The position numbers were made by a program, and so were the translations under genes. The notes below the pieces were generated by a model. The model saw only the letters and a list, made by a program, of their open reading frames with translations. It was not told the origin of the DNA and searched no databases. From positions 62,001 through 126,000 of the forward strand of contig CAMDCN010000020.1 of the NCBI GenBank assembly GCA_945890485.1: DNA of 64,000 nt. The letters are read 5' to 3'. This DNA is from Candidatus Sulfopaludibacter sp. SbA3. GTDB lineage: Bacteria; Acidobacteriota; Terriglobia; Bryobacterales; Bryobacteraceae. Positions 1 through 64,000 of the stretch are shown here, piece after piece; the stretch's first letter is position 1; the number at the start of each line of letters is the position of its first letter.

Positions 1-2242
1 TCAGGTCCTTTTCCTTCAGGCCGCGCTTCTTCCGTTCGTTCCGCTGGCTGATCTCGTAGCGCGCCTGATAGCCGATCTGCGGCAGGATCGTGTTGTTGAA
101 GAAGCTGCCATTTTCGGTCACTTCCACGACGGGCGTCGAGTTCTGGATTCCCTTCGGCTTGAAGGAGGTGGTGATGCGCATCTGGCGCTTTTCGCCCGGC
201 GCCATCGGCGGCGAGAGTTTGTAGATGCGATAGGAGTGCTTCTCGTCGTCCTTCTCCACCGCGGCGCCGTCCATCTGGATGTCGTGCTTGTAGTCGCGAT
301 CCAGCACCAAATGCATGGCTGCCAGCGGCTCGGCATGCGGGTTGACGAGTTCCTGCTCGGCCTTCATCACTAACTCGCGGCGTTCCGGATAGAGCTCGAT
401 CTGGTAGCGGACGTTCAGGATCCGCGGCTGTGCCAGCGACTCGTACTGTTTGTAAGTCTTCTCGTACTCCGCCTGCCGGTCCAACCGGGTGTCCGGTCCC
501 ATGAGCGGGTTCAAAATAGCGGAGTTGTAAAAGAGCCATCCGCCCCATGCGACGGCCGCCGTGCCGCACGCGATGGTGGCGGTGCGCAGTGCGCCGCGTA
601 GCGCGAACCGCCTCTCCTTGCCGCGCGGCCAGAGGGCGATGCTGACAAGTACGAGCACGGCGGCGATCAGCATCCAATAGGCCGTAAAGCTCCACCAGTT
701 GGCGAGGAAGGGCCCATAGCCGTAGAAGTCGGAGTAGGTATAGTCCGGCCGCGACCCATAGCGAACCAGGCGCGTCGCCACGTTTAACGGCCCCCAGATA
801 AAGGCGTTAGCGACGAGGAAAATGATGTAGCCGAAATAGCCCACATATTTATTCGGCGAGAGCACGTGGATGAAGAACGCGAGCACGGCCTGCAGCACGA
901 ACAGCGAGAAATCGTAAACGAAGAGCTCGGAGGCGTAGAGCCCCAGTTGGTAGCGCGTGTACCCGCTATAGGCCTGGAAGGCCACTCCAACGGTCATCAT
1001 CAGCGCCTGAATCAACGCAATCACGCCGAGCAAGGCGACGAACTTAGCGGCGTACGAGAGCGCCGACGGATGCGGCGCGACGTCGGTGATCTCATCCATC
1101 CGCGCGTCCCGCTCCCGCCAAACCAGCACCCCCGCATAGTAAGTGATCATCGCCAGCAGGAACAGATAGAGCGAGCCCTGAATGGTTTCGACCATTCGGT
1201 ACGTTACCGGCAGAAACGTGTTCCCGTAGCCTTCGGTGGAAGAGAAGATCAGACTCGGCACCGTGTTCAGCAGCGCCGCGAAGAGCAGCACCAGAAAGCT
1301 GGTTGTCTTCACAAGTCCCCAAAACTCGAACCGGAGCAGACCGGCGAACTGCGGCCAAGCGGCTTGCCGGTAGGTCACGGCAGGCAGGTCGGCCACTCGT
1401 GCTGGGGCAGCTTCGGAATCCTTCATCGCCGCCCCGGCCTTTGACCGTTCTGAGAACGAGAATCGCCAATAGCCGAAGGCAAAAACCAGGCCACCGATCG
1501 TCAGCCACAGAAGCCGGTTCCAGAGCAGCAACCCGTCCCAGCCCAGGGTCAGCGAGTTCTTGTCCGACACCGTCCAGTACTTGGTCATCAACCCGAACGT
1601 CCGCGCCCCGAATGGGTCGATCAGCGCCGCGAGGGTTTCGTTGTCGAGGTCTTGCGTCAGGACATCGGAGACGATGTATCCCGTGAGCAGGAGCAAGCTG
1701 CCGATGAAACTCGTCGCCGTGCTCCGGGTCAACACCGCGATGGTGAAGACAACCGCGCCGCAGAAGAACGTGTTCGGAATGGCGAAAACCAGGATGCTCT
1801 TCCAGTGCGCCGCGGCCACCACAGGGCCCCAACGCTCGGCGTCGTTCCATGGCATCACAGCCGAGAGCAGGATGCCCGCCGAGACCCCGAGGAACGGAAT
1901 CACCGCCACCACCACAGAGCCCAGGAACCGGCCCAACAGATAGTCCCGCTTCTTCAGCGGCGTGGCGAAGAGCAACTGCTGGGTCCCATAGGCAAAGTCG
2001 CGGCCAGCCGCGGAGTTCACAAACGCCGTGGTCATCATCAGCGTGAAGACGCCCATGATGGAGTAGAAGTTCTGGATGACAAATGGCGCATTGCGGAACG
2101 TGTTCTCAAGCCCGCCGCCCACCGTGATCTTGTCCGACGCGGTCGCCGCGAAGACGAGCGTCCCGATGATGAAGAAGAACACCCACAGCATCATGCCGCG
2201 CAGCCAGAAGCGCAGCTCAAACCGGAGAAACTCGGCTAGCAT
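1..2242 (-). CDS. ABC-2 type permease, probably fused to an M1-type aminopeptidase domain (3' end outside window)
   Basis: The frame is open from an ATG at 2242 to the window edge, about 747 codons. The first part is a run of hydrophobic segments split by a loop, as in ABC-2 permeases: an N-terminal helix near residues 14-30, a membrane block to about residue 260, then a second block from about 290 to 560. The rest is a hydrophilic, beta-rich stretch with no membrane helix, reading like the N-terminal domain of M1 aminopeptidases. Proteins of about 1100-1200 residues with a permease followed by an M1 peptidase are known from Bacteroidetes and Acidobacteria. The start overlaps the stop of the ATPase gene by 7 bases, so the two are translationally coupled and likely form one transporter. 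The peptidase zinc motif is not visible because it would lie beyond base 1, so the fusion is inferred. Confidence 0.8.
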   Translation of the reverse strand, partial: MLAEFLRFELRFWLRGMMLWVFFFIIGTLVFAATASDKITVGGGLENTFRNAPFVIQNFYSIMGVFTLMMTTAFVNSAAGRDFAYGTQQLLFATPLKKRDYLLGRFLGSVVVAVIPFLGVSAGILLSAVMPWNDAERWGPVVAAAHWKSILVFAIPNTFFCGAVVFTIAVLTRSTATSFIGSLLLLTGYIVSDVLTQDLDNETLAALIDPFGARTFGLMTKYWTVSDKNSLTLGWDGLLLWNRLLWLTIGGLVFAFGYWRFSFSERSKAGAAMKDSEAAPARVADLPAVTYRQAAWPQFAGLLRFEFWGLVKTTSFLVLLFAALLNTVPSLIFSSTEGYGNTFLPVTYRMVETIQGSLYLFLLAMITYYAGVLVWRERDARMDEITDVAPHPSALSYAAKFVALLGVIALIQALMMTVGVAFQAYSGYTRYQLGLYASELFVYDFSLFVLQAVLAFFIHVLSPNKYVGYFGYIIFLVANAFIWGPLNVATRLVRYGSRPDYTYSDFYGYGPFLANWWSFTAYWMLIAAVLVLVSIALWPRGKERRFALRGALRTATIACGTAAVAWGGWLFYNSAILNPLMGPDTRLDRQAEYEKTYKQYESLAQPRILNVRYQIELYPERRELVMKAEQELVNPHAEPLAAMHLVLDRDYKHDIQMDGAAVEKDDEKHSYRIYKLSPPMAPGEKRQMRITTSFKPKGIQNSTPVVEVTENGSFFNNTILPQIGYQARYEISQRNERKKRGLKEKDL

Positions 2243-3108
2243 AGGCCACCGATTCGCGCGAAGAACACGTCTTCCAGGCCCGGAGCGGTCTCCGTAAACC
2301 CTTCGCCCGGCGAGGACTCGGCATACACATGAACCAGCGGCTGACCGGCCACCATCTTGCTCGAGATCACTCGGTGGTTGGCCTCGATCTCGACCAGCGC
2401 CGCCTTCGGCACCCGCCGCTGCCAGATCTTGCCGCTTAACGAGGCCACGGCCGCCTCGGGTTCGCCTTCGTACAACACCCGGCCCTGATGAATAATCGCC
2501 ATCTGGCTGCAGAGTTCGAGCACGTCCTCGACAATGTGGGTCGACAGGATCACGATGACGCTTTCGCCGACCTCGGCCAGCAGGTTGTAGAAGCGATTCC
2601 GCTCGCCGGGATCGAGGCCGGCCGTCGGCTCGTCAACAATTAACAATTGCGGATTGCCGATCAGCGCCTGCGCGATCCCGAACCGTTGGCGCATCCCGCC
2701 GGAGTAGCTGGCGAGCGCCTTCTTGCGGTGCTCATACAGGTTCACCCGCTGCAGCATAGCGTCCACCATCGCGCGCCGCTCTGAGGTTTTGACGAGACCT
2801 TTGAGCAGCGCCAGATGGTCCAGCATGTCGACGGCGTTGATCCGGGGATAGACTCCGAAATCCTGCGGTAAGTAGCCCAGACGCTGCCGTACAGCGTCCT
2901 TTTCTTTCAATACGTCGATCTCGCCCAACTGGATCGACCCGCTATCGGCATCCTGCAGCGTGGCAATGGTCCGCATCAAGGTGCTCTTCCCCGCACCATT
3001 CTGGCCGAGCAGTCCGTACATTCCTTTCGGCACCCGGAGCGAAACGTTGTTGAGAGCCTTCACTCCGTTCGCGTACGTCTTTGACAACTCGTTGATGACC
3101 AGTTCCAT
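2236..3108 (-). CDS. ABC transporter ATP-binding protein
   Basis: A 290-residue cytoplasmic ATPase that should energise the neighbouring membrane protein. Walker A is GQNGAGKST at residues 35-43, the Q-loop LPQDFG is near 80-85, the signature YSGGM is at 135-139, Walker B LLIVDE at 155-160, and the H-loop STH lies near 190. The C-terminal 60 residues are a divergent extension typical of ABC-2 exporters. It is the first gene of a two-gene operon with the permease, which begins inside its last codons. The substrate cannot be read from the sequence. Confidence 0.95.
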   Translation of the reverse strand: MELVINELSKTYANGVKALNNVSLRVPKGMYGLLGQNGAGKSTLMRTIATLQDADSGSIQLGEIDVLKEKDAVRQRLGYLPQDFGVYPRINAVDMLDHLALLKGLVKTSERRAMVDAMLQRVNLYEHRKKALASYSGGMRQRFGIAQALIGNPQLLIVDEPTAGLDPGERNRFYNLLAEVGESVIVILSTHIVEDVLELCSQMAIIHQGRVLYEGEPEAAVASLSGKIWQRRVPKAALVEIEANHRVISSKMVAGQPLVHVYAESSPGEGFTETAPGLEDVFFARIGGLC

Positions 3109-3192
3109 TTGTATCCCTTACGATTCTATGCAGCGGATTGTTCTGGAAATGAAACGATTCTCCCATTTTCGGAATCCAGCCAATAGGTCGGG

Positions 3193-3201
3193 TGATATAC
3201 T
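3193..3201 (+). promoter_or_regulatory. Extended -10 promoter element (TGATATACT)
   Basis: TG-A-TATACT matches the extended -10 consensus, with TATACT at 3196-3201. No good -35 is visible, as allowed for extended -10 promoters. Transcription would begin near 3208, downstream of the GTG at 3192 but upstream of the GTG at 3234. This supports 3234 as the true start of the VWA gene. Confidence 0.4.
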
Positions 3202-3233
3202 TTGACCATTGGACTGGTAAAGAGGGTATTTTC

Positions 3234-4274
3234 GTGCGACTGCGTCAACTCGTTCTCCTCTTAACGACCGTCGGCGCTGCCTGGATCACCGTGGCGCTCG
3301 CAGGGGATAAGGCTCCCAAGCCGCCTGAGCAGAGCACCGGCCCCACGAAAAACTCGACGCGCGATGCCGTCTCACCACGAAAGAAGGCGCCCACCGCCAG
3401 CGCCGAAGACAAGGAACTTAGCAGCCGTCCGCCAAGCATTCGCGTCGACACCAATCTGGTTCTGATCAACGTCACCGTGACCGACCCCCTCAACCGGTTC
3501 GTCACCGGGTTGGAAGCCGAGCATTTCAAACTATTGGAAGATAAGGCTGAACAGAAGATTGCAACGTTCGCGAGCGAAGACGCGCCGCTTTCGGTCGGGC
3601 TAGTTTTCGACGCCAGCGGCAGCATGGGCTCGAAGCTCCAGAAAGCCCGTTTGGCCACCGCCCAGTTCTTTAAAACCGCCAACCCGGAAGACGAGTTCTT
3701 CCTGGTTCAGTTCAACGACCGGCCGGAACTCACGCAGCCCTTTACGACGAACACCGAAGAGATCCAGAACCGGTTGACTTTCACTCAGGCCAAGGGCCGG
3801 ACGGCGTTGCTCGATGGCGTCTACATGGCGCTGAATCAGATGAAGAAGGCCCGCAATACGCGAAAGGCGATTCTGATCCTCTCCGACGGTGGGGACAACT
3901 CCAGCCGCTACACGGAGAGCGAAATCAAGAATCTGGTCCGTGAAGCCGATGTGCAGATTTACGCCATCGGAATCTTCGAACCCATCTCCGCCCGTAGCCG
4001 CACCGCCGAGGAGCTATCGGGCCCCGGGCTGCTGAGCGAGATGGCTGAACAGACCGGTGGCCGCCATTTTCCCATCGAAAACTTGAATGACCTGCCCGAC
4101 GTTGCCGGCAAAATCGGCATGGAGTTGCGCAACCAGTACGTCATCGGATACGTCCCGACTAATGGGAACCGCGATGGAAAGTATCGTCGCGTGCAGGTGA
4201 AACTGGTACAACCGCGCGGACTGCCGCCCCTGCGGCCGTTCTGGCGCCAAGGATATTATGCTCCAGCTCAATAG
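3234..4274 (+). CDS. Secreted VWA-domain protein (Acidobacterial VWFA-related family)
   Basis: I start this gene at the GTG at 3234. It has an AGAGGG Shine-Dalgarno about 8 bases upstream and begins directly with a signal peptide (basic start, then a hydrophobic stretch to about residue 23). The GTG at 3192 would place non-signal residues first and lies upstream of the likely transcription start. The product is about 346 residues: a lysine/proline-rich linker, a beta-rich segment (about 70-110), then a von Willebrand A domain with MIDAS residues DASGS at 126-130, Thr190 and the SDGGD motif near 217. It fits the VWFA-related family expanded in Acidobacteria, whose role is unknown, probably metal-dependent protein binding in the periplasm or outside. 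The next VWA gene overlaps its end by 17 bases. Confidence 0.88.
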   Translation: MRLRQLVLLLTTVGAAWITVALAGDKAPKPPEQSTGPTKNSTRDAVSPRKKAPTASAEDKELSSRPPSIRVDTNLVLINVTVTDPLNRFVTGLEAEHFKLLEDKAEQKIATFASEDAPLSVGLVFDASGSMGSKLQKARLATAQFFKTANPEDEFFLVQFNDRPELTQPFTTNTEEIQNRLTFTQAKGRTALLDGVYMALNQMKKARNTRKAILILSDGGDNSSRYTESEIKNLVREADVQIYAIGIFEPISARSRTAEELSGPGLLSEMAEQTGGRHFPIENLNDLPDVAGKIGMELRNQYVIGYVPTNGNRDGKYRRVQVKLVQPRGLPPLRPFWRQGYYAPAQ

Positions 4275-5181
4275 ACGTGACTTCGCCCGGTACGTGGCGC
4301 AGGCCGTCGCCGCCACCAGCCTTCGTGGGCAGGATACGGGCGGGCTCACCTTTCGATCTGATACGCGCGAGGTGTTGCTCCACGCGACGGTCGTCAACAA
4401 GAAAGGCACTTTCATCACCGATCTGAAGCGCGAAGCGTTCAAGGTGTACGAAGACGGCGTGGAACAGCCGATCAAGGTGTTCAAACAGGAAGACGTTCCC
4501 GTTTCGCTCGGTTTGGTGATCGACAATTCGGGAAGCATGCGGCCCAAGCGGAAGCGTGTCGAAGTGGCGGCCCTGCAACTGGTGAAGGCGTCGAATCCGT
4601 TCGACGAGGTCTTCATCGTCAACTTCAATGAGGACGCCTATCTCGACGTTCCCTTGACCAGCGATATTAAGAAGCTTGAGGCCGGCCTCACCCGGATCGA
4701 CTCGCGCGGTGGAACGGCATTTCGCGATGCGCTCTCCATGTCGCTCGACCATGTGAAGGAGAAGGGCAAGAAGGATAAGAAGGTGCTGCTGCTGATCACG
4801 GATGGCGACGATACCGCCTCCAGTGACACCAATACCCTCGAAAAGTTGCTATCGAAGGCGCAGCGGACGGAAGTCCTGGTGTTTGCCATCGGCATCCTGA
4901 ACGAAGAGCGCGCCCGGGAAGCCAAGCGGGCCAAGCGTGCGCTCGACATGATTTCGAAGCAGAGCGGAGGCGTGGCCCATTTCCCGGAGACGCTCGAAGC
5001 CGTCGAAGCGATGGCCATCGCGATCGCTAAAGAAATCCGCAGCCAGTACATCATCGCCTACAGCCCCACCAAGCCGGACGACGGCGCTTTTCACCAAGTG
5101 AAGCTGACGGTCAAGGCGCCGGGCAACCCCACCGTCCGCACTCGTAGCGGCTACTACGCCAAAGGGGAAGCCAAGTCCTAG
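4258..5181 (+). CDS. VWA-domain protein, second tandem copy
   Basis: A 307-residue paralogue of the preceding gene, with the same layout: short N-terminus, beta-rich segment, then a VWA domain with MIDAS DNSGS at 89-93 and TDGDD further on. Its N-terminus differs. NRRDFAR at residues 5-11 followed by a mildly hydrophobic stretch resembles a twin-arginine signal rather than the Sec signal of the first copy, though the hydrophobic core is short. It overlaps the upstream gene by 17 bases, so both are probably made together. Function is inferred only as metal-dependent adhesion or complex formation. Confidence 0.87.
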   Translation: MLQLNRRDFARYVAQAVAATSLRGQDTGGLTFRSDTREVLLHATVVNKKGTFITDLKREAFKVYEDGVEQPIKVFKQEDVPVSLGLVIDNSGSMRPKRKRVEVAALQLVKASNPFDEVFIVNFNEDAYLDVPLTSDIKKLEAGLTRIDSRGGTAFRDALSMSLDHVKEKGKKDKKVLLLITDGDDTASSDTNTLEKLLSKAQRTEVLVFAIGILNEERAREAKRAKRALDMISKQSGGVAHFPETLEAVEAMAIAIAKEIRSQYIIAYSPTKPDDGAFHQVKLTVKAPGNPTVRTRSGYYAKGEAKS

Positions 5182-5184
5182 GCG

Positions 5185-5385
5185 ATGCTGACCTATCTTT
5201 GGCGCGCGGCGAAAGGTTACCGGCTCCGGCCCTGGGCGAGCCCGTATATCCGTTGGCGGATTGAAACTTATTGGGGCATTCACGCCGAAACCATTGGTTT
5301 CCGCGAGTTCATCAGTTTTGGCTGGACCCACCGCCGGGAGCTTTGGCGCTTCCTGCGGTGGGCCGAGCGAATGGCTGAAGGTTAG
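5185..5385 (+). CDS. Small conserved-looking hypothetical protein, Trp/Arg-rich
   Basis: A 66-residue protein that begins 3 bases after the VWA stop in the same direction. It carries 7 tryptophans and 11 arginines and no clear membrane helix, so it is a basic, amphipathic small protein. I do not recognise a family. The position close behind the VWA genes, and a stop codon overlapping the convergent SIS gene (TTAG at 5382-5385), suggest it is a real gene at the end of the VWA operon. No ribosome site stands out, so translation may be coupled. Confidence 0.55.
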   Translation: MLTYLWRAAKGYRLRPWASPYIRWRIETYWGIHAETIGFREFISFGWTHRRELWRFLRWAERMAEG

Positions 5386-6449
5386 AGCGTCTGGGTTACT
5401 TTGGACAGTGTCCGCGGCTGGTCCGGGTTTAGACCCTTCTCCGCCGCCAGGCAGGCCGCAAACATCTGCGCCGGGATGATGTACGGAATCGGGGTGTAGA
5501 GCTCCTCGGGCAGCGCCTTCTTGCGTCCCAGATTGGCTGGGATCACGATGGGCCGGCTGGACTTTAGCGTGGCCGCGGCCTTGTTGCTTTGGTCGGTAAT
5601 CAACATCGTCTCCGCGCCGAGGCCGGTGAGCTTCACGAGCATCTCGTGCATTGACGGCCAAGTGACGCCGGGCGGCGTGAAGAGGAACACCGGGAAGGCC
5701 GCTTCCACCATCGCGATGGGGCCGTGGAGGAAGTCGGCGGACGAGAACCGCTCGGCGACGACGTAGCTCGTCTCCATCATCTTCAGCGCGAATTCAAAAG
5801 CGTTTGCGTAGTTCAGGCCGCGCCCGACGACCACGGCGTGCTCCATGAATCGGTACCGGATGGCGCGTTCGGCCACTTCCGGGAAGATGCCCAGCGCGGC
5901 GTTGGCAAATTCAGGCAGTTGCCGAATCTCGTCGAGATCGACTGGGGCGCCGAGGGCGTAGGCGATCAGATACATTGCCAGCAGTTGGCCGGTGTAGGTC
6001 TTTGTGGCGGCGACGCTCTTCTCGCGGCCCGCGCGCACGAGAAACGCGTGGCCGGCCATTTTGGCGAGCGAGCTTTCCGGCTCGTTGGTGATGCCGATGG
6101 TGAAGGCGCCGGCGGCCTTGGCGCGTTCGAGAACCAGGTTCGTGTCGGTGGATTCGCCCGACTGCGAAATCGCGATGACGAGCGTGTCTTCACTGTAGGC
6201 CATCGGCGCGCCATAAAGGGTGACGATCGACGGCGCGGCCAAAGAGACCGGAATGCCCGTGGCGATTTCGAGCAGGTAGCGGCCGAACTGGGCGGCGTTG
6301 TCAGAGGTTCCGCGCGCCGACAGGATGATGAACTTCGGCTTTCGCGTAGCGAAGTGCTTCTTCAGTTTTTCAATGGAGCGCAGTTCGGCGCGGAACGTGC
6401 GCTCGAGGGCCGCCGGTTGCTGACGGATCTCTTCGAGCATTTTGGACAT
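5382..6449 (-). CDS. SIS-domain sugar-phosphate isomerase/deaminase (GlmS C-terminal-like)
   Basis: A 355-residue protein with two SIS domains and no glutaminase domain. Seen motifs are SARGTSDNAA at 44-53, SQSGES at 95-100 (phosphosugar-binding serines), KSVAATKT near 144-151, and HGP at 242-244. The C-terminus contains DQPR..L.KVT, matching the catalytic tail of GlmS-like isomerases. Proteins of this build include AgaS and the second type of glucosamine-6-phosphate deaminase (NagB-II). It therefore probably interconverts an amino-sugar phosphate and fructose 6-phosphate with loss of ammonia. It stands alone, so the exact sugar is open. Confidence 0.85.
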   Translation of the reverse strand: MSKMLEEIRQQPAALERTFRAELRSIEKLKKHFATRKPKFIILSARGTSDNAAQFGRYLLEIATGIPVSLAAPSIVTLYGAPMAYSEDTLVIAISQSGESTDTNLVLERAKAAGAFTIGITNEPESSLAKMAGHAFLVRAGREKSVAATKTYTGQLLAMYLIAYALGAPVDLDEIRQLPEFANAALGIFPEVAERAIRYRFMEHAVVVGRGLNYANAFEFALKMMETSYVVAERFSSADFLHGPIAMVEAAFPVFLFTPPGVTWPSMHEMLVKLTGLGAETMLITDQSNKAAATLKSSRPIVIPANLGRKKALPEELYTPIPYIIPAQMFAACLAAEKGLNPDQPRTLSKVTQTL

Positions 6450-6482
6450 AAAACCATTAACGCATGACGACGGGGGCGGCCA

Positions 6483-7430
6483 CTACTGCAGCGCCTTAAA
6501 GGTGCTCCAGGATCCATCAGATTCCTGAAAATGCAGGCCGACGGCGTCGTATTGCGGGTGCTTGCCGAGCAGGAACCGCCGCGAGTACGCGGCCGGGGGC
6601 GCGGCGGGGACCAGTACCGTCTCCTGGCGCCGGTCGGACGTCCCCTTCTTATACTCTTTGGGCTCAAACTGGATGGCCCCGCCATTCAAGGAGTACCGGC
6701 CTTGCTCCCACATGCGGTCCCGCTGATAGCGGTTGAAACTGTCGAACTCTACCTCGTATGTGTACTGCCCGTCCGGTCGCAAGGTGTATTTGTACGAGTT
6801 GCGAAACTGGTTCATCGCGCCGACCGAGTCGTGCTCCCACCGCTTTGTCAGGATGTTGTAGCGCGTGGGGGTCTGGCTGGCGACGACCCGCTCCCAGGCG
6901 CCGGTGACGGAGCCCGGCGCCGCCGAAACCGGGGGCGCGGCGTTGGTCAGCGTCACGCTGGGCAAGACGGAGGCCACGTCTCCCTGGCACGCCTCGAAGG
7001 CCTGCTCGTTGGGCATCAACTGCATAATGCCGACGTATCGGCCGGGATACCGAAGCACATACAGGCTGACGATCACGCGGCTCTTGTCCCGCTTGTTGAT
7101 GGTGTCCGCGATGCGGACGATGCTCTCGGGCGCGTTAGGCAGAGGAAGGTCCCGTTTCAGGATTTCGGTTTTCGTGTCAAACGAGACGTCTACAACGGCC
7201 TTCCACTCAGCGGCGAGGTCCGCCGCGGCGGCGCCCAACGAGTTCTGCGACTCGTACATCACGATCTGGCAGTAAAACTTCCTTGCCTGATCGATCTTGG
7301 TCCAATCCATGCGGCCCGTGGCGGCTTTGCCGGTATAGCCGGCCGGCGCCTGGTAGTTGTATTTGTCAAAACTTTGGGGCTGTGCCAAAGTCAGGGCTGA
7401 AGCAAAGACGAATGCGACGGCGATCCGCAT
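6483..7430 (-). CDS. Secreted hypothetical protein
   Basis: A 315-residue protein with a clear signal peptide (residues 1-16, ending LTLAQ). The first half is mixed alpha/beta. The second half is Tyr-rich with short beta strands and reads like a lipocalin-type fold (GAWERV... start, then repeated strands), as in secreted heme- or lipid-binding proteins, but this is a weak impression. I do not recognise a named family. It is divergent from the ECF sigma gene with a 47-base gap, so the two share a promoter region. Confidence 0.75.
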   Translation of the reverse strand: MRIAVAFVFASALTLAQPQSFDKYNYQAPAGYTGKAATGRMDWTKIDQARKFYCQIVMYESQNSLGAAAADLAAEWKAVVDVSFDTKTEILKRDLPLPNAPESIVRIADTINKRDKSRVIVSLYVLRYPGRYVGIMQLMPNEQAFEACQGDVASVLPSVTLTNAAPPVSAAPGSVTGAWERVVASQTPTRYNILTKRWEHDSVGAMNQFRNSYKYTLRPDGQYTYEVEFDSFNRYQRDRMWEQGRYSLNGGAIQFEPKEYKKGTSDRRQETVLVPAAPPAAYSRRFLLGKHPQYDAVGLHFQESDGSWSTFKALQ

Positions 7431-7477
7431 TTCCGCAGTGTAACCCTTTGGTTGTTGGCTCGTAGGATAGGCAGAAC

Positions 7478-8032
7478 GTGACAGACGAAGAGTTAATGAC
7501 CGCCGTGCAACGCGGAGATACCCGCAAGCTGGGGGTATTGTTCGACCGGCACCACGCCGCCTTGTTTCGCTACTTTCTGCGGCTCGGCGGCAGCCGGAAC
7601 CTGAGCGAGGATCTGACGCAGGACGTGTTCTTCCGCATGCTGCGCGCGGGAGAAACCTGGCGGGCAGACGCGCGCTTTACCAATTGGATGTACCGCATTG
7701 CCCGCAACGCCTATATCGATCACAACCGGAAGCAGCGATGGGAGACTGGAATGGCGCCTGAATTTGATGTGCCCGCGCCGAAAGCAAACGGCTACGAGCA
7801 AGAGCAGGAACTGGAACTGGTGCGCCACGCGCTCGATCAGCTTCCGCCCGATAAGCGGGAACTGCTCGTCCTGAGCCGCTACCAGGGCATGAAGTACGAA
7901 CAGATTGGCGAGTTGTTGGGCGTTGAGACCGGCACGGTGAAGGTACGCGTCTTCCGGGCGCTGCAGCAGTTGCGAGGAATCTACGAACGGCTTTCAGGAG
8001 GGCACCATGTCTTGTCGCGAACGGGAAATTGA
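7478..8032 (+). CDS. ECF-type RNA polymerase sigma-70 factor
   Basis: A 184-residue sigma factor with only regions 2 and 4. Region 2 is visible around residues 20-80 (DLTQDVFFRM and the NWMYRIARN core-binding stretch). Region 4 is at about 120-175 (LPPDKRELLVLSRYQGMKYEQIG, a helix-turn-helix). The start is a GTG. The next gene overlaps its end by 26 bases and encodes a zinc-finger membrane protein, the usual arrangement for an ECF factor and its anti-sigma. It should direct transcription of envelope genes, likely including the DUF4097 genes downstream. Confidence 0.93.
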   Translation: MTDEELMTAVQRGDTRKLGVLFDRHHAALFRYFLRLGGSRNLSEDLTQDVFFRMLRAGETWRADARFTNWMYRIARNAYIDHNRKQRWETGMAPEFDVPAPKANGYEQEQELELVRHALDQLPPDKRELLVLSRYQGMKYEQIGELLGVETGTVKVRVFRALQQLRGIYERLSGGHHVLSRTGN

Positions 8033-8708
8033 ACTGGCCGAACACCTTGAGGGAGTTCGGAATCCGGAGTTCGAGGCGCATCTGGCGCAGTGTGCGGATT
8101 GCCAGGCGACGATGGCGATGTGGCAGCGAATGGGCGCTTGGGCCGACGAGACGCCGGACCCCGGCTTGCCAGTTCGTTTTCGCCAACGGCTAAAATACGA
8201 AACGAAGCCATTGCGTCGCGACTGGGTGAAGTGGGCCGGGGTGGCGGCGGCCATCGTGGTGAGCTTCTTCGCGGGACGAACGACGACCGACGTGACGGAC
8301 CTGCGGCAGGAGGTTCGAGGCCTCCGCGAGGTGGTGGCGCTTTCGCTGCTCGAACAGCAATCGGCGAGCGAACGGCTACGGGGGATCCGGTATTCGGCGG
8401 CGCTCGAGAAGCCGGATGAGGAAGTAATCGGGGCGTTGACGCGGACGCTGCGGATGGATTCGAGTGTGGACGTTCGGCTGGCCGCAGCGGACGCTCTGCG
8501 ACGCTACGCCCGGAACGAAAAGGTGAAGCAGGCAGCGAGGGAACTGCTGACTTTAGACGATTCCCCGCTCGTGCAGGTGGCAGGGATCGACCTGCTGCTG
8601 GCGGCTCGGGAGCGGGGTGGCGTAGAAAAGCTACGGTTGGATCCGAAAGTGGATCCGAGTGTCCGGCAATATTTGGAGCGCGCGCTGAAACAGGAGACTT
8701 GGGAATGA
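8007..8708 (+). CDS. Putative anti-sigma factor: zinc finger, one membrane helix, HEAT-like repeats
   Basis: A 233-residue protein. The N-terminus has the anti-sigma zinc-binding pattern Cys3, His25-x3-Cys29-x2-Cys32. One membrane helix follows at about 74-90, then a coiled segment and a C-terminal half (about 125-230) of helical HEAT-like repeats (VDVRLAAADALRRYA). The sigma-binding end would face the cytoplasm and the HEAT part the periplasm, where it could sense a partner. HEAT repeats as the sensory domain of an anti-sigma are not the common form. It overlaps the sigma gene by 26 bases, and the next gene starts inside its stop (ATGA). Confidence 0.82.
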   Translation: MSCREREIELAEHLEGVRNPEFEAHLAQCADCQATMAMWQRMGAWADETPDPGLPVRFRQRLKYETKPLRRDWVKWAGVAAAIVVSFFAGRTTTDVTDLRQEVRGLREVVALSLLEQQSASERLRGIRYSAALEKPDEEVIGALTRTLRMDSSVDVRLAAADALRRYARNEKVKQAARELLTLDDSPLVQVAGIDLLLAARERGGVEKLRLDPKVDPSVRQYLERALKQETWE

Positions 8709-9400
8709 GAATGTGGATTGGGTTCGTTTCGTCATTCGCGCTTTGGGCGGCGCCGGAAACCATAGACCGGAGCTTTACCGGGGTGAAGACCGTGGAGATC
8801 CGGGGCATCTCGGGCTTCATCAAAGTGACCGGAGTCGACGGCGACCGCGCGGACTTTCATGTCGACCAACGCAGCAACGATGAGGACGTGAAGCTGGTCT
8901 TTTCGGAGTCCGCGGGAACGGTCCGGGCCGTGGTGGAGAAGCCCGACGGCAACTGGAAAGGCAACCGCAAAGTGGAGCATGACTTTACTGTTCGGGTGCC
9001 GCGCGGCGTCCGGCTGCTCATTCGGAATGTGAACGGCGAGATCACCGTCGACGGAGTGAGCGGCGAGTGTGAACTCAAGACCGTCAATGGCCCGATCCGC
9101 GCAACGTATGCCGAGAATCCGCGGACGGGAGCGAAGTTCGAGACGATCAACGGCAAGATTGAGCTCTGGCTCCGTCCGAATTTGAACGCCGACTTCGAGA
9201 TGAAGACGCTGAACGGCAAAATCTATTCGGACTTTGAGATGGCCTCCCGGCCGATTGCGGCGGAGGCAGGGAAGAAGTCGGGCACCAAATGGGTTTACCG
9301 TTCGGACCGCAAAGCCGCGACCCGCGTCGGCCAAGGCGGACCGTTGTTGGCGATCAGTGGCTTGAATAGCGAGATTTTGATTCATTCGACAGGGAAGTGA
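8705..9400 (+). CDS. DUF4097-type beta-solenoid secreted protein (first copy)
   Basis: I use the ATG at 8705, which forms an ATGA overlap with the stop of the anti-sigma gene, rather than the TTG at 8699. The product is about 231 residues with a signal peptide (to about residue 17). Short repeated strands with alternating V/I and turns rich in N-G (VNGEITVDGVSG, TINGKIEL, TLNGKIYS) are typical of the DUF4097 putative-adhesin family, which forms a beta-solenoid. Members are often controlled by envelope-stress systems. It sits in one overlapping run with the sigma/anti-sigma pair and a second copy. Confidence 0.85.
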   Translation: MRMWIGFVSSFALWAAPETIDRSFTGVKTVEIRGISGFIKVTGVDGDRADFHVDQRSNDEDVKLVFSESAGTVRAVVEKPDGNWKGNRKVEHDFTVRVPRGVRLLIRNVNGEITVDGVSGECELKTVNGPIRATYAENPRTGAKFETINGKIELWLRPNLNADFEMKTLNGKIYSDFEMASRPIAAEAGKKSGTKWVYRSDRKAATRVGQGGPLLAISGLNSEILIHSTGK

Positions 9401-10197
9401 TGATGACCAGGAAATTGTGGATTTTGGGACTAGTCTGCGGGGCGGTTTGGGCGGAGAAGATCAGCGTACCGTTGAGCGATCCATCGCGGCCCGCGCTTGT
9501 GAAAGCGAGCACAATCAACGGCTCGATTACGGTGCAGACGCATACTGGCAAGGACGTCATCGTCGAGGTGGGCGGGTCGAGCACCGTGGCCGAGAAACCG
9601 GCCTCCAATGGAATGCGGCAGATCATGGGCGGGTCGAGCGGCTTGAACGTGGAAGAGGAGGGCAACGTCGTCAAGATCAACACTTCCGCGATGAGCCGGA
9701 ACAGCGACCTGCAAATCTGGGTTCCAGTGAAGACCTCGCTAAACCTTCGCGGCGTGAACGGCAAAGGGATCAACGTCGAGAACGTGGAGGGAGATATTGA
9801 CGTCGATAGCGTGAACGGTTCGGTGAATCTGAAGGACGTGAGCGGAACCGTCGTGGCCCATGCTTTGAATGGCAAACTGACCGTGTCGCTACGGCAGGTC
9901 AGCCGGGATAAACCGATGTCGTTTTCGACGCTGAACGGTACTGTCGACGTCACGCTGCCGGCAAATCTGGCGGCGAACGTAAAGGTACGGAACGACTGGG
10001 GCAAGGTGTACACGGACTTTGAAATGGCCGTGACGAGCGAATCCGAAGTGAAGCGGGAGCAGAGCGGCCAGGGGCGGCCGCGGTACCGGGTGCAGGTGGA
10101 CAAGACGATCATCGGGAAAATCAACGGCGGCGGGCCGGAGATCACTTTCCGGTCGATGAATGGTTCGATCTACATTCGGAAAGCCGGTGCGCGGTAG
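9400..10197 (+). CDS. DUF4097-type beta-solenoid secreted protein (second copy)
   Basis: The start lies within TGATGATG at the end of the previous gene; ATG at 9400 or 9403 are both possible. It is about 265 residues with a signal peptide (MTRKLWILGLVCGAVWA) and the same N-G turn/strand repeats as its neighbour (VNGKGINVENVEG, SVNGSVNLKDVSG). It also has a C-terminal strand set ending MNGSIYIRKA. Two adjacent paralogues suggest a pair acting together in the periplasm or at the cell surface. Last gene of the ECF operon. Confidence 0.85.
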   Translation: MMTRKLWILGLVCGAVWAEKISVPLSDPSRPALVKASTINGSITVQTHTGKDVIVEVGGSSTVAEKPASNGMRQIMGGSSGLNVEEEGNVVKINTSAMSRNSDLQIWVPVKTSLNLRGVNGKGINVENVEGDIDVDSVNGSVNLKDVSGTVVAHALNGKLTVSLRQVSRDKPMSFSTLNGTVDVTLPANLAANVKVRNDWGKVYTDFEMAVTSESEVKREQSGQGRPRYRVQVDKTIIGKINGGGPEITFRSMNGSIYIRKAGAR

Positions 10198-10291
10198 CGG
10201 GACAGCCGCGTCCCAATAGCGGACGGCTGGTGTTCGCGTGGGGACCTGTTTTCATGCGTTTGCATCCTGGTCCCCTGATTGCAGATTCTGG

Positions 10292-11662
10292 ATGCTAGTG
10301 AGCAAGCCCAACACCCCCCGCATCCTGATTGCCGATGACCAGCCCGATGTGCTCGCCGCCTTGCGGCTGCTGCTGAAAGCGGAAGGCTACCAGATTGATA
10401 CGGCGGCCTCCCCGGCGGCGATTCTGGCCGCGCTCGAGATTCGTGAGTACGACATCCTGCTGATGGATCTGAACTATGCGCGGGATACGACTTCCGGGCA
10501 GGAGGGGCTGGACGTGCTGCGGCAGTTGGCGGCGAAGGACCCGTCGCTGCCGGTGGTAGTGATGACGGCGTGGGGTTCGGTGGAACTGGCCGTTGAAGCG
10601 ATGCGGCACGGGGCGCGGGATTTCGTGCAAAAGCCATGGGACAACGCGCGGCTGCTGGCGATTGTCCGGACGCAAATCGAGCTCAGCGAGGCGCTGCGGA
10701 AGAGCCAGCGCCTGGAGGCGGAGAATCGGCTGCTGCAGAGCGAAGGGCGGCCGGCGATGATTGCGGAAAGCGCGGCGATGCAGCCGGTGTTGCAGTTGAT
10801 CGCGCGGGTGGGGCCGTCCGACGCGAACGTTCTGATCACCGGTGAGCCGGGTACCGGGAAAGAAGTAGTGGCGCGGACGCTGCACGCCATGTCGCTGCGG
10901 CGGGACCGGCCGATGATCACAGTGAACGCCGGCGGATTGGCCGAAGGGATCTTCGAGAGCGAGTTGTTCGGTCACGTGAAGGGCGCGTTTACGGATGCGA
11001 AGGCGGACCGCGTCGGTCGGTTTGAACTGGCTGACACCGGGACGCTGTTCCTCGACGAGATTGCGAACGTGCCGTACAACTTGCAGGCGAAACTGCTGCG
11101 GGTGCTGGAGATCGGCGAGATGGAGCGGGTGGGCTCGTCGAAGACGAAGCGCGTGGACGCGCGGGTGATCTCGGCGACGAACGCGAACCTGGAAGACGAA
11201 GTGACGCAGAACCGGTTCCGGCAGGATCTGCTCTTCCGGCTGAACACGATCGAGATTCATCTGCCACCGCTGCGGGAGCGCAAGGAGGACATTCCGCACC
11301 TGGCGGCGTACTTCCTGGCGACGCATTCACGGCGGTACCGGAAGCATCTGGCTGGGTTTGAGCCGGCGGCCATGAAGCTGATGACGGAGAACCCATGGCA
11401 GGGGAACGTGCGGGAGCTGAACCACGTGGTGGAACGGGCGGTGCTGATGGCGCAGGATCATATGATCCGGGTGGCGGACCTGGCGGTGCGGGCGCCGCGT
11501 GAGGGTACGGGACGCTTGGAAGAGATGAGCCTTGAAGAGGTGGAGGGTTTCCTGATCAAGAAGGCCTTGGCCAAGCACGACGGCAACGTGAGCCACGCCG
11601 CGCGGGCGCTGGGCCTTTCGCGGAGCGCGCTCTACCGGCGGCTTGAACGCTATGGGCTTTAG
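10292..11662 (+). CDS. Sigma-54-dependent response regulator (NtrC family)
   Basis: I start at the ATG at 10292, because the earlier TTG at 10238 would add 18 residues outside the receiver domain. It has 456 residues in three parts. The receiver domain has phospho-acceptor Asp59 and Lys114. The AAA+ domain has Walker A GEPGTGKE at 184-191 and Walker B LFLDE at 252-256. A C-terminal Fis-type helix-turn-helix ends ALGLSRSALYRRLERYG. The sigma-54 contact loop reads GAFTDA (231-236) in place of the usual GAFTGA. The kinase gene follows with an 11-base overlap, so this is a two-component pair acting on sigma-54 promoters. Confidence 0.93.
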   Translation: MLVSKPNTPRILIADDQPDVLAALRLLLKAEGYQIDTAASPAAILAALEIREYDILLMDLNYARDTTSGQEGLDVLRQLAAKDPSLPVVVMTAWGSVELAVEAMRHGARDFVQKPWDNARLLAIVRTQIELSEALRKSQRLEAENRLLQSEGRPAMIAESAAMQPVLQLIARVGPSDANVLITGEPGTGKEVVARTLHAMSLRRDRPMITVNAGGLAEGIFESELFGHVKGAFTDAKADRVGRFELADTGTLFLDEIANVPYNLQAKLLRVLEIGEMERVGSSKTKRVDARVISATNANLEDEVTQNRFRQDLLFRLNTIEIHLPPLRERKEDIPHLAAYFLATHSRRYRKHLAGFEPAAMKLMTENPWQGNVRELNHVVERAVLMAQDHMIRVADLAVRAPREGTGRLEEMSLEEVEGFLIKKALAKHDGNVSHAARALGLSRSALYRRLERYGL

Positions 11663-12968
11663 GCTTTCCCACGAAGGCACCGTGCAGGCGCTGGCGCTGG
11701 CGGCAGGGCTGCCGGCGGTGGTGTTTGCGGGCTGGGTGATCGGGACGAGCGACTACTCGCCGAAGGTGATGTGGACGCTGGGGCTGGTGATTGGCGGAGC
11801 TTGGCTTGGCTTCGGGCTGGCGGTGCGGGAGAGGATTGCGTCGCCGTTGCGGACGGTTTCGAATCTGCTCGAAGCGATCCGGGAAGGGGACTATTCGATT
11901 CGGGCGACCGGGGCGTCGGGCACGGATGCGCTGGCGGAAGTGATGCAGCAGGTGAACGCGATGGGCGCGACGATGCGCAGCCAGCGGTTGGGGGCGCTGG
12001 AGGCGACGACGCTGCTGCGGAAGGTGATGGAGGAGATAGACGTCGCCATTTTTGCGTTCGATGAGAAGCGGCTGTTGCGGCTGGTGAACCGGGCGGGAGA
12101 GCGCCTGCTGGGGCAGCCGGCCGAGCGGATGCTGGAGCGCGAGGCGGGGGAGCTGGGGCTGGCGGAGTATTTGGACGATGAGAGCGTGAAGACAGTGCAG
12201 CGGGTGTTTCCGGGAGGGTCGGGGCGGTGGGGGATTACGCGGAGCTCGTTCCGCGAGGGCGGGTTGCCGCACCGGTTGCTGGTGTTGACGGACTTGACGC
12301 GGCCTTTGCGGGAAGAGGAGTTGCAGGCCTGGCAGCGGCTGGTGCGGGTGTTGGGTCATGAGTTGAACAACTCGCTCGCGCCGATTAAATCGATTGCGGG
12401 TTCGCTCGAAGCGATTGCCAAGCGGGATCCGCTGCCGGAGGATTGGCGGGAGGACATGCAGGGCGGGCTGAGCGTGATCGCGGCGCGGAGCGAGTCGCTG
12501 GCACGGTTCATGGGGGCGTACGCGAAGTTTGCCAAGTTGCCGCGGCCGGCTTTGGCGCCGGTGCGGCTGCAGGAGTTGGTGGTGCGGGTGGCGCGGATGG
12601 AGGTGCGGATGCCGGTGGAGATTGCCGGCGGGCCGGAGGTGACGGTGCAGGCGGACGCGGACCAGTTGGAGCAGTTGCTGATCAATCTGGTGAAGAACGC
12701 GGTGGAGGCGGCGCTCGAGACGCGGGGCGGGGTGCGGGTGCGGTGGGAGGTGTTGCCGTGGCAGGTGGAGTTGCGGGTGGAGGACGAGGGGCCGGGGCTG
12801 GCGGCGACGACGAACCTGTTTGTGCCGTTCTTTACGACGAAGCCCTCCGGAAGCGGGATTGGCCTGGTACTTTGCCGGCAGATCGCGGAAGGGCACGGGG
12901 GATCGTTGACGCTGGAGAACCGGCCGGAGCGGGGCTGCGTGGCGCTGCTGCGGTTGCCGTTACAATAA
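11652..12968 (+). CDS. Sensor histidine kinase (NtrY-like), partner of the NtrC-type regulator
   Basis: Starts at the ATG at 11652, inside the end of the regulator gene. It has 438 residues: two membrane helices (about 11-30 and 38-57) with a very short periplasmic loop, a HAMP-like linker (to about 105), a PAS-like domain (about 118-220), a dimerisation/phospho-acceptor helix with His236 in GHELNNSLAPI, and an ATPase domain with N-box NLVKNAVEA, G1 EDEGPGL and G2 GSGIGL. The tiny periplasmic loop suggests it senses membrane state or an intracellular signal through the PAS domain. All catalytic boxes are intact. Confidence 0.92.
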   Translation: MGFRLSHEGTVQALALAAGLPAVVFAGWVIGTSDYSPKVMWTLGLVIGGAWLGFGLAVRERIASPLRTVSNLLEAIREGDYSIRATGASGTDALAEVMQQVNAMGATMRSQRLGALEATTLLRKVMEEIDVAIFAFDEKRLLRLVNRAGERLLGQPAERMLEREAGELGLAEYLDDESVKTVQRVFPGGSGRWGITRSSFREGGLPHRLLVLTDLTRPLREEELQAWQRLVRVLGHELNNSLAPIKSIAGSLEAIAKRDPLPEDWREDMQGGLSVIAARSESLARFMGAYAKFAKLPRPALAPVRLQELVVRVARMEVRMPVEIAGGPEVTVQADADQLEQLLINLVKNAVEAALETRGGVRVRWEVLPWQVELRVEDEGPGLAATTNLFVPFFTTKPSGSGIGLVLCRQIAEGHGGSLTLENRPERGCVALLRLPLQ

Positions 12969-12974
12969 GAGGAT

Positions 12975-13892
12975 ATGTCAATTGTCGTGGTTGGCTCCGT
13001 CGCCTATGACGGAGTAGAAACGCCGCATGGAAAAGTGGAGCGGATGCTCGGCGGATCCTGCACTTACATCTCGCTGGCGGCGAGTTACTTTTCGAAGGCG
13101 AAGATCGTAGGCGTGGTGGGAGACGATTTTGCCGACGAAGATGTCGCGCTGCTGCAGAATCATGGCGTCGACGTCGAGGGATTGGAGCGGGTTCCGGGCA
13201 AGACCTTCTTCTGGAAAGGCGTCTACACGCCGGACATGAACGACCGGACGACGCTGGTGACCGACCTGAACGTGTTTGCGGACTTTGAGCCGAAGCTTCC
13301 GGAGAGCTACAAGGATTCCGCTTATCTGTTCCTCGGCAACATTCAGCCGGCGCTACAACGGAACGTGCGGGCGCAGATGAAGTCGCCGTGGGTGACCGGC
13401 GGCGACACGATGAACTACTGGATTTCAGACTTCCGCGATGAGTTACTGGAGACGCTGAAGGGTTGGAATTTCGTTTTGCTGAACGACCACGAGGCGCGGC
13501 AGTTGTCGGGCGAAACAAACCTGCGGAAGGCCGCTAAAGTGATTCAGGCCATGGGGCCGAACACCGTGGTGATCAAGCGCGGCGAATATGGCGCGATGGC
13601 GTTCCGTGGTGACGATTACTTCATCATGCCGGGATACTTGCTCGAGAGCGTGTTTGATCCGACGGGCGCGGGCGATTGCTTTGCCGGCGGTTTCATGGGA
13701 TACCTCGCGCAAGAGGGAATCGACCTGCAGAAGGGCCATATTGACCGGCGCGAACTCAGCCGCGCGGTGATTTACGGTTCAGTTATGGGCAGTTACTGCT
13801 GCGAGAAGTTTGGCGTAGACCGGTTCCGCACGTTACAGCGCTCGGAGATTGATGCCAGGTTCCAAGAATTCCGCAAGTTCACGGACTTCTAA
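12975..13892 (+). CDS. PfkB-family carbohydrate/nucleoside kinase
   Basis: A 305-residue cytoplasmic kinase of the ribokinase fold. The N-terminal GGSCTYISLAAS corresponds to PfkB signature 1, and DPTGAGDCFAGGF at 228-240 to signature 2, with Asp234 as the catalytic base and the glycine run as the anion hole. The substrate is not evident from sequence, and ribokinase, adenosine kinase and sugar kinase remain possible. It follows the kinase gene by 6 bases, and the next gene begins inside its last 41 bases. Confidence 0.9.
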   Translation: MSIVVVGSVAYDGVETPHGKVERMLGGSCTYISLAASYFSKAKIVGVVGDDFADEDVALLQNHGVDVEGLERVPGKTFFWKGVYTPDMNDRTTLVTDLNVFADFEPKLPESYKDSAYLFLGNIQPALQRNVRAQMKSPWVTGGDTMNYWISDFRDELLETLKGWNFVLLNDHEARQLSGETNLRKAAKVIQAMGPNTVVIKRGEYGAMAFRGDDYFIMPGYLLESVFDPTGAGDCFAGGFMGYLAQEGIDLQKGHIDRRELSRAVIYGSVMGSYCCEKFGVDRFRTLQRSEIDARFQEFRKFTDF

Positions 13893-15369
13893 GCGGAAGC
13901 CGAAGAAAGGAAAGCGGGGCACGCTACCGCCTATTTGGGCGGTAGCGCCTGTTTTATTGATCTTGAGTGTCGCTGCGATCGCCTGGTTCTGGCAGCATGG
14001 GTATCTGCTGTATTGGGGCGATGCGAACGCGCATTTGAATATCGCCCGGCGAATTGTCGATTCGCGAACGCCGGGCTATGAGCAGATCGGAACGGTGTGG
14101 CTGCCTTTGCCGCATGTCTTGATGCTGCCGCTGGTAAGTGTGAATGCCTGGTGGCGCAGCGGGCTCGCGGCGTCGGCTGTGATGGGTTGTTGTTTCGTCT
14201 GGGCGGGGTGCCTGTTCTTCAGCGCCGTTTGGCGGCTCTGGGACTCGCAGGCGGCCGCTTGGACCGCCGTTTTGCTTTTCGCGCTGAACCCGAACGTTCT
14301 GTACCTGCAATCGATCGCAATGACAGAGGCGCTATTCTTCGCGTGCACGATGACGGTGCTTTACGCGATGGTGCGGCCGGCGTGGTGGCTGGCTGGCCTG
14401 GGGCTGCTCGGCGCGACGATGACGCGGTACGAAGGCTGGTTTCTTATCCCAGGCGTAGTGGCGTTCTTCCTGTTCCGGGAGGGCTGGCGCGCCGCCGTGG
14501 GCGTAGGGGCCATCGCCTCGCTGGGACCGCTTTACTGGTTTGGGCACAATGCGGTGTTTCATGGGGACTGGTTGGACTTTTACCGGGGGCCTGGATCTGC
14601 GATGGCGATTCAAGGCGGGGCGGACTACCCGGGGCGGGGAGATTGGATGAAGTCGGCACAGTACTTCGGGGCAGCCGGGCAGTTAGTGAGTGGTTGGGGG
14701 TTGGTCGCGGTAGGCGTATTGGGTGTGGTGGTGGCGCTGGTCCGGCGGCAGTGGTGGCTGGTTCTGTTTTTGGCGATGGCTCCGGCCTTCTATGTACTTA
14801 GCCTGCATGGTTCCGGAACGCCGATTCATGTGCCGCATTTATGGCCGCACAGTTACTACAACACAAGATACGGAATGGCCGTTATTCCGCTGCTGGCATT
14901 TGGCGGTGCGGCCTTGGTGGCCGTGTGGCCGCGGACGTGGCTGGCGGCAGTGGTGGTTTCGGCGGCCTTGCTGCCGTGGGTTTTCTATCCAAAGTCGGAC
15001 GGCTGGGTGACGTGGAAGGAGTCGCAGGTGAACTCGGAGACGCGGCGGGCGTGGACGGCCGAGGCGGCGAAGTATCTGTCGGCGAATTACGAGAGGGGAA
15101 CTGGCGTGGTGGCGCCGTTCGGAGACTTTTCGGGTATTTTCCGTGAGGCAGGAATTCCGCTGCGAGAGACGGTGCATGAAGGGAATGGGTTGTACTTTCA
15201 GGCCATATTGCAACGGCCAGACCTGTTCCTGTGGCAAGAGTGGGTGGTGGCGCGGCGGGACGATCCGGTGAGCGAGGCGTTGAGTAAGTTTCCACGGTAT
15301 GCCCGTGTGAAGATAATAGATGTGAAGAATTCTGCTCCGTTGGAGATATACCGCCGGGTGCGTCGGTAA
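13852..15369 (+). CDS. Polytopic membrane glycosyltransferase-like protein (GT39/ArnT type)
   Basis: About 505 residues. A basic, Ser/Lys-rich N-terminal tail (about 1-28) is followed by some 10-11 membrane helices and a soluble C-terminal domain of about 120 residues. The first loop contains DANAHLNIARRIVDS, in the position of the acidic catalytic motif of GT-C enzymes that use polyprenyl-linked sugars. It probably transfers a sugar to an envelope acceptor. The ATG at 13852 is 41 bases inside the upstream kinase gene. Exact donor and acceptor cannot be read. Confidence 0.78.
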   Translation: MPGSKNSASSRTSKRKPKKGKRGTLPPIWAVAPVLLILSVAAIAWFWQHGYLLYWGDANAHLNIARRIVDSRTPGYEQIGTVWLPLPHVLMLPLVSVNAWWRSGLAASAVMGCCFVWAGCLFFSAVWRLWDSQAAAWTAVLLFALNPNVLYLQSIAMTEALFFACTMTVLYAMVRPAWWLAGLGLLGATMTRYEGWFLIPGVVAFFLFREGWRAAVGVGAIASLGPLYWFGHNAVFHGDWLDFYRGPGSAMAIQGGADYPGRGDWMKSAQYFGAAGQLVSGWGLVAVGVLGVVVALVRRQWWLVLFLAMAPAFYVLSLHGSGTPIHVPHLWPHSYYNTRYGMAVIPLLAFGGAALVAVWPRTWLAAVVVSAALLPWVFYPKSDGWVTWKESQVNSETRRAWTAEAAKYLSANYERGTGVVAPFGDFSGIFREAGIPLRETVHEGNGLYFQAILQRPDLFLWQEWVVARRDDPVSEALSKFPRYARVKIIDVKNSAPLEIYRRVRR

Positions 15370-15374
15370 GCGCT

Positions 15375-16187
15375 ATGTTAATTCCATTTGCAAAGGCGCA
15401 CGGCGCCAAGAATGACTTTCTGCTCACTTGGGCCGATGAGGCTCCGGAGGGGGACCTCTCCGCGGTGGCGGTGGCGATCTGCGAGCGAAACACAGGCATC
15501 GGAGCGGACGGATGGCTGGTCTGCGACCGGCCGGCGGACGGTATGCGGATCCGCTTGTTCAATCCGGACGGCGGCGAAGTGGAAATGTCGGGAAATGGCA
15601 CGCGCTGCGCGGCGGCATGGGCGATGGCCAACGGGTATGAGCCTGAAGCGATCAAGATCCGGACCGGCGGTGGCGACAAGCAGCTGCGCCGGTTGCAGCG
15701 GCAGGGCCCGCGGTTCGTCTTTGAAATGAACATGGGGCGGCCGGTGATTGAGGCCGAACGGGAGGCGTTGGTTGTCGGCGAGGAGATCGTCAACTGCACA
15801 ATTCTGAACGTGGGGAACCCCCAGTGCGCCGTGTTCGTCGAGGACTTTAATTTTGATTGGGCCGCGATGGGCGCCGCGATTGAGCGGGATCCGCGATTCC
15901 CGAACCGGACGAACGTTTCGTTCGTAAAGCATGTGGACGGGTTGACGCTGGACGTCCGGTTTTTTGAGCGGGGCGTGGGGGTTACGAACAGTTCGGGGAC
16001 TGGTTCGACCGGGGCGGCGGTGGCCGCGATCGCACGCGGGATTGTCGGTCGCTCGGTGACGGTACAAACTCCGGCGGGTCCACTGGAGTTCCATTGGCCC
16101 ACTGCCGATGACGATGTTGTGATGGTTGGCCCGGCGGAGTTGATCGGGACCGGGGTCTATTACTTTCAGGAAGGATATGACGCATAA
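15375..16187 (+). CDS. dapF: Diaminopimelate epimerase homologue with altered catalytic residues
   Basis: A 270-residue protein with the two-domain DapF fold. Family landmarks are HG..NDF near the start, Asn63 in FNPDG, the GNG turn, ERG at 198-200, and GTG in the second half. In the family, meso-DAP is made by a pair of cysteines lying just before GNG and GTG. Here both are serine: MSGNG (Ser72) and SSGTG (Ser207). The histidine of GNPH is glutamine (GNPQ, Gln150). Glu198 is kept. So it is either a serine-based epimerase variant or a homologue with another role. It lies in a tight run with the glycosyltransferase and the nucleotide-sugar dehydrogenase, which starts 11 bases before its end. 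Confidence 0.8.
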   Translation: MLIPFAKAHGAKNDFLLTWADEAPEGDLSAVAVAICERNTGIGADGWLVCDRPADGMRIRLFNPDGGEVEMSGNGTRCAAAWAMANGYEPEAIKIRTGGGDKQLRRLQRQGPRFVFEMNMGRPVIEAEREALVVGEEIVNCTILNVGNPQCAVFVEDFNFDWAAMGAAIERDPRFPNRTNVSFVKHVDGLTLDVRFFERGVGVTNSSGTGSTGAAVAAIARGIVGRSVTVQTPAGPLEFHWPTADDDVVMVGPAELIGTGVYYFQEGYDA

Positions 16188-17481
16188 AGAGGTACTCGCG
16201 GAGAAGATCAGCAGCCGGAAGGCGGTTGCGGGAATTGTCGGCTTGGGCTACGTGGGTTTGCCGCTGGCGATGGAGTTCGGCCGGGCCGGATTTCAGGTGC
16301 TCGGCTTCGACGTCCAGCAAGAGAAGATTGATCTCCTGAATCAGGGGACCTCCTACATTCAGGACGTATCCAGCGACCTGCTGGCCCCTTTGGTGGCGAG
16401 TGGGCAGTTTAGTGCAACAAACGACTTCTCGAAGCTCGCCGAGATGGACACGATCAACATTTGTGTGCCGACGCCGCTGCGGAAAACCAAAGACCCGGAT
16501 ATGAGTTTCATCGTGAACTCGACCGAGCAGATCGCCAAGTATCTGCGGCCGGGCACGCTGGTGATTTTGGAATCGACGACGTATCCGGGGACTACGGACG
16601 AATTGGTGCTTCCGATTCTTGAAAAGTCCGGGCTGAAGGTGGGTGAGGACTTTTTCGTCTGTTTCTCGCCGGAGCGTGTGGATCCGGGCAACGCGAAGTA
16701 TCAGACGCGGAACATCCCGAAAGTGGTGGGCGGGATCACGCCGGCTTGTACGGAACTGGGTGCGCTGTTCTATGCCCAATCGCTCGACACCGTGATTCCG
16801 GTGACGTCGACGAGCGTGGCTGAGATGGTGAAGTTACTCGAAAACACGTTCCGGATGATCAACATCGGTCTCGTGAACGAGATGGCCATGATGTGCGACC
16901 GGATGGGGATCAATGTTTGGGAAGTGATTGATGCGGCGGCGACGAAACCGTTTGGCTTCATGCCTTTCTATCCGGGGCCGGGGCTGGGGGGGCACTGCAT
17001 TCCGGTGGATCCTTTCTATCTGGCGTGGAAGACCCGGCAGCAGGGCATCGAGGCGCGCTTCATTGACCTGGCGGGTTACATCAACGGGCAGATGCCGCAC
17101 TTCGTCGTCGATAAGGTGCAGCATGCGTTGAACGAGAACCGGAAGCCGCTGCGGGATTCAAAGATTCACGTCCTCGGCGTCGCTTACAAGAAGAACATCG
17201 AGGACGTGCGGGAGTCTCCGGCACTGGACATTATTCATGTCCTGAAGCAACGGGGCGCGGTGTTGAGCTACAGCGATCCGTTCGTGCCGCACTTGCGAAT
17301 TGATGGTTTGGAGATGGACTCCGAGGACGTGCTTCCATCGTGCCAGGCGGCGGACTGCGTCGTGCTGATTACGGACCATACGGCGTTCGACCGGGATGCG
17401 ATTCTGGCGGCGTCGCCAGTGGTCGTGGACACGCGGAATGCCTTCAAGGGAATGACTTCCGAAAAGCTCTTCCGGCTTTAG
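16177..17481 (+). CDS. Nucleotide-sugar dehydrogenase (UDP-N-acetyl-glucosamine/mannosamine 6-dehydrogenase type)
   Basis: A 434-residue NAD-dependent enzyme that oxidises the C6 of a UDP-sugar to a uronic acid. The Rossmann motif GLGYVG is at 22-27, the middle domain has KLLENTFR with Lys219, and the catalytic cysteine is Cys274 in GGHCIPVDP. The C-terminal UDP-binding domain is complete. The GGHCIPVDP form and the length fit the WbpA/WecC/TviB branch rather than UDP-glucose dehydrogenase. It makes precursors for surface polysaccharide, consistent with the glycosyltransferase upstream. Its stop overlaps the convergent methyltransferase stop (TTAG). Confidence 0.93.
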   Translation: MTHKEVLAEKISSRKAVAGIVGLGYVGLPLAMEFGRAGFQVLGFDVQQEKIDLLNQGTSYIQDVSSDLLAPLVASGQFSATNDFSKLAEMDTINICVPTPLRKTKDPDMSFIVNSTEQIAKYLRPGTLVILESTTYPGTTDELVLPILEKSGLKVGEDFFVCFSPERVDPGNAKYQTRNIPKVVGGITPACTELGALFYAQSLDTVIPVTSTSVAEMVKLLENTFRMINIGLVNEMAMMCDRMGINVWEVIDAAATKPFGFMPFYPGPGLGGHCIPVDPFYLAWKTRQQGIEARFIDLAGYINGQMPHFVVDKVQHALNENRKPLRDSKIHVLGVAYKKNIEDVRESPALDIIHVLKQRGAVLSYSDPFVPHLRIDGLEMDSEDVLPSCQAADCVVLITDHTAFDRDAILAASPVVVDTRNAFKGMTSEKLFRL

Positions 17482-18848
17482 GCGATCATCAGGCCCATCC
17501 GGTAGAGTGATGTCAGAATCGCTTCTCCGGCGCCGAGACTATCCGTGGCGCGGGTTCCGTCCAGGAGTTGGAGGAACTCGCGCGCAGACGGTTCGTCGAA
17601 CTGAACCTGGGTGTGGAGCAGCGTAGTCAGACGCGGGCCGGCGGAGGCTTGGAGACGCGCGAGGGGGCTGGCGATGGGTCGATGCGCCGGCGTGTGGGCT
17701 ACCGGGAGATCGAAGCTCCGCAGGAAGACGAGCGAGGCGGCGGCGAGAGCGAGGATCTGGTCCAGCACGGTGGGGTCCGGCGTGGTTGGCAGCAGGTTGG
17801 CGAGTGGCTGCGCCTGCGGCCACACCGCCTCCAGCCGGTGCAGGATGGCGAGAAGCTCGGGATGATTCAGCTCGACTTGTCCGGGGGCTCTATCGTTGCG
17901 GAAAATCTCGGCGCCGTTAGCCGAACGGCTGACGAAACGGAGCGGGGAGGCGAGGTTGAGCTTGGGCAGATGCCGCGCGAAGTTGCCGCGCTCGATGGGG
18001 AGGTCGGCGCGGCAGAGGAGCGTGCGGCGGAATCCCTGAAACGTGTGGAGATCGAGCGCTTGTTGAAAGGAGATCTCGTCCGGCTGGGCGAGTTCCTCGC
18101 GAGAGTGGGCGGGACAGAGGAGGGGGCGGAGTCGGCTTTCGGCGAGGAACTGGAGGCCAAAAGGGGCGGCGCGTTCGATAAAGTCGGCGAAGTAGAAGCA
18201 GTGGTAGGCGTCGCCGAGTTCGTCGTGGTAGGTGACGTTCTCGTCGCGAGCGTCGAGGCGCTGGATCTCGGAGTCGAGGATGGACTGCCAGAGCGCGTGG
18301 GTAGCGCGTTGGCGGACAGCGGCGAGGTGTTCTTTTCCCTTGGCGACGGTGCCCTCGCCGGGATGGCGGAGGATACGGCGGGTGGCGTCGCGGAGATGTC
18401 CTTCGGGATAGGTGTTGTAGCTGGCGTAGACGACACCGTTGGCCGTTAGATGGCGCTGGCAGAGGGCGAAGAAGGCGTCAAGGACAATGGGCGGAACCCA
18501 GGAGCAAAAGCCGTGAGCAACGATGTAGTCGAAGGGCCCGAGGTGGGCAGGAAAATCGAGAATATCGAGGGCATGCAAGTCCACGTTGGTGAGACCCAGG
18601 CGGGCGATGGTGGCTTGGCCCATTTCGACGGGACGGGCCGCGAGATCGATCCCGACGAAATGGGCGCCGGGAAGGGCGACGGCTAGGGGAATGACGTTGC
18701 TGCCATCGCCACAGCCCACGTCGAGGACTCGGCAGGAGCCGGTGGGTGGCCGCAGACCGTGGAGGGTGGCGATGGAGGCAAGTCGATCGGGATGGGTGTC
18801 CTGGAAGGCCTTGCTGGGATAGAGGACCTGATCATAGGTGCTGGACAT
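17478..18848 (-). CDS. SAM-dependent methyltransferase with methyltransferase regulatory domain
   Basis: I start at the ATG at 18848 (MSSTYDQVLYPS). The longer frame adds 26 residues without family character. It is about 456 residues. The N-terminal class I methyltransferase domain has motif I VLDVGCGDGSN at about 41-51 and acidic D in GIDLAARPV. It is followed by a regulatory domain of the type found C-terminal to such enzymes (PF10119-like) and a helical tail. Family members accompany surface or peptide modification, but the substrate is unknown. Confidence 0.88.
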   Translation of the reverse strand: MSSTYDQVLYPSKAFQDTHPDRLASIATLHGLRPPTGSCRVLDVGCGDGSNVIPLAVALPGAHFVGIDLAARPVEMGQATIARLGLTNVDLHALDILDFPAHLGPFDYIVAHGFCSWVPPIVLDAFFALCQRHLTANGVVYASYNTYPEGHLRDATRRILRHPGEGTVAKGKEHLAAVRQRATHALWQSILDSEIQRLDARDENVTYHDELGDAYHCFYFADFIERAAPFGLQFLAESRLRPLLCPAHSREELAQPDEISFQQALDLHTFQGFRRTLLCRADLPIERGNFARHLPKLNLASPLRFVSRSANGAEIFRNDRAPGQVELNHPELLAILHRLEAVWPQAQPLANLLPTTPDPTVLDQILALAAASLVFLRSFDLPVAHTPAHRPIASPLARLQASAGPRLTTLLHTQVQFDEPSAREFLQLLDGTRATDSLGAGEAILTSLYRMGLMIA

Positions 18849-18904
18849 CGAAAGTGTGAGTTTAGACGATCCGGGCCCGGGATCGCAAAAGGCACTCGCC
18901 GAGG

Positions 18905-19285
18905 TCAATGGAGGTAGGTGACCCATTGCCGGATGATGGCTTGGAAGGCAGGGCCGTGAGTGTCGATTTCACTCTGACTACGGAACTTGACCGACGCCCG
19001 ATCGTGGCTGAGCCACTGGAGCAGTTTGCTGGGGTCGTCGATGAGGAGTCGAGTCTTGATGTCCGGGCGGACCTTGGCGTCGAGATGCAGAATAGTCTGT
19101 ACGGCTTTGGTGTCCCGGACATTGACCGTTGCGAAGTACTGCCCGACTTTGAAGCTCGGCGCTTTCCATTTGATGCCTTCGCCAATGGCTGGGCTGGCAT
19201 TGCGGATGAGTTCGACGACAGCTGCAAATTCGGATTTCAGCGGATGGTCGAGTTGGCGGAGGAACTCCTCGACGGCGGGATCCAC
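18905..19285 (-). CDS. DUF1801 (YdhG-like) small protein
   Basis: A 126-residue cytoplasmic protein matching the DUF1801 fold. It opens with VEEFLRQLDHP and contains the conserved IKWKAPSF segment at about 37-44, and the family commonly lies beside AHSA1/ArsR modules. It begins right after the stop of the AHSA1-like gene, in the same direction, so it is the last gene of a three-gene unit with that gene and the ArsR regulator. No catalytic activity is established for the family. Confidence 0.85.
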   Translation of the reverse strand: MDPAVEEFLRQLDHPLKSEFAAVVELIRNASPAIGEGIKWKAPSFKVGQYFATVNVRDTKAVQTILHLDAKVRPDIKTRLLIDDPSKLLQWLSHDRASVKFRSQSEIDTHGPAFQAIIRQWVTYLH

Positions 19286-19789
19286 TTAGAGGGACTCCGG
19301 AGCGTGGAGGGAGGACAGCAGCGCTTCGAGACGGCTATATCCGGCCGCCATCCCTTGTTCCATACCGGAGCGAGCGGCCGTATCGCGCGCTTCCTTCGAC
19401 TCGTACAGGACGGTGAGTTCAACGCGCGTAGTGGCGCCATTTTCGAGGAAGATCGTGGTGTCGATTGCTTCGCCAGCGTACCAGGCTTCGTCGAATTGTT
19501 CGGTGGCGACGAGTAGGCGCGGGACGACAATCTCGCGAAACACGCCGCCCATGCCCATCTCCATGCCGGTGGTCTCCTTACGCCAGAGGTAGCGATACGC
19601 TCCGCCGACCCGGAGGTCGATCTCGCAGACCGGCATCGTCCAGCCGTCAGGGCCGAGCAGCCAACGCCGGACGAGTTCGGGTTTGGTGAAGGCGTCGAAG
19701 ACGAGTTGGCGCGGGGCGGCGAAGTCGCGCGTGATCAGGATTTCGCAGTCCGACGGCGTCGAGACTTGGAAGGATTCGGGGTAGAACAT
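19286..19789 (-). CDS. AHSA1/SRPBCC-domain protein
   Basis: A 167-residue START-like fold protein. ITRDFAAPRQLVFDAFTKPELVRRWL at residues 18-43 is the AHSA1 entry motif, with the long C-terminal helix at about 135-163. The fold binds a hydrophobic ligand, but the ligand is unknown. Its start lies 55 bases inside the ArsR-type regulator gene, giving a coupled pair. Such ArsR plus SRPBCC pairs are common in soil bacteria and are normally auto-repressed. Confidence 0.9.
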   Translation of the reverse strand: MFYPESFQVSTPSDCEILITRDFAAPRQLVFDAFTKPELVRRWLLGPDGWTMPVCEIDLRVGGAYRYLWRKETTGMEMGMGGVFREIVVPRLLVATEQFDEAWYAGEAIDTTIFLENGATTRVELTVLYESKEARDTAARSGMEQGMAAGYSRLEALLSSLHAPESL

Positions 19790-20130
19790 TGGATCTCCTG
19801 GAGAAGGTCGTCGAGCCGGGCGAACGAGGATTGCCAGAACTCGCGATATTGTTCGAGAAACTGATTGGCCTCGGCGAGCGGTCTCGGTTCGAGGCGGCTG
19901 AGACGGCGCTGGGCATCGCGGCCCCGGGAGATGAGCCCGGCGCGCTCGAGCACTTTGAGGTGCTTCGAGATTGCGGGCTGAGAGATAGCGAACGGTTCAG
20001 AGAGTTGCGTGACGGACGCCTCGCCCTGGGCCAGCCGGGCGAGGATAGCACGACGGGTGGGATCGGCCAAGGCAGCGAAAGTGGCATCGAGACTGGGCGG
20101 CTGCGAATGAACATAACCACTCAGTTGCAT
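19735..20130 (-). CDS. ArsR-family winged-helix transcriptional repressor
   Basis: I start at the ATG at 20130 (MQLSGYVHS). The upstream frame contains no family residues and would run into the neighbouring gene. It is 131 residues. The winged helix is at about 15-90: ALADPTRRAILARLAQGE opens it, and ISQPAISKHLKVLERAGLI is the recognition helix and wing. There are no cysteine metal sites, so it is an autorepressor-type member rather than a metal sensor. It overlaps the AHSA1 gene by 55 bases. Its start codon sits inside a palindrome (20125-20148) likely to be its own operator. The C-terminus is basic (SKSRRRRTAKS). Confidence 0.88.
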   Translation of the reverse strand: MQLSGYVHSQPPSLDATFAALADPTRRAILARLAQGEASVTQLSEPFAISQPAISKHLKVLERAGLISRGRDAQRRLSRLEPRPLAEANQFLEQYREFWQSSFARLDDLLQEIQCSTPNPSKSRRRRTAKS

Positions 20131-20148
20131 AACTATATGGTTATGCAA
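20125..20148 (-). promoter_or_regulatory. Palindromic operator overlapping the ArsR start codon
   Basis: TTGCATAAC (20125-20133) and GTTATGCAA (20140-20148) form a perfect 9-base inverted repeat around TATATG. The inner ATAAC-N6-GTTAT half-sites resemble ArsR-family dyads. A second, overlapping pair is CATAACCA (20112-20119) and TGGTTATG (20138-20145). A candidate -35 TTGACT lies at 20165-20160 on the minus strand, about 17 bases upstream. Binding here would block both transcription and translation starts. Assignment to this regulator is inferred from position. Confidence 0.6.
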
Positions 20149-20177
20149 GGTCCGCGAGAAGTCAAGGAATTTTCGCT

Positions 20178-20942
20178 TTACGCGAAGTATTTCTCCAGCC
20201 ATTCAATGCCAAACCGGACGAGTGCCGGGGCGTGGAAGAGGGCTGAGGGGGCGGCGCCGACGGGGCCAACGCTGCCCTGGCCGGTGGCGAGAAAGGCGCT
20301 CGCGATCTGCTCAAAGACATTCGCTGGGAGGCTGTCGTTGACCGGGTCGCCAGTGTCGAACTCCTCGAAATCGATCCATTGCGGGCCTTGGACCGTGGGC
20401 ATCAGACGGCGGTAGCGATGGATGCGCTTGTTGGGAATCCGGGCTTGGTGTTCGGCGTAGTGTAATAGCGTGATGGTGTCGAGGGGCGCGCCGAGCATCA
20501 GAATGCTTCCGTTGGCTTGCAGAACCTTCTCGAACGGCGTGCCGGGTCCATATCCATACCGGAACGGGTGCTCTCCGGTGATCCAGTCGGCAAGGGGGCC
20601 GATGGCGGCGACGCCGGCGTCGGGATGGTCGCTGCGGATCGCTCCCGGCCAAGTGCGAATCGTCTCATGGAGGACGCCGTGGTCGCGGGCCGCGTGGGCG
20701 ATGCGTTTGTCGAAGACGGGAACTTCGGTCTGGTCATCATCTTCGAAAAAGGGTTCAAAGTCGAGATAGGCCACCAGGGTGCCGGTAGGGCCGAGGGCGT
20801 CGAGAAGCGCTTGCAGGATGACGTTAACGCCGCCGGTAACCGGTCCGACGGAGCGCACACTGGCATGGACCATCAGGACGCTGCCGGGCGTAACGCCTAG
20901 CCTGGTGAGGTCCGCTTTGAGCGCGGAACGAACGGCGGGCAT
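20178..20942 (-). CDS. Aminoglycoside 3-N-acetyltransferase family protein (AAC(3)/YokD type)
   Basis: A 254-residue protein of the antibiotic N-acetyltransferase family. VLMVHASVRSVG at about 22-33, SDHPDAGVAAIG near 103-114 and YGPGTPFEKV near 129-138 are the conserved acetyl-CoA/substrate segments. Known members acetylate aminoglycosides at the 3-amino group, but many chromosomal homologues do not confer resistance. There is no mobile-element context here, so it looks like a resident gene. It is divergent from the hydrolase gene with an 11-base gap. Confidence 0.88.
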   Translation of the reverse strand: MPAVRSALKADLTRLGVTPGSVLMVHASVRSVGPVTGGVNVILQALLDALGPTGTLVAYLDFEPFFEDDDQTEVPVFDKRIAHAARDHGVLHETIRTWPGAIRSDHPDAGVAAIGPLADWITGEHPFRYGYGPGTPFEKVLQANGSILMLGAPLDTITLLHYAEHQARIPNKRIHRYRRLMPTVQGPQWIDFEEFDTGDPVNDSLPANVFEQIASAFLATGQGSVGPVGAAPSALFHAPALVRFGIEWLEKYFA

Positions 20943-20953
20943 ATTCTCAATTT

Positions 20954-21727
20954 ATGTCTTTCGTTCGGCCGTTTGGGAACTTATTGACTGGGTTGGCGAT
21001 CATGTATGTCGGCGTGTGCGCCATTCTGTATTTTTGGCAGCGATCACTAATCTATTTTCCGCAGCCGCGGAATTCGGGGATTGGGGCCAGCTTACTGGCG
21101 CTGAGTAGAGACGGTGAGCGGATTCTGGTTTCGACGCAAGTGCGGCAGGGGCCGGAGGCGCTGATCTACTTTGGCGGGAATGCTGAAGACGTGACGCCGA
21201 ACCTGCCCGACTTCGTCCGAGCATTTCCGAACCATGCCATCTACCTGATGCACTATCGCAGTTACGGCGGAAGCGCCGGGAGCCCATCGGAGCCGGCGTT
21301 GATCGGAGATGGGCTGGCCCTGTTTGACCGGGTGCGGGCTGAGCATGAGCGGGTAGTCGTGATAGGACGGAGCTTGGGAAGCGGTGTGGCGATGCGGGTG
21401 GCGGTGGAGCGGCCGGTGGACCGGTTGATTCTGGTGACGCCTTTCGACAGTCTGGTGGGCGTTGCCTCGGCGCAGTTCCCTTATTTGCCAGTCGGGTGGT
21501 TGCTGGCGGATCGGTTCGAGTCGGGCAAGTATGCGGCAAAGGTTGCGGCGCCTACGCTGATCGTGGCGGCGGAGCACGACGAGGTGATCCCGCGGGAGAG
21601 CACGGAACTCCTGCGGTCACGATTTACTCCAGGTGTTGCTTCCTACGCCGTAGTGCGGGGGGAGGGCCACAATACGATCAGCGGAACCCCGGAGTACTGG
21701 CGGCTGCTGCGGGGCAAGGCGGACTAA
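20954..21727 (+). CDS. Membrane-anchored alpha/beta hydrolase (BEM46-like)
   Basis: A 257-residue protein with an N-terminal membrane anchor (residues 9-27) and an alpha/beta hydrolase domain facing outward. The nucleophile is Ser140 in GRSLGSG, the acid is Asp in AEHDEVIP near 209, and the base is His in GEGHNT near 233. This resembles the BEM46/ABHD13 group, whose substrates are unknown. Its TAA stop overlaps the TAG of the convergent VOC gene (CTAA at 21724-21727). Confidence 0.88.
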   Translation: MSFVRPFGNLLTGLAIMYVGVCAILYFWQRSLIYFPQPRNSGIGASLLALSRDGERILVSTQVRQGPEALIYFGGNAEDVTPNLPDFVRAFPNHAIYLMHYRSYGGSAGSPSEPALIGDGLALFDRVRAEHERVVVIGRSLGSGVAMRVAVERPVDRLILVTPFDSLVGVASAQFPYLPVGWLLADRFESGKYAAKVAAPTLIVAAEHDEVIPRESTELLRSRFTPGVASYAVVRGEGHNTISGTPEYWRLLRGKAD

Positions 21728-22098
21728 GCTTCGGTGAGGCTGAGGACGTTGCCGTCCGGATCCTTGAAAAAGGCGACCTTGGCGGAGCCATCGGGCGAGG
21801 TCCAGATACCGAGTTCGTCTTGCGGAAGAAAAGGGTATCGTTCAAAGGTCACGCCGGCTTGACCCAGAGCGGTGACGGTCGATGCGATATCAGGGACCTT
21901 CCAGCCGAGAACCGGGTGTTCCGCGGGGGTATGGGCGGGAACCAGGGAGACGCGGAGCGTGGTTCCGTGGGCGTTGAAGACGATGGCGAAATCGTCCTGA
22001 TTCACGAATTCAAGGCCGAGGATGTTGGTGTAGAACGATTTGGCGCGAGCCGGGTCCGTGGTGAGTGTGAAGGCGATGGCGGGGCAGGTGCCGAGCAT
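21724..22098 (-). CDS. VOC-family (glyoxalase/bleomycin-resistance fold) protein
   Basis: Start at the ATG at 22098 (MLGTCPAIAF); longer frames add low-complexity shadow residues. It has 124 residues made of two beta-alpha-beta-beta-beta modules: TTDPARAKSFYTNILGLEF in the first, and VAFFKDPDGNVLSLTE, the usual metal-site end, in the second. The metal ligand set appears incomplete at the N-terminus (Ala-Phe-Thr where His is frequent), so enzymatic activity is uncertain. Starts 4 bases after the stop of the ankyrin gene. Confidence 0.87.
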   Translation of the reverse strand: MLGTCPAIAFTLTTDPARAKSFYTNILGLEFVNQDDFAIVFNAHGTTLRVSLVPAHTPAEHPVLGWKVPDIASTVTALGQAGVTFERYPFLPQDELGIWTSPDGSAKVAFFKDPDGNVLSLTEA

Positions 22099-22102
22099 GG
22101 CG

Positions 22103-23044
22103 CTACTGTAGCAGGAACTGGGCGACCTCGGCGAGGCCGGGTTCGCCGGGATGAGTGGTCTGCCGGCTGGCGACGATCTCTTGAAAACTCTGTCCCTGCA
22201 AGGACCGTACCTGCTTCCAATCGGCGCCGCGTTGCAGCAGGAGCAGAGCGGCTTTCCAGTTTGGTATGGTGACGGTGCGATGGAGCGCGGAGTGGCCCTG
22301 CTTGTCCTTCGCATGGACATCGGCGCCGCGCTCTAGAAGGACGGGGAGCAGATCTGGCGACTGGCTCGGCGGCCCGATGGCGTTGAAGTATGCGGGGGTG
22401 CCGAAGGCGCTGGTGGCGTTGGGATTGGCCCCGGCGGCGAGCAGGAGGTTCACTGGTTCCGGGCCCGATTTGCTGGCGAGTTGGAGGGCCGTGGTCAACG
22501 GCAGGTCGTCGAGGTTGCCGGGGGCGATGTTGGGGTTGGCTCCGGCCTTCAGGAGGAGGCGGAGGATCTCGTGTTCCCGCGGATGGGAGCGGAGTTGGCG
22601 CATGGCCAGGGTGAGAAGGGTCATCCCTTCGTAGCCAGGGTCGTTCACCTTGACTTGCGGCAGCAGGGTGGCGACGGTGGCCGCGTCGTTCTTCTGAATG
22701 GCGAGGGCGATATTGCGGGCGGGGCCGGGCGGGAAGAAGGTGAGCTGGCCGGAGGAGTCGGAGACGGCGGCGATCTGCGCTTTATCGGCGAGTAATGTGA
22801 TGGTGAACCAGAGGGCGGGAGCGGCGGCGAGGAGAGTGGCGGCGATCCGCCAGAGAGGAGCCGTGGACCGGTGGAAGACGAAGGCCAGTGCGGCGAGGAG
22901 GAGCACCGGGACGAGGGCGATACCGACGACCTGCAGCGGATTGGTGTGGGAACTGGGGGCGGCGGCTAGGCCGAGGACGAACCAGAGTCCGATGACGGCG
23001 AGATTGAGGAGGATGACGAGCCAGAAGAGAAGAGTGAGGACCAT
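22103..23044 (-). CDS. Membrane protein with C-terminal ankyrin repeats
   Basis: A 313-residue protein with three membrane helices at about 5-27, 40-57 and 66-83, then a soluble part of about 200 residues with four to five ankyrin repeats. Examples are LLKAGANPNIAP, LLAAGANPNATS and LLERGADVHAKDKQGHSALH. The repeat domain is for protein binding. It is in line with the VOC gene 4 bases downstream. No further function can be read. Confidence 0.85.
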   Translation of the reverse strand: MVLTLLFWLVILLNLAVIGLWFVLGLAAAPSSHTNPLQVVGIALVPVLLLAALAFVFHRSTAPLWRIAATLLAAAPALWFTITLLADKAQIAAVSDSSGQLTFFPPGPARNIALAIQKNDAATVATLLPQVKVNDPGYEGMTLLTLAMRQLRSHPREHEILRLLLKAGANPNIAPGNLDDLPLTTALQLASKSGPEPVNLLLAAGANPNATSAFGTPAYFNAIGPPSQSPDLLPVLLERGADVHAKDKQGHSALHRTVTIPNWKAALLLLQRGADWKQVRSLQGQSFQEIVASRQTTHPGEPGLAEVAQFLLQ

Positions 23045-23056
23045 GGGCGTCTTATT

Positions 23057-23585
23057 CTAGCGGTTCTGGTTCTGCAAGAGTACGATGTGTTGGCGGATCG
23101 CGGTGGCCTCGGATGAGTTCGGGGCGAGTGCGAGGAACTCTTCAAACTCTTTGCTCGCTTCCGGGGTCCGCTCCTGCTTGGCGAGAGCCACGCCCAGAAG
23201 GTGATGTGCTTTGGGCCGGGCGGCCGCGATGCGGGCTTCGGGAAAGCCGGCGGGATTCCCCTGCGGCGCCTGCTGACTCCGCTCAAACGCGCTTGCTTTC
23301 GCGACGGCAAGTGAGCCCGAGGCCGAACCATGAGTCCGGATCGGACTCGTACTTATTGGGCGCGGCTTGCAAATCTTCGCGCGTTGTTTGAGCTTCTGGA
23401 CCTCCGGCGAAGCCCTCAGGGGTTAGATTGTAATATCGGGTAGGCTGAGCTGAATTGTGCGGCCCTGATACTCTCCGGCCTTCACCCGGCCGGAGAGTGA
23501 CCTCCACCTGGCAGTACGCGTTGAAGACGGAAACGAACTCGATGGGCACCGGAGGATATTGCGCGAGCGCTAAGAGGGTGAGCAA
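23057..23585 (-). pseudogene. Frameshifted secreted protein with TPR-like C-terminus
   Basis: Two adjacent reading frames on the minus strand join into one sensible protein. The upstream frame runs from a TTG at 23585 (MLTLLALAQYPPVPIEF, signal-like) to SDPDSWFGLGL, then stops at 23283. The downstream frame continues as LAVAKASAFERSQQAP and ends EATAIRQHIVLLQNQNR at 23057, a normal TPR end. Skipping one base near 23312-23316 joins them. So there is a one-base insertion, or a sequencing error, in a gene of about 175 codons. It overlaps nothing else and lies between two minus-strand genes. Confidence 0.55.
23470..23498. repeat. Perfect 11-base-pair hairpin inside the frameshifted gene
   Basis: ACTCTCCGGCC (23470-23480) and GGCCGGAGAGT (23488-23498) are exact inverse complements separated by TTCACCC. 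The stem is stable, with no T-run following on either strand, so it is not a standard terminator. It could be a chance codon effect or a dispersed palindromic element. Confidence 0.6.
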
Positions 23586-23589
23586 CGCT

Positions 23590-24300
23590 TCACTTCGGTG
23601 TCCCAGAGGCGTGGCCGTAGCGGCGCTCTGCTTCGCGCTTGACCGGGTGGAGCAACGCAAGGCGGATGAGCGCGATGCCGGGGGAAACGAGCGACCAGTA
23701 GCGGCGGAACTTCGCGCGGGCTGCGGGCCCGCAGGCGAGGGCGCGAGTTTCGGTCCGGAAGATAGACGTCGACGCAGTGACCCGGTCGGCACGGATGGTC
23801 CAGGCGATCTTGACGAAGTCGGGATCGTCGAAGGCAAGAAAGTCATCGAGGGCGAGCCCCCGGAAGACAACATCGGCGAGCCACGGCTGCGTCACCGCGC
23901 CCATGACGATTTCGTGGTCCGGGACCTCGGCGAGGACCGACCAGCCGAGAGCCTTGGTTTGCGCGAGGATGCCGCGGGGCAGCGGTTGGGCCGCCGGGGT
24001 AGCCCCGAGGAGGCGCTCCCGCGTGCGGAAAATAGCGCGGGTGAGCCGGGAGTCCTCAAGGTCAATCTCGCAGGCGGTGGCGAAGGTGATGGGAGACGGA
24101 GCGGCGACCGCGATGCTGTGGCGCTCGACGATCTCGTAGCCGGGCAAGAGGGCGTTGAGAATCAGGTCCTCGTCCTCTCGGCTCGGTTTGCCGTAGCGAA
24201 ACCAGGCGGTCCCGGCCTGCGCTCCGTACACGGCGGCGCCAACAGCGGCGGCGCCGGCTAGCCACTTTGCGGCAGTACGGAAGGTGGACTTGGCGCTCAT
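23590..24300 (-). CDS. Hypothetical membrane-anchored protein, probably SRPBCC-like
   Basis: Start at the ATG at 24300, which overlaps the stop of the upstream beta-helix gene as ATGA. It has 236 residues with one N-terminal hydrophobic segment (about 9-28) and a soluble domain. The order of segments (YEIVERHSIAVAAPSPITFATAC, then VPDHEIVMGAVTQPWL, then TETRALACGPAARAKFRRYWSLVSPG) resembles polyketide-cyclase/SRPBCC-like proteins annotated in soil bacteria, but I cannot name the family with certainty. Confidence 0.75.
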   Translation of the reverse strand: MSAKSTFRTAAKWLAGAAAVGAAVYGAQAGTAWFRYGKPSREDEDLILNALLPGYEIVERHSIAVAAPSPITFATACEIDLEDSRLTRAIFRTRERLLGATPAAQPLPRGILAQTKALGWSVLAEVPDHEIVMGAVTQPWLADVVFRGLALDDFLAFDDPDFVKIAWTIRADRVTASTSIFRTETRALACGPAARAKFRRYWSLVSPGIALIRLALLHPVKREAERRYGHASGTPK

Positions 24301-26204
24301 CGATAGAACGGCTTCCAAGTAATCCAGCGAGGACCATAGTGGGGTTCGGGCTGACCAACCTCGAGGGCGCCGAGATCGGGAGCTTTGCCGTTGAACCCGT
24401 CGTTGATGGTGGGCAGAACCTGCCCCGCGTCAACGGCCTTCGCGTTGGGCTTAAGCCGGAAGTTGAGGTCCGCGGCGTGATAGACGTGATAGCGGCGGTT
24501 GACATCCGGCGCGGCGAGGTTCTCGAAGATGTCGTAGTCGACCTCGATGCCGTGCGCCTCCTGGCCGGTGGCTTGCTTCATCTCGGCGAGAGTGGCGAAG
24601 TCCTTCCAGGCCGTGGCGGGCGGAGCCAGCCAACTGAACTGCTTCTGGACGTTGCGATTGGGACGGTAGCCATTGTGGTCCGAGCTGTATTGGGCAGAGC
24701 CGAAGGCCCAGGTCATGATGCCCTTGTTGGGCATGTCGCGGCCGAGGAAGAGATTGTTCCGGAAGTGAGCGTTGCTGTAGGGATCGCGAGCCGCCTGTTC
24801 GGCGATCATCGTGTTGTGATACGCGATGATGCCGGCCGGCGAGGCGCTGAGCTTGAAGGCTCCGCCGTTGGGAATGTTGTAGGCGATGTTGCGGTAGAAG
24901 TACACCGGGCCGCCGAACATGGGCTGGGCGCTGTAGCCGTTATGGGCGGCGTTGACGCCGCGATTTTGGAAAATGCGGATGTTGTGGGTGCCGCCGTCGG
25001 ACTCGATGAAGTCGTCGTTCGACAGGTGCATGTCGTTGTTGTAGATATCGATGGAGGAGGCTCGTCGTTCGGGGTCGGCATCGGGCGGGCCATAGGTGGA
25101 GATGCAGATGGCGTCGTGGAAATAGGCGATGGAGTTGTGGGCGATGATGTGGCCCGGGCCGTAGACTTTCACAGCGAAGAAGCTGCGGAGTTGGTGGGAT
25201 GGGTAGATGCCGGCGGACCGGGAACCGGCTTGGTTCCAGCCGATGAGGCGCATTTGGTCTTCGCGGCCGAGAAACAGATTGTCCGAGATGAAGAAGTCGC
25301 GGGAGTCGGCGTTTTCGGTCCAGACTCCGGCGCCAATATCTTCAAAGCGGCAGTTGCGGACGGTGAGCGCGACGGCGCCCATCACTTCCTTGTCGCCGGC
25401 GAAGAGGGCGACTTCGGTGTTGCGGAAGGTGAGGCCTTCGAAGATGTGGTGGTGCGTGGCCTGGACGTCGAAGAGTTTATGGTTGCCGGCGCCGTCGAAG
25501 ATCGCTTCGCCGTCGCCGGCGCCTTTGATGGTGATGGGTTTCTCCGCGGTGCCTTTGAGCGAGAGCGGCCAGTAGCCAGCGAAGGGGGCGCTGAGCGGGT
25601 CGACGTAGTTGAGGCGGTCGGGGCGGTAGAGGCCGGCGTGGATGAGAATGGTGTCGCCGGGTTGGGCTTTGGTCATGCGGACGGAGGTCCAGTCGCCGCG
25701 GCCTTCGCCGTAGTAAGCGGCCTTGAAGCCGATGTAGCTGGGTTCGAGCTTGGGGCCTTCGTGGTCGGCTGGATAGACGTGGAGGACGCGTCCGCCGGCA
25801 TAGGGCTTGGGTTCGGTGCGGGTCGAGACGGTGACCTTCTGAAGGGCCTGACCGGTGACGCCGTCGGGGTCGCGGAGGGTGAACTCGCATTCGTAGCTGG
25901 TGGCGGGTTCGAGGTTGAGAATGCTTCCGGCGAAGCCGTGAGGGACGGTGTGCGTCATCTTCTCGCGGTCGCGGTGGGGGCGTTCGCCACCGACGCGGAG
26001 CAGCGGCAATGCGGGGCGCCAAGCCGAGGCGCCGGCTTTGCGGAAACGGACGTCGACTACGGCGTTTCGATTCTCATCGCCTTCGATCGCCCATTCGAAG
26101 CCAAGGTTCAGTAGGGTTGGATGTTCGACATGGAACCGGCCGGGTTTCGTAGCGTTCTGGGCGTGCAGAGTGCAGGCGGCGAGAAGGAGTATGGCAGCGC
26201 GCAT
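24297..26204 (-). CDS. Secreted right-handed parallel beta-helix protein
   Basis: Start at the ATG at 26204, giving a signal peptide (MRAAILLLAACTLHAQ). About 635 residues. After a beta-sandwich-like N-terminal part (about 20-150), the middle carries the short strand repeats of a beta-helix (HHIFEGLTFRNTEVALF, VRNCRFEDIGAGV, DIYNNDMHLSNDDFIESDGG). This is the fold of pectate-lyase-like and polysaccharide-acting enzymes. The C-terminus ends with the often-seen PDLGALEVG motif. It probably binds or cleaves a polysaccharide outside the cell. Catalytic residues cannot be assigned. Confidence 0.87.
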   Translation of the reverse strand: MRAAILLLAACTLHAQNATKPGRFHVEHPTLLNLGFEWAIEGDENRNAVVDVRFRKAGASAWRPALPLLRVGGERPHRDREKMTHTVPHGFAGSILNLEPATSYECEFTLRDPDGVTGQALQKVTVSTRTEPKPYAGGRVLHVYPADHEGPKLEPSYIGFKAAYYGEGRGDWTSVRMTKAQPGDTILIHAGLYRPDRLNYVDPLSAPFAGYWPLSLKGTAEKPITIKGAGDGEAIFDGAGNHKLFDVQATHHHIFEGLTFRNTEVALFAGDKEVMGAVALTVRNCRFEDIGAGVWTENADSRDFFISDNLFLGREDQMRLIGWNQAGSRSAGIYPSHQLRSFFAVKVYGPGHIIAHNSIAYFHDAICISTYGPPDADPERRASSIDIYNNDMHLSNDDFIESDGGTHNIRIFQNRGVNAAHNGYSAQPMFGGPVYFYRNIAYNIPNGGAFKLSASPAGIIAYHNTMIAEQAARDPYSNAHFRNNLFLGRDMPNKGIMTWAFGSAQYSSDHNGYRPNRNVQKQFSWLAPPATAWKDFATLAEMKQATGQEAHGIEVDYDIFENLAAPDVNRRYHVYHAADLNFRLKPNAKAVDAGQVLPTINDGFNGKAPDLGALEVGQPEPHYGPRWITWKPFYR

Positions 26205-26263
26205 GATGGAAGGATTAAGATCATATCCCATCGGCCTTCGCCGTATCGGGCTACCCTGTTAGG

Positions 26264-28153
26264 ATGTCCGAAAATCATGGTCACAAGGCAAGCTTCAAGG
26301 GTTTGGCCTTGGGCGCGCTTGGCGTCGTCTTTGGCGACATTGGAACGAGCCCCCTTTACACGCTGAAGGAGTGTCTGCACGCGGCGGGACACCATAGTGC
26401 AACGCAGGAGGACCTTTATGGGATCCTCTCGCTGATCTTTTGGGCGCTGACGCTGGTGGTGACGATGAAGTATCTGACCTTCATCATGAAGGCGGAAAAC
26501 AAGGGCGAAGGAGGCATATTCGCACTGCTGGCCCTGGTGCCGGAGCAGATGCGCGGAGCCAAACCCGGACGGATTTCGGCCGTTGCGCTATTTGCCGTGA
26601 TCGGCGCAGCGTTGCTGTATGGCGACGGGATCATCACCCCCGCGATTTCCGTGTTGGGCGCCGTGGAGGGGTTGGCCGTGGCCGATGCGCGACTCGGCGT
26701 GGCCGTGGTGCCGATCAGTTGTGTGATCCTGATTGGCCTGTTTGCGATTCAGAGCCGCGGCACGGGGACGGTCGGTAAGCTGTTCGGGCCCGTGATGATT
26801 GTTTGGTTTCTCACGCTAGGCGGACTCGGGGCGTATCACATTTCGCACAACCCCGAGATTCTTTGGGCCATGCTTCCGCATCATGCGATCAACTATTTCG
26901 CCCATCACGGTTTTTCCGGGATGCATATTCTGGCGTCAGTGGTGCTGGCCGTAACCGGCGGCGAGGCGCTGTATGCCGACATGGGCCACTTCGGGATTAA
27001 GCCGATTCGGGCCGTCTGGTTAGGTTTCGTGATGCCGGCGCTCTTGCTGGCCTACTTCGGGCAGGGCGCCCATGCGTTGCGCGAACCGCGATCGATGGAC
27101 AATCCATTTTTCGATATGGTGCCGGCCGGCTGGGCCACCTACGCACTGGTCGTGCTTTCGAGCATGGCGGCGATTATCGCGTCGCAGGCTCTGATCTCAG
27201 GCGCGTTTTCCTTGACCCGGCAGGCGATGCAGTTGGGCTTCTTCCCTCGTGTGCAGGTGTGCCATACGGCGCACCAGATGGAAGGGCAGATTTACATTCC
27301 CCAGGTGAACTACTTGCTAGCTATTGGGTGCCTGGCGTTGGTGGTGGCCTTCGGGGCGTCGTCGCGCCTGGCGGCGGCCTACGGGATTGCGGTAACCGGG
27401 ACGATGGTCATCACTTCAGTCATGTACTTCCTCGTGATCCGCCATCGGTGGAAGTGGCCGTTGGCGCAGGCAGCGGGCCTGCTGGTGCTGTTCCTGGCCG
27501 TGGATCTTCCTTTCCTGGGCGCCAATCTGGGCAAGTTCCTCGACGGCGGATGGGTGCCGGTGCTGATCGGCGCGGCGGTGCTGACGGTGATGATTATCTG
27601 GAACCGGGGCCGGACGTTGATGGCCTTTCGATACCGGAGGCGCTTTCCGACGAAGGAGTCGGCCGAGTCCCGCTATCGGGCGCGGCTAGCGGCGCGAGTG
27701 CCGGGTACGGCGGTGTTTATGGCCTCGAGCGCGGATATGTTGCCCCCAGTGCTGGTCCACCATGTGGAGCGGAGCCGGGCGCTGCAGGAGACGGTCGTCC
27801 TGCTGACGATCCAGGTGGCGGATGACCCGGTGGTCGCCGAGGAACAGCGATACGCGGTGATGGCGCTCGAGGATGGATTCTACCGTGTTGTGGTCCGCTT
27901 CGGATTCATGGAGGAACCTGATGTTGTTCCGGTTCTGGAGACCGCGGTGAAGAGCGCCAACATTCCATTTGCTTATCCGGACGTGACGTACTATCTCGGC
28001 CGGGAGAACTTCGTGGCGTCGTCCAAGGGCCACATGGGGGCCGTGTCGGAAACCATCTTCATGCTGTTGCAGAAGAATGCTGTGGCGGCGGACCGGTTCT
28101 TCGGCTTACCGCATCGGCATGTGGTGGAGATTGGGACGCAGATGGATTTGTAG
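26264..28153 (+). CDS. kup: Low-affinity potassium transporter Kup
   Basis: A 629-residue inner-membrane K+/H+ symporter of the HAK/KUP/KT family. The signature GVVFGDIGTSPLYT lies at about 21-34, 12 membrane helices follow to about 435, and a cytoplasmic C-terminal domain makes up the rest. KGEGGIFALLALV and GDGIITPAISVLGAVEG are also family segments. A weak TACCCT element lies 6 bases before the ATG with no clear ribosome site, so the message may have a very short leader. Nothing resembling a c-di-AMP riboswitch fits upstream. Confidence 0.95.
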   Translation: MSENHGHKASFKGLALGALGVVFGDIGTSPLYTLKECLHAAGHHSATQEDLYGILSLIFWALTLVVTMKYLTFIMKAENKGEGGIFALLALVPEQMRGAKPGRISAVALFAVIGAALLYGDGIITPAISVLGAVEGLAVADARLGVAVVPISCVILIGLFAIQSRGTGTVGKLFGPVMIVWFLTLGGLGAYHISHNPEILWAMLPHHAINYFAHHGFSGMHILASVVLAVTGGEALYADMGHFGIKPIRAVWLGFVMPALLLAYFGQGAHALREPRSMDNPFFDMVPAGWATYALVVLSSMAAIIASQALISGAFSLTRQAMQLGFFPRVQVCHTAHQMEGQIYIPQVNYLLAIGCLALVVAFGASSRLAAAYGIAVTGTMVITSVMYFLVIRHRWKWPLAQAAGLLVLFLAVDLPFLGANLGKFLDGGWVPVLIGAAVLTVMIIWNRGRTLMAFRYRRRFPTKESAESRYRARLAARVPGTAVFMASSADMLPPVLVHHVERSRALQETVVLLTIQVADDPVVAEEQRYAVMALEDGFYRVVVRFGFMEEPDVVPVLETAVKSANIPFAYPDVTYYLGRENFVASSKGHMGAVSETIFMLLQKNAVAADRFFGLPHRHVVEIGTQMDL

Positions 28154-28154
28154 G

Positions 28155-28410
28155 CTACTGGAGCTGTAGTTTCAGCAGCGCCTTCGTGCCAATTTGAGTC
28201 ACCTCCAGCACCTTGGTCGATAGAGGCTGAGAGGCCCAATCGATGCCATCGCGTCCTATGTAGGGGAAGCAGACAGAGTCGGTTCCTTACAGAGAGAAGA
28301 GGTGTCGCCGACCAACCAGGGAGCCATTGGTGAGAGGTACGGTGAAGACTGCTATGGTTCCCTGCTAAGAATTTGATCTTCTGATAGACGAAGGAAAGTG
28401 GCGGGATTGT
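28155..28410 (-). pseudogene. Decayed gene remnant downstream of kup
   Basis: The 300 bases between kup and the MFP gene hold no intact gene. On the minus strand, one frame from 28364 to 28155 reads as plausible protein apart from an in-frame TAA at 28287-28289. It contains VFTVPLTNGSLVG before the stop, and CFPYIGRDGIDWASQPL and VLEVTQIGTKALLKLQLQ after it. A further plausible piece (ATFLRLSEDQILSRE) continues upstream in another frame to about 28410. This looks like the C-terminal part of a secreted, beta-rich protein eroded by a stop and a frameshift. The family is not identified. Confidence 0.4.
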
Positions 28411-28450
28411 TTGGCCCCGCAAAAACAGTGAGGACGACTGCTCATTGAGC

Positions 28451-29494
28451 CTATTTCAGGGCAGCGCCGGGGCGGATTTCGTCCGTGGCCCGGCGCAGGA
28501 TTTTGTCGCCGGCTTCGAGAGCGCCGAAGACTTCGAGCAGGTCCCCGGCTGGCGCGCCTTTGGCGACGGGGACATGTTCGGCCTGGCCGTTGTTGTTCCG
28601 AATAACGAAAACCTTTTCGCTCGTCGTGACGACGGCCGTTGGCGGCACCAGGATGGAAGGCTTCGCGCGCCGGGCGGGCCAAGTGGCTTCTGCGTACATG
28701 CCGGGGCTGAGCTTGCCGGTGGGGTTCGCGACTTCGAGTTCGACGGGCATGGTGCGCGTTTTAGGGTCGAGCGACCGGGCGATGCGCGTGATGACGCCGC
28801 TGCCGGTGAGGCCGCCGGCGATGGTGAACGGAACGTTCGCGCCGGCCACCATGGTGGCCACTTCGGACTCAGGGAGCGCGACGACGACGCGGAGGCGGTT
28901 CACCTGCTCAATGCGGAGCAGAGGGCCGTTGGCCAACGCTCCGGGGTGGATGTGCCGGGCGGTAATGACGCCGTCGAAGGGAGCCGTCACCTTAAGGTAG
29001 CCGATCATTTGGCTGATGGCGTCGGCAGATGCGCGGGTGGCGCGGGCCTGGCTCTGGATGCTCGCGATCTGCGACTTCAGCGCGTCGGCAGCTTTCTGCG
29101 TCTGGATCACTTCGATGCCGGCAACGGCGCCAGCGGTGGTGGACGCTTGCTTCAGTCGTTCGAGAACCGCTTCCTGGCTCGCGAGCCGGGCCTCGGCTTC
29201 GGCGCGCTGGCTTTCCACTGCGACGGCCTTGGCTTCGACTTCGGCGAGCTGCGCCCAAAGTTCGGGAGCGACGAGTTCGACGAGCAGTTGCCCCTTGCGG
29301 ACCACACTGCCGCGGTCGACTTCGACTTTTTCGACGAAGCCATGGACGCGGGCGTGGAGGTCGACCGCTTGGTAGGGCAGGATTTCGGCAGGCAGGCGGA
29401 GCTTGCGGTCGAGCGGCTGAACGACGACGGCGACGGTCTCCTGGGCCAGCAAGCCCGAGGCGCAGAGAAGGGCGAGGCTAATGGTTATCTTCAT
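28451..29494 (-). CDS. RND efflux periplasmic adaptor (membrane fusion protein)
   Basis: Start at the ATG at 29494 (MKITISLALLCASGLLAQ, signal peptide); the frame's earlier start lacks this. About 347 residues in the HlyD/AcrA order: first lipoyl half (VEVDRGSVVRKGQLLVEL), a helical hairpin of about 80 residues, second lipoyl half (LKVTAPFDGVITARHIHPG), then beta-barrel and membrane-proximal domains. It links the RND pump to TolC. The gene overlaps the RND gene by 17 bases and is the last gene of the operon, an order opposite to the usual adaptor-first one. Confidence 0.92.
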   Translation of the reverse strand: MKITISLALLCASGLLAQETVAVVVQPLDRKLRLPAEILPYQAVDLHARVHGFVEKVEVDRGSVVRKGQLLVELVAPELWAQLAEVEAKAVAVESQRAEAEARLASQEAVLERLKQASTTAGAVAGIEVIQTQKAADALKSQIASIQSQARATRASADAISQMIGYLKVTAPFDGVITARHIHPGALANGPLLRIEQVNRLRVVVALPESEVATMVAGANVPFTIAGGLTGSGVITRIARSLDPKTRTMPVELEVANPTGKLSPGMYAEATWPARRAKPSILVPPTAVVTTSEKVFVIRNNNGQAEHVPVAKGAPAGDLLEVFGALEAGDKILRRATDEIRPGAALK

Positions 29495-32400
29495 TGGGTA
29501 GCAGGGGGGGTAGCAGGGACGCATCGCTGGCGTTTTGGGGTTGGAGGATTTTGTAGAAGAGCGGAACTACGGTTAGCGTGGCGATGGTGGCCAACGCGAG
29601 CCCGCCGAGAACGGCGCGGCCGAGTGGGGCGGTCTGCTCCGCGCCCAGCGCAATGGGAGCCATGCCGGCCATCATGGCGAAGGCCGTCATCAGGACGGCG
29701 CGGAGCCGGGCGGCGGCAGCTTCCGTGATCGAGCCGCCGGACTTGCGGGCGAGCTCGGCAAAGGTGACGAGGAGAATCGAATTGGCGACGGCGATGCCGG
29801 TGGCCATGATGGCTCCCATGAAGCTTTGAATGTTCAGCGTTGTGCCGGTGAACTGCAGGGCGAGCACGACGCCGGTAAGCACGGCGGGCACAGTCGACAG
29901 CACGACCAGCGCGAGACGGACGCTTTGGAAGTTGGCCGTGAGGAGCAGGAAGATGGCCGCGATGGCGATGGCGAGACCGAGGCGGAGGCCGTCGAGCGTG
30001 GAGGTTAACGCCGGGACTTGGCCGCGCACATTGACGGTAACGCCGCGGGCGGGTTCGCCAGCCTTCTTGATCGCCTCGCGAATCTGCTTCTCGGCGACGC
30101 CGAGCGGGACGTTGTGCAGGTTGGCCGTGATGGAGACGACGCGCTGCATGTTGTAGCGCTCGACGAGGCCATAAGTCTTGCCCGGTTTGATGGTGGCGAC
30201 GTCGCCGAGGGTGGGCCGGGCTTCCCGGTTCTGCATGACGGGGAGGTCAGCGAGATCGGTGACCGAGGCCATGCGGTGCTGGGGGATTTCGACCTGAATC
30301 TGGAACGCGTTGCCGGAGTTGGGATCGCGCCAGTAGTTGGGGTCGACGAAGCGGGAACTGGAGGTGGCGGCGACGAGGGAGCGGGCGACGTTGGCCATGG
30401 TGAGGCCATACTGACCGGCGCGTTCCCGATTGATTTGAACGTCGATGGTGGGGTAGTCGAGGGGTTGAGCGAACTGGAGATCGCGGAGGGCGGGGAGCTT
30501 GCGCAGCTCGTTCATTACCTTCTCGGCGTGGGCGCGGTTGGCGGGCAGGGCGGGGCCCTGGATGGCGACTTCGACAGGGGTCGGCGAGCCGAAGGACATG
30601 ACGTCGCTAACGATGTCGCCGGCTTCGAACGACATCTGCACTTGGGGGAGTTCTTTTGCGAAGACCGCGCGGAGGCGCTCTCGCAATGCTTCTCCGCGAA
30701 GAGTGGCTTCCGGTTTCAGCGCGACCTGGAAGACGGCTTCATGGGGGCCGGACGTCCACAGGAAGATCGTGTTGATCGGGTAGCTGGCGGGCTGCACGCC
30801 GATGAAGGCAGAACTGATTTCGACGGGAACTTCCCGCTGGATGAGCTTCAGCGCCTGCAGCGCGTGCTCTTCGGTGCGCTCGATGCGGGTGCCCGTGGGG
30901 GCGCGGAGACGGAGCTTGAACTGGCCTGCATCGGCAGTGGGGAATAGTTCGGTGCCGAGGGTGGGGACGAGCAAGTAGAGGAGAGCCCCAGTGACGAGGA
31001 GGTAGAGCGGGGCAAGGATCCAGCGGAGGGGCATCAGCGCGCCAAGCAGACTGCTATAGAGCGCATTGCCGGGCCGATGGGCGGCGGGGCGGACGAACTT
31101 GGCGGCGAGGATCGGAACCAGCGTGCTCGACAGGATGTAGCTGGCGCCCATGGCGAGTGCAACGGCGAGCGAAAGGGGCACGAAGAGCTGGCGGCCGACG
31201 CCGGTCATGAACAGCGCGGGGGCGAAGACGGCAAGGATGGTCAGCATGGAGAGCAGCCGGGCCATCGCTGTCTTCTGGCAGGCTTCGAGAACGCTTTGCA
31301 CCCTGGCAAGCCCGCCGGCCATGTGGGCGTGGATGTTCTCGATTTCGACAGTCGCTTCGTCGACCAGCACGCCGACGGCAAGGGCGAGGCCGCCGAGGGT
31401 CATGATGTTGATGGTCTGGCCGAGCGCCCAGAGGCCGACGAGGGCGGTGAGGAGGGCCACAGGTATGGTGGTGATGACGATGAGGCTGCTGCGCCAGTCG
31501 CGGAGGAAGATCAGGACCATCAGGCCGGTAAGCACGGCGCCGAGGACGGCCTCATTGGCGAGGGTACGCAGCGACTGGGTAACGACCGTGGATTGATCGA
31601 ACTCGACGCGGACATCGACATCTTCCGGGCAGACCGCTTTAAATGCAGGCAGGTTGGCGCGGACGGCCTTGATGACGTCGAGCGTCGAGGCTTCCGAACG
31701 CTTGGTGATCTGCATGTACACCGTGCGCTTCCCATTGACATGGGCGTAGGCCGTGAGAATATCGGTGCCGTTCTCGACTATGCCAATATCGCGAAGGAAG
31801 ACCGGCGGATTCTCCCCGGGGCGTACGGGGGCGTCCATCAGCTCTTGGAGATTTGCGCCGAGCGCCGAGTTCGAGGTGGCGAAATTGTTGAGGTCGCCAA
31901 TGCGGATGTTGCCGGCCGGTTGGACGCTGGAGGCACGGTTTACTGCGGCGATGGCTTCTTCGGGAGAGATGCGATAGCTGCGGAGTTTGTCGGGATCGAG
32001 CCGGACGACGATGGTGCGCTGATTGCCGCCAAACGGGGGCGGGGCGGATACGCCGGGCAGCGTAGCGAAGAGCGGACGGACGCGGTTCAGTGCGATGTCC
32101 TGCATTTCGCTGGGCGGACGGGTGGGGCTTGAGAAGATCAGCTGACCGACCGGGACAGAGCCCCCGTCGAAGCGCGTGATGAACGGCCCGACCACCCCCG
32201 GCGGCATAAAGGCGCGCGAACGGGTGACGTAGCCGATGACCTGCGCCATGGCCTGGGCCATATCCGTGCCGGGGTGGAAGTAGAGCTTCATCAGGGACGC
32301 GCCCTGGATGTTCTTTGACTCGACGTGCTCAATGCCCGCGATGTACAGGAAATGATACTCGTAGTAGTACGTCAGGTAGCCCTCCATTTGGGAGGGATCC

Positions 32401-32561
32401 ATGCCGCCGTAGGGCTGGGCGACGAAGATGGCGGGTTGGCCGATTTCGGGGAAGATATCGACGGCGATGCGCCGGCTGGCGAGCCAGGCCGAGAGGACGA
32501 TGGCCAGGACGGCGACGAGAATGGTGACCGGACGGCGGAGAGCGAGGAGTACGAGGCGCAT
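29478..32561 (-). CDS. RND-family efflux pump, inner-membrane subunit
   Basis: A 1027-residue pump with the HAE1 layout: 12 membrane helices and two large periplasmic loops (about 30-330 and 550-860). In helix 4 the proton-relay pair reads Asp401-Glu402 (GVLVDEATVEIEN) instead of Asp-Asp. In helix 10 the segment that has lysine in AcrB (SAKNAIL) reads AVANSILLVTF, without lysine. This points to a divergent RND branch with altered proton relay, so the substrate should not be assumed to be drugs. It lies between tolC-type and MFP genes in one operon. Confidence 0.93.
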   Translation of the reverse strand: MRLVLLALRRPVTILVAVLAIVLSAWLASRRIAVDIFPEIGQPAIFVAQPYGGMDPSQMEGYLTYYYEYHFLYIAGIEHVESKNIQGASLMKLYFHPGTDMAQAMAQVIGYVTRSRAFMPPGVVGPFITRFDGGSVPVGQLIFSSPTRPPSEMQDIALNRVRPLFATLPGVSAPPPFGGNQRTIVVRLDPDKLRSYRISPEEAIAAVNRASSVQPAGNIRIGDLNNFATSNSALGANLQELMDAPVRPGENPPVFLRDIGIVENGTDILTAYAHVNGKRTVYMQITKRSEASTLDVIKAVRANLPAFKAVCPEDVDVRVEFDQSTVVTQSLRTLANEAVLGAVLTGLMVLIFLRDWRSSLIVITTIPVALLTALVGLWALGQTINIMTLGGLALAVGVLVDEATVEIENIHAHMAGGLARVQSVLEACQKTAMARLLSMLTILAVFAPALFMTGVGRQLFVPLSLAVALAMGASYILSSTLVPILAAKFVRPAAHRPGNALYSSLLGALMPLRWILAPLYLLVTGALLYLLVPTLGTELFPTADAGQFKLRLRAPTGTRIERTEEHALQALKLIQREVPVEISSAFIGVQPASYPINTIFLWTSGPHEAVFQVALKPEATLRGEALRERLRAVFAKELPQVQMSFEAGDIVSDVMSFGSPTPVEVAIQGPALPANRAHAEKVMNELRKLPALRDLQFAQPLDYPTIDVQINRERAGQYGLTMANVARSLVAATSSSRFVDPNYWRDPNSGNAFQIQVEIPQHRMASVTDLADLPVMQNREARPTLGDVATIKPGKTYGLVERYNMQRVVSITANLHNVPLGVAEKQIREAIKKAGEPARGVTVNVRGQVPALTSTLDGLRLGLAIAIAAIFLLLTANFQSVRLALVVLSTVPAVLTGVVLALQFTGTTLNIQSFMGAIMATGIAVANSILLVTFAELARKSGGSITEAAAARLRAVLMTAFAMMAGMAPIALGAEQTAPLGRAVLGGLALATIATLTVVPLFYKILQPQNASDASLLPPLLPNEDNH

Positions 32562-32565
32562 CGGT

Positions 32566-33903
32566 TTAGGGCACCTTGCTCAGGAACGGGGCGAGATCGC
32601 CTTGCGTGGCCGCAAGGGCCAGCTCGGAGCGCCAGACGTTGAGCACGGCGAGGGCGTGGTCAATTTCGGACTGGGTGAGCAAACGCTGGGTGTCGGTGAC
32701 TTCGTTGAGGTTGGCGAGTCCGGCGCGGTAGCGGGCGGTGGTCTGTTCCAGGGTCTGGCGGAGGAGGGTAACCTGCTGCGGCGTGATGATGGCGAGATTG
32801 CGCGCGGTGGCGACAGCGATCTGGGCGCGGTCGAGGGCGGCGGCGAGTTCGCGTTCGAGCAGGGCGTTGCGGGAGGATTCGCGGGAGACGCGCTGTTGTT
32901 CAATCTGGCGGCGGGCGCGGAGGGTTTTGTATTCGAGCAGCGGGAAGGTGACGGTGGCGCCGATGGCCCAGTTGCCGGTGTTGGGCCCGAGGCCGGCCGC
33001 GCCGCCGGGATAGGGGCCGTTGAGATTGGTGCCGGAGCCGCGGCCGAAAACGTTGGCTTGTGTATTCAGGCGGGGGTACCAGCTTTTGTCGATCACGGTT
33101 TGCCGGGATTTGATTTCGTCGATGGCGGCCTGTTGCTCGCGGAGGATGGGGTGGGCCGCGGCGATTCCCGTGGGTGGGGTGGCCGGGGGGAGGGAGCGAA
33201 AGGAGTTGATGGGCATGGCCGGGCCGGTGAACTGGACCAGCGTGGCGCGGGCGGTGGCGGCGGACTGTTCGGCGCGGACGACCTGCGCCTGGGCGAGGAG
33301 CACTTCGGACTGAATGCGAGAGAGATCGGCGCCGGGACGGAGGTCCGCTTTCACGAGCGCCTCGGTGAGGCGAACCAGTTCTTGCGAGCGGGTGACGGCG
33401 GCCTGGGCAGAGAGGACGGTCTGCTGGGCGGCGAGGGCGGTGAGATAAGCGTCGGCGGTGGCGGTGGCGACTTCGAGTTCGGTGCGGGCGACCGCAGCTT
33501 GCGCGCGAGTCTTACTGGCTGCGGCGGACGCGATTTCGGATTGGCGGCGGCCGAAGTCGAAGGGTTCCCAGTTGATCATGAGGCCGACGGCCGAACCCCA
33601 GACGTTCGAGAAGGCAGGCCCGGTGGGAAGAAGGGGGCCGGAGATGGGGGAGACGACGGTTTGCGGCAGCAGGAGGCCGAAGACGTTGTTGGCGGTGGCC
33701 CGGTTGATCTGCCCCAGCATTTCGGCGCGAGGGAGATAGGCAAGGCGTGCCAAGTTGATGCCCGCCGCAGCTTCGGAAACCTGGTCGAGAGAGATTTGGA
33801 CCGAAGGGTATTTGGCGGTGGCTTGCTTCACGGCCTCGGGCAGGCTGATTTCCTGCGCGAAGGCACCAAACGAGAGGGTGAGAAGGACGAAAATGCTCCG
33901 CAA
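32566..33903 (-). CDS. TolC-like outer-membrane efflux protein
   Basis: A 445-residue protein with a signal peptide (to about residue 16) and two repeats of the OEP domain: long helices rich in Ala/Gln (TELEVATATADAYLTALAAQQ; RYRAGLANLNEVTDTQRLL) alternating with beta strands. It forms the outer-membrane channel for the RND pump. The start is TTG directly after the lpxA stop (TAGTTG) with no usable ATG nearby, so it probably relies on translational coupling. Confidence 0.9.
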   Translation of the reverse strand: MRSIFVLLTLSFGAFAQEISLPEAVKQATAKYPSVQISLDQVSEAAAGINLARLAYLPRAEMLGQINRATANNVFGLLLPQTVVSPISGPLLPTGPAFSNVWGSAVGLMINWEPFDFGRRQSEIASAAASKTRAQAAVARTELEVATATADAYLTALAAQQTVLSAQAAVTRSQELVRLTEALVKADLRPGADLSRIQSEVLLAQAQVVRAEQSAATARATLVQFTGPAMPINSFRSLPPATPPTGIAAAHPILREQQAAIDEIKSRQTVIDKSWYPRLNTQANVFGRGSGTNLNGPYPGGAAGLGPNTGNWAIGATVTFPLLEYKTLRARRQIEQQRVSRESSRNALLERELAAALDRAQIAVATARNLAIITPQQVTLLRQTLEQTTARYRAGLANLNEVTDTQRLLTQSEIDHALAVLNVWRSELALAATQGDLAPFLSKVP

Positions 33904-34716
33904 CTAGCTCACTGTATCACCCGGACGGCCTTCGCGGGCAATGCCGCGTTTGGAGGAGCGGATGAAGTCGACGAGGTGTTGCGTGTGTTCGCCGGGGAGT
34001 TCGGTTTCAATGCGCGAGAGGGCATCGGCGAGCTTGAGGCCGGAGCGGTAAAGCAGCTTGTAGGCCTGCTTGAGCGGGGCGATGTCAGCCACCGTGAAGC
34101 CGGCGCGGCGGAGGCCGACGAGGTTCAGGCCGCGGGGCGCGATGTTGAATTCCGAGTAGAGGAAATAGGGCGGGGCGTCGAGGTTGACGCGAATGTTGCC
34201 GCCGATCATGGCGAGGCGGCCGATCTTTGAATACTGATGGATGCCGACTCCACCGGAGATGAAGGCGCGATCTTCGACGGTGACGTAGCCGGCGATGAGA
34301 GCGCAACTGGCAATGGTGCAGTGGGAGCCAATGGTCGAATTGTGAGCGATGTGGCCCGAGGTCATCACGTAGTTGTGGTCGCCGATGGTGGTGATGGATT
34401 CCGGTTTGGTGCCGCGGGAAATCGTGTAGTGCTCGCGGATTTTGTTGTGGTGGCCGATGGTGAGATAGGACCGATCGCCGGTAAAGGCCCGGTCGAGCGG
34501 GTCGGTGCCGAGGACCGTGTGGGCCGAGATTTCGTTGTGATCGCCGAGGGTGGTCCAGCGTTTGATGAAGACGTAGGGCTCGATGAGGCAGTGGGCGCCG
34601 ATCGAGACGTCCGACTCAATGAGGCAGAAATCGCCGATGACGGTTTGGGGGCCGATGTGGGCGTCGGGGTGTACGCGGGTGGTGGGGGCGATGCGCGCGG
34701 AGGGGTCGATGGCCAT
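33904..34716 (-). CDS. lpxA: UDP-N-acetylglucosamine O-acyltransferase LpxA (lipid A step 1)
   Basis: A 270-residue cytoplasmic left-handed beta-helix acyltransferase. Hexapeptide repeats fill about residues 1-190, with the catalytic His125 in GHIAHNSTIGSHC, followed by the C-terminal helical domain (VGLRRAGF ... EGRPGDTVS). It moves a 3-hydroxyacyl chain from ACP to UDP-GlcNAc. It heads an operon with the tolC-RND-MFP genes, tying lipid A synthesis to efflux genes, and it starts 25 bases from divergent lpxD. Confidence 0.93.
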   Translation of the reverse strand: MAIDPSARIAPTTRVHPDAHIGPQTVIGDFCLIESDVSIGAHCLIEPYVFIKRWTTLGDHNEISAHTVLGTDPLDRAFTGDRSYLTIGHHNKIREHYTISRGTKPESITTIGDHNYVMTSGHIAHNSTIGSHCTIASCALIAGYVTVEDRAFISGGVGIHQYSKIGRLAMIGGNIRVNLDAPPYFLYSEFNIAPRGLNLVGLRRAGFTVADIAPLKQAYKLLYRSGLKLADALSRIETELPGEHTQHLVDFIRSSKRGIAREGRPGDTVS

Positions 34717-34726
34717 TGAAGGTTAT

Positions 34727-34744
34727 CATAGCGTTCGAGCTATG
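34727..34744. promoter_or_regulatory. Inverted repeat between divergent lpxA and lpxD, covering the lpxD start
   Basis: CATAGC (34727-34732) and GCTATG (34739-34744) are exact inverse complements spaced by GTTCGA. The right arm holds the lpxD start codon. Only 25 bases separate the two start codons, so promoters of both genes must extend into coding sequence. The repeat could be a regulator site or an RNA hairpin at the lpxD start. Confidence 0.4.
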
Positions 34745-35761
34745 AAAGTACGCGAAATTGCAGGGATGCTGGGCGCCGAATGGGCGGGAGACGGCGAGCG
34801 GGAGATTACGGGCGCCGCGCCGCTCGAAGAGGCCGGGGCGGCGGAGTTGAGCTTCGTCGGCAACGCCAAGGGGGCGAAGGCGGCGGAGTCGACGAAGTCC
34901 GGTTGTTTGCTGGTGACTCCGGGGACGGAGTTGGGCGAGACGCGGATCTATGTGCCGCAGCCGCGGGGGGCGTTTGCCCGATGTCTGATGGCGTTGTATC
35001 CGCGGCGGCGGGCGGCGGCGGGGGTGCATCCGACGGCGGTGCTGGGCGAAGGCGTGGAGCTCGGCGAGGGCGTGAGCGTGGGGCCGCAGGCGAGCATCGG
35101 CGCGGGGACGAAGGTTGGCGCGGGCAGCGAGATTGGGGCCGGGTGCGCGGTGGGCGCTGGGGTGACGATCGGGCCGAACGCGCTGCTGCATGCGCGGGTG
35201 ACGATCTATGACGGGGTGACGATTGGGGCGCGGGCGGTGCTGCACTCCGGGTGCGTGGTTGGGGCCGATGGATTCGGCTTTGTGATGCACGAAGGACGAT
35301 ATCAGAAGTTCCCGCAGGTGGGGCGCGTGGAGATTGGCGATGACTTTGAGTTGGGGGCGAACGCTTGCATTGATCGCGCGGCGCTGGGCGTGACGCGGAT
35401 TGGGAATGGCGTGAAGCTCGACAACATGGTGCATATCGCGCATAACTGCCAGATTGGGAACCATGTCGTGATTGCGGCGCAGACGGGATTATCGGGCGGG
35501 GTGGTGGTGGAAGATTGCGCCATCATCGGCGGGCAGGTGGGCATTGGGGATAAGGCGCGAATTGAATCGAAGGCCGTGCTGGGAAGCGGATGCGGGGTGC
35601 TGACGTCGAAGATTGTGCATGGGAATCAGGTGGTGTGGGGGACGCCGGCGCGGCCATTGAAGGAGTATTTGACGCAGTTGGCGAACGTGGCGCGGATTGG
35701 GGATTTGAAAGCCGAAGTGAAAGAGTTGCGGGCGCGCGTGGAGGAACTATGCGGAAAGTGA
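34742..35761 (+). CDS. lpxD: UDP-3-O-acylglucosamine N-acyltransferase LpxD (lipid A step 3)
   Basis: Start at the ATG at 34742 (MKVREIAGML); the longer frame reads into the lpxA start on the other strand. 339 residues: an N-terminal uridine-binding domain (about 1-100), a left-handed beta-helix of hexapeptides (about 100-300), with NMVHIAHNCQIGNHV holding the catalytic histidine, and a C-terminal coiled helix (LKAEVKELRARVEELCGK). It adds the second acyl chain in lipid A synthesis. The next gene overlaps its end by 13 bases. Confidence 0.93.
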   Translation: MKVREIAGMLGAEWAGDGEREITGAAPLEEAGAAELSFVGNAKGAKAAESTKSGCLLVTPGTELGETRIYVPQPRGAFARCLMALYPRRRAAAGVHPTAVLGEGVELGEGVSVGPQASIGAGTKVGAGSEIGAGCAVGAGVTIGPNALLHARVTIYDGVTIGARAVLHSGCVVGADGFGFVMHEGRYQKFPQVGRVEIGDDFELGANACIDRAALGVTRIGNGVKLDNMVHIAHNCQIGNHVVIAAQTGLSGGVVVEDCAIIGGQVGIGDKARIESKAVLGSGCGVLTSKIVHGNQVVWGTPARPLKEYLTQLANVARIGDLKAEVKELRARVEELCGK

Positions 35762-37410
35762 TGATATTGGCCGCGGCGATGGCCACCGGACTGGCGGCGC
35801 AAGAGTTCGATCTGGTCGTGTACGGCGGCACGGCGGGCGGGGTAATGACAGCGGTCTCCGCGGCACGGCATGGATTGAAGACAGTGCTGCTCGAACCGGG
35901 GAACCACGTCGGCGGCATGGTGACCGGTGGCCTGTCCGGGACAGACATGGGGAAGGGCGAAGTGATTGGCGGGATGGCGCTGGAGTTTTACTGGCGCATG
36001 GGGAAGCACTATGAGATGGACCGCCATTTGCAGCAGGTGGCGTGGATGCCGGAGCCGGGGGCGGGCGAAAAAGTGATGCGCCAGATGCTGGCGGATGCCA
36101 AGGTGACGGTGCTCTTTCAGCACCGGCTCGTGGAGAAGACCGGTGTCCGGAAGCGTGGCGCGCGCGTGACTGAAGTAGTGATGGAGAATGGCGCCCGGTT
36201 CCAGGCGAAAGTGTTTGCCGACTGCAGCTACGAGGGCGACCTGATGGCGCAGGCGGGGGTCTCCTATACATACGGGCGAGAGGGGCAGAGAGATTATGGC
36301 GAGTCCTTGGCGGGGGTGCTGGCTCACACGCGGAACCACAATTTCGCCGTCGATATTCCGGCGCGGGACGCGAACGGAAAGCTGCTGCCCGAGGTCTCGG
36401 CCGAGCCGCGCGGTGAGCCGGGGAGCGGCGACAAGAAGATTCAGGCTTACAACTTTCGCGTGATCGCGACCAAGGTGCCGGCGAACCGGGTGCCGTGGCC
36501 GAAACCGGCGAACTACGACCCGGCGCGGTTCGAATTGCTGGCTCGGTATTTGACGGCCATGACGGGATTCATGGGTCGGGCGCTGACGATGAACGAAGTG
36601 GGCCTGATTCGCATCATCCCGAACGGAAAGGCGGACCTGAACAATCGCGGCGGCTTCTCGACGGACTACATCGGAAAGAACTACGAGTATCCGGAAGGGA
36701 GCTATGCTGTCCGGGCGCGCATCTGGCAGGAGCATGTCGACTACCAGCAGGGCTTCTACTACTTTCTGGCGAACGATCCGCGGGTGCCGGCGGCGTTGCA
36801 GGCCGAAGCGCGGGAGTGGGGGCTGGCGAAAGATGAGTTCACCGATACCGGGCATTGGCCGAATCAACTCTATGTCCGTGAGGCCCGGAGGATGGTCGGG
36901 GGATTCGTCGCGACCCAGAAGGACCTGCAGACAGAGCGAACGAAGCCGGATGTGATTGGCATGGGCAGCTACAACTCCGATTCGCACAACGTGCAGCGGC
37001 ATATCTCACCCGAAGGATTCGTAGTCAACGAAGGCAACGTGGAGGTGCCGGTGCAGCCGTATCAGATCCCCTACCGCGTGCTGGTTCCGAAGGCGAGCGA
37101 GGCGGAGAACCTGCTGGTGCCCGTGTGTTTCTCGGCCAGCCATGTTGCCTATTCAAGCCTGCGCATGGAGCCGCAGTACATGATTCTGGGCCATGCGGCG
37201 GGTGTGGCGGCGGCGCTGGCGGTGAAGAACGGGGTCAGCGTGCAAGCGGTGCCCTTGGCTGACCTGCAGAAGACCCTGCTCGACGAAGGCGGGATCTTTG
37301 AGCAGGGCGTGGAGATTCAGCTCAAAGCACTCGGACGGATCCGGACAAGGTTTCAGCCGGTGACCCCGCCGAGCAAGGCGCCGTGGGCGCGGCCGGAACC
37401 GAAGCGTTAG
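35749..37410 (+). CDS. Secreted FAD-dependent oxidoreductase (FAD_oxidored family)
   Basis: Start at the ATG at 35749, giving a signal peptide (MRKVMILAAAMATGLAAQ). About 553 residues. The FAD Rossmann motif VYGGTAGGVMTAVSAARHG comes directly after the signal, and VGGMVTGGLSGTDMG follows, as in the PF12831-type oxidoreductases. The C-terminal FAD contact is LGHAAGVAAALAVKNG. The substrate is unknown; export with FAD suggests Tat or an unusual Sec route, though no twin-arginine motif is seen. Its stop overlaps the stop of the convergent kinase (TTAG). Confidence 0.87.
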   Translation: MRKVMILAAAMATGLAAQEFDLVVYGGTAGGVMTAVSAARHGLKTVLLEPGNHVGGMVTGGLSGTDMGKGEVIGGMALEFYWRMGKHYEMDRHLQQVAWMPEPGAGEKVMRQMLADAKVTVLFQHRLVEKTGVRKRGARVTEVVMENGARFQAKVFADCSYEGDLMAQAGVSYTYGREGQRDYGESLAGVLAHTRNHNFAVDIPARDANGKLLPEVSAEPRGEPGSGDKKIQAYNFRVIATKVPANRVPWPKPANYDPARFELLARYLTAMTGFMGRALTMNEVGLIRIIPNGKADLNNRGGFSTDYIGKNYEYPEGSYAVRARIWQEHVDYQQGFYYFLANDPRVPAALQAEAREWGLAKDEFTDTGHWPNQLYVREARRMVGGFVATQKDLQTERTKPDVIGMGSYNSDSHNVQRHISPEGFVVNEGNVEVPVQPYQIPYRVLVPKASEAENLLVPVCFSASHVAYSSLRMEPQYMILGHAAGVAAALAVKNGVSVQAVPLADLQKTLLDEGGIFEQGVEIQLKALGRIRTRFQPVTPPSKAPWARPEPKR

Positions 37411-38123
37411 AGCGGGAGTTCGACGCTCAGAGAGACTTGGTCGTCCGGCCCGGTGGAGAGTTGGCAGGTCCCTCCGTGTGCTTCGGCGATACGGCGGACG
37501 CTGGCCAACCCGAGCCCCGCAGCGGCGGCCGGATGGTCGGCAAACGGAGTGAACAGGTCTTCGGGGCAGGGGATGTCGAGATGAGGAGCAGTCGTCGCAA
37601 AGCGCAGAATGGCGCTCGCTCCTTCGACGTAGGTCGAGACTTCGACCGCATGCGCTCGGCGGCTGGCACGGAGGCAGAAACGCAGGGCGGTGGAGATGAG
37701 ATGGTGGATTTGCGTTAGGTCGAAGTTGAGCAGCGGGAAGGGATCGGCGAGATCAATAGCAATCGCATTTTGATCGAGAGTAGCAAGGCGGCTGAGGCAC
37801 TCGGCCAGCGCCTCGTGTAAATCGTGGCGCTCGAGCCGGGCGGGTGCGGCCTGCAGGAAGTGAATGGCGTCGGAAAGGATGGAACCGGATTGCTCGATGA
37901 GTTGCCGCAGCTTTTCAATCTGCAGCCGGGTCCGAGGGTCGTCGGTGACGGTGAGTTGGAGGTAGTAGACGATCGCCTCCATCGCACTGAGCGGTTGGCG
38001 AAGTTCATGGGCGACCTGCCCCACAATGGCAGCGGTGTCCCCCGTCCGAGTATCGGTTTCGGTAAGCAACAAAGGGTTAGTGTAGCGCGAGGACGGCTGA
38101 CAATCCGGGGCGGAAATGTTCAT
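37407..38123 (-). CDS. Orphan histidine-kinase-like protein with degenerate ATP site
   Basis: A 238-residue soluble protein with no membrane helix or sensor domain. The phospho-acceptor box is intact (VAHELRQPLSAME, His39). The N-box is eroded: ISTALRFCLRAS at 143-154 has no asparagine. No D-x-G-x-G (G1) box is found in FATTAPHLDIP. The G2 glycines GLGLASVRRIAEAHGG (203-218) remain. It may act as a phosphotransfer or phosphatase partner rather than a kinase. No response regulator is adjacent. Confidence 0.75.
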   Translation of the reverse strand: MNISAPDCQPSSRYTNPLLLTETDTRTGDTAAIVGQVAHELRQPLSAMEAIVYYLQLTVTDDPRTRLQIEKLRQLIEQSGSILSDAIHFLQAAPARLERHDLHEALAECLSRLATLDQNAIAIDLADPFPLLNFDLTQIHHLISTALRFCLRASRRAHAVEVSTYVEGASAILRFATTAPHLDIPCPEDLFTPFADHPAAAAGLGLASVRRIAEAHGGTCQLSTGPDDQVSLSVELPL

Positions 38124-38136
38124 GGAAAAAGCCGGA

Positions 38137-39576
38137 TTACTTCAGCTTTTCCGCAAGAATCGCGTTGACGGTGGCCGGGTTTGCCTGTCCGCGCGACTGC
38201 TTCATCACCTGGCCGACCAGGAAGCCGATGACCGTGGTTTTGCCGCCCTTATACTGCTCCACCTGCTTCGGGTTGGAGGCGATAATCTCGTCGACGATCT
38301 TCTCTAGGGCGCCGGTGTCGCTGATCTGCTTCAGGCCTTCGCGTTCGGCGATCACAGAGGGGGAGTCGCCAGTCGCGTACATCTTCGGGAAGATCTCTTT
38401 AGCGAGTTTGCCGGAGAGTTCACCCGTGGTGATGAGCGTAATGAGTTCGCCAATATGTTCGGCCGGGATGGGCGATTCAGGGATCTCTTTGCCGTCGGCT
38501 TTTAGGAGGCCGGCGAGGTCGCCTACCACCCAGTTGGCGGCCTGTTTGGGATCGGAGGAGGCGCGGGCGGCGCGTTCAAAGTAGTCGGCGGTATCGCGCG
38601 AGGAGGTAAGAATCTGGGCGTCGTAATCGCGCAGGCCGTATTCGTTGATGAACCGGGCGCGGCGCGCCTGCGGGAGCTCCGGCATGGACGCTTTCAACTG
38701 GGTGAGCCATTCCTGGCTGACGTGCACCGGGATAAGGTCGGGCTCGGGGAAGTACCGGTAGTCGTGGGCCTCTTCCTTCGAGCGCATGGAGATGGTTTCG
38801 CCGAGATCGGGGTTGAACAGGCGCGTTTCCTGGATGACGCGACCGCCGGATTCGAGGATCTCGACCTGGCGCTCCATCTCATATTCGATGGCCTGTTTCA
38901 GGAAGCGGAAGGAGTTGAGGTTCTTCACCTCGGCGCGGGTGCCGAACTTCTCAGCGCCCTTCAGGCGCATGGAGACGTTGGCGTCGCAGCGAAGGTGGCC
39001 CTTCTCCATATCGCAGGCGGAAACTTCCGCGAAAACAAGGGCCTGGCGGACTTCGTTGAAGTACTCGACGGCCTCATCGGAACTGCGGATATCGGGCTCC
39101 GAGACGATTTCGATGAGCGGGGTGCCGGATCGGTTGAGGTCGACATAGGTGAAGCGGTCGGAGTCTTTGAAGCCGTCATGGACGGACTTGCCGGCGTCGT
39201 CTTCCATATGAACGCGGGTGATGCCGATGCGTTTCGTTTCGCCGTTCACGTGGACGTCGAGGTGGCCTGCGAGGGCGAGCGGCTTATCAAACTGCGAGAT
39301 CTGGTAGCCCTTGGGGAGGTCCGGGTAGAAATAGTTCTTGCGGGCGAAGACCGATTCCGGTTGCACGGCGCAGTTCAGCGCGATGGCGCCTTTGGCTCCG
39401 AGTTCGACGGCGCCGCGGCTGAGCACGGGCAGCGCGCCGGGTAGGCCGAGGCAGACGGGGCAGACGTTGGTATTGGGCTGCGCGCCGAAGCTGGTGGGGC
39501 AGGAACAGAAGATTTTGGTGCGCGTGCTGAGCTGCGCGTGCACTTCGAGGCCGATGACCACCTCGTATTTCGCCAT
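38137..39576 (-). CDS. gatB: Aspartyl/glutamyl-tRNA amidotransferase subunit B
   Basis: About 479 residues from MAKYEVVIGLEVHAQL, the standard GatB start; the ATG five codons earlier (39591) is also possible. Seen: metal-site CSCP...NVCPVCLGLPG near the N-terminus, the kinase core (RKNYFYPDLPKGYQISQ, CDANVSMR), and the C-terminal YqeY-like tail ending PATVNAILAEKLK. It activates Glu-tRNA(Gln)/Asp-tRNA(Asn) for amidation as part of GatCAB. gatA and gatC are not in this window. A TATACT -10 element lies at 39603-39598. Confidence 0.95.
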   Translation of the reverse strand: MAKYEVVIGLEVHAQLSTRTKIFCSCPTSFGAQPNTNVCPVCLGLPGALPVLSRGAVELGAKGAIALNCAVQPESVFARKNYFYPDLPKGYQISQFDKPLALAGHLDVHVNGETKRIGITRVHMEDDAGKSVHDGFKDSDRFTYVDLNRSGTPLIEIVSEPDIRSSDEAVEYFNEVRQALVFAEVSACDMEKGHLRCDANVSMRLKGAEKFGTRAEVKNLNSFRFLKQAIEYEMERQVEILESGGRVIQETRLFNPDLGETISMRSKEEAHDYRYFPEPDLIPVHVSQEWLTQLKASMPELPQARRARFINEYGLRDYDAQILTSSRDTADYFERAARASSDPKQAANWVVGDLAGLLKADGKEIPESPIPAEHIGELITLITTGELSGKLAKEIFPKMYATGDSPSVIAEREGLKQISDTGALEKIVDEIIASNPKQVEQYKGGKTTVIGFLVGQVMKQSRGQANPATVNAILAEKLK

Positions 39577-39597
39577 CACATCCGGAGACATCTTCTT

Positions 39598-39603
39598 AGT
39601 ATA
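39598..39603 (-). promoter_or_regulatory. -10 element (TATACT) for gatB
   Basis: A near-consensus -10 hexamer ends 6 bases before the ATG at 39591. Transcription would start at or next to that ATG, giving either a leaderless message (start 39591) or a 15-base leader (start 39576). No strong -35 is visible. Confidence 0.35.
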
Positions 39604-39631
39604 TTCGCCGGGATCTGGCAGACTGGGGAAA

Positions 39632-41275
39632 ATGCGGATCGTCGTATGTTTTCTCGTGGCGCTGGGAGCCTTCGGCGCGGATCTGGTGATCCGGAACGGC
39701 CGCGTGTGGACAGGCGACGAAACGAAGCCATTCGCTTCGACTGTGGTGATGCGGGACGGGCGAATCGCGGCCGTGGGTGGCGACGACCTGCCGGCGCCGG
39801 CCGGGGCGACGGTGATCGACGCCAAAGGGCGGCTGGTTACGCCGGGCTTCAATGATGCGCACCTGCATTTTCTGGGCGGGGCGCTGGGCCTGCGGGAGAT
39901 CGACCTGACGGGGATCTGCACTTTGGAGACGATCCAGAAGGCGGTCGGCGACTTCGTCGCGAAGAATCCGGGGACGGGGTGGGTGACGGGACGGGGGTGG
40001 GAGTATCTGTGCTTTCCGGGCGGGAAGTTGCCAGTAAAAGAGTGGCTGGATGCCGTCGTGAAGGATCGGCCGGTGTTTATCAGCGCCTACGACGGGCATA
40101 CGGCGTGGGTGAATTCGAAGGCGCTGGCGGTGGCCGGGGTGACGGCGGCGACCGAGTACAAGGGCTTCGGCGAAGTCGTGAAGGACGCGGCCGGCGAGCC
40201 TGCGGGAGCGCTAAAAGAGGGTGCGCAAGGGTTGGTGCGGAAGTTTGTGCCGCAGCCGGACCGGGCGAGGAACCTGCAAGCGATGGCCGACGGCATGCCA
40301 CTGCTGGCGCGCCTGGGCATTACCAGCATGCAGAACGCGAGCGGCGATGAGGAAACGATCTCGCTGTTTGAGGTTTTCGCCAAGGCGGGGAGCTTAACCG
40401 TGCGGACGGCGATTGCGCCGAGCGTGGGCCCGCTGACGGACGAGGCGACGATCCGGGATTGGGCGGCAAAGAAGAGCCGGTTCAGCGGGCCAACACTGCG
40501 GGTGGCAGCGATCAAACTGATGATGGACGGGGTGATCGAGTCACACACGGCGGCCATGCTGGAGCCGTATTCGAATAAACCGGGCGAGGTCGGCAAGGCC
40601 GTCTGGACGCAGACGAAGTTCAATTCGACGGTGGCTCTGGCCGATAAACTCGGCTTGCAGATCTACACCCATGCGATCGGCGACCGGGCGGTGCGAATGG
40701 CTTTGGACGGCTATGAAAATGCCCGCAAGATGAACGGTGTACGCGATTCTCGCTTCCGGATTGAGCACATCGAAACGCTCGCTGACGCCGATCTCGCGCG
40801 GTTCGCAAGGCTCGGGGTGTTGCCGTCGATGGAGCCGATCCACGCCGACCCCGGAACCGTTGAGGTTTGGTCCCACGCCATCGGCCCGAAGCGGCTGCCG
40901 AACTCTTTCGCGTGGCGAAGTCTGGAGAGGGCCGGGGCGAGGCTTGTCTTCTCGAGCGACTGGCCGGCGTCGATCAGCCTGGACCCGATCCGCGGAATCC
41001 ACAATGCGGTGAACCGGAAGACGGTGACCGGCTTGCCCGCCGGAGGCTGGCTGCCGGAGCAGCGAGTGAGCGTTGAAACAGCGCTACGAGCCTACACGGT
41101 GAACGGGGCGTACGCGAGCTTCGAGGAGGGCCTGAAGGGGCAGATCAAACCGGGGATGCTGGCCGATATCGTGATCCTCTCGCAGGACCTGTTCCGCATT
41201 CCGCCGGGCGAGATTCATAAAACGCGGGTGGACTTGACGATCTTTGATGGCCGCGTGCTTTACACGCGCAACTAA
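39632..41275 (+). CDS. Secreted amidohydrolase (amidohydrolase-3/YtcJ-like family)
   Basis: Start at the ATG at 39632, giving a signal peptide (MRIVVCFLVALGAFGA); the longer frame reads backwards through gatB. About 547 residues. The metal-binding N-terminal motif is NDAHLHFLGG, and further ligands are in YTHAIGDRAV and RIEHIETL, with the C-terminal aspartate in FSSDWPAS. Members hydrolyse amide or ester bonds of varied substrates. Export makes a nutrient-scavenging role likely. Divergent from gatB. Confidence 0.9.
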   Translation: MRIVVCFLVALGAFGADLVIRNGRVWTGDETKPFASTVVMRDGRIAAVGGDDLPAPAGATVIDAKGRLVTPGFNDAHLHFLGGALGLREIDLTGICTLETIQKAVGDFVAKNPGTGWVTGRGWEYLCFPGGKLPVKEWLDAVVKDRPVFISAYDGHTAWVNSKALAVAGVTAATEYKGFGEVVKDAAGEPAGALKEGAQGLVRKFVPQPDRARNLQAMADGMPLLARLGITSMQNASGDEETISLFEVFAKAGSLTVRTAIAPSVGPLTDEATIRDWAAKKSRFSGPTLRVAAIKLMMDGVIESHTAAMLEPYSNKPGEVGKAVWTQTKFNSTVALADKLGLQIYTHAIGDRAVRMALDGYENARKMNGVRDSRFRIEHIETLADADLARFARLGVLPSMEPIHADPGTVEVWSHAIGPKRLPNSFAWRSLERAGARLVFSSDWPASISLDPIRGIHNAVNRKTVTGLPAGGWLPEQRVSVETALRAYTVNGAYASFEEGLKGQIKPGMLADIVILSQDLFRIPPGEIHKTRVDLTIFDGRVLYTRN

Positions 41276-41293
41276 AAACAAGAGATAAACTTT

Positions 41294-41321
41294 TTGTTTG
41301 GCTGAAACGTCCCGCTAAAAT
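41294..41321 (+). promoter_or_regulatory. Candidate promoter of the tol-pal operon
   Basis: TTGTTT (41294-41299) and TAAAAT (41316-41321) are spaced by 16 bases and sit in an AT-rich stretch. The expected start is near 41328, leaving a leader of about 12 bases that holds GGAGA. Confidence 0.45.
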
Positions 41322-41339
41322 GGAAGACTGGAGACTTTG

Positions 41340-42035
41340 TTGATCGTAACCTTAATCCTGACCGCTGTTGCGCCCCCGGCCGGGCCTAGCTGGTGGAGCA
41401 TCATCAGCTCCGACAACCCGATTTCGTTGGCCGTGCTGGCGATGCTGGTGGCCGCGTCCTTGTTCTCCTGGACGATCGTCTTTCAAAAATTCGGTCGCTT
41501 GAAGAAGGCAACCGACGAGAACGGCAAATTTCTGCGGACGTTCCGCAAGGCGCCGGATGTGAACGTCATCACGGCATCGTGCGAACAATATCCGACGGCG
41601 CCGGTCGTCGGCGTGTTCGATGCGGGATGGGCGGAAGTGGACCGCCAGTTGCGCGGGAAAGGAAAGCTGACGAATCGGACGGCGATTGAAAGGAGCCTGC
41701 AGATTGGGATCAGCCAGGAAATCAGCGAGCTCGAAACGAACTTGAACTGGCTCGCGACCATTGCCGCGATTACGCCGTTCATCGGGCTGTTCGGCACGGT
41801 GCTGGGAATCATCGATGCGTTTCAGGCATTGAGTTCGGCGGGTAGCGCGAGCTTGCGTGCGGTTGGGCCGGGCATCGCGGCGGCGCTGGTGGCAACGGCT
41901 GCTGGCTTGGCGGCGGCTATTCCAGCAGCTATCTTCTACAACTATTTTGGAGCTTCGGTGCGCGAGATCGGCGCGCGGCTCGAGGATTTTTCGCTCGAGT
42001 TCCTGAATATGGTGGAACGCGCGTACGAGGGCTAA
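41340..42035 (+). CDS. tolQ: TolQ/ExbB-type proton-channel protein
   Basis: The start is TTG at 41340, 7 bases after a GGAGA ribosome site; no ATG is available. 231 residues with three membrane helices (about 28-48, 140-165, 178-200) and the MotA/TolQ/ExbB core TPFIGLFGTVLGIIDAF. With TolR it uses the proton gradient to drive the Tol system at the inner membrane. First gene of a six-gene tol-pal cluster. Confidence 0.93.
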   Translation: MIVTLILTAVAPPAGPSWWSIISSDNPISLAVLAMLVAASLFSWTIVFQKFGRLKKATDENGKFLRTFRKAPDVNVITASCEQYPTAPVVGVFDAGWAEVDRQLRGKGKLTNRTAIERSLQIGISQEISELETNLNWLATIAAITPFIGLFGTVLGIIDAFQALSSAGSASLRAVGPGIAAALVATAAGLAAAIPAAIFYNYFGASVREIGARLEDFSLEFLNMVERAYEG

Positions 42036-42038
42036 CCG

Positions 42039-42485
42039 ATGGCATTTTCAATGGGAAGTCGGGGCGGGCGCGGATCGCGGTTTCGGGGTTCGACCTCGGC
42101 CTTAGCCGAGATCAACATCATTCCGCTGGTGGACGTAGTGCTCGTATTGCTGATCATTTTCATGCTGACGGCACATGTAATGGAGTTCGGCCTGGAAGTG
42201 GACGTGCCGAAGGTGAAGCAGGTGCGGCAATCGGCCGAGGACCTGCCGGTGGTCACCATCACACGCGAAGGCGAGATGCAGCTCAATGAGAAGGCCGTGA
42301 ATATTAATGAGCTCGGCGATGTGATCAAGCTGCGCTTCCCCGGGCAGAAGGCGGTCTACGTGCGCGCGGACAAGGCAACGCCGTGGGATCCGATTGCGCA
42401 AGTGGTGTCGCAACTCGGCGAAGCGAAGCTGGACGTGCGGATGGTGACCCAGCCGGTGGACGAAGCCGGCCGCAGGAAACGATGA
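42039..42485 (+). CDS. tolR: TolR/ExbD-type protein
   Basis: A 148-residue protein with one N-terminal membrane helix (about 26-46) carrying the key aspartate in INIIPLVDVVLVLLIIFML, and a periplasmic domain. It begins 3 bases after tolQ and partners it as stator or proton channel. The tolA/tonB start overlaps its stop (ATGA). Confidence 0.93.
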   Translation: MAFSMGSRGGRGSRFRGSTSALAEINIIPLVDVVLVLLIIFMLTAHVMEFGLEVDVPKVKQVRQSAEDLPVVTITREGEMQLNEKAVNINELGDVIKLRFPGQKAVYVRADKATPWDPIAQVVSQLGEAKLDVRMVTQPVDEAGRRKR

Positions 42486-43252
42486 TTGAGGCGAGGCCGC
42501 GGAACTCGACAGCCCCTCTCGTGCAGAGCATTGTGCTGCATGCGCTGGTGATTGGCGTGGCTATCGGCTACGGGCTGCTGCCGAGCTTGAAGCGCGAGGA
42601 GTGGGGCGATCCGAATGCGCTGCCGGGCGGTGGGTTTGCGATCACTCCGGTCAGCAAGATTCCGTTGATGGTGCGGCAGTCGCGTCCGAATCCGGTGGCG
42701 GCCGAGACCGAATCGGAAGTGAAGCAAAAGGAACCGGAGCCGGTGAAGACGGAGCCGAAGGAAGATCCGAAGGCCATCGCGTTGAAAACGGAGCGGGAGA
42801 AACGGCGGGTCTCCGATGTCGCGGCCGAGCAGAGCCGGTACAGGCCGAAGGAGCCGGATCGGACGAACGAGTTGAAGACCACCGTCGGCCGGACGATGAC
42901 GAACCCGATGTTTGGCGTGCCAGGGGCCGGTGGTGTGGGCATCGGCACAGGGACCCCGCTCGGGTCCCGCTTTGGGGCCTACGCAGACTTGATTAAACGC
43001 CGCATCGCCGAGAAATGGCGGACGAACGATATTGACCCGAACATCCGCACGGCAAATCTTGTCTCGGTCACCTTCGACATTTTGCGGGACGGCAGCGTCC
43101 GTAACATCAGGGTGTCGCAACGCAGCGGCATCATGCCACTCGACTACTCGGCGCAACGGGCGGTGCAGGAAGCCTCCCCTTTCCCCCCGTTGCCCCGGGA
43201 ATTTGAGCGGGATTCAGCGAACGTAGAATTTCAATTTCAACTACAGCGATGA
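42482..43252 (+). CDS. tolA: TonB/TolA-type periplasm-spanning protein
   Basis: Start at the ATG at 42482 within ATGA. 256 residues: one membrane helix (about 15-32), a charged Lys/Glu/Pro spacer (about 70-125), and a C-terminal TonB-type domain (about 165-256; VSVTFDILRDGSVRNIRVSQRSG, YSAQRAVQEASPFPPLP). In this operon it takes the TolA place, linking TolQR to TolB-Pal. The TonB-like C-terminus means a TonB role is not excluded. Confidence 0.87.
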   Translation: MIEARPRNSTAPLVQSIVLHALVIGVAIGYGLLPSLKREEWGDPNALPGGGFAITPVSKIPLMVRQSRPNPVAAETESEVKQKEPEPVKTEPKEDPKAIALKTEREKRRVSDVAAEQSRYRPKEPDRTNELKTTVGRTMTNPMFGVPGAGGVGIGTGTPLGSRFGAYADLIKRRIAEKWRTNDIDPNIRTANLVSVTFDILRDGSVRNIRVSQRSGIMPLDYSAQRAVQEASPFPPLPREFERDSANVEFQFQLQR

Positions 43253-44604
43253 AGAACTTTATTCTCCCTTGTCTCTTGGCCTTGGCCGCGTCGGTTGGAT
43301 ATGGGCAGCAGGGCGCCGATATCCTGGGCCGAATCGTCGGCGGCCAGAAAGCGGTGATTGCCATCCCGGATTTTCGGGGCGCTGGCCGAGCGGCCAATTT
43401 TGCCGGCGTTTTCAACGAGACGCTGTTTCGGGATATTGAGCAGGCGGGCGTCTTCAAGATGGCCCCGAAAAGCATGTTCCCGTTGAACGTCCCGCAGCGC
43501 CCCGAAGAGTTCCGCAAGCCCTTGCAGTACGACCCGAACAACCGGACCCGGGCGCCGTGGCTGCTCGATTGGAGTGAGCCGCCGGTGAGCAGCGATTTCC
43601 TTGCGTTCGGCTACACGGCGGAGCAAGACAACCAGATGGTACTATTTGGGTGGTTGTTCAATGTCCGGCAGCCCGAAGTTTCCGGAGCCCAAGTGATCGG
43701 AAAGATTTACCACGGGTCGTTGGATGAGGAAGGCGCGCGGAAGGTAGCGCACGAGTTCGCCACCGACATTTTGCGGCAGTTTGGCGTCGAGAGTCTGGCG
43801 GGGTCGAAGATCTATTTTGTGTCGAACCGGTCTGGATCGAAGGAGATCTGGGTGATGGACTACGACGGGTCGAATCAAAAACAGTTCACTTTTTACAAGA
43901 ATTTGATCACAATGCCGAACGTTTCGCCGGATGGGACTCGATTGGCCTTCACCAGTTTCGCTGGGGGCGGACCGCAGATCGTTGTCCACTCTTTGGAGAC
44001 CGGGCGAAAGATTCCGTTCTACAACCAGCGAGCCTCGATGAACGCGACTGCGGCGTTTACACCGGATGGAAAGCAGATCATCTACGCCTCGACCGCAAGC
44101 GGTTGGGCCCAGTTGTACCGGGCCAACGCCGATGGCAGCAAGCTGGAACGGCTGACGAACACCCGGTCGATTGAGGTGGAGCCCAAGATCAACCCCAAGA
44201 CAGGAAATGAGATATTGTTTGTTTCGGGTCGCGGTGGACCCCAACAAGTATATAAAATGAATATCGATGGTACAGACGTTACGCGTCTGACCACCGGGGA
44301 AGGAGAAGCTTCCAACCCTTCCTGGAATCCGCAGGGGTCACACATGGCCTTTGCCTGGACCAGGGGCTACTCACCCGGCAATTGGAATATCTTCATAATG
44401 GATGTAGCGACGAGAGAATACGTGCAGCTCACGCAAGGCGCAGGCCGGAACGAAAATCCGACCTGGGCGCCCGACGGGCGGCATATCGTTTTTTCGTCCA
44501 ACCGCGGCGGCTCGATGCAAATCTGGTCGATGCTCGCTGATGGCACGCAACTTCGGCAGTTAACTTCTGCCGGGGTGAATGAAAAGCCGGTGTGGACTAA
44601 ATAA
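43249..44604 (+). CDS. tolB: TolB periplasmic beta-propeller protein
   Basis: A 451-residue protein with signal peptide (to about residue 20), an N-terminal TolB domain (about 25-180) and a six-blade WD40-like beta-propeller with repeated DGS/PDG turns (SPDGTRLAFTS, TPDGKQIIYAS, APDGRHIVFSS). It binds Pal. The ATG overlaps the tolA stop (ATGA). Confidence 0.95.
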   Translation: MKNFILPCLLALAASVGYGQQGADILGRIVGGQKAVIAIPDFRGAGRAANFAGVFNETLFRDIEQAGVFKMAPKSMFPLNVPQRPEEFRKPLQYDPNNRTRAPWLLDWSEPPVSSDFLAFGYTAEQDNQMVLFGWLFNVRQPEVSGAQVIGKIYHGSLDEEGARKVAHEFATDILRQFGVESLAGSKIYFVSNRSGSKEIWVMDYDGSNQKQFTFYKNLITMPNVSPDGTRLAFTSFAGGGPQIVVHSLETGRKIPFYNQRASMNATAAFTPDGKQIIYASTASGWAQLYRANADGSKLERLTNTRSIEVEPKINPKTGNEILFVSGRGGPQQVYKMNIDGTDVTRLTTGEGEASNPSWNPQGSHMAFAWTRGYSPGNWNIFIMDVATREYVQLTQGAGRNENPTWAPDGRHIVFSSNRGGSMQIWSMLADGTQLRQLTSAGVNEKPVWTK

Positions 44605-44675
44605 TCCGGCGCTCGAGATTTCGCAGTTTTAAAACAGAACCGCATTGCAGCAGAACTGAGGAGGCAAATTTTAGG

Positions 44676-45452
44676 ATGAACACCAGACGCGCCAGTGTAT
44701 TAGCACTCGCACTCACTCTTTCGTTTTTCGCGGCCGGCTGTCGAAAGAAGGTGGGCGTTCCACCTCCTCCGGCAGTCGCAGCCGCGCCGGTCGCACCGAA
44801 GCCCGTTGTGCAGAAGCCGATGATCGCATTCTTCACGGCAGAACCTTCCACCATTGAGCGGGGCCAGGCCTCGGTTCTGAAGTGGGACGTGAAGGGTGCA
44901 GACTCTGTGTCGATTAACCAAGGCCTCGGCACGGTTTCGGCATCCGGGAATCGCAGCGTATTCCCCTCGTCGACGACCAGCTATACGTTGACGGCGACGA
45001 ATGCGGGCGGCTCCAGCACGGAATCGGTAACGGTAAATGTGACGGCTCCGGCCGCCGTAGCACCGCCGGTCACTCCCGCACCTTCGGATGACTTCGGCAC
45101 GATGGTCTCGAAGCTGATTCAGGACATCTACTTCGACTACGACAAGAACGAGATCCGGGAAGACTCCCGTGCGATCTTGACGAAGAATGCGGACGCGCTG
45201 AAGACCATCTTCGGCAAGTTCCCGAACAACACCTTGACGATTGAAGGCCATTGCGACGAACGGGGCTCCGCCGAGTACAATCTCGGACTGGGCGACCGCC
45301 GCGCAACCGCAACCAAAGAGTTCTTGACGCAGCTGGGCGTATCCGCCGACCGGCTGCGGACGATCTCCTACGGTAAGGAACGGCCGACTTGTACTGAGGG
45401 CAACGAGAGCTGCTGGTCGAAGAATCGCCGGTCGCACTTCGTAGCGCAGTAG
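44676..45452 (+). CDS. pal: Peptidoglycan-associated lipoprotein Pal with an extra Ig-like domain
   Basis: A 258-residue outer-membrane lipoprotein. The lipobox is FFAAGC with lipidated Cys22. The middle part (about 50-125) is an added Ig-like beta-sandwich (AEPSTIERGQASVLKWDV ... TYTLTATNAGG), and the OmpA-type peptidoglycan-binding domain is at about 140-258 (IEGHCDERGSAEYNLGLGDRRA). Pal usually has only a short linker between these parts. A hairpin with a T-run follows the gene. Confidence 0.92.
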   Translation: MNTRRASVLALALTLSFFAAGCRKKVGVPPPPAVAAAPVAPKPVVQKPMIAFFTAEPSTIERGQASVLKWDVKGADSVSINQGLGTVSASGNRSVFPSSTTSYTLTATNAGGSSTESVTVNVTAPAAVAPPVTPAPSDDFGTMVSKLIQDIYFDYDKNEIREDSRAILTKNADALKTIFGKFPNNTLTIEGHCDERGSAEYNLGLGDRRATATKEFLTQLGVSADRLRTISYGKERPTCTEGNESCWSKNRRSHFVAQ

Positions 45453-45474
45453 TCGTTTTTCAAACTCAATAGCC

Positions 45475-45506
45475 GGGGGCGGATGGCAGCATCCGTCCCC
45501 GTTTTC
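45475..45506 (+). terminator. Rho-independent terminator-like hairpin between pal and cpoB
   Basis: An 11-base-pair stem, GGGGGCGGATG (45475-45485) with CATCCGTCCCC (45490-45500), closes a four-base loop and is followed by GTTTTCC. It lies 22 bases past the pal stop. It probably ends or weakens transcription before cpoB, which has no strong ribosome site. Confidence 0.6.
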
Positions 45507-45523
45507 CTATTCACGATCAAGTT

Positions 45524-46399
45524 ATGATACTTATCTCTCGTTTTGCCCTGCTCGGGCTGCTGGCTGTGCCCATGGTTTTTGGGCAAAAGAAAGAAATTCT
45601 GGAGATGCAGCGCGACATTCTGCAAATGCAGGATCAGGTGCGGTCGCTGCAGCGCTCCCAGGATGAGAAGATGGCCGCATTGCAGGTATTGCTGCAGCAG
45701 ACGCTGGATGCGGCGAACAAAGCCAACACCGCGACTGCGGTGCTCGAAGCGAGCCTGCGGGACAAGTTGAAGGATCAGGAGAAGAACCTGGTAGTGCCCG
45801 TGGCTGGGCTCGGTTCCAAGGTGGACCAGTTGTCGAGTGATTTTTCGGGCGTTCGGGAGTCGGTCGCCGACCTGACCTCTCGTCTCGGGAAGCTGCAAAA
45901 TCAGGTTTCCGATCTCAGTCAAGCGATCCGCACGCTGAGTTCGCCTCCCCCTCCGCCGCCGGGCGCAACCCCCACGGCTGGCGGTCCCCCTGCCGGTGTT
46001 TCTGCTGAGCAACTTTACAACGCGGCGATGCGGGACCGAACTTCCGGAAACGCCGATCTAGCGATCGCCCAGTATAAGGATTACCTCCAATATTTCGGAA
46101 ACTCCGATCTCGCGCCGAACGCGCAGTACTACATCGGGGAAATCGAATACCTACGGGGCGACTACACCGCGGCGCTCGCGGCTTTCGACAAGCTGCTCGA
46201 AGCGTACCCGGACAATTCGAAAACTTCCGATGCGTTGTTGCTGAAAGGCCGGGCGCTCGTGAAGAGCGGCTACAAGGCCGAGGCGCGGACCGAGTTCGAT
46301 GCCCTGATCAAAAAGTTCCCGTCGCATGAGAACGCCGCGAAGGCGAGGATGGAGTTGCGGGCGCTTTCCACCGCGGCCCCGGCGCGCCGGAAGAAGTAA
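45524..46399 (+). CDS. cpoB: CpoB/YbgF, Tol-Pal accessory TPR protein
   Basis: A 291-residue periplasmic protein: signal peptide (to about residue 20), a coiled coil (about 25-135), a Pro-rich hinge (SPPPPPPGATP) and a C-terminal TPR domain with three repeats (about 160-285; ALAAFDKLLEAYPDNSKTSDALLLKG). It coordinates the Tol system with cell-wall synthesis in E. coli. It completes the cluster. Confidence 0.92.
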   Translation: MILISRFALLGLLAVPMVFGQKKEILEMQRDILQMQDQVRSLQRSQDEKMAALQVLLQQTLDAANKANTATAVLEASLRDKLKDQEKNLVVPVAGLGSKVDQLSSDFSGVRESVADLTSRLGKLQNQVSDLSQAIRTLSSPPPPPPGATPTAGGPPAGVSAEQLYNAAMRDRTSGNADLAIAQYKDYLQYFGNSDLAPNAQYYIGEIEYLRGDYTAALAAFDKLLEAYPDNSKTSDALLLKGRALVKSGYKAEARTEFDALIKKFPSHENAAKARMELRALSTAAPARRKK

Positions 46400-46404
46400 C
46401 GATC

Positions 46405-47265
46405 ATGCGGCTCGGTCTCCTGTTCGTCGTATCGATGGTGGCCTGGGCGGGGGATTACCCCAAAACAATGGAAGCGTTTCCAGGCAAAACACCCCAAGTG
46501 GATGGAGTGTTGACGGCCGGAGAATGGGCTGACGCCGCGACGTTCGCCGGCGTGAAGGGTTGGATCTCAACCTTTTCGCCGGTGACGGATCCGAACGATC
46601 TCGCCGTAAAAGGCTACGTGAAGCACGATGGCAAGCGCCTGTACTTCGCCTTCGACGTGACGGACGATGTGCTGTACGGCATCGATACGCCCCGTTGGCT
46701 GCCCGACAACAATCCCAAGGCACACGACCTGACGCGAGAGGGTTTCCCGTGGTTCGGGGATGAGATGGAGATTCTGATGAACGCCACCAACAAGTGGAGT
46801 TCCCCGGAAGAGAATGCCGCCGGCAACGGGCAGAGCTGGCAGATGGTTTGTAACCTCACGAAGTCGCGGCTCGGTGGTGTTGGAACGGCCGGGTTGATGG
46901 AAGGCGAACCGCGGTCGAAACTGGAAGCCTGGACGACGTACCAGCGTTGGATCCAAACACACGCGATGGACTGTTCGGCGAAGGCGAAGCCGGGCGGCAA
47001 GGGGTACATCCTCGAGTGGGCCATTAGCTTTGACCCGTGTCTCGAAGTCGCGCCGGGTGAATTCTATTCGACCCGAATGGGCGACCGTCCGATGGGACTA
47101 AACATCGCGCTCGGTGACCTCGACCAGAAGAAACGCGGCGCGGGAAATTTCGGCAATTTTCATCATGAAGACTGGTGGACGGGCACGCCGAAGGGGCGGA
47201 CCCGGCTTAAGGAATGGGGAACGATATGGATCCGAACATCGAGCAAGAAGCCCGGCCCGCGCTAG
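46405..47265 (+). CDS. Secreted CBM9-like carbohydrate-binding protein
   Basis: A 286-residue protein with a signal peptide (MRLGLLFVVSMVAWAG) and a single domain of the family 9 carbohydrate-binding type (PQVDGVLTAGEWADA, DGKRLYFAFDVTDD, GDEMEILMNA). It starts 5 bases after cpoB, but its role points to sugar uptake or hydrolysis with the two enzymes downstream. The DeoC-like gene begins 40 bases before its end. Confidence 0.85.
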   Translation: MRLGLLFVVSMVAWAGDYPKTMEAFPGKTPQVDGVLTAGEWADAATFAGVKGWISTFSPVTDPNDLAVKGYVKHDGKRLYFAFDVTDDVLYGIDTPRWLPDNNPKAHDLTREGFPWFGDEMEILMNATNKWSSPEENAAGNGQSWQMVCNLTKSRLGGVGTAGLMEGEPRSKLEAWTTYQRWIQTHAMDCSAKAKPGGKGYILEWAISFDPCLEVAPGEFYSTRMGDRPMGLNIALGDLDQKKRGAGNFGNFHHEDWWTGTPKGRTRLKEWGTIWIRTSSKKPGPR

Positions 47266-47987
47266 AGACCTACGAGGATCTCGCCCGGCTGGTGGAGCAT
47301 TCGCTGACACGGCCGGACCTGTCCGAGGAAGAAGTGATTTCCGGGCTATGGCTGGCTAGAGAGTACCGGGTGGCGTCGGCCGTTGTGCGGCCGTGCGATG
47401 TCGACCTGGCGGTGCGGACGTTGGATGGCTCGGGCGTCGCGGTGGCGAGCGTGGCTGGCTTCCCGCATGGATCGTCGAACACGGCGACCAAACTATACGA
47501 GGGCCGCGACCTGCTCCGCCGCGGAGCCAAGGAAATCGGGATCGTCGTGAACTTCGGCAAGATGATTTCGCGCCAGTTTCAGCACATCGAAACCGAAATT
47601 TTGCAGATGAGCGAAAGCTGCCATCAGGAAGGCGCGATCTGCAAAGTCGTGTTCGAGAATGGCTACCTGGCCGATGATTTGAAGGTGATCCTGTGCCGGA
47701 TCTGTAAGCGCTGTGAAGTGGATTTCGCCGAGACCTCCACCTGTTTTGCGCCGACCGGCTACACGCTGCCGGATCTGGCGCTGATGAAGTCGATTTTGAA
47801 AGACCGCGTGAAGATGAAAGCCTCCGGCGGCGTCCGTACGCTCGACCGCGCCATCGAGGTATACAATGCAGGCTGCGACCGCTTTGGCTCCACCGCCACG
47901 GCCGTAATTTTGGAAGACTGGAAGAGAATCCTGGCCGAACGGGAAGCGGAGAAGAAACGCGCGGCGGCCCAGGCACAAGCCACATGA
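47226..47987 (+). CDS. DeoC-fold aldolase homologue lacking the Schiff-base lysine
   Basis: Start at the ATG at 47226, six bases after GGGGA; a start at 47214 is possible. 253 residues with the DeoC barrel (SVAGFPHGSSNTATKLYE, VVFENGYLADDLK, KASGGVRTLDRA). Known DeoC uses Lys167 (Schiff base), Asp102 and Lys201 in E. coli numbering. Here the Schiff-base lysine in the FIKTSTG position is Glu169 (FAETSTCF), the relay aspartate is Gly105 (EIGIVVNFG), and only the second lysine is kept (Lys198). So it is unlikely to be an ordinary deoxyribose-phosphate aldolase. It is coupled by ATGA to an amidohydrolase, suggesting a sugar-acid pathway. Confidence 0.82.
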   Translation: MDPNIEQEARPALETYEDLARLVEHSLTRPDLSEEEVISGLWLAREYRVASAVVRPCDVDLAVRTLDGSGVAVASVAGFPHGSSNTATKLYEGRDLLRRGAKEIGIVVNFGKMISRQFQHIETEILQMSESCHQEGAICKVVFENGYLADDLKVILCRICKRCEVDFAETSTCFAPTGYTLPDLALMKSILKDRVKMKASGGVRTLDRAIEVYNAGCDRFGSTATAVILEDWKRILAEREAEKKRAAAQAQAT

Positions 47988-48814
47988 CGATTATCGATAC
48001 GCACCACCATTTCTGGAAGTATTCCACGGCCGAATACGGCTGGATCAGCGACGAGATGAAGACGATCCGTCGCGATTTTCTGCCCGCGGATCTAAAGAAG
48101 ACGCTGGACGATGCCGGCGTGTCGGGCGCGGTTTCCGTGCAGGCGCGGACGACCGTCGAAGAGAGTGATTGGCTCCTTTCGATGGCCGAGAAACACGACT
48201 TCCTGCGCGGCGTGGTGGGCTGGGTGCCGCTGACGGAAAGCGACGTCGAGAAGCATCTGGAACGTCTGGCCCAGCACAAGAAATTCAAGGGTGTGCGCCA
48301 TGTCATCCAGGGCGAGCCGGACGACAACTATATTCTGCGGCCTGACTTCAACGCCGGGGTGAAGAAGCTACTCAAGTACAAGCTGCGCTACGACATCTTG
48401 ATCTTCGAGAAGCACTTGAAGCCGTCCATCCGCTTCGTCGATCAGCATCCGAATCAGATGTTCATTCTCGATCACGTCGCCAAGCCGAAGATCAAAGAAC
48501 GGATTCTTTCGCCGTGGCGCGAAGATATGATCGAACTCGGCAAGCGGCCGAACGTCTACTGCAAGCTCTCCGGCATGATCACGGAAGCCGATTGGAAGAA
48601 GTGGAGTTCGGCCGATCTGGCGCCGTATCTCGATACCGCGCTGCAGGCGTTCGGCCCGAAGCGGCTGATGTTCGGCTCCGACTGGCCCGTGATGCTGGTG
48701 GCCGGGCAGTACAAGCCGTGGGTGGAACTCATTAAGCAGACGATCAAGCGTTACTCGGTAGCGGAGCAGGAACAGATTCTGTCGAAGAATGCGATCGCGG
48801 CTTACGGGCTATAG
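47984..48814 (+). CDS. Amidohydrolase-2 family lactonase-like enzyme
   Basis: A 276-residue TIM-barrel hydrolase. DTHHHFW near the N-terminus, ILDHVAKPKI, and FGSDWPVML near residue 228 give the metal and catalytic residues. It fits the COG3618 group that includes L-fuconolactonase and related sugar lactonases. It is translationally coupled to the DeoC-like gene (ATGA) and downstream of the carbohydrate-binding protein, so a sugar lactone is the best guess for substrate. Confidence 0.9.
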   Translation: MTIIDTHHHFWKYSTAEYGWISDEMKTIRRDFLPADLKKTLDDAGVSGAVSVQARTTVEESDWLLSMAEKHDFLRGVVGWVPLTESDVEKHLERLAQHKKFKGVRHVIQGEPDDNYILRPDFNAGVKKLLKYKLRYDILIFEKHLKPSIRFVDQHPNQMFILDHVAKPKIKERILSPWREDMIELGKRPNVYCKLSGMITEADWKKWSSADLAPYLDTALQAFGPKRLMFGSDWPVMLVAGQYKPWVELIKQTIKRYSVAEQEQILSKNAIAAYGL

Positions 48815-49900
48815 CGCTTCGAGCAGGCGGTCGATGTCGTTCTCGTCGTTGTAGAAATGCGGCGAGAGGCGCAGCCGGCCGCACCGGGCTGACGTGAGAA
48901 TATTGCGCTCGGATTTGAGACGCCGGGAGAGCTCCCCGGCGTCCTGACCGGCGAAGTGGACGCTCGTAATCGGTGTCGGGCCTGTCGTGGGGAACTCGTC
49001 GCTGTATATCGTCACCCCATCGACCTGCCGCAGCGCGGAGCGAAGCGTTTCGTTCAGGCCGAGGACGTAGCGTTCGACGTTCTCCGGGCCGAGTTCAAAA
49101 AACGTATCGACGGCGGCTTCGAGAGCGTACAAGCTGGGGAAATCGACCATGCCGCCTTCGTACTTTTCGGCCGCCTCGGCGAAGACCGGCGCGGCGGCGT
49201 GGAGGTTGTTCACGTTGCGCCAATCGAAATGGCTACGCCACCCGATCACCTGCGGCGCAAGCTGGGTACGCAGGGCGGGGGAGACGGCGTAGAAGGCCGC
49301 GCCATTGGGAGCGAGCATCCACTTGTACGCATTCACCGCGAGAAAGTCCGGACGCACCCCGGCCCAATCGAACGTCAGCGCGCCCAGGCACTGCGTGGCA
49401 TCAACATAAAGTAAAGCATTGCGCCGGTCGAGGGTTTCGAGGCGCGGCCGGAAGCCGGTGGAGTAGCTCACCTGGCTCGCGACAATGAGCCGCGTTCGGG
49501 GAGTGATCTGCTCCTGCAGTCTTTCCCACGGCGCTTCGATGAACTTCACGCCACGGTCAGCGAGCAGGGCGGGGAAGTAAAGCTGATTCGGGAACTCGTT
49601 TTCGAGCGTGACGATCTCGTCACCTGGCGCCCACGAGAGTCCATTGAGCAGGAGCGAGAGCGGCGTGGCCGCGTTCGGCGCGAATGCAATATCGTCCGCT
49701 TGTGCGCCAACAAGGCGCCCCAGTTTGGCGCGCAGCCGGTCGAGATCGTCGAACCAGGAAAGAAAGTCACCGCAGGCGAACTCGTCGCGGCGATCGAGGT
49801 GGCCGACCATGGCCGCGCGCCCCCGGAGGGACACGAGGCCATAGGTAGCCGTGTTCAGGTAGGTGAACCGCGCGAGGGCCGGATATTGATCGCGCAGCAC
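48809..49900 (-). CDS. Class V aminotransferase-like PLP enzyme
   Basis: A 363-residue protein of the cysteine-desulfurase-like fold. The PLP lysine is in VNAYKWMLAPNG (about residue 193), preceded by VDATQCLGA with the PLP-ring aspartate (about 167). The usual cysteine-desulfurase active-site loop cysteine is not evident, so another aminotransferase/lyase activity (for example kynureninase-like or isopenicillin-epimerase-like) is more likely. Its stop overlaps the lactonase stop (CTATAG). Confidence 0.87.
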   Translation of the reverse strand: MLRDQYPALARFTYLNTATYGLVSLRGRAAMVGHLDRRDEFACGDFLSWFDDLDRLRAKLGRLVGAQADDIAFAPNAATPLSLLLNGLSWAPGDEIVTLENEFPNQLYFPALLADRGVKFIEAPWERLQEQITPRTRLIVASQVSYSTGFRPRLETLDRRNALLYVDATQCLGALTFDWAGVRPDFLAVNAYKWMLAPNGAAFYAVSPALRTQLAPQVIGWRSHFDWRNVNNLHAAAPVFAEAAEKYEGGMVDFPSLYALEAAVDTFFELGPENVERYVLGLNETLRSALRQVDGVTIYSDEFPTTGPTPITSVHFAGQDAGELSRRLKSERNILTSARCGRLRLSPHFYNDENDIDRLLEAL

Positions 49901-49903
49901 CAG

Positions 49904-51607
49904 TTAGCCTCGCAGTAGTTTGGCGATATGGGCGGCGGCGCCGGAAACGGCCACCTCTTCGGCTGACTTCGTCCGCCGCGTCACCACTTCGACAATGCCC
50001 TCCGGCAGCTTCTTGCCGATCGTGATGCGATAGGGGATACCAATGAGTTCGGCGTCTTTGAACTTCACGCCGGGGCGCTCATTGCGGTCGTCGAGCAGGG
50101 CGTCGATGCCCAGCGCTTTGCACTCTTTGTAGAGCTGCTCGGCGGCTTCCTTTTGCGCGGCGTCGGCATAATAAACCGGGGTGATGACCACCTGGAACGG
50201 CGCGATCGTGGCCGGCATGGACATGCCGCTCTCATCGTTGTACAGCTCGATGGCGGCGCACAGGATCCGCTCGACGCCGATGCCGTAGCTGCCCATGATC
50301 ACGGTGACTTCTTTGCCGTCCTGGTCTAGCACCTTCAGGCCCATCGATTCTGAGTACTTGTAGCCGAGCTTGAAGATGTGGCCAATTTCAACCGTCTTCA
50401 CGATCTTCAGCGGGGCGCCGGATCCGACGTGGGTATCGCCTTCAGCCACTTGGCGCAGATCGTGGGTTACAGCCGTGAAGTCTTCGCCGGGGGTGACGTT
50501 CCGCAGATGGTAGTCATCTTTATTCGCGCCGGTGATTAAGTTCTTGCGTCCGGCCAGAGCCGAATCGAGCAGGATGGGCATCGACTTCACGCCCACCGGG
50601 CCGAGCGAACCGGGGGCGGCGCCGAACCAGTCCTGAATCTCAGCGGGATGGGCCGGGCGAAGATCAGAAGCGCCGGTGGCGGAGCTGAGCTTGGCTTCGT
50701 TCAGTTGATGGTCGCCGCGGAGCAGGCACAGGAACGGCTTGCCGTCGCAGACATAGACGACGGACTTCATCAGGTTCGTGGCGGGGACGCCGGTGAAGGT
50801 GACGAGTTGGTCGATGGTCTTTTGGCCAGGGGTGTGGAACTCTTCGGGCGCGAGGTCGCCCTCGACGTCGGGCGCGGCCGGAGGAACCGGGTTCGAAACC
50901 GCCTTTTCGAGGTTGGCCGCATAACCGGCTGACTCGCAGACCGCCACGAAGTCTTCGCCGGCGGCCGATTCCACCATGAATTCGTGGGACTGGCTACCGC
51001 CCATCGCGCCGGAGTGCGCTTCGACGGCCAGGAACTTCAGGCCGCAGCGTTCAAAGATCTTGTAGTAAGCCGCGCGGTGCTTTTCATAGGAGACATCGAG
51101 GCCGGCCGGCAGCAGGTCGAAGGAGTAGCTGTCCTTCATAATGAACTGCCGGACGCGGAGCAGGCCGGACTTGGGGCGGGGCTCGTCGCGGAACTTGGTC
51201 TGGATCTGGTACCAGATTTGGGGGAGCTGTTTATAGCTCCGCACCTCGCCGCGGGCGAGCGCGGTCATCACCTCTTCGTGCGTCATGCCGAGGCAGAGGT
51301 CGCGGCCGAAGCGGTCTTTGAGGCGGAACATATTGTCGCCCATGACGTCCCAGCGCCCGGACTCCTTCCAGACCTCGGCCGGGTTCAGCGCGGGGAGAAG
51401 CATCTCCTGGGCGCCGATGGCATCCATCTCTTCACGGATAATCTGCTGGATCTTCAACAGGCTGCGCTGGGCCAGCGGCAGATAGTTGTAGATTCCTGCC
51501 GCAAGCTGGCGAACATAGCCGGCGCGGAGCAGAAGTTGATGGCTGACCACCTCGGCCTCGGCGGGGGTTTCCCGCAGAGTAGGGACGTACAATTGGCTCC
51601 AAAACAT
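49904..51607 (-). CDS. proS: Prolyl-tRNA synthetase (bacterial type, with editing domain)
   Basis: A 567-residue class II synthetase. Motif 2 is [19 protein letters not shown] (about 136-154) and motif 3 is [10 protein letters not shown] (about 439-448). The INS editing insert lies at about 220-390 ([15 protein letters not shown]). It ends with the anticodon-binding domain. The start is ATG at 51607, divergent from rpiB. Confidence 0.96.
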
Positions 51608-51654
51608 AGAGAATTCACCGATTTTAGCATGGTAGACTAAAGGTTTAAGCGGTT

Positions 51655-52098
51655 ATGAAGATTGCTATCGGCTCTGACCACGCGGGTTTCGTATTGAAAG
51701 AGCAGCTTCGCGATAAGCTTCGCGCGGATGGGCACGAGGTGGTGGACCTGGGAACGACCTCGACTGAGTCGACGGACTACCCGGATTTCGCGGCTGCAGT
51801 GGGCCGTTCCGTGCGGGACGGCGAGGTGGAAAAGGGAGTGCTGGTTTGTTCGAGCGGCGTCGGCATGTCGATTGCTGCGAACAAAATCAAGGGCGTCCGC
51901 GCGGCGCTGGGCACGAACCCGGATGAGGTTTCTTACGTAAGGCGCCACAATGACGCCAACATCCTGGCGATTGGCCAGAAGTATACGGAACCAGCGCTGG
52001 CCGAAGCGATGCTGGACGTGTTCTTGACGACAGAATTCGAGGGCGGCCGCCATCAGCGGCGTCTCGACAAGATTAAGCTCCTGGAGCAGACGGAATAA
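51655..52098 (+). CDS. rpiB: Ribose-5-phosphate isomerase B
   Basis: A 147-residue RpiB/LacAB fold enzyme. [12 protein letters not shown] opens it. The catalytic cysteine lies in [16 protein letters not shown] (about residue 66), and [10 protein letters not shown] is near 101. It interconverts ribose 5-phosphate and ribulose 5-phosphate. Followed by glyA after a duplicated 17-base stop/ribosome-site segment. Confidence 0.95.
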
Positions 52099-52119
52099 AA
52101 GGGCAGACGGAATAAAAGG
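52086..52119 (+). repeat. 17-base tandem duplication spanning the rpiB stop and glyA ribosome site
   Basis: GCAGACGGAATAAAAGG occurs at 52086-52102 and again at 52103-52119, directly before A-ATG of glyA. The first copy ends rpiB (TAA), and the second gives the AAAAGG ribosome site one base before the start codon. The copies are identical, so the duplication is recent or conserved for function. Confidence 0.85.
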
Positions 52120-52120
52120 A

Positions 52121-53407
52121 ATGAGCGACTCTATGCACCGGTCTCTGGCCGAAGTTGATCCGCAGGTATACGAAGCGATCCAGCACGAAGCCGAGCGGCA
52201 GAATAGCCGGCTGGAACTGATTGCGAGCGAGAATTTCACGTCGGAGGCCATTCTTGAAGCCACCGGCAGTGTTTTCACCAACAAATACGCGGAAGGCTAC
52301 CCGGGGAAACGCTACTACGGCGGCTGTGAGTACGCCGACATCGTCGAGAATTTAGCCCGCGACCGGGCTAAACAGTTGTTTCAGGCCGAGCATGCCAATG
52401 TGCAGCCGCATTCCGGCTCGCAGGCGAACGCCGCGGCTTATATGGCGCTGCTCGAACCCGGTGACACAATTCTGGGAATGGATTTGGCGCACGGTGGCCA
52501 TTTGACCCACGGCCACAAGCTGAATTTTTCGGGCAAGTTATATAAGGTTGTCGGCTACGGCGTGAAGCAGGAAGACGAGCGGATCGACTACGATCAGGTT
52601 GCGCGTCTGGCCGAAGAGCACAAGCCGAAGATGATCATTGCCGGTGCGAGCGCCTATCCGCGCATCATCGACTTTGCGAAATTCCGCGAGATCGCTGATT
52701 CGATCGGCGCCTACTTCCTGGTGGACATGGCGCACTTTTCGGGCCTGGTGGCGGCGGGGCTCTATCCGAACCCGATGGTCCATGCCGATGTGGTCACGAC
52801 GACGACGCACAAGACGTTGCGCGGACCGCGCAGCGGATTGATTCTATGCCGGAGTCAACATGCCGCAATGATCGACCGATGCGTCTTCCCCGGCCAACAG
52901 GGCGGACCGCTGGTGCATGTCATTGCCGCCAAAGCGACCTGCTTCCTCGAAGCCCTGAAGCCATCTTTTGTTGACTATCAACGGCAGGTGATCGAGAACG
53001 CGCAGGCGATGGCCTCGGCGATTGCCGACGGCGGCTATCGCGTGGTGAGCGGCGGAACCGACACGCATTTGGCTTTGATCGACGTCTTCGCCAAGGGTGT
53101 GAAGGGCAAGGACGCCGAAAAGGCGCTCGACGAAGCCTACATTACCGTCAACAAAAATGGCATCCCGTTCGACACAAATCCGCCAATGAACCCGAGCGGT
53201 ATCCGGGTGGGTTCTCCCGCCTTGACGACCCGTGGCTTCATCGCGCCGGAGATGCGAACGGTGGGCGCTTTGATTGCGGAAGTGCTCGACGCGGTGGCCG
53301 CGAACGGACTCGAAGGGGCAACCCCGGCCATTCATGCAGTACGAGCTAAGGTGGGCCAATTGACAGACCTTCACCCCCTTTATGAATGGAAGTTGGCGCG
53401 GGCCTAG
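52121..53407 (+). CDS. glyA: Serine hydroxymethyltransferase
   Basis: A 428-residue PLP enzyme that converts serine and tetrahydrofolate to glycine and methylene-tetrahydrofolate. [10 protein letters not shown] is near residue 27, the PLP lysine is in [13 protein letters not shown] (about 230), and SGLVAAG lies just before. The ATG at 52121 has the ribosome site in a tandem repeat immediately upstream; ATG at 52133 would also work. Followed 5 bases later by a glycosyltransferase gene. Confidence 0.96.
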
Positions 53408-53412
53408 CGCGG

Positions 53413-54543
53413 ATGGCCCTTGTCGCAATTGATGTTCGCCATTGGCGGGATTTCGGATATGGCACCTATATCCGAAATCTCGTCCGAACTTTGGCGAAAG
53501 TCGAGAGCGAGTTTGAGTTTGGGCTGATCGCGAAGCCCGAACATGTGGAAGAGCTGGCCGGGCTGCCGAGTCGCTTCAAAGTGATTCCGTATGACCGCAC
53601 GGACAAGGATCGGCTCGACAACATCGCCTTCCCCTGGTTCCTGCGGACGCTGAAGCCGGCTCTGGTTCATATTCCGCTGAACACGGTCCCCTGGTTTCTG
53701 CAGCGTCCGTATGTAGTGACGATCCACGATCTGTCGACGCTTGTCTTTGGCTTTGGCAACCAAGCGCGCGACCGCATGCACCGCATGCGGTTTCGCCGCG
53801 GCTTGGTGCGGGCGGACCGGGTGATCGCCGTCAGCGAGTCGACTCGCCGCGACGTGCAAAATCTACTGAACATTCCTTCCGCCCGGGTGCGGCGGATCTA
53901 CAACGCGATCGACGGAGATTTCCCGACGCTCGCTACCAACTCCGACGTCCAGGGAACCCTCGACCGGTACCAGGTTCATTACCCGTTTTTGCTCTACGCC
54001 GGGTCTGTGCGACCGCAGAAGAATGTGGCCCGGATCATCGAAGCCTTCGCCGTCTTGCGGGAGGATCTCGAAGATCATCCCCGGTATAAGGACCTTCGTT
54101 TGGTGATCATTGGCGATGAGATGTCCAAATATCCGAACATTCGCCGGGCCGTGCTGCAGGGCCGGGTGGAAAAACAGGTTCGGTTCCTTGGCTTCGTTCC
54201 GTCGGAAGCGCTGCACGCGTTCTACCGTTCAGCCGAGGTGTTCGTTTTCCCATCCTTGTATGAGGGATTCGGGTTGCCGCCGCTTGAGGCGATGGCTTCC
54301 GGCACGCCGGTGGTGACCAGCGGGGTCAGCTCCCTGCCGGAAGTCGTGGGCGACGCGGCGATGATCGTAAAGCCAGAAAATGTGTTCGACATCGCCCGGG
54401 GTATTAAGGAAGTGTTGCTGAACGAAACGCTCCGCTGCTCACTCGTGGAGCGGGGCTTCGAGCAAGTGCGCCGCTTCAGTTGGTACGAAACCGCGGCGCA
54501 GGTGTTGGAAACATATCGCGAGGTCCTAGCCGCTCGCCGGTAA
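53413..54543 (+). CDS. Family 4 glycosyltransferase (GT-B)
   Basis: Start at the ATG at 53413, after the glyA stop. About 376 residues with two Rossmann-like domains. The C-terminal donor site has the E-x7-E type motif (SLYEGFGLPPLEAMASGTPVV), and the N-terminal half carries VVTIHDLS. It adds a sugar to a glycan or lipid, acceptor unknown. It overlaps the convergent regulator gene by 18 bases. Confidence 0.92.
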   Translation: MALVAIDVRHWRDFGYGTYIRNLVRTLAKVESEFEFGLIAKPEHVEELAGLPSRFKVIPYDRTDKDRLDNIAFPWFLRTLKPALVHIPLNTVPWFLQRPYVVTIHDLSTLVFGFGNQARDRMHRMRFRRGLVRADRVIAVSESTRRDVQNLLNIPSARVRRIYNAIDGDFPTLATNSDVQGTLDRYQVHYPFLLYAGSVRPQKNVARIIEAFAVLREDLEDHPRYKDLRLVIIGDEMSKYPNIRRAVLQGRVEKQVRFLGFVPSEALHAFYRSAEVFVFPSLYEGFGLPPLEAMASGTPVVTSGVSSLPEVVGDAAMIVKPENVFDIARGIKEVLLNETLRCSLVERGFEQVRRFSWYETAAQVLETYREVLAARR

Positions 54544-55233
54544 ATCGTCCCAGCGCCGCGTTCGGTTGAGCCAAATGACCCGGGCAAGCACCAAACGAAG
54601 TAGGTCCACGCTTTCAAGGGGCACCCGGTCCGTCGAGGGACTGGCTTGGTCTCGGGTGGCTCCCGTAAGCAGCAGTAGTTCATTGCCTTCCCGGCGGAGC
54701 GCTCGGACAAAAGCTCCCGACGGGGTGTTGACCACGTAATAGCCGTGCGGTTGCAGGTAGGTGCGCAGCGTCTCCGACTGATCGAGCAGGATCAGGTCCC
54801 CTTCGGAGAAGACTTCCGCCATCGCGGGGTCCGCGGCGAGGCGCGCGACCACGGGCTGGGTTGCTGTGACGGCGTGTTCGTGCGGGACCGTATAAATTTC
54901 GGGGGAGGGGACCTGCCGCGGAAGGGGGTATCCGGGCCCAAGCAGGCCTTCGAGGATTGGAACGGCCACCGCGCGGGCCTCCAAATTGGAGTTGCGGTTG
55001 AGGAAGGCCACCAACTCTTTACGATCGATGAGGTCGAGAATGGAGAGTTGCAGCCGCTGGAGGATCGCGTCGGCAAGCTCCCCTGAGAGCAACCGCTGTC
55101 CTTTCAGCACGTTATGCATGTGCGGCTGCGAAATTCCGGTGAGTTTGGCAAGGGCCCGCTCGGTCGATTCGCCGTTGCGGACGCGGCGGCGTAGCTCCTC
55201 AACGAGACTTTCCTGGATGTGAGCAAGCAGCAA
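54526..55233 (-). CDS. XRE-type regulator with a peptidase-dead S24-like domain
   Basis: A 235-residue protein starting at TTG 55233. The N-terminal helix-turn-helix is at about 20-48 (RALAKLTGISQPHMHNVLKG). A C-terminal domain at about 110-220 follows the CI/LexA S24 order (SEGDLILLDQ, HGYYVVNTPSGAFVRALR, LLLLTG). The catalytic Ser of GDSM is replaced by Ala137 (DPAM) and the Lys by Arg177, so self-cleavage is not expected. It is divergent from a zinc-ribbon protein across a repeat-rich gap, as in phage immunity regions. Confidence 0.85.
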   Translation of the reverse strand: MLLAHIQESLVEELRRRVRNGESTERALAKLTGISQPHMHNVLKGQRLLSGELADAILQRLQLSILDLIDRKELVAFLNRNSNLEARAVAVPILEGLLGPGYPLPRQVPSPEIYTVPHEHAVTATQPVVARLAADPAMAEVFSEGDLILLDQSETLRTYLQPHGYYVVNTPSGAFVRALRREGNELLLLTGATRDQASPSTDRVPLESVDLLRLVLARVIWLNRTRRWDDLPASG

Positions 55234-55247
55234 AAGACGTACGGACA

Positions 55248-55376
55248 GGGTATTCCTCCGGGAAATAGGTACTGGGCTTCCTATGAATCGTAGCAGGAAA
55301 TTTCAGGAATTGGTGTGGGTATTTCTTATAAGAATACCCGCAAACTACTGAATCGATTAAGGTGTATGGGGGTATT
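55248..55376. promoter_or_regulatory. Repeated GGGTATT sites and a palindrome in the divergent intergenic region
   Basis: GGGTATT occurs on the plus strand at 55248-55254, 55317-55323 and 55370-55376, and as its complement AATACCC at 55333-55339. The second and fourth form an almost perfect palindrome around TCTTATAAGA (55317-55339). The gap of 283 bases between the two genes (55234-55516) is much more AT-rich than its surroundings. These are candidate operators for the XRE regulator. Confidence 0.55.
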
Positions 55377-55516
55377 GTGAGTGTGGAAATTATTCTCATC
55401 AAACGAATTAGATTTTGTTGACGGAAATCGAGGGGCAACTACTCTGGAATTGGAATTGGAAGCAAGGCGCACTTCTGGGAATACATCGGAAGGCTTACCT
55501 TGAGGAGATCGTACAA

Positions 55517-56101
55517 ATGGAATGGACTCGTACAGACACAATCGCGCTCGCCGCCTCTCAGTGCACGCACTGCCACGGTTTGGGCCTGCGCCTCGGTAAA
55601 CGGGGCGGATCATCACCTTGTTCTTGTGTGATGCGCACGATTTTTCGCGCCTGCTATCGGCGCTTTCGCGAATGTGCCAGCAAAGAAAAAAGCATGACTC
55701 AGGTGAGTCTCGAATACTCCGGCGGTCAGGCCCGGAGAAATACGTGGGGCCGGAAGGACGAGGAGTATATGGCCGATTTTTTGCTGGTGTCGAAGCGGAC
55801 GCTGACGCCGAAACAGTATGAGATCTTCAAGTTTCATTTCCTCCTAGGCGCCAACAATGTCTTGTGCTGCGCGCGGCTCAAGATGGACAAAGGAACGTTC
55901 TTCCACCAGGTCTATCGGATCGAGGAGTCCTTGGGACGCGTTTTCCGGGAGCTGCGCCCGTTTGCCCTGTTTCCACTCGATGAATACTTCAAAGGTTCGA
56001 AGCCGGAAGATCTGTCCGAGCTCCGGATGCGGAAGGTCGTGCAGATGGAGCGGACGCATGAGCCGCTGTCGAGCATGGTGCCCTTGAAGAAAGCAGCCTA
56101 G
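55517..56101 (+). CDS. Zinc-ribbon protein with sigma-region-4/antiterminator-like C-terminus
   Basis: Start at the ATG at 55517, 9 bases after GAGGAG; the longer frame adds 34 residues from the operator region. 194 residues. A four-cysteine ribbon (CTHC at 16-19 and PCSC at 34-37) is followed by a basic stretch, and a helical region (about 95-160) reading LTPKQYEIFKFHFLLGANNVLCCARLK and then MDKGTFFHQVYRIEESLG. This is like a helix-turn-helix of sigma region 4 or phage Q-type antiterminators. Not a family I can name. Likely a DNA- or polymerase-binding partner of the divergent regulator. Confidence 0.7.
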   Translation: MEWTRTDTIALAASQCTHCHGLGLRLGKRGGSSPCSCVMRTIFRACYRRFRECASKEKSMTQVSLEYSGGQARRNTWGRKDEEYMADFLLVSKRTLTPKQYEIFKFHFLLGANNVLCCARLKMDKGTFFHQVYRIEESLGRVFRELRPFALFPLDEYFKGSKPEDLSELRMRKVVQMERTHEPLSSMVPLKKAA

Positions 56102-56566
56102 CTATCCCGCGGTTCGCCTCTCTGCGAAGAAGCGTTGCAGCATTGCGGCGCAAACATTGCCCAAGACGCCCTCGATGACAGTGACCTGGTGGTTTAACAG
56201 GTCACTGTCGGCGAGGGCGAACTTGCTTCTGACCCCGCCGAAGCGCAGATCGCGGGCGCCAAAGACCAACGTGCTGATTCGGGCATGGACAATGGCGCCG
56301 GCGCACATGATGCAGGGTTCGAGGGTGACGTACAAGGTGGCGCCGGGCAGGCGGTAGTTCGACCTCTTCAGACCCGCGGCCCGAAGAGCGAGGATCTCGG
56401 CATGGGCCGTGGGGTCGTGCGAAGACACCGGAGCGTTGTGACTAGCGGCCAGGATCTCCCCTTGATCCACCAGCACCGCGCCAACTGGAACCTCTCCCGC
56501 AGCCTCGGCCAGACGGGCCTGTTCGAGGGCCAAACGCATGAACTTTTCGTGGTCGGGAATCGTCAC
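56102..56566 (-). CDS. tadA: tRNA-specific adenosine deaminase (TadA-like)
   Basis: A 154-residue zinc deaminase. The zinc and catalytic residues are H55-A-E57 and PCIMCAGA with Cys85 and Cys88. GEVPVGAVLV is the substrate-side segment. TadA makes inosine at the wobble position of tRNA-Arg. The family can also include free nucleoside deaminases, but length and motif order fit TadA. Convergent and directly adjacent to the zinc-ribbon gene. Confidence 0.9.
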   Translation of the reverse strand: MTIPDHEKFMRLALEQARLAEAAGEVPVGAVLVDQGEILAASHNAPVSSHDPTAHAEILALRAAGLKRSNYRLPGATLYVTLEPCIMCAGAIVHARISTLVFGARDLRFGGVRSKFALADSDLLNHQVTVIEGVLGNVCAAMLQRFFAERRTAG

Positions 56567-56607
56567 GGGACCCTTATTTTACCGTGTCGGGAAGCCTTGC
56601 CGGACCT

Positions 56608-56636
56608 TTGACTTGGAGCGCCAATTGGGATAGCTT
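56608..56636 (+). promoter_or_regulatory. Candidate promoter of the DUF1549/DUF1553 gene
   Basis: TTGACT (56608-56613) and TAGCTT (56631-56636) with a 17-base spacer. The -35 is good and the -10 weak. The expected start is near 56643, 45 bases before the ATG at 56688. Confidence 0.35.
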
Positions 56637-56687
56637 AATGATGCGGGCAGTGTCTTTGCTCGTATCGATTTGAGGTGCGTTCTGTCC

Positions 56688-59507
56688 ATGATGGTTACCC
56701 GTTCAGCGTGGCTTGTCACGATGTTTGCCGGAGCGGTGATCGCTCAGGTCCCGAACCAGGAACAGGCCGAATTCTTCGAGAAGAATATTCGTCCCGTGTT
56801 GGCGCAAAAGTGCCAGATGTGCCACAACGAAAAGGTAAAAACATCGGCCCTCGATATGTCGAGCGCGATGGCCTTTATGGCTGGCGGCGGGAGCGGTTCG
56901 CTGGTGAATGTCGAGAGCCCGGAGCAGAGCCTGTTGCTGCAGGTGACGAGCTACGAGGGCAAGCTGAAGATGCCTCCCATGGGCAAGTTGAAAGACCATG
57001 AGATCGCCTCGCTGCGCGAATGGATCACGATGGGCGCGCCTTGGCCGGGCTACGATCCGAAGGCGGGAGCCGTGGCGGCGGGTGGCAGTGGAACCCGCAA
57101 GCACGGAAACAAATTGAGCGAGGAAGACAAGCAGTTTTGGGCCTTCCAACCGGTGAAAGCGCAGCAGCCCCCCGCAGTGAAGAGCCGGGCGTGGGTGCAG
57201 GCGCCGGTCGATGCGTTCCTGTTGGCGAAGTTGGAAGAGAAGGGAGTGAAGCCGGCGCCGCCAGCCGACCGCTTGACCCTGCTGCGGCGGGCGACCTACG
57301 ACCTGACCGGCCTGCCTCCGACCGAGCAGGAGATGAAAGATTTTGCGGCGGACCGCTCGCCGGATGCCTTCAAGAAGGTGGTGGAGCGCTTGCTAGCCTC
57401 ACCCCGCTATGGAGAAAAGTGGGGGCGCCATTGGCTGGACATCGCGCGCTACGCCGATTCGACTGGCAACGATGAGGACCATCGCTACCCCTATGCGTTC
57501 AAATATCGCGACTACGTCATCAATGCATTTAACGACGACCTGCCCTACAACCAGTTTGTGAAGGAGCAGGTGGCCGGTGACCTGTTGCCGGCCCGGGACG
57601 GGAAGCCGGGTTTAAATCGCGAAGGCATCATCGCGACCGGGTTTCTCGCGCTGGGCGCCAAAGCCATCGCACAGCAGGACAAGCAGAAGATGCTCTACGA
57701 CATCTACGACGAGCAGGTCGACACGGTGTCGAAGACCTTTCTCGGCGTGACACTCGCCTGCGCTCGATGCCACGACCACAAGTTCGACCCCCTCTACGCC
57801 AAGGACTACTACGGCATGGTCGGTATTTTCGCCTCGACGAAGAACTTCAAGGACGATCAGAGCCACGTCTCGAAACTGCTGTTCACTCCGCTGGTGCCCA
57901 AGGAACAGTACGAGAAGTATGAGGCCGCCGAGGCCCTAGTGCAGCACAAGCAGATTGACCTTGAGATCGCGATGGAAAAGGAGCGCCGGCGTCTGCAGGA
58001 AAAGTTAGTTCCGCAGATCCCCGCGTACATGATGGCCGCGCGCGAAGTGGAATTGAAGAAGGCCGATGTGGCGGCCGTCGCCGCGGCGCGCCAGTTGGAT
58101 GAGAAGATGTTAGGCCGCTGGGTGAAGTACTTCGCGGCGCGGGAAGTGCCGCGGCCATGGTTGGCCGAATGGGATCAGGCGGCCGATGACGCGGCAGCGC
58201 AGCGGATCGCCAATGGCTTCGTTTCGTCAACGATGGAGAGTCTCGCTGGTTGGCACAAGCGGTTGGAGTCTTACCGGAAGCCGCAGCGCCGCCAGATCGC
58301 AGAGAAGAACATGCTCAGCGAGAAGCCGAAGATGATCAACGAGAAAGATCGGTTCTTTGGGCAAGTGTTCGACAATAGCGGCCCGATGGGCGTATCCGAT
58401 CCAGTGCTTAACGCTGAGGCAAGCCTCGCGGCGAAACAGGAGTTCGCCGCACTGAAGGCCGAACAGAAAAAACTCAAAGACAGCCTGCCTCCGGAGCCGG
58501 AGATGGCCTGCGCGGTGCAGGAAGGCACTCCAGTACAGCAGAAGGTTTTCCTGCGCGGCGACTACGGCTCTCTCGGGGAAGACGCGCCGAAGCGTTTCCC
58601 GATCGTCATGGCCGGTGACCGCCAGCCGCAGAATGTGCAGGGCAGCGGCCGGTTGGAGTTGGCCGAATGGCTGGCTAGCCCGGAAAATCCGCTCTCGGCG
58701 CGCGTTATGGTCAACCGGATCTGGCAGGGCCATTTCGGCGAGGGCATTGTGCGGACGCCGGATAATTTCGGCCGTATGGGCGAACGCCCAACGCATCCCG
58801 AGCTACTGGATTACCTCGCAACGGAATTCGTGAAATCCGGCTGGAGCATCAAGTCGATGCACCGGAAGCTGATGCTTTCGAGCGCCTACCAGATGGCCAG
58901 CGCTACGACTCCAGAGCAGTATCAAGCCGATCCGGAGAACAAGCTGTTCTCACGGGCGGTGCGCCGGCGCTTGCAGGTGGAAGAGATGCGGGACGCATTG
59001 CTCGGGATCGCCGGAAAGCTCGACCTGACCATGGGCGGTTCACTGCAGAGCGGCTTCGGAACAGATGGAGAAAACTCGAACGGCCGGCTGAGCATCAACC
59101 CGGAAGAGCAGGTGCGCCGGACGGTCTACCTGCCGCTGCGTCGCGCGAACCTGCCCGCGCTGTTCAACTTATTTGACTTCGGTGATGCCACCACTCCGCA
59201 GGGCCGGCGCATCATTACCAATGTGGCGCCCCAAGCCCTCTTTATGATGAACAGCAAGTTCGTGGCGGATCAGGCGCAGACGCTGGCCGAGGCGATCGTG
59301 AAGGAAGTCCCGGCTGGGCGGCCGCGCGTGGACCGGGCGATCACCCGGATCCTCAACCGGGAAGCTTCCCCGGCCGAGGCCGACGCGATGCTGAGCTACG
59401 TCGACAGCTTCCAGAAGAAGTTTGCCGGCAAGATGACCGAAGCTGACGCGTGGCAGAGCGCGTGCCGCGTGTTGATCGCTTCGAACGAATTCATGTACGT
59501 CGACTAG
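56688..59507 (+). CDS. Secreted c-type-cytochrome/DUF1549/DUF1553 protein
   Basis: Start at the ATG at 56688. About 939 residues: signal peptide (to about 20), a planctomycete-type cytochrome c domain with heme motif CQMCH (Cys42, Cys45, His46), then DUF1549 (about 160-370) and DUF1553 (about 620-900; VNRIWQGHFGEGIVRTPDNFG). Family function is unproven; a redox or polysaccharide-processing role outside the membrane is thought likely. Paired with the DUF1501 gene 15 bases downstream, the usual partner. Confidence 0.9.
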   Translation: MMVTRSAWLVTMFAGAVIAQVPNQEQAEFFEKNIRPVLAQKCQMCHNEKVKTSALDMSSAMAFMAGGGSGSLVNVESPEQSLLLQVTSYEGKLKMPPMGKLKDHEIASLREWITMGAPWPGYDPKAGAVAAGGSGTRKHGNKLSEEDKQFWAFQPVKAQQPPAVKSRAWVQAPVDAFLLAKLEEKGVKPAPPADRLTLLRRATYDLTGLPPTEQEMKDFAADRSPDAFKKVVERLLASPRYGEKWGRHWLDIARYADSTGNDEDHRYPYAFKYRDYVINAFNDDLPYNQFVKEQVAGDLLPARDGKPGLNREGIIATGFLALGAKAIAQQDKQKMLYDIYDEQVDTVSKTFLGVTLACARCHDHKFDPLYAKDYYGMVGIFASTKNFKDDQSHVSKLLFTPLVPKEQYEKYEAAEALVQHKQIDLEIAMEKERRRLQEKLVPQIPAYMMAAREVELKKADVAAVAAARQLDEKMLGRWVKYFAAREVPRPWLAEWDQAADDAAAQRIANGFVSSTMESLAGWHKRLESYRKPQRRQIAEKNMLSEKPKMINEKDRFFGQVFDNSGPMGVSDPVLNAEASLAAKQEFAALKAEQKKLKDSLPPEPEMACAVQEGTPVQQKVFLRGDYGSLGEDAPKRFPIVMAGDRQPQNVQGSGRLELAEWLASPENPLSARVMVNRIWQGHFGEGIVRTPDNFGRMGERPTHPELLDYLATEFVKSGWSIKSMHRKLMLSSAYQMASATTPEQYQADPENKLFSRAVRRRLQVEEMRDALLGIAGKLDLTMGGSLQSGFGTDGENSNGRLSINPEEQVRRTVYLPLRRANLPALFNLFDFGDATTPQGRRIITNVAPQALFMMNSKFVADQAQTLAEAIVKEVPAGRPRVDRAITRILNREASPAEADAMLSYVDSFQKKFAGKMTEADAWQSACRVLIASNEFMYVD

Positions 59508-59522
59508 AGGAAGGGAACAGCC

Positions 59523-60980
59523 ATGGACAAAAAAGCAAAAGATCCGATCCAGGAAGTTTTCTCCCGGCGTGTGAAACCGATGTCGCGCCGGGCGGCGTTT
59601 CGCGCCGCCGGTGGTGGCTTGGGGTATCTGGGCTTCCTCAGTATGATGGCTGAGGCGGCCACGACGGAGGGCGGTTCGACGAATCCGCTCGCACCCCACA
59701 AACCGCACTTCGCCCCACGCGCTAAAAAGGTCATCTTCCTGTTTATGCACGGCGGCCCGTCGAGCATCGACACCTTTGATTTCAAAGAGCGGTTAGTCCG
59801 CGACCACGGCAAGCCGCTGCCGATCAAGCGCCCGCTCGCGTTTGCCGATGAAGCGCCAGGGCCGCTGATGAAGTCGCCGTGGGAGTTCCGGCCCGGCGGC
59901 AAAAGCGGGATTCTGGTCAGCGATCTATTCCCGCATGTCCGCGATTGCGTGGATCAGCTCTGCGTCGTTCGCTCGCTCGTCGGCGAAGGCGTCGACCACG
60001 GCGCTGCGCTGCTGCAATCGTTCACGGGCAGTTCCACGTTTGTGCGGCCGAGCATGGGCGCTTGGACGGTGTATGGCCTTGGCACCGAGAATCAGGATCT
60101 GCCGGGCTACATCACCATCAAGCCCACGCTATCGCATGGCGGCGCCAAAAACTTCGGCTCCGCGTTTCTGCCGGGCGCTTTTCAAGGCACGCCCATCGGC
60201 CATTCCGGCATGAAGGTGGAAGAGATCAAGTCTGAGCCGATTCAATATCTGGTGAACAAGGGCCTCACTCCGGAACAACAGCGGTATGAACTGGACATGA
60301 TCCAGAACATCAACCGCCGCCACGCCGAAATGCGGCAGTACGACCCGAACATGGAGGCCCGCATTCAGGCCTTCGAACTCGCCTTCCGCATGCAGACGCA
60401 GGCGCCCGAGATCTTCGCGGTGGATAAGGAGAGCGAGGCGACCAAGAAGCTGTACGGCCTCGACGATCCCCGGACCGCGGACTTCGGCTGGCAGTGTCTG
60501 CTCGCCCGCCGGTTGAGCGAAAAGAACGTTCGCTTCGTGCAGGCGACGCACAGCTATAAGTGGGATCAGCATTCCGATCTGTTCAACAAGCACACCTCCA
60601 ATGCGTATGAGGTGGACAAGCCCATCGCGGGCCTGCTGAAAGACCTGAAGGCGCGCGGCATGATGGACGACACACTCGTGATCTGGGCCGGCGAGTTCGG
60701 CCGGACGCCGATCTCAGAAGGTGGCAACGGACGCGACCACAATCCGTATGGCTACACGGTGTGGATGGCGGGGGCGGGTGTGAAGCCCGGATTCGTCTAC
60801 GGCGCGACCGATGAGATCGGCTACCACGCGGCGGAGGACCGGATGCATATCCACGACTTCCACGCGACCGTGCTGCATATCCTTGGCATGGATCATGAGA
60901 AGTTGACCTACCGTTACAGCGGCCGCGACTTCCGGTTGACGGACGTGGCGGGCGTGGTGCACAAGAAGATTCTTTCGTAG
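59523..60980 (+). CDS. DUF1501 (sulfatase-fold) secreted protein
   Basis: A 485-residue protein with a twin-arginine-like start (SRRAAFRAAGGGLGYLGF at 21-38) and the alkaline-phosphatase-superfamily domain typical of DUF1501 (FLFMHGGPSSIDTFD; VIWAGEFGRTP; GRDHNPYGYTVWMAG). It has a good ribosome site (GAGGAAGGG). It is expected to act outside the cytoplasm with the preceding DUF1549/DUF1553 protein; substrate unknown. Confidence 0.9.
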   Translation: MDKKAKDPIQEVFSRRVKPMSRRAAFRAAGGGLGYLGFLSMMAEAATTEGGSTNPLAPHKPHFAPRAKKVIFLFMHGGPSSIDTFDFKERLVRDHGKPLPIKRPLAFADEAPGPLMKSPWEFRPGGKSGILVSDLFPHVRDCVDQLCVVRSLVGEGVDHGAALLQSFTGSSTFVRPSMGAWTVYGLGTENQDLPGYITIKPTLSHGGAKNFGSAFLPGAFQGTPIGHSGMKVEEIKSEPIQYLVNKGLTPEQQRYELDMIQNINRRHAEMRQYDPNMEARIQAFELAFRMQTQAPEIFAVDKESEATKKLYGLDDPRTADFGWQCLLARRLSEKNVRFVQATHSYKWDQHSDLFNKHTSNAYEVDKPIAGLLKDLKARGMMDDTLVIWAGEFGRTPISEGGNGRDHNPYGYTVWMAGAGVKPGFVYGATDEIGYHAAEDRMHIHDFHATVLHILGMDHEKLTYRYSGRDFRLTDVAGVVHKKILS

Positions 60981-60985
60981 GCGCA

Positions 60986-61933
60986 ATGAAGCGATTCGCC
61001 TGGTTCTACGTTGCATATCTGGTCGCCGTAATTCTGTTCGGCGCGTGGGTACGGATTACCGGAGCCGGCGCGGGATGCGGTGACCATTGGCCGATGTGCA
61101 ATGGCGAAGTGGTGCCGCAGGCGCCGGGCGCGAAGACGATCGTCGAGTTCACGCATCGGGTGACAAGCGGCCTGTGCGGATTCTTGGGGCTGGGGCTACT
61201 GCTTTGGGTTTGGCGCCGGGAAGGCCGCGGCCGTAGCTTTTATGCAGCCCTCGCGGCCTTCTTTTTCTTGCTGGTGGAGGGCTTCATCGGCGCTGTGCTG
61301 GTGAAGAAGCAGTTGGTGGTGGATGACGCTTCCGTCAGCCGGGCGCTGGTCATCTCCATTCATCTGGCGAATACGCTACTGCTGACGGCAACGGCGACCG
61401 CGACGGCATGGTGGATCGGCAACCGCCGGACTGAGTCGCCTTCGCTGCTTGGCTATCGGCTGCTGAGCGCCGCCTTGTTCGTTCTCATCCTGACCAACAT
61501 CACGGGCGCGATCACCGCGCTCGGCGATACGTTGTTCCCGGTGCCTCCCACACTCGGCGCGGGCCTGTTTGCCAGGATCCGCGAGGACTTGACGGCAGGC
61601 CAGCACTTTCTTGTCCAACTTCGGATTGTGCATCCGTTCGTCGCGTCTGGCACGGCGCTCTTTTTGCTCGGAGTGTTTACGGCGCTGCGGCGGCAGGGTT
61701 CAGCGCAAGGGCGGTTGCTTGGGTGGACGGCCGGCGTTGTGTTTCTGCAAGTGGGGTTGGGCGTGTTGAACATTGCGCTAGCCGCTCCGGGCTGGATGCA
61801 AATTGTGCACTTGTTAGTTTCGCAGGTGATCTGGATTTTGACAGTGATTGCGTGGCTGAGTTCTTGGCCGGCATTAGCAGGCGCCGCAAGTGTTTCGAGG
61901 GTGGCGAAGGAATGGCCGGCGAGTGTGAGCTAA
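60986..61933 (+). CDS. ctaA: Heme A synthase (CtaA/COX15)
   Basis: A 315-residue inner-membrane protein with eight helices. The heme ligand histidines lie in EFTHRVTSG (His57), ISIHLANT, RIVHPF and QIVHLL. An extracytoplasmic cysteine pair (Cys31 and Cys38 in GAGCGDHWPMC) matches Gram-positive-type CtaA. It oxidises heme O to heme A for cytochrome oxidase. The sirtuin gene starts 22 bases before its end. Confidence 0.92.
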   Translation: MKRFAWFYVAYLVAVILFGAWVRITGAGAGCGDHWPMCNGEVVPQAPGAKTIVEFTHRVTSGLCGFLGLGLLLWVWRREGRGRSFYAALAAFFFLLVEGFIGAVLVKKQLVVDDASVSRALVISIHLANTLLLTATATATAWWIGNRRTESPSLLGYRLLSAALFVLILTNITGAITALGDTLFPVPPTLGAGLFARIREDLTAGQHFLVQLRIVHPFVASGTALFLLGVFTALRRQGSAQGRLLGWTAGVVFLQVGLGVLNIALAAPGWMQIVHLLVSQVIWILTVIAWLSSWPALAGAASVSRVAKEWPASVS

Positions 61934-62628
61934 CAGTCGCGCGGGAACGGCTATCCGAAGCCGCCTCGATTGCTGTGCTGACCGGGGCGGGTATCTCCGC
62001 CGAGAGCGGCATTCCTACCTTTCGCGGAGCGGGTGGCCTGTGGAAGAACTATCGTCCGGAGGACTTGGCGACACCGGAAGCCTTTGCGCGGGATTCGCGC
62101 ACTGTGTGGGAGTGGTACCTTTGGCGGCGGAGCCTGATTGACGCGTCCGGGCCCAACGCGGGGCACCGCGCCCTGGTGACGATGGAGCAGCAGCATGCCC
62201 GCTTCACGCTCATCACGCAGAATCTCGATGGCCTGCATGACCGGGCTGGTTCCCGGCGCATCCTGAAAGTTCATGGCGACATCTGGCAGTCTCGCTGCGT
62301 TGCCTGTTCGTATCAGCGGAAGGATAGAGCGCTTGAATATCCCGAGCTACCTCCTCCATGCCCCGAATGTGGCGAGCCGTTGCGCCCCGGTGTCGTTTGG
62401 TTTGGCGAGGCCCTCCCGCGGATTGTTTGGGCCGAGGCCGAGCGGGCTGTTTCGCAAGCGGACGTACTCCTGGTGGTGGGGACCTCCGCCCAGGTATACC
62501 CCGCTGCGTGCCTGATCGGGATGGCACGATTCGTGATCGAAGTGAATGTCGAAGCGACGCCGGTCTCGTCGCGCGTCGCAATCGCGCTGCAAGGCCCGAG
62601 CGGGGAGATTCTTCCTGCCTTGGTCTAG
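61912..62628 (+). CDS. cobB: NAD-dependent protein deacylase (sirtuin, CobB-like)
   Basis: Start at the ATG at 61912, where the sirtuin motif GAGISAESGIPTFRG begins soon after. About 238 residues. Catalytic His121 is in VHGDIW, and the zinc cysteines are Cys129, Cys132, Cys150 and Cys153. Tyr69 and Arg72 (WYLWRR) form the Y-x-x-R pocket linked to removal of succinyl/malonyl groups in class III sirtuins. It overlaps ctaA by 22 bases. Confidence 0.93.
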   Translation: MAGECELTVARERLSEAASIAVLTGAGISAESGIPTFRGAGGLWKNYRPEDLATPEAFARDSRTVWEWYLWRRSLIDASGPNAGHRALVTMEQQHARFTLITQNLDGLHDRAGSRRILKVHGDIWQSRCVACSYQRKDRALEYPELPPPCPECGEPLRPGVVWFGEALPRIVWAEAERAVSQADVLLVVGTSAQVYPAACLIGMARFVIEVNVEATPVSSRVAIALQGPSGEILPALV

Positions 62629-62651
62629 AGCAAGCACGATAAGATGGCTTC

Positions 62652-63920
62652 GTGCCTGCCGCCGATCCTAACGGGCGATTCGCCCGGTTTCGCATTCCCT
62701 TTGTGGCGGCCCAGGATCTGGTCTGGCTGTTGTTTTTCTCAGCCTTGGCGCTGGCCAGCCCCTTTCACGATGTACCGTCGGTTGTGTGCATCGTCGCGTT
62801 GGCCCTGTTCCAGGTGGCGGAGCCGCGCATCGCCGTGTTCCGCACCGAGCGCGGCAAGCTTCTGCCCATAACGATCAAACTGATCCTTTGCTGGCTGGTC
62901 ATTGGCTACACGGCAGCGATCAATTCGAGCTACTATCCCATCCTGATGCTGCCCGTGGTGAGCGCGGCGACGACCACCGGTCCGTTGGCGACAACAGTGT
63001 TTACCGCTCTAGCCTGCGTGGCGTACGTCTCGTTCTTATCGTTCCTGGATTGGAACGAGTTGAGCGACTATCTTGTGATTTGGGAGGAGCTGTTGCTGCG
63101 CATCATCTTCCTGCCGGTGGTGGGTTACCTGACTTATCAATTGGCGAAGTCCAACCGCGCCGAAGCGCAGCGCTACCAGGCGGTAGCCGAGGAGTTGGCG
63201 GCGGCGAATCAACACCTGCGGGAGGCCGAGGATGCGGTGCGGCGTTCGGAGCGCCTCGCCGCGTTGGGGCAGTTGACCGCCGGGTTAGCGCATGAGTTGC
63301 GCAACCCGCTGGGCACGATCCGGGCTTCCGCCGAGGTGCTGCAGAAACAGTTGCCGGCCGGAAACGAACTGGCGCATGAGATGGCCGGCTACATCGCCTC
63401 GGACGTGGATCGGGCGAACTCGCTGGTCGGTCGGTTTCTGGAGTTTGCGCGGCCGTTGGCGCTGCACCGGGCGCCGACTGAATTGCACGGCCTACTGGAC
63501 CAGGTAGTCCGGGAGTTTGAGCGGATGACTCCGGCGCCAACCGTGACCGTCTATAAGAACTACGATCCAGCCGTGCGGCCGCTCGAATTGGATGGGGAGT
63601 GGATGGAGCGCGTGGTTTTCAACCTGCTGCTGAATGCGGCTCAGGCTAGTCCCTCCGGGGCCGTGGTGACACTACGGACCCGCTTGCTGGCCGGGCAGGA
63701 GACAGAGATCGCGGTGATCGATCGGGGGAGCGGCGTTGCGCCGGAGCATCGGGAATCGATCTTCAATCCGTTTTTTACAACGAAAAAAGATGGCGTTGGA
63801 TTGGGTCTGGCGATCGTGGCGAAGATCGTGAGCGAGCATGGCGGGCGATTGGATTTTGAAAGTGAACCGGGGCGGGGAAGCGTGTTTCGTGTCCTGCTCC
63901 CGGCGGCGACAGGACTATGA
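62652..63920 (+). CDS. Sensor histidine kinase (NtrB/AtoS-like)
   Basis: The start is GTG at 62652. 422 residues: five or six membrane helices in the first 165 residues (an integral sensor with little periplasmic part), a coiled linker, His in GLAHELRNPLGTIR (about 214), and intact N (NLLLNAAQAS), G1 (DRGSGV) and G2 (VGLGLAI) boxes. The response regulator gene begins in its stop codon (ATGA), so the pair is coupled. Confidence 0.92.
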   Translation: MPAADPNGRFARFRIPFVAAQDLVWLLFFSALALASPFHDVPSVVCIVALALFQVAEPRIAVFRTERGKLLPITIKLILCWLVIGYTAAINSSYYPILMLPVVSAATTTGPLATTVFTALACVAYVSFLSFLDWNELSDYLVIWEELLLRIIFLPVVGYLTYQLAKSNRAEAQRYQAVAEELAAANQHLREAEDAVRRSERLAALGQLTAGLAHELRNPLGTIRASAEVLQKQLPAGNELAHEMAGYIASDVDRANSLVGRFLEFARPLALHRAPTELHGLLDQVVREFERMTPAPTVTVYKNYDPAVRPLELDGEWMERVVFNLLLNAAQASPSGAVVTLRTRLLAGQETEIAVIDRGSGVAPEHRESIFNPFFTTKKDGVGLGLAIVAKIVSEHGGRLDFESEPGRGSVFRVLLPAATGL

Positions 63921-64000
63921 ACAAGCGTGTATTGGTAATTGAAGATGAAGAGCGGCTGCGGCGCGTGGTGCAGTTGCACTTGGCGGCATCCGGTTTCGAA
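63917..64000 (+). CDS. Response regulator, 5' part only
   Basis: Twenty-eight codons are visible. VLVIEDEERLRRVV is the start of a receiver domain with the acidic pair in IEDEE. The start overlaps the kinase stop. The output domain lies outside the window; sigma-54 activators are frequent partners of such kinases, but this cannot be seen. Confidence 0.85.
   Translation, partial: MNKRVLVIEDEERLRRVVQLHLAASGFE

Follow-up and report, generated by a model that had tools for sequence, protein, structure and literature searches.

Diaminopimelate (DAP) epimerase DapF serves as a model of the thiolate/thiol pair, which removes an alpha-proton of pKa ~29 (PMC12039745; this and all other papers given here by PMC number are cited from part of their text). 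In cysteine enzymes helix N-termini and backbone amides reportedly lower the thiol pKa, and in the structure of Anabaena DapF no basic residue lies closer than 4 Å to the catalytic sulphurs (PMC12039745); domain closure keeps water out (PMC11602996). The catalytic thiols are alkylated by covalent DapF inhibitors (PMC12039745), and in C. glutamicum the enzyme is switched by a disulphide between both catalytic cysteines (PMC5296763). The PROSITE signature of DapF, as quoted in PMC8225329, is C-[GI]-N-[GA]-x-R, and the histidine of the GNPH motif was called essential in the paper on Chlamydia DapF (PMC5885031), a view of its catalytic role from which the Anabaena paper (PMC12039745) departs. Cys-to-Ser mutants retained <0.1% of activity in PddB and traces of activity in M. 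tuberculosis DapF, both according to PMC8225329, and the activity of HisR was greatly reduced in the same way (PMC11602996). H. influenzae DapF with C73S or C217S (2Q9H, 2Q9J) has serine at the same positions as the protein described below, but these are single laboratory mutants by their entry titles, whereas our protein carries a natural double serine.

Natural catalytic serines have been described in the proline racemase superfamily, which has the wider fold in common with our protein (its entries are among the PDB matches) but forms another family with other substrates. Serine replaces the first cysteine in the Ser/Cys 4-hydroxyproline 2-epimerase, where it works on one face of the fold, and in the Ser/Thr trans-3-hydroxyproline dehydratase, and some clusters of the superfamily lack one or both cysteines; a Ser/Ser epimerase is not described in the part of PMC4113996 that reports them. 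In an aspartate/glutamate racemase of another fold threonine stands in place of one cysteine (PMC8142540). The bifunctional DapF/glutamate racemase of Chlamydia (NF038284; PMC5885031) has the DapF fold and belongs to a genome without recognised MurI, as is the case here; unlike our protein, it keeps C72, C207, the histidine and the glutamate and has a remodelled pocket. No report of a natural Ser/Ser DapF was found in the open-licence papers searched.

The window, i.e. the whole analysed stretch of 64,000 nucleotides from Candidatus Sulfopaludibacter sp. SbA3 (Bryobacteraceae), contains a gene of this kind. Its features are given below, the contacts of asparagines following the ligand list in the cited part of PMC12039745.

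15375..16187, + strand: dapF-like gene, Ser/Ser variant of diaminopimelate epimerase; open reading frame of 270 aa, assigned by Pfam, TIGR00652, AlphaFold and PDB fold match
15411..15413, + strand: Asn13, contact of the proximal amine
15561..15563, + strand: Asn63, distal DAP contact
15588..15590, + strand: Ser72, codon TCG, equivalent to catalytic Cys75 of Anabaena DapF, immediately before model helix 73-85
15816..15818, + strand: Asn148, distal DAP contact
15822..15824, + strand: Gln150, codon CAG, in place of the GNPH histidine, variable among Ser/Ser proteins
15912..15914, + strand: Asn180, distal DAP contact
15960..15962, + strand: Phe196, large hydrophobic residue accompanying Ser207, Thr or Ser in acidobacterial Cys/Cys proteins
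15966..15971, + strand: Glu198-Arg199, counterparts of Glu215-Arg216 in Anabaena, which contact DAP at its distal end; invariant in the 77 Ser/Ser rows
15990..15995, + strand: Ser206-Ser207, codons AGT TCG, immediately before model helix 208-220

The only family matched by the protein at E ≤ 0.001 is PF01678 (143.3 bits, cut-off 34.7), and it passes the NCBI equivalog TIGR00652 for DapF (180.8 bits, cut-off 114.65). It is not a member of the bifunctional family NF038284 (52.8 bits, cut-off 350) and gave no match to PF05544 of the proline racemase superfamily at E ≤ 0.001. Among 17 distinct related PDB sequences (E ≤ 0.001) 16 are named diaminopimelate epimerase and one O-ureidoserine racemase. 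The AlphaFold model, built from 50 sequences with a mean pLDDT of 94.2, has the two-domain DapF fold; the closest PDB fold is 9mro, Anabaena DapF with a DAP analogue (E 7.6e-29, TMq 0.87), and all top 26 fold matches are either DapF (two of them as E. coli RppH-DapF complexes) or O-ureidoserine racemase. With canonical DapF (TIGR00652; Anabaena 9MRO, Arabidopsis 3EJX, H. influenzae 1GQZ) the protein shares fold, length, helix-capping catalytic positions, DAP contacts, GNG and GTG loops and the place in the pathway. It differs from them by serines instead of both catalytic cysteines and by glutamine instead of the GNPH histidine, while in most Ser/Ser members the residue preceding the second catalytic one is also Ser, not Ala, and residue 196 is large and hydrophobic.

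The protein has the motifs E-M-S-G-N-G-T-R-C, G-N-P-Q and N-S-S-G-T-G-S, in this order. Ser72 and Ser207 (codon TCG, 15993-15995, equivalent to catalytic Cys224 in the Anabaena enzyme) occupy in the model the same helix N-cap places as the Anabaena cysteines, and all residues listed as holding DAP, N13, N63, N148, N180, E198 (codon GAG, 15966-15968), R199 and T209, are present (places and list from PMC12039745). Translation and motifs thus agree with the original prediction, which had named Ser72, Ser207, Gln150 and Glu198 and noted the retained GNG and GTG loops. Since it has neither of the two catalytic cysteines and departs from the PROSITE signature, we class the protein as a DapF variant and not as a canonical member.

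The genome from which the window was taken (7.1 Mb in 35 contigs, 97.43% complete) has no other protein above the PF01678 cut-off. Among three matches listed, two are halves of the same protein and the third has 12.5 bits. The gene is therefore the only dapF found in its genome, a case that the original prediction had considered, and a hidden Cys/Cys paralogue was rejected on the basis of this genome-wide PF01678 search. The window protein matched 189 of 200 Bryobacteraceae genomes, and the 12 listed genomes of its genus (its own and 11 others) have a single match each. Typing of 90 loci from these 189 genomes (30 from the family search plus 60 further regions) gave Ser/Ser/Gln/Glu in every case, separately named assemblies included, which rules out an error of sequencing or assembly; such an error was to be suspected if close homologues had cysteines, and they have none.

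Twenty-five Bryobacteraceae genomes with a weak, double or missing match were searched again with TIGR00652, and 15 of them matched. An added Cys/Cys copy (L258) was found in only one of the 25, G025 (92% complete, 4% contaminated), and looks to be of foreign origin. In G016 (62% complete) there is a DapF piece of 36 residues, non-acidobacterial in appearance when judged by eye, and G196 has a Ser/Ser/His copy instead. The other matched genomes of this set have either Ser/Ser proteins or pieces ending at contig ends or Ns, with serine at any catalytic site covered; a few of the cut pieces span neither site. Ten of the 25 had no TIGR00652 match. Four of these ten are at least 90% complete (G093, 98%; G171, 96%; G059, 91%; G176, 90%), for which we have no explanation beyond incompleteness or loss.

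The phylum was sampled with 139 Acidobacteriota genomes, each at least 90% complete, and TIGR00652 matches were registered in 135. Besides the genome of the window 128 were typed, while G210, G229, G247, G311, G317 and G334 matched and were left untyped. These 128 genomes, all outside Bryobacteraceae, comprise 72 with Ser/Ser (G293 among them, entered so in spite of a second weak match), 51 with Cys/Cys, three with Cys72/Ser207 and two with both kinds. By family (57 without Bryobacteraceae), 32 have only Ser/Ser, 21 only Cys/Cys, three Cys/Ser, and one is mixed. Thus, the Ser/Ser DapF is an old and real variant that is widely kept, not an artefact.

A tree of 104 rows was built without columns 72, 150 and 207 and after removal of five short sequences; its outgroups were 10 Cys/Cys proteins from the best 60 of 105 matched plasmid records, two PDB chains and stray loci L088 and L093. 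The main Ser/Ser clade (53 rows, SH-aLRT 99) groups (SH-aLRT 98) with 12 canonical Cys/Cys rows from other phyla, namely Paenibacillus, Priestia, Acetoanaerobium, Ilyobacter, Bacteroides, Citrobacter, Rhizobium, Methylobacterium, Streptomyces, Anabaena, Arabidopsis and L088. The acidobacterial Cys/Cys rows, mostly with GVPH, form a separate branch together with a Neochlamydia protein and the Bacteroidetes locus L093. Within this branch lie a second Ser/Ser protein, L183 of family f3, and the Cys72/Ser207 proteins L119, L165 and L196. One more Ser/Ser protein, L115, is an additional copy, its family having Cys/Cys as well, and is placed apart with poor support. At minimum the tree requires three changes at site 72 and five at site 207. 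Because of these numbers and of the positions of L183 and L115, the double change from Cys to Ser probably arose at least twice in Acidobacteriota, and the Cys72/Ser207 proteins, as natural halfway forms, may mark a possible path to Ser/Ser.

Two families deviate in their own ways. Family f22 (L115, L143, L145, L214-L221, L223) has a divergent Cys/Cys DapF-like protein that does not reach the cut-off of TIGR00652; a Ser/Ser/His protein occurs in addition in three genomes of this family (G257, G267, G293). In family f26 (L206, L210-L212) the proteins are Ser/Ser, and the glycine following the second catalytic serine is also replaced (S-S-T-G-S), which falls in the alpha-carboxylate-binding loop.

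In 150 Ser/Ser genes, near copies included, site 72 is encoded by TCN in 143 and by AGC in seven, three of the latter being extra copies of family f22; at site 207 the numbers are 142 for TCN and eight for AGY. Since the two codon sets are more than one step apart, serine must have been kept or regained across the jump. The median dN/dS of 12 same-genus genes was 0.11 (from the 58 of 66 pairs whose dS fell between 0 and 2.5), and by this measure dapF is under purifying selection in the genus. Codon data and dN/dS together rule out decay, in agreement with the original prediction that the substitutions are not random. Its further suggestion of a joint change at three of the four key residues was not supported: among 77 Ser/Ser rows residue 150 is Gln in 36, His in 33, Val in four, Asn in three and Phe in one, and Gln150 occurs in some Cys/Cys proteins too. 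Judging by these alignments, the change of His150 is separate from the cysteine changes.

As to the DAP contacts, N13, N63, N180, E198 and R199 do not vary among the 77 Ser/Ser rows, and N148 is lacking in one; residue 208 is Gly in 74 and Ser in three, residue 209 Thr in 69 and Ser in eight. No more than 16 of the 51 Cys/Cys rows have N148. All 75 main Ser/Ser rows have a large hydrophobic residue 196 (70 with Phe or Ile, five with Val, Leu or Met); it is Ile or Phe in three of three Cys/Ser rows, Val in L183 and Ile in L115, whereas the 37 acidobacterial Cys/Cys rows all have Thr or Ser there; the 14 other Cys/Cys rows (12 outgroups, L088 and L093) have Val in 10 and Thr in four. A larger non-polar residue 196 accompanying Ser207 in separate lineages, few as the cases are, looks like a repeated companion change. 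Ser206 occurs in 56 of the 75 main Ser/Ser rows, in all three Cys/Ser rows and in L183, versus 9 of 37 acidobacterial Cys/Cys and 0 of 14 outgroup rows. At position 102 a basic residue (Lys or Arg) occurs in 70 of the 75 main Ser/Ser rows, while ~12% of Cys/Cys rows are basic there.

The genome of the window encodes a pathway in which an epimerase has its place. On contig 4 one cluster contains lysC (484.4 bits, cut-off 455), dapB (133.9, cut-off 122), dapA (329.7, cut-off 206.15) and dapD (298.6 with NF008808, above 204, but 180.7 with TIGR00965, below 375.4); the DapE/ArgE-like M20 deacylase alongside, adjoining lysC, is below DapE cut-offs, and succinyl-DAP aminotransferase (DapC) was not identified in this genome. 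Genes lysA (504.9 bits) and murE (483.8 bits; 527.9 with the DAP-ligase equivalog, cut-off 373) are present. MurE has at 408 the motif DNPR, which we take to be a sign of meso-DAP; it was found in 26 of 30 MurE loci of other Acidobacteriota, the frame being not recovered in the remaining four. Meso-DAP dehydrogenase (Ddh, profile DAPDH_C) was absent from all 66 genomes searched, while the same profile matched 2 of 14 control genomes. DapL (TIGR03542) exceeded its cut-off in 2 of 66 genomes, the one with the window not among them, and the DapL route was rejected there: the four best aminotransferases are below DapL cut-offs and dapD was found instead. All other known routes to meso-DAP run through LL-DAP. 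With lysC, dapB, dapA, dapD, lysA and a DNPR-type murE present and Ddh absent, the known routes thus require an LL-DAP epimerase.

No second candidate for this step appeared among the Ddh, proline racemase and Asp/Glu racemase families of the genome. The proline-racemase-family protein L302 (C15:115969-116835) scores best as a 4-hydroxyproline epimerase, though under the cut-offs, and adjoins dapA-like and FAD-oxidase-like genes (named by eye). It retains CGHG and CGTG, so that the loss of cysteines is not general to the DapF-type fold in this genome. The sole Asp/Glu-racemase-family protein found there (C6:250476-250952) has 44 bits. Judged from gene content, the known routes yield LL-DAP, and the DapF of the window alone is available to convert it into meso-DAP. 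Lysine synthesis may end differently in the Ser/Ser and Cys/Cys groups: LysA passes its cut-off in 38 of the 50 Ser/Ser genomes, in three of the 12 with Cys/Cys and in none of the three with Cys/Ser (this count and that for MurI below cover 65 of the 66 genomes, excluding G257, which has both kinds). We found no record of meso-DAP or another DAP isomer in the acidobacterial wall in the open-licence papers searched.

Because the gene is not decaying, is the only dapF found and stands where the known routes need an epimerase, serine-based epimerisation of DAP is the most economical reading. We estimate at about 0.72 the probability that the window gene encodes a true DAP epimerase in which serine has taken the place of both cysteines, a replacement that probably happened on two or more occasions within Acidobacteriota. 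As the sole DAP epimerase, it would turn LL-DAP from the succinylase branch (LysC, DapA, DapB, DapD) into meso-DAP, supplying LysA for lysine and MurE for peptidoglycan. The DapF fold and DAP pocket would be unchanged, and Ser72 and Ser207 would take over from the cysteines in capping the two helices that face each other. The surroundings of one serine, together with water-excluding domain closure, would raise its basicity, so that it could abstract the alpha-proton on one face, while its partner would reprotonate the opposite face (1,1-proton transfer); both the action of the pair as acid and base and the activation of serine we infer from this arrangement. For this, helix N-termini and backbone amides would need to work on a hydroxyl instead of a thiol, and that is far more difficult. 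The hydroxyl of serine is a far weaker acid. A slow enzyme may suffice, or residues 196 and 206 may retune the pocket. No obvious acid or base activating the serines was identified; only position 102 is newly basic, and it is not so in L183, L115 or the Cys/Ser forms.

The near or substantial loss of activity in single Cys-to-Ser mutants of homologues implies that either the site has been retuned or another enzyme makes meso-DAP. In the latter case the Ser/Ser protein would bind DAP without epimerising it, as a regulator or as a relic retained in another role, and an unrelated, unrecognised enzyme would do the work. A second role of DapF does exist in E. coli, where it is a partner of RppH (complex structure 6d13). 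Against this stand the conserved DAP pocket and both conserved serines, as a relic would hardly keep serine through changes of codon set; neither Ddh nor L302, nor the low-scoring Asp/Glu-racemase-family protein, offers a replacement, and we regard such a division of labour as unlikely. Counted against a serine-based epimerase itself are 12 Ser/Ser genomes, of 50, whose LysA stays below the cut-off, the failure to find pathway genes near dapF in the flanks searched, the four nearly complete Bryobacteraceae genomes without a DapF match and the lack of any meso-DAP record for an acidobacterial wall in the papers searched.

A changed or widened substrate, for example glutamate besides DAP, is suggested by MurI (TIGR00067), which had no match in the genome of the window or in three other Bryobacteraceae tested, and by the bifunctional DapF of Chlamydia (PMC5885031). 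Over the wider set MurI passes its cut-off in 25 of the 50 Ser/Ser genomes, in 11 of the 12 with Cys/Cys and in none of the three with Cys/Ser, from which L119, L165 and L196 come; for serine-bearing versus Cys/Cys genomes Fisher p is 0.008 with kinship ignored. Yet half of the Ser/Ser genomes do have MurI, in G242 even ~1.5 kb from the Ser/Ser dapF (by coordinates), and a D-amino-acid transaminase could supply D-glutamate. Moreover, the distal DAP ligands, which glutamate would use differently, are kept almost invariably, unlike the remodelled pocket of Chlamydia, so that this option appears quite improbable. Least credible, and in our opinion very improbable, is catalysis by PLP, metal, substrate assistance or Lys/Arg102, with the serines acting only as helix caps and oxyanion ligands. 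It would be favoured by the weak acidity of serine, by the newly basic position 102 in most of the main Ser/Ser rows and by the published PLP-dependent reaction of a DapF protein (PMC5885031); but residue 102 is not basic in the independent serine-bearing forms, and both sites have retained serine although a helix could be capped by other residues as well.

We consider it fairly probable that much of Acidobacteriota makes meso-DAP through a serine-pair DapF, which would have arisen at least twice, possibly by way of Cys72/Ser207 and with a companion change at 196. Such a thiol-free 1,1-proton-transfer epimerase should be unaffected by oxidation and by thiol-directed DapF inhibitors. Insensitivity of the serine pair to the disulphide possible in Cys/Cys DapF may be a side benefit, and possibly a reason for the change. 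A natural Ser/Ser DapF that is the sole copy in much of a phylum would show cysteine to be dispensable, and the Cys/Cys, Cys/Ser and Ser/Ser homologues make up a ready set for testing what activates the base. Genomes annotated as having 'DapF' without the residues that the taught mechanism needs are also a warning.

As for the surroundings of the gene, homologues of six DAP-pathway proteins from the genome of the window were absent near dapF in 190 loci (flanks at most 1.5-6 kb); one weak DapL match with 24% identity was registered in L146, and an aminotransferase lies ~1.4 kb from the Ser/Ser dapF in G250 (by coordinates). In the window itself a gene of the UDP-glucose/GDP-mannose dehydrogenase family (16177-17481) adjoins a methyltransferase gene on the minus strand (17478-18926), whose product has a methyltransferase regulatory domain and a weak match to the PKMT winged helix.
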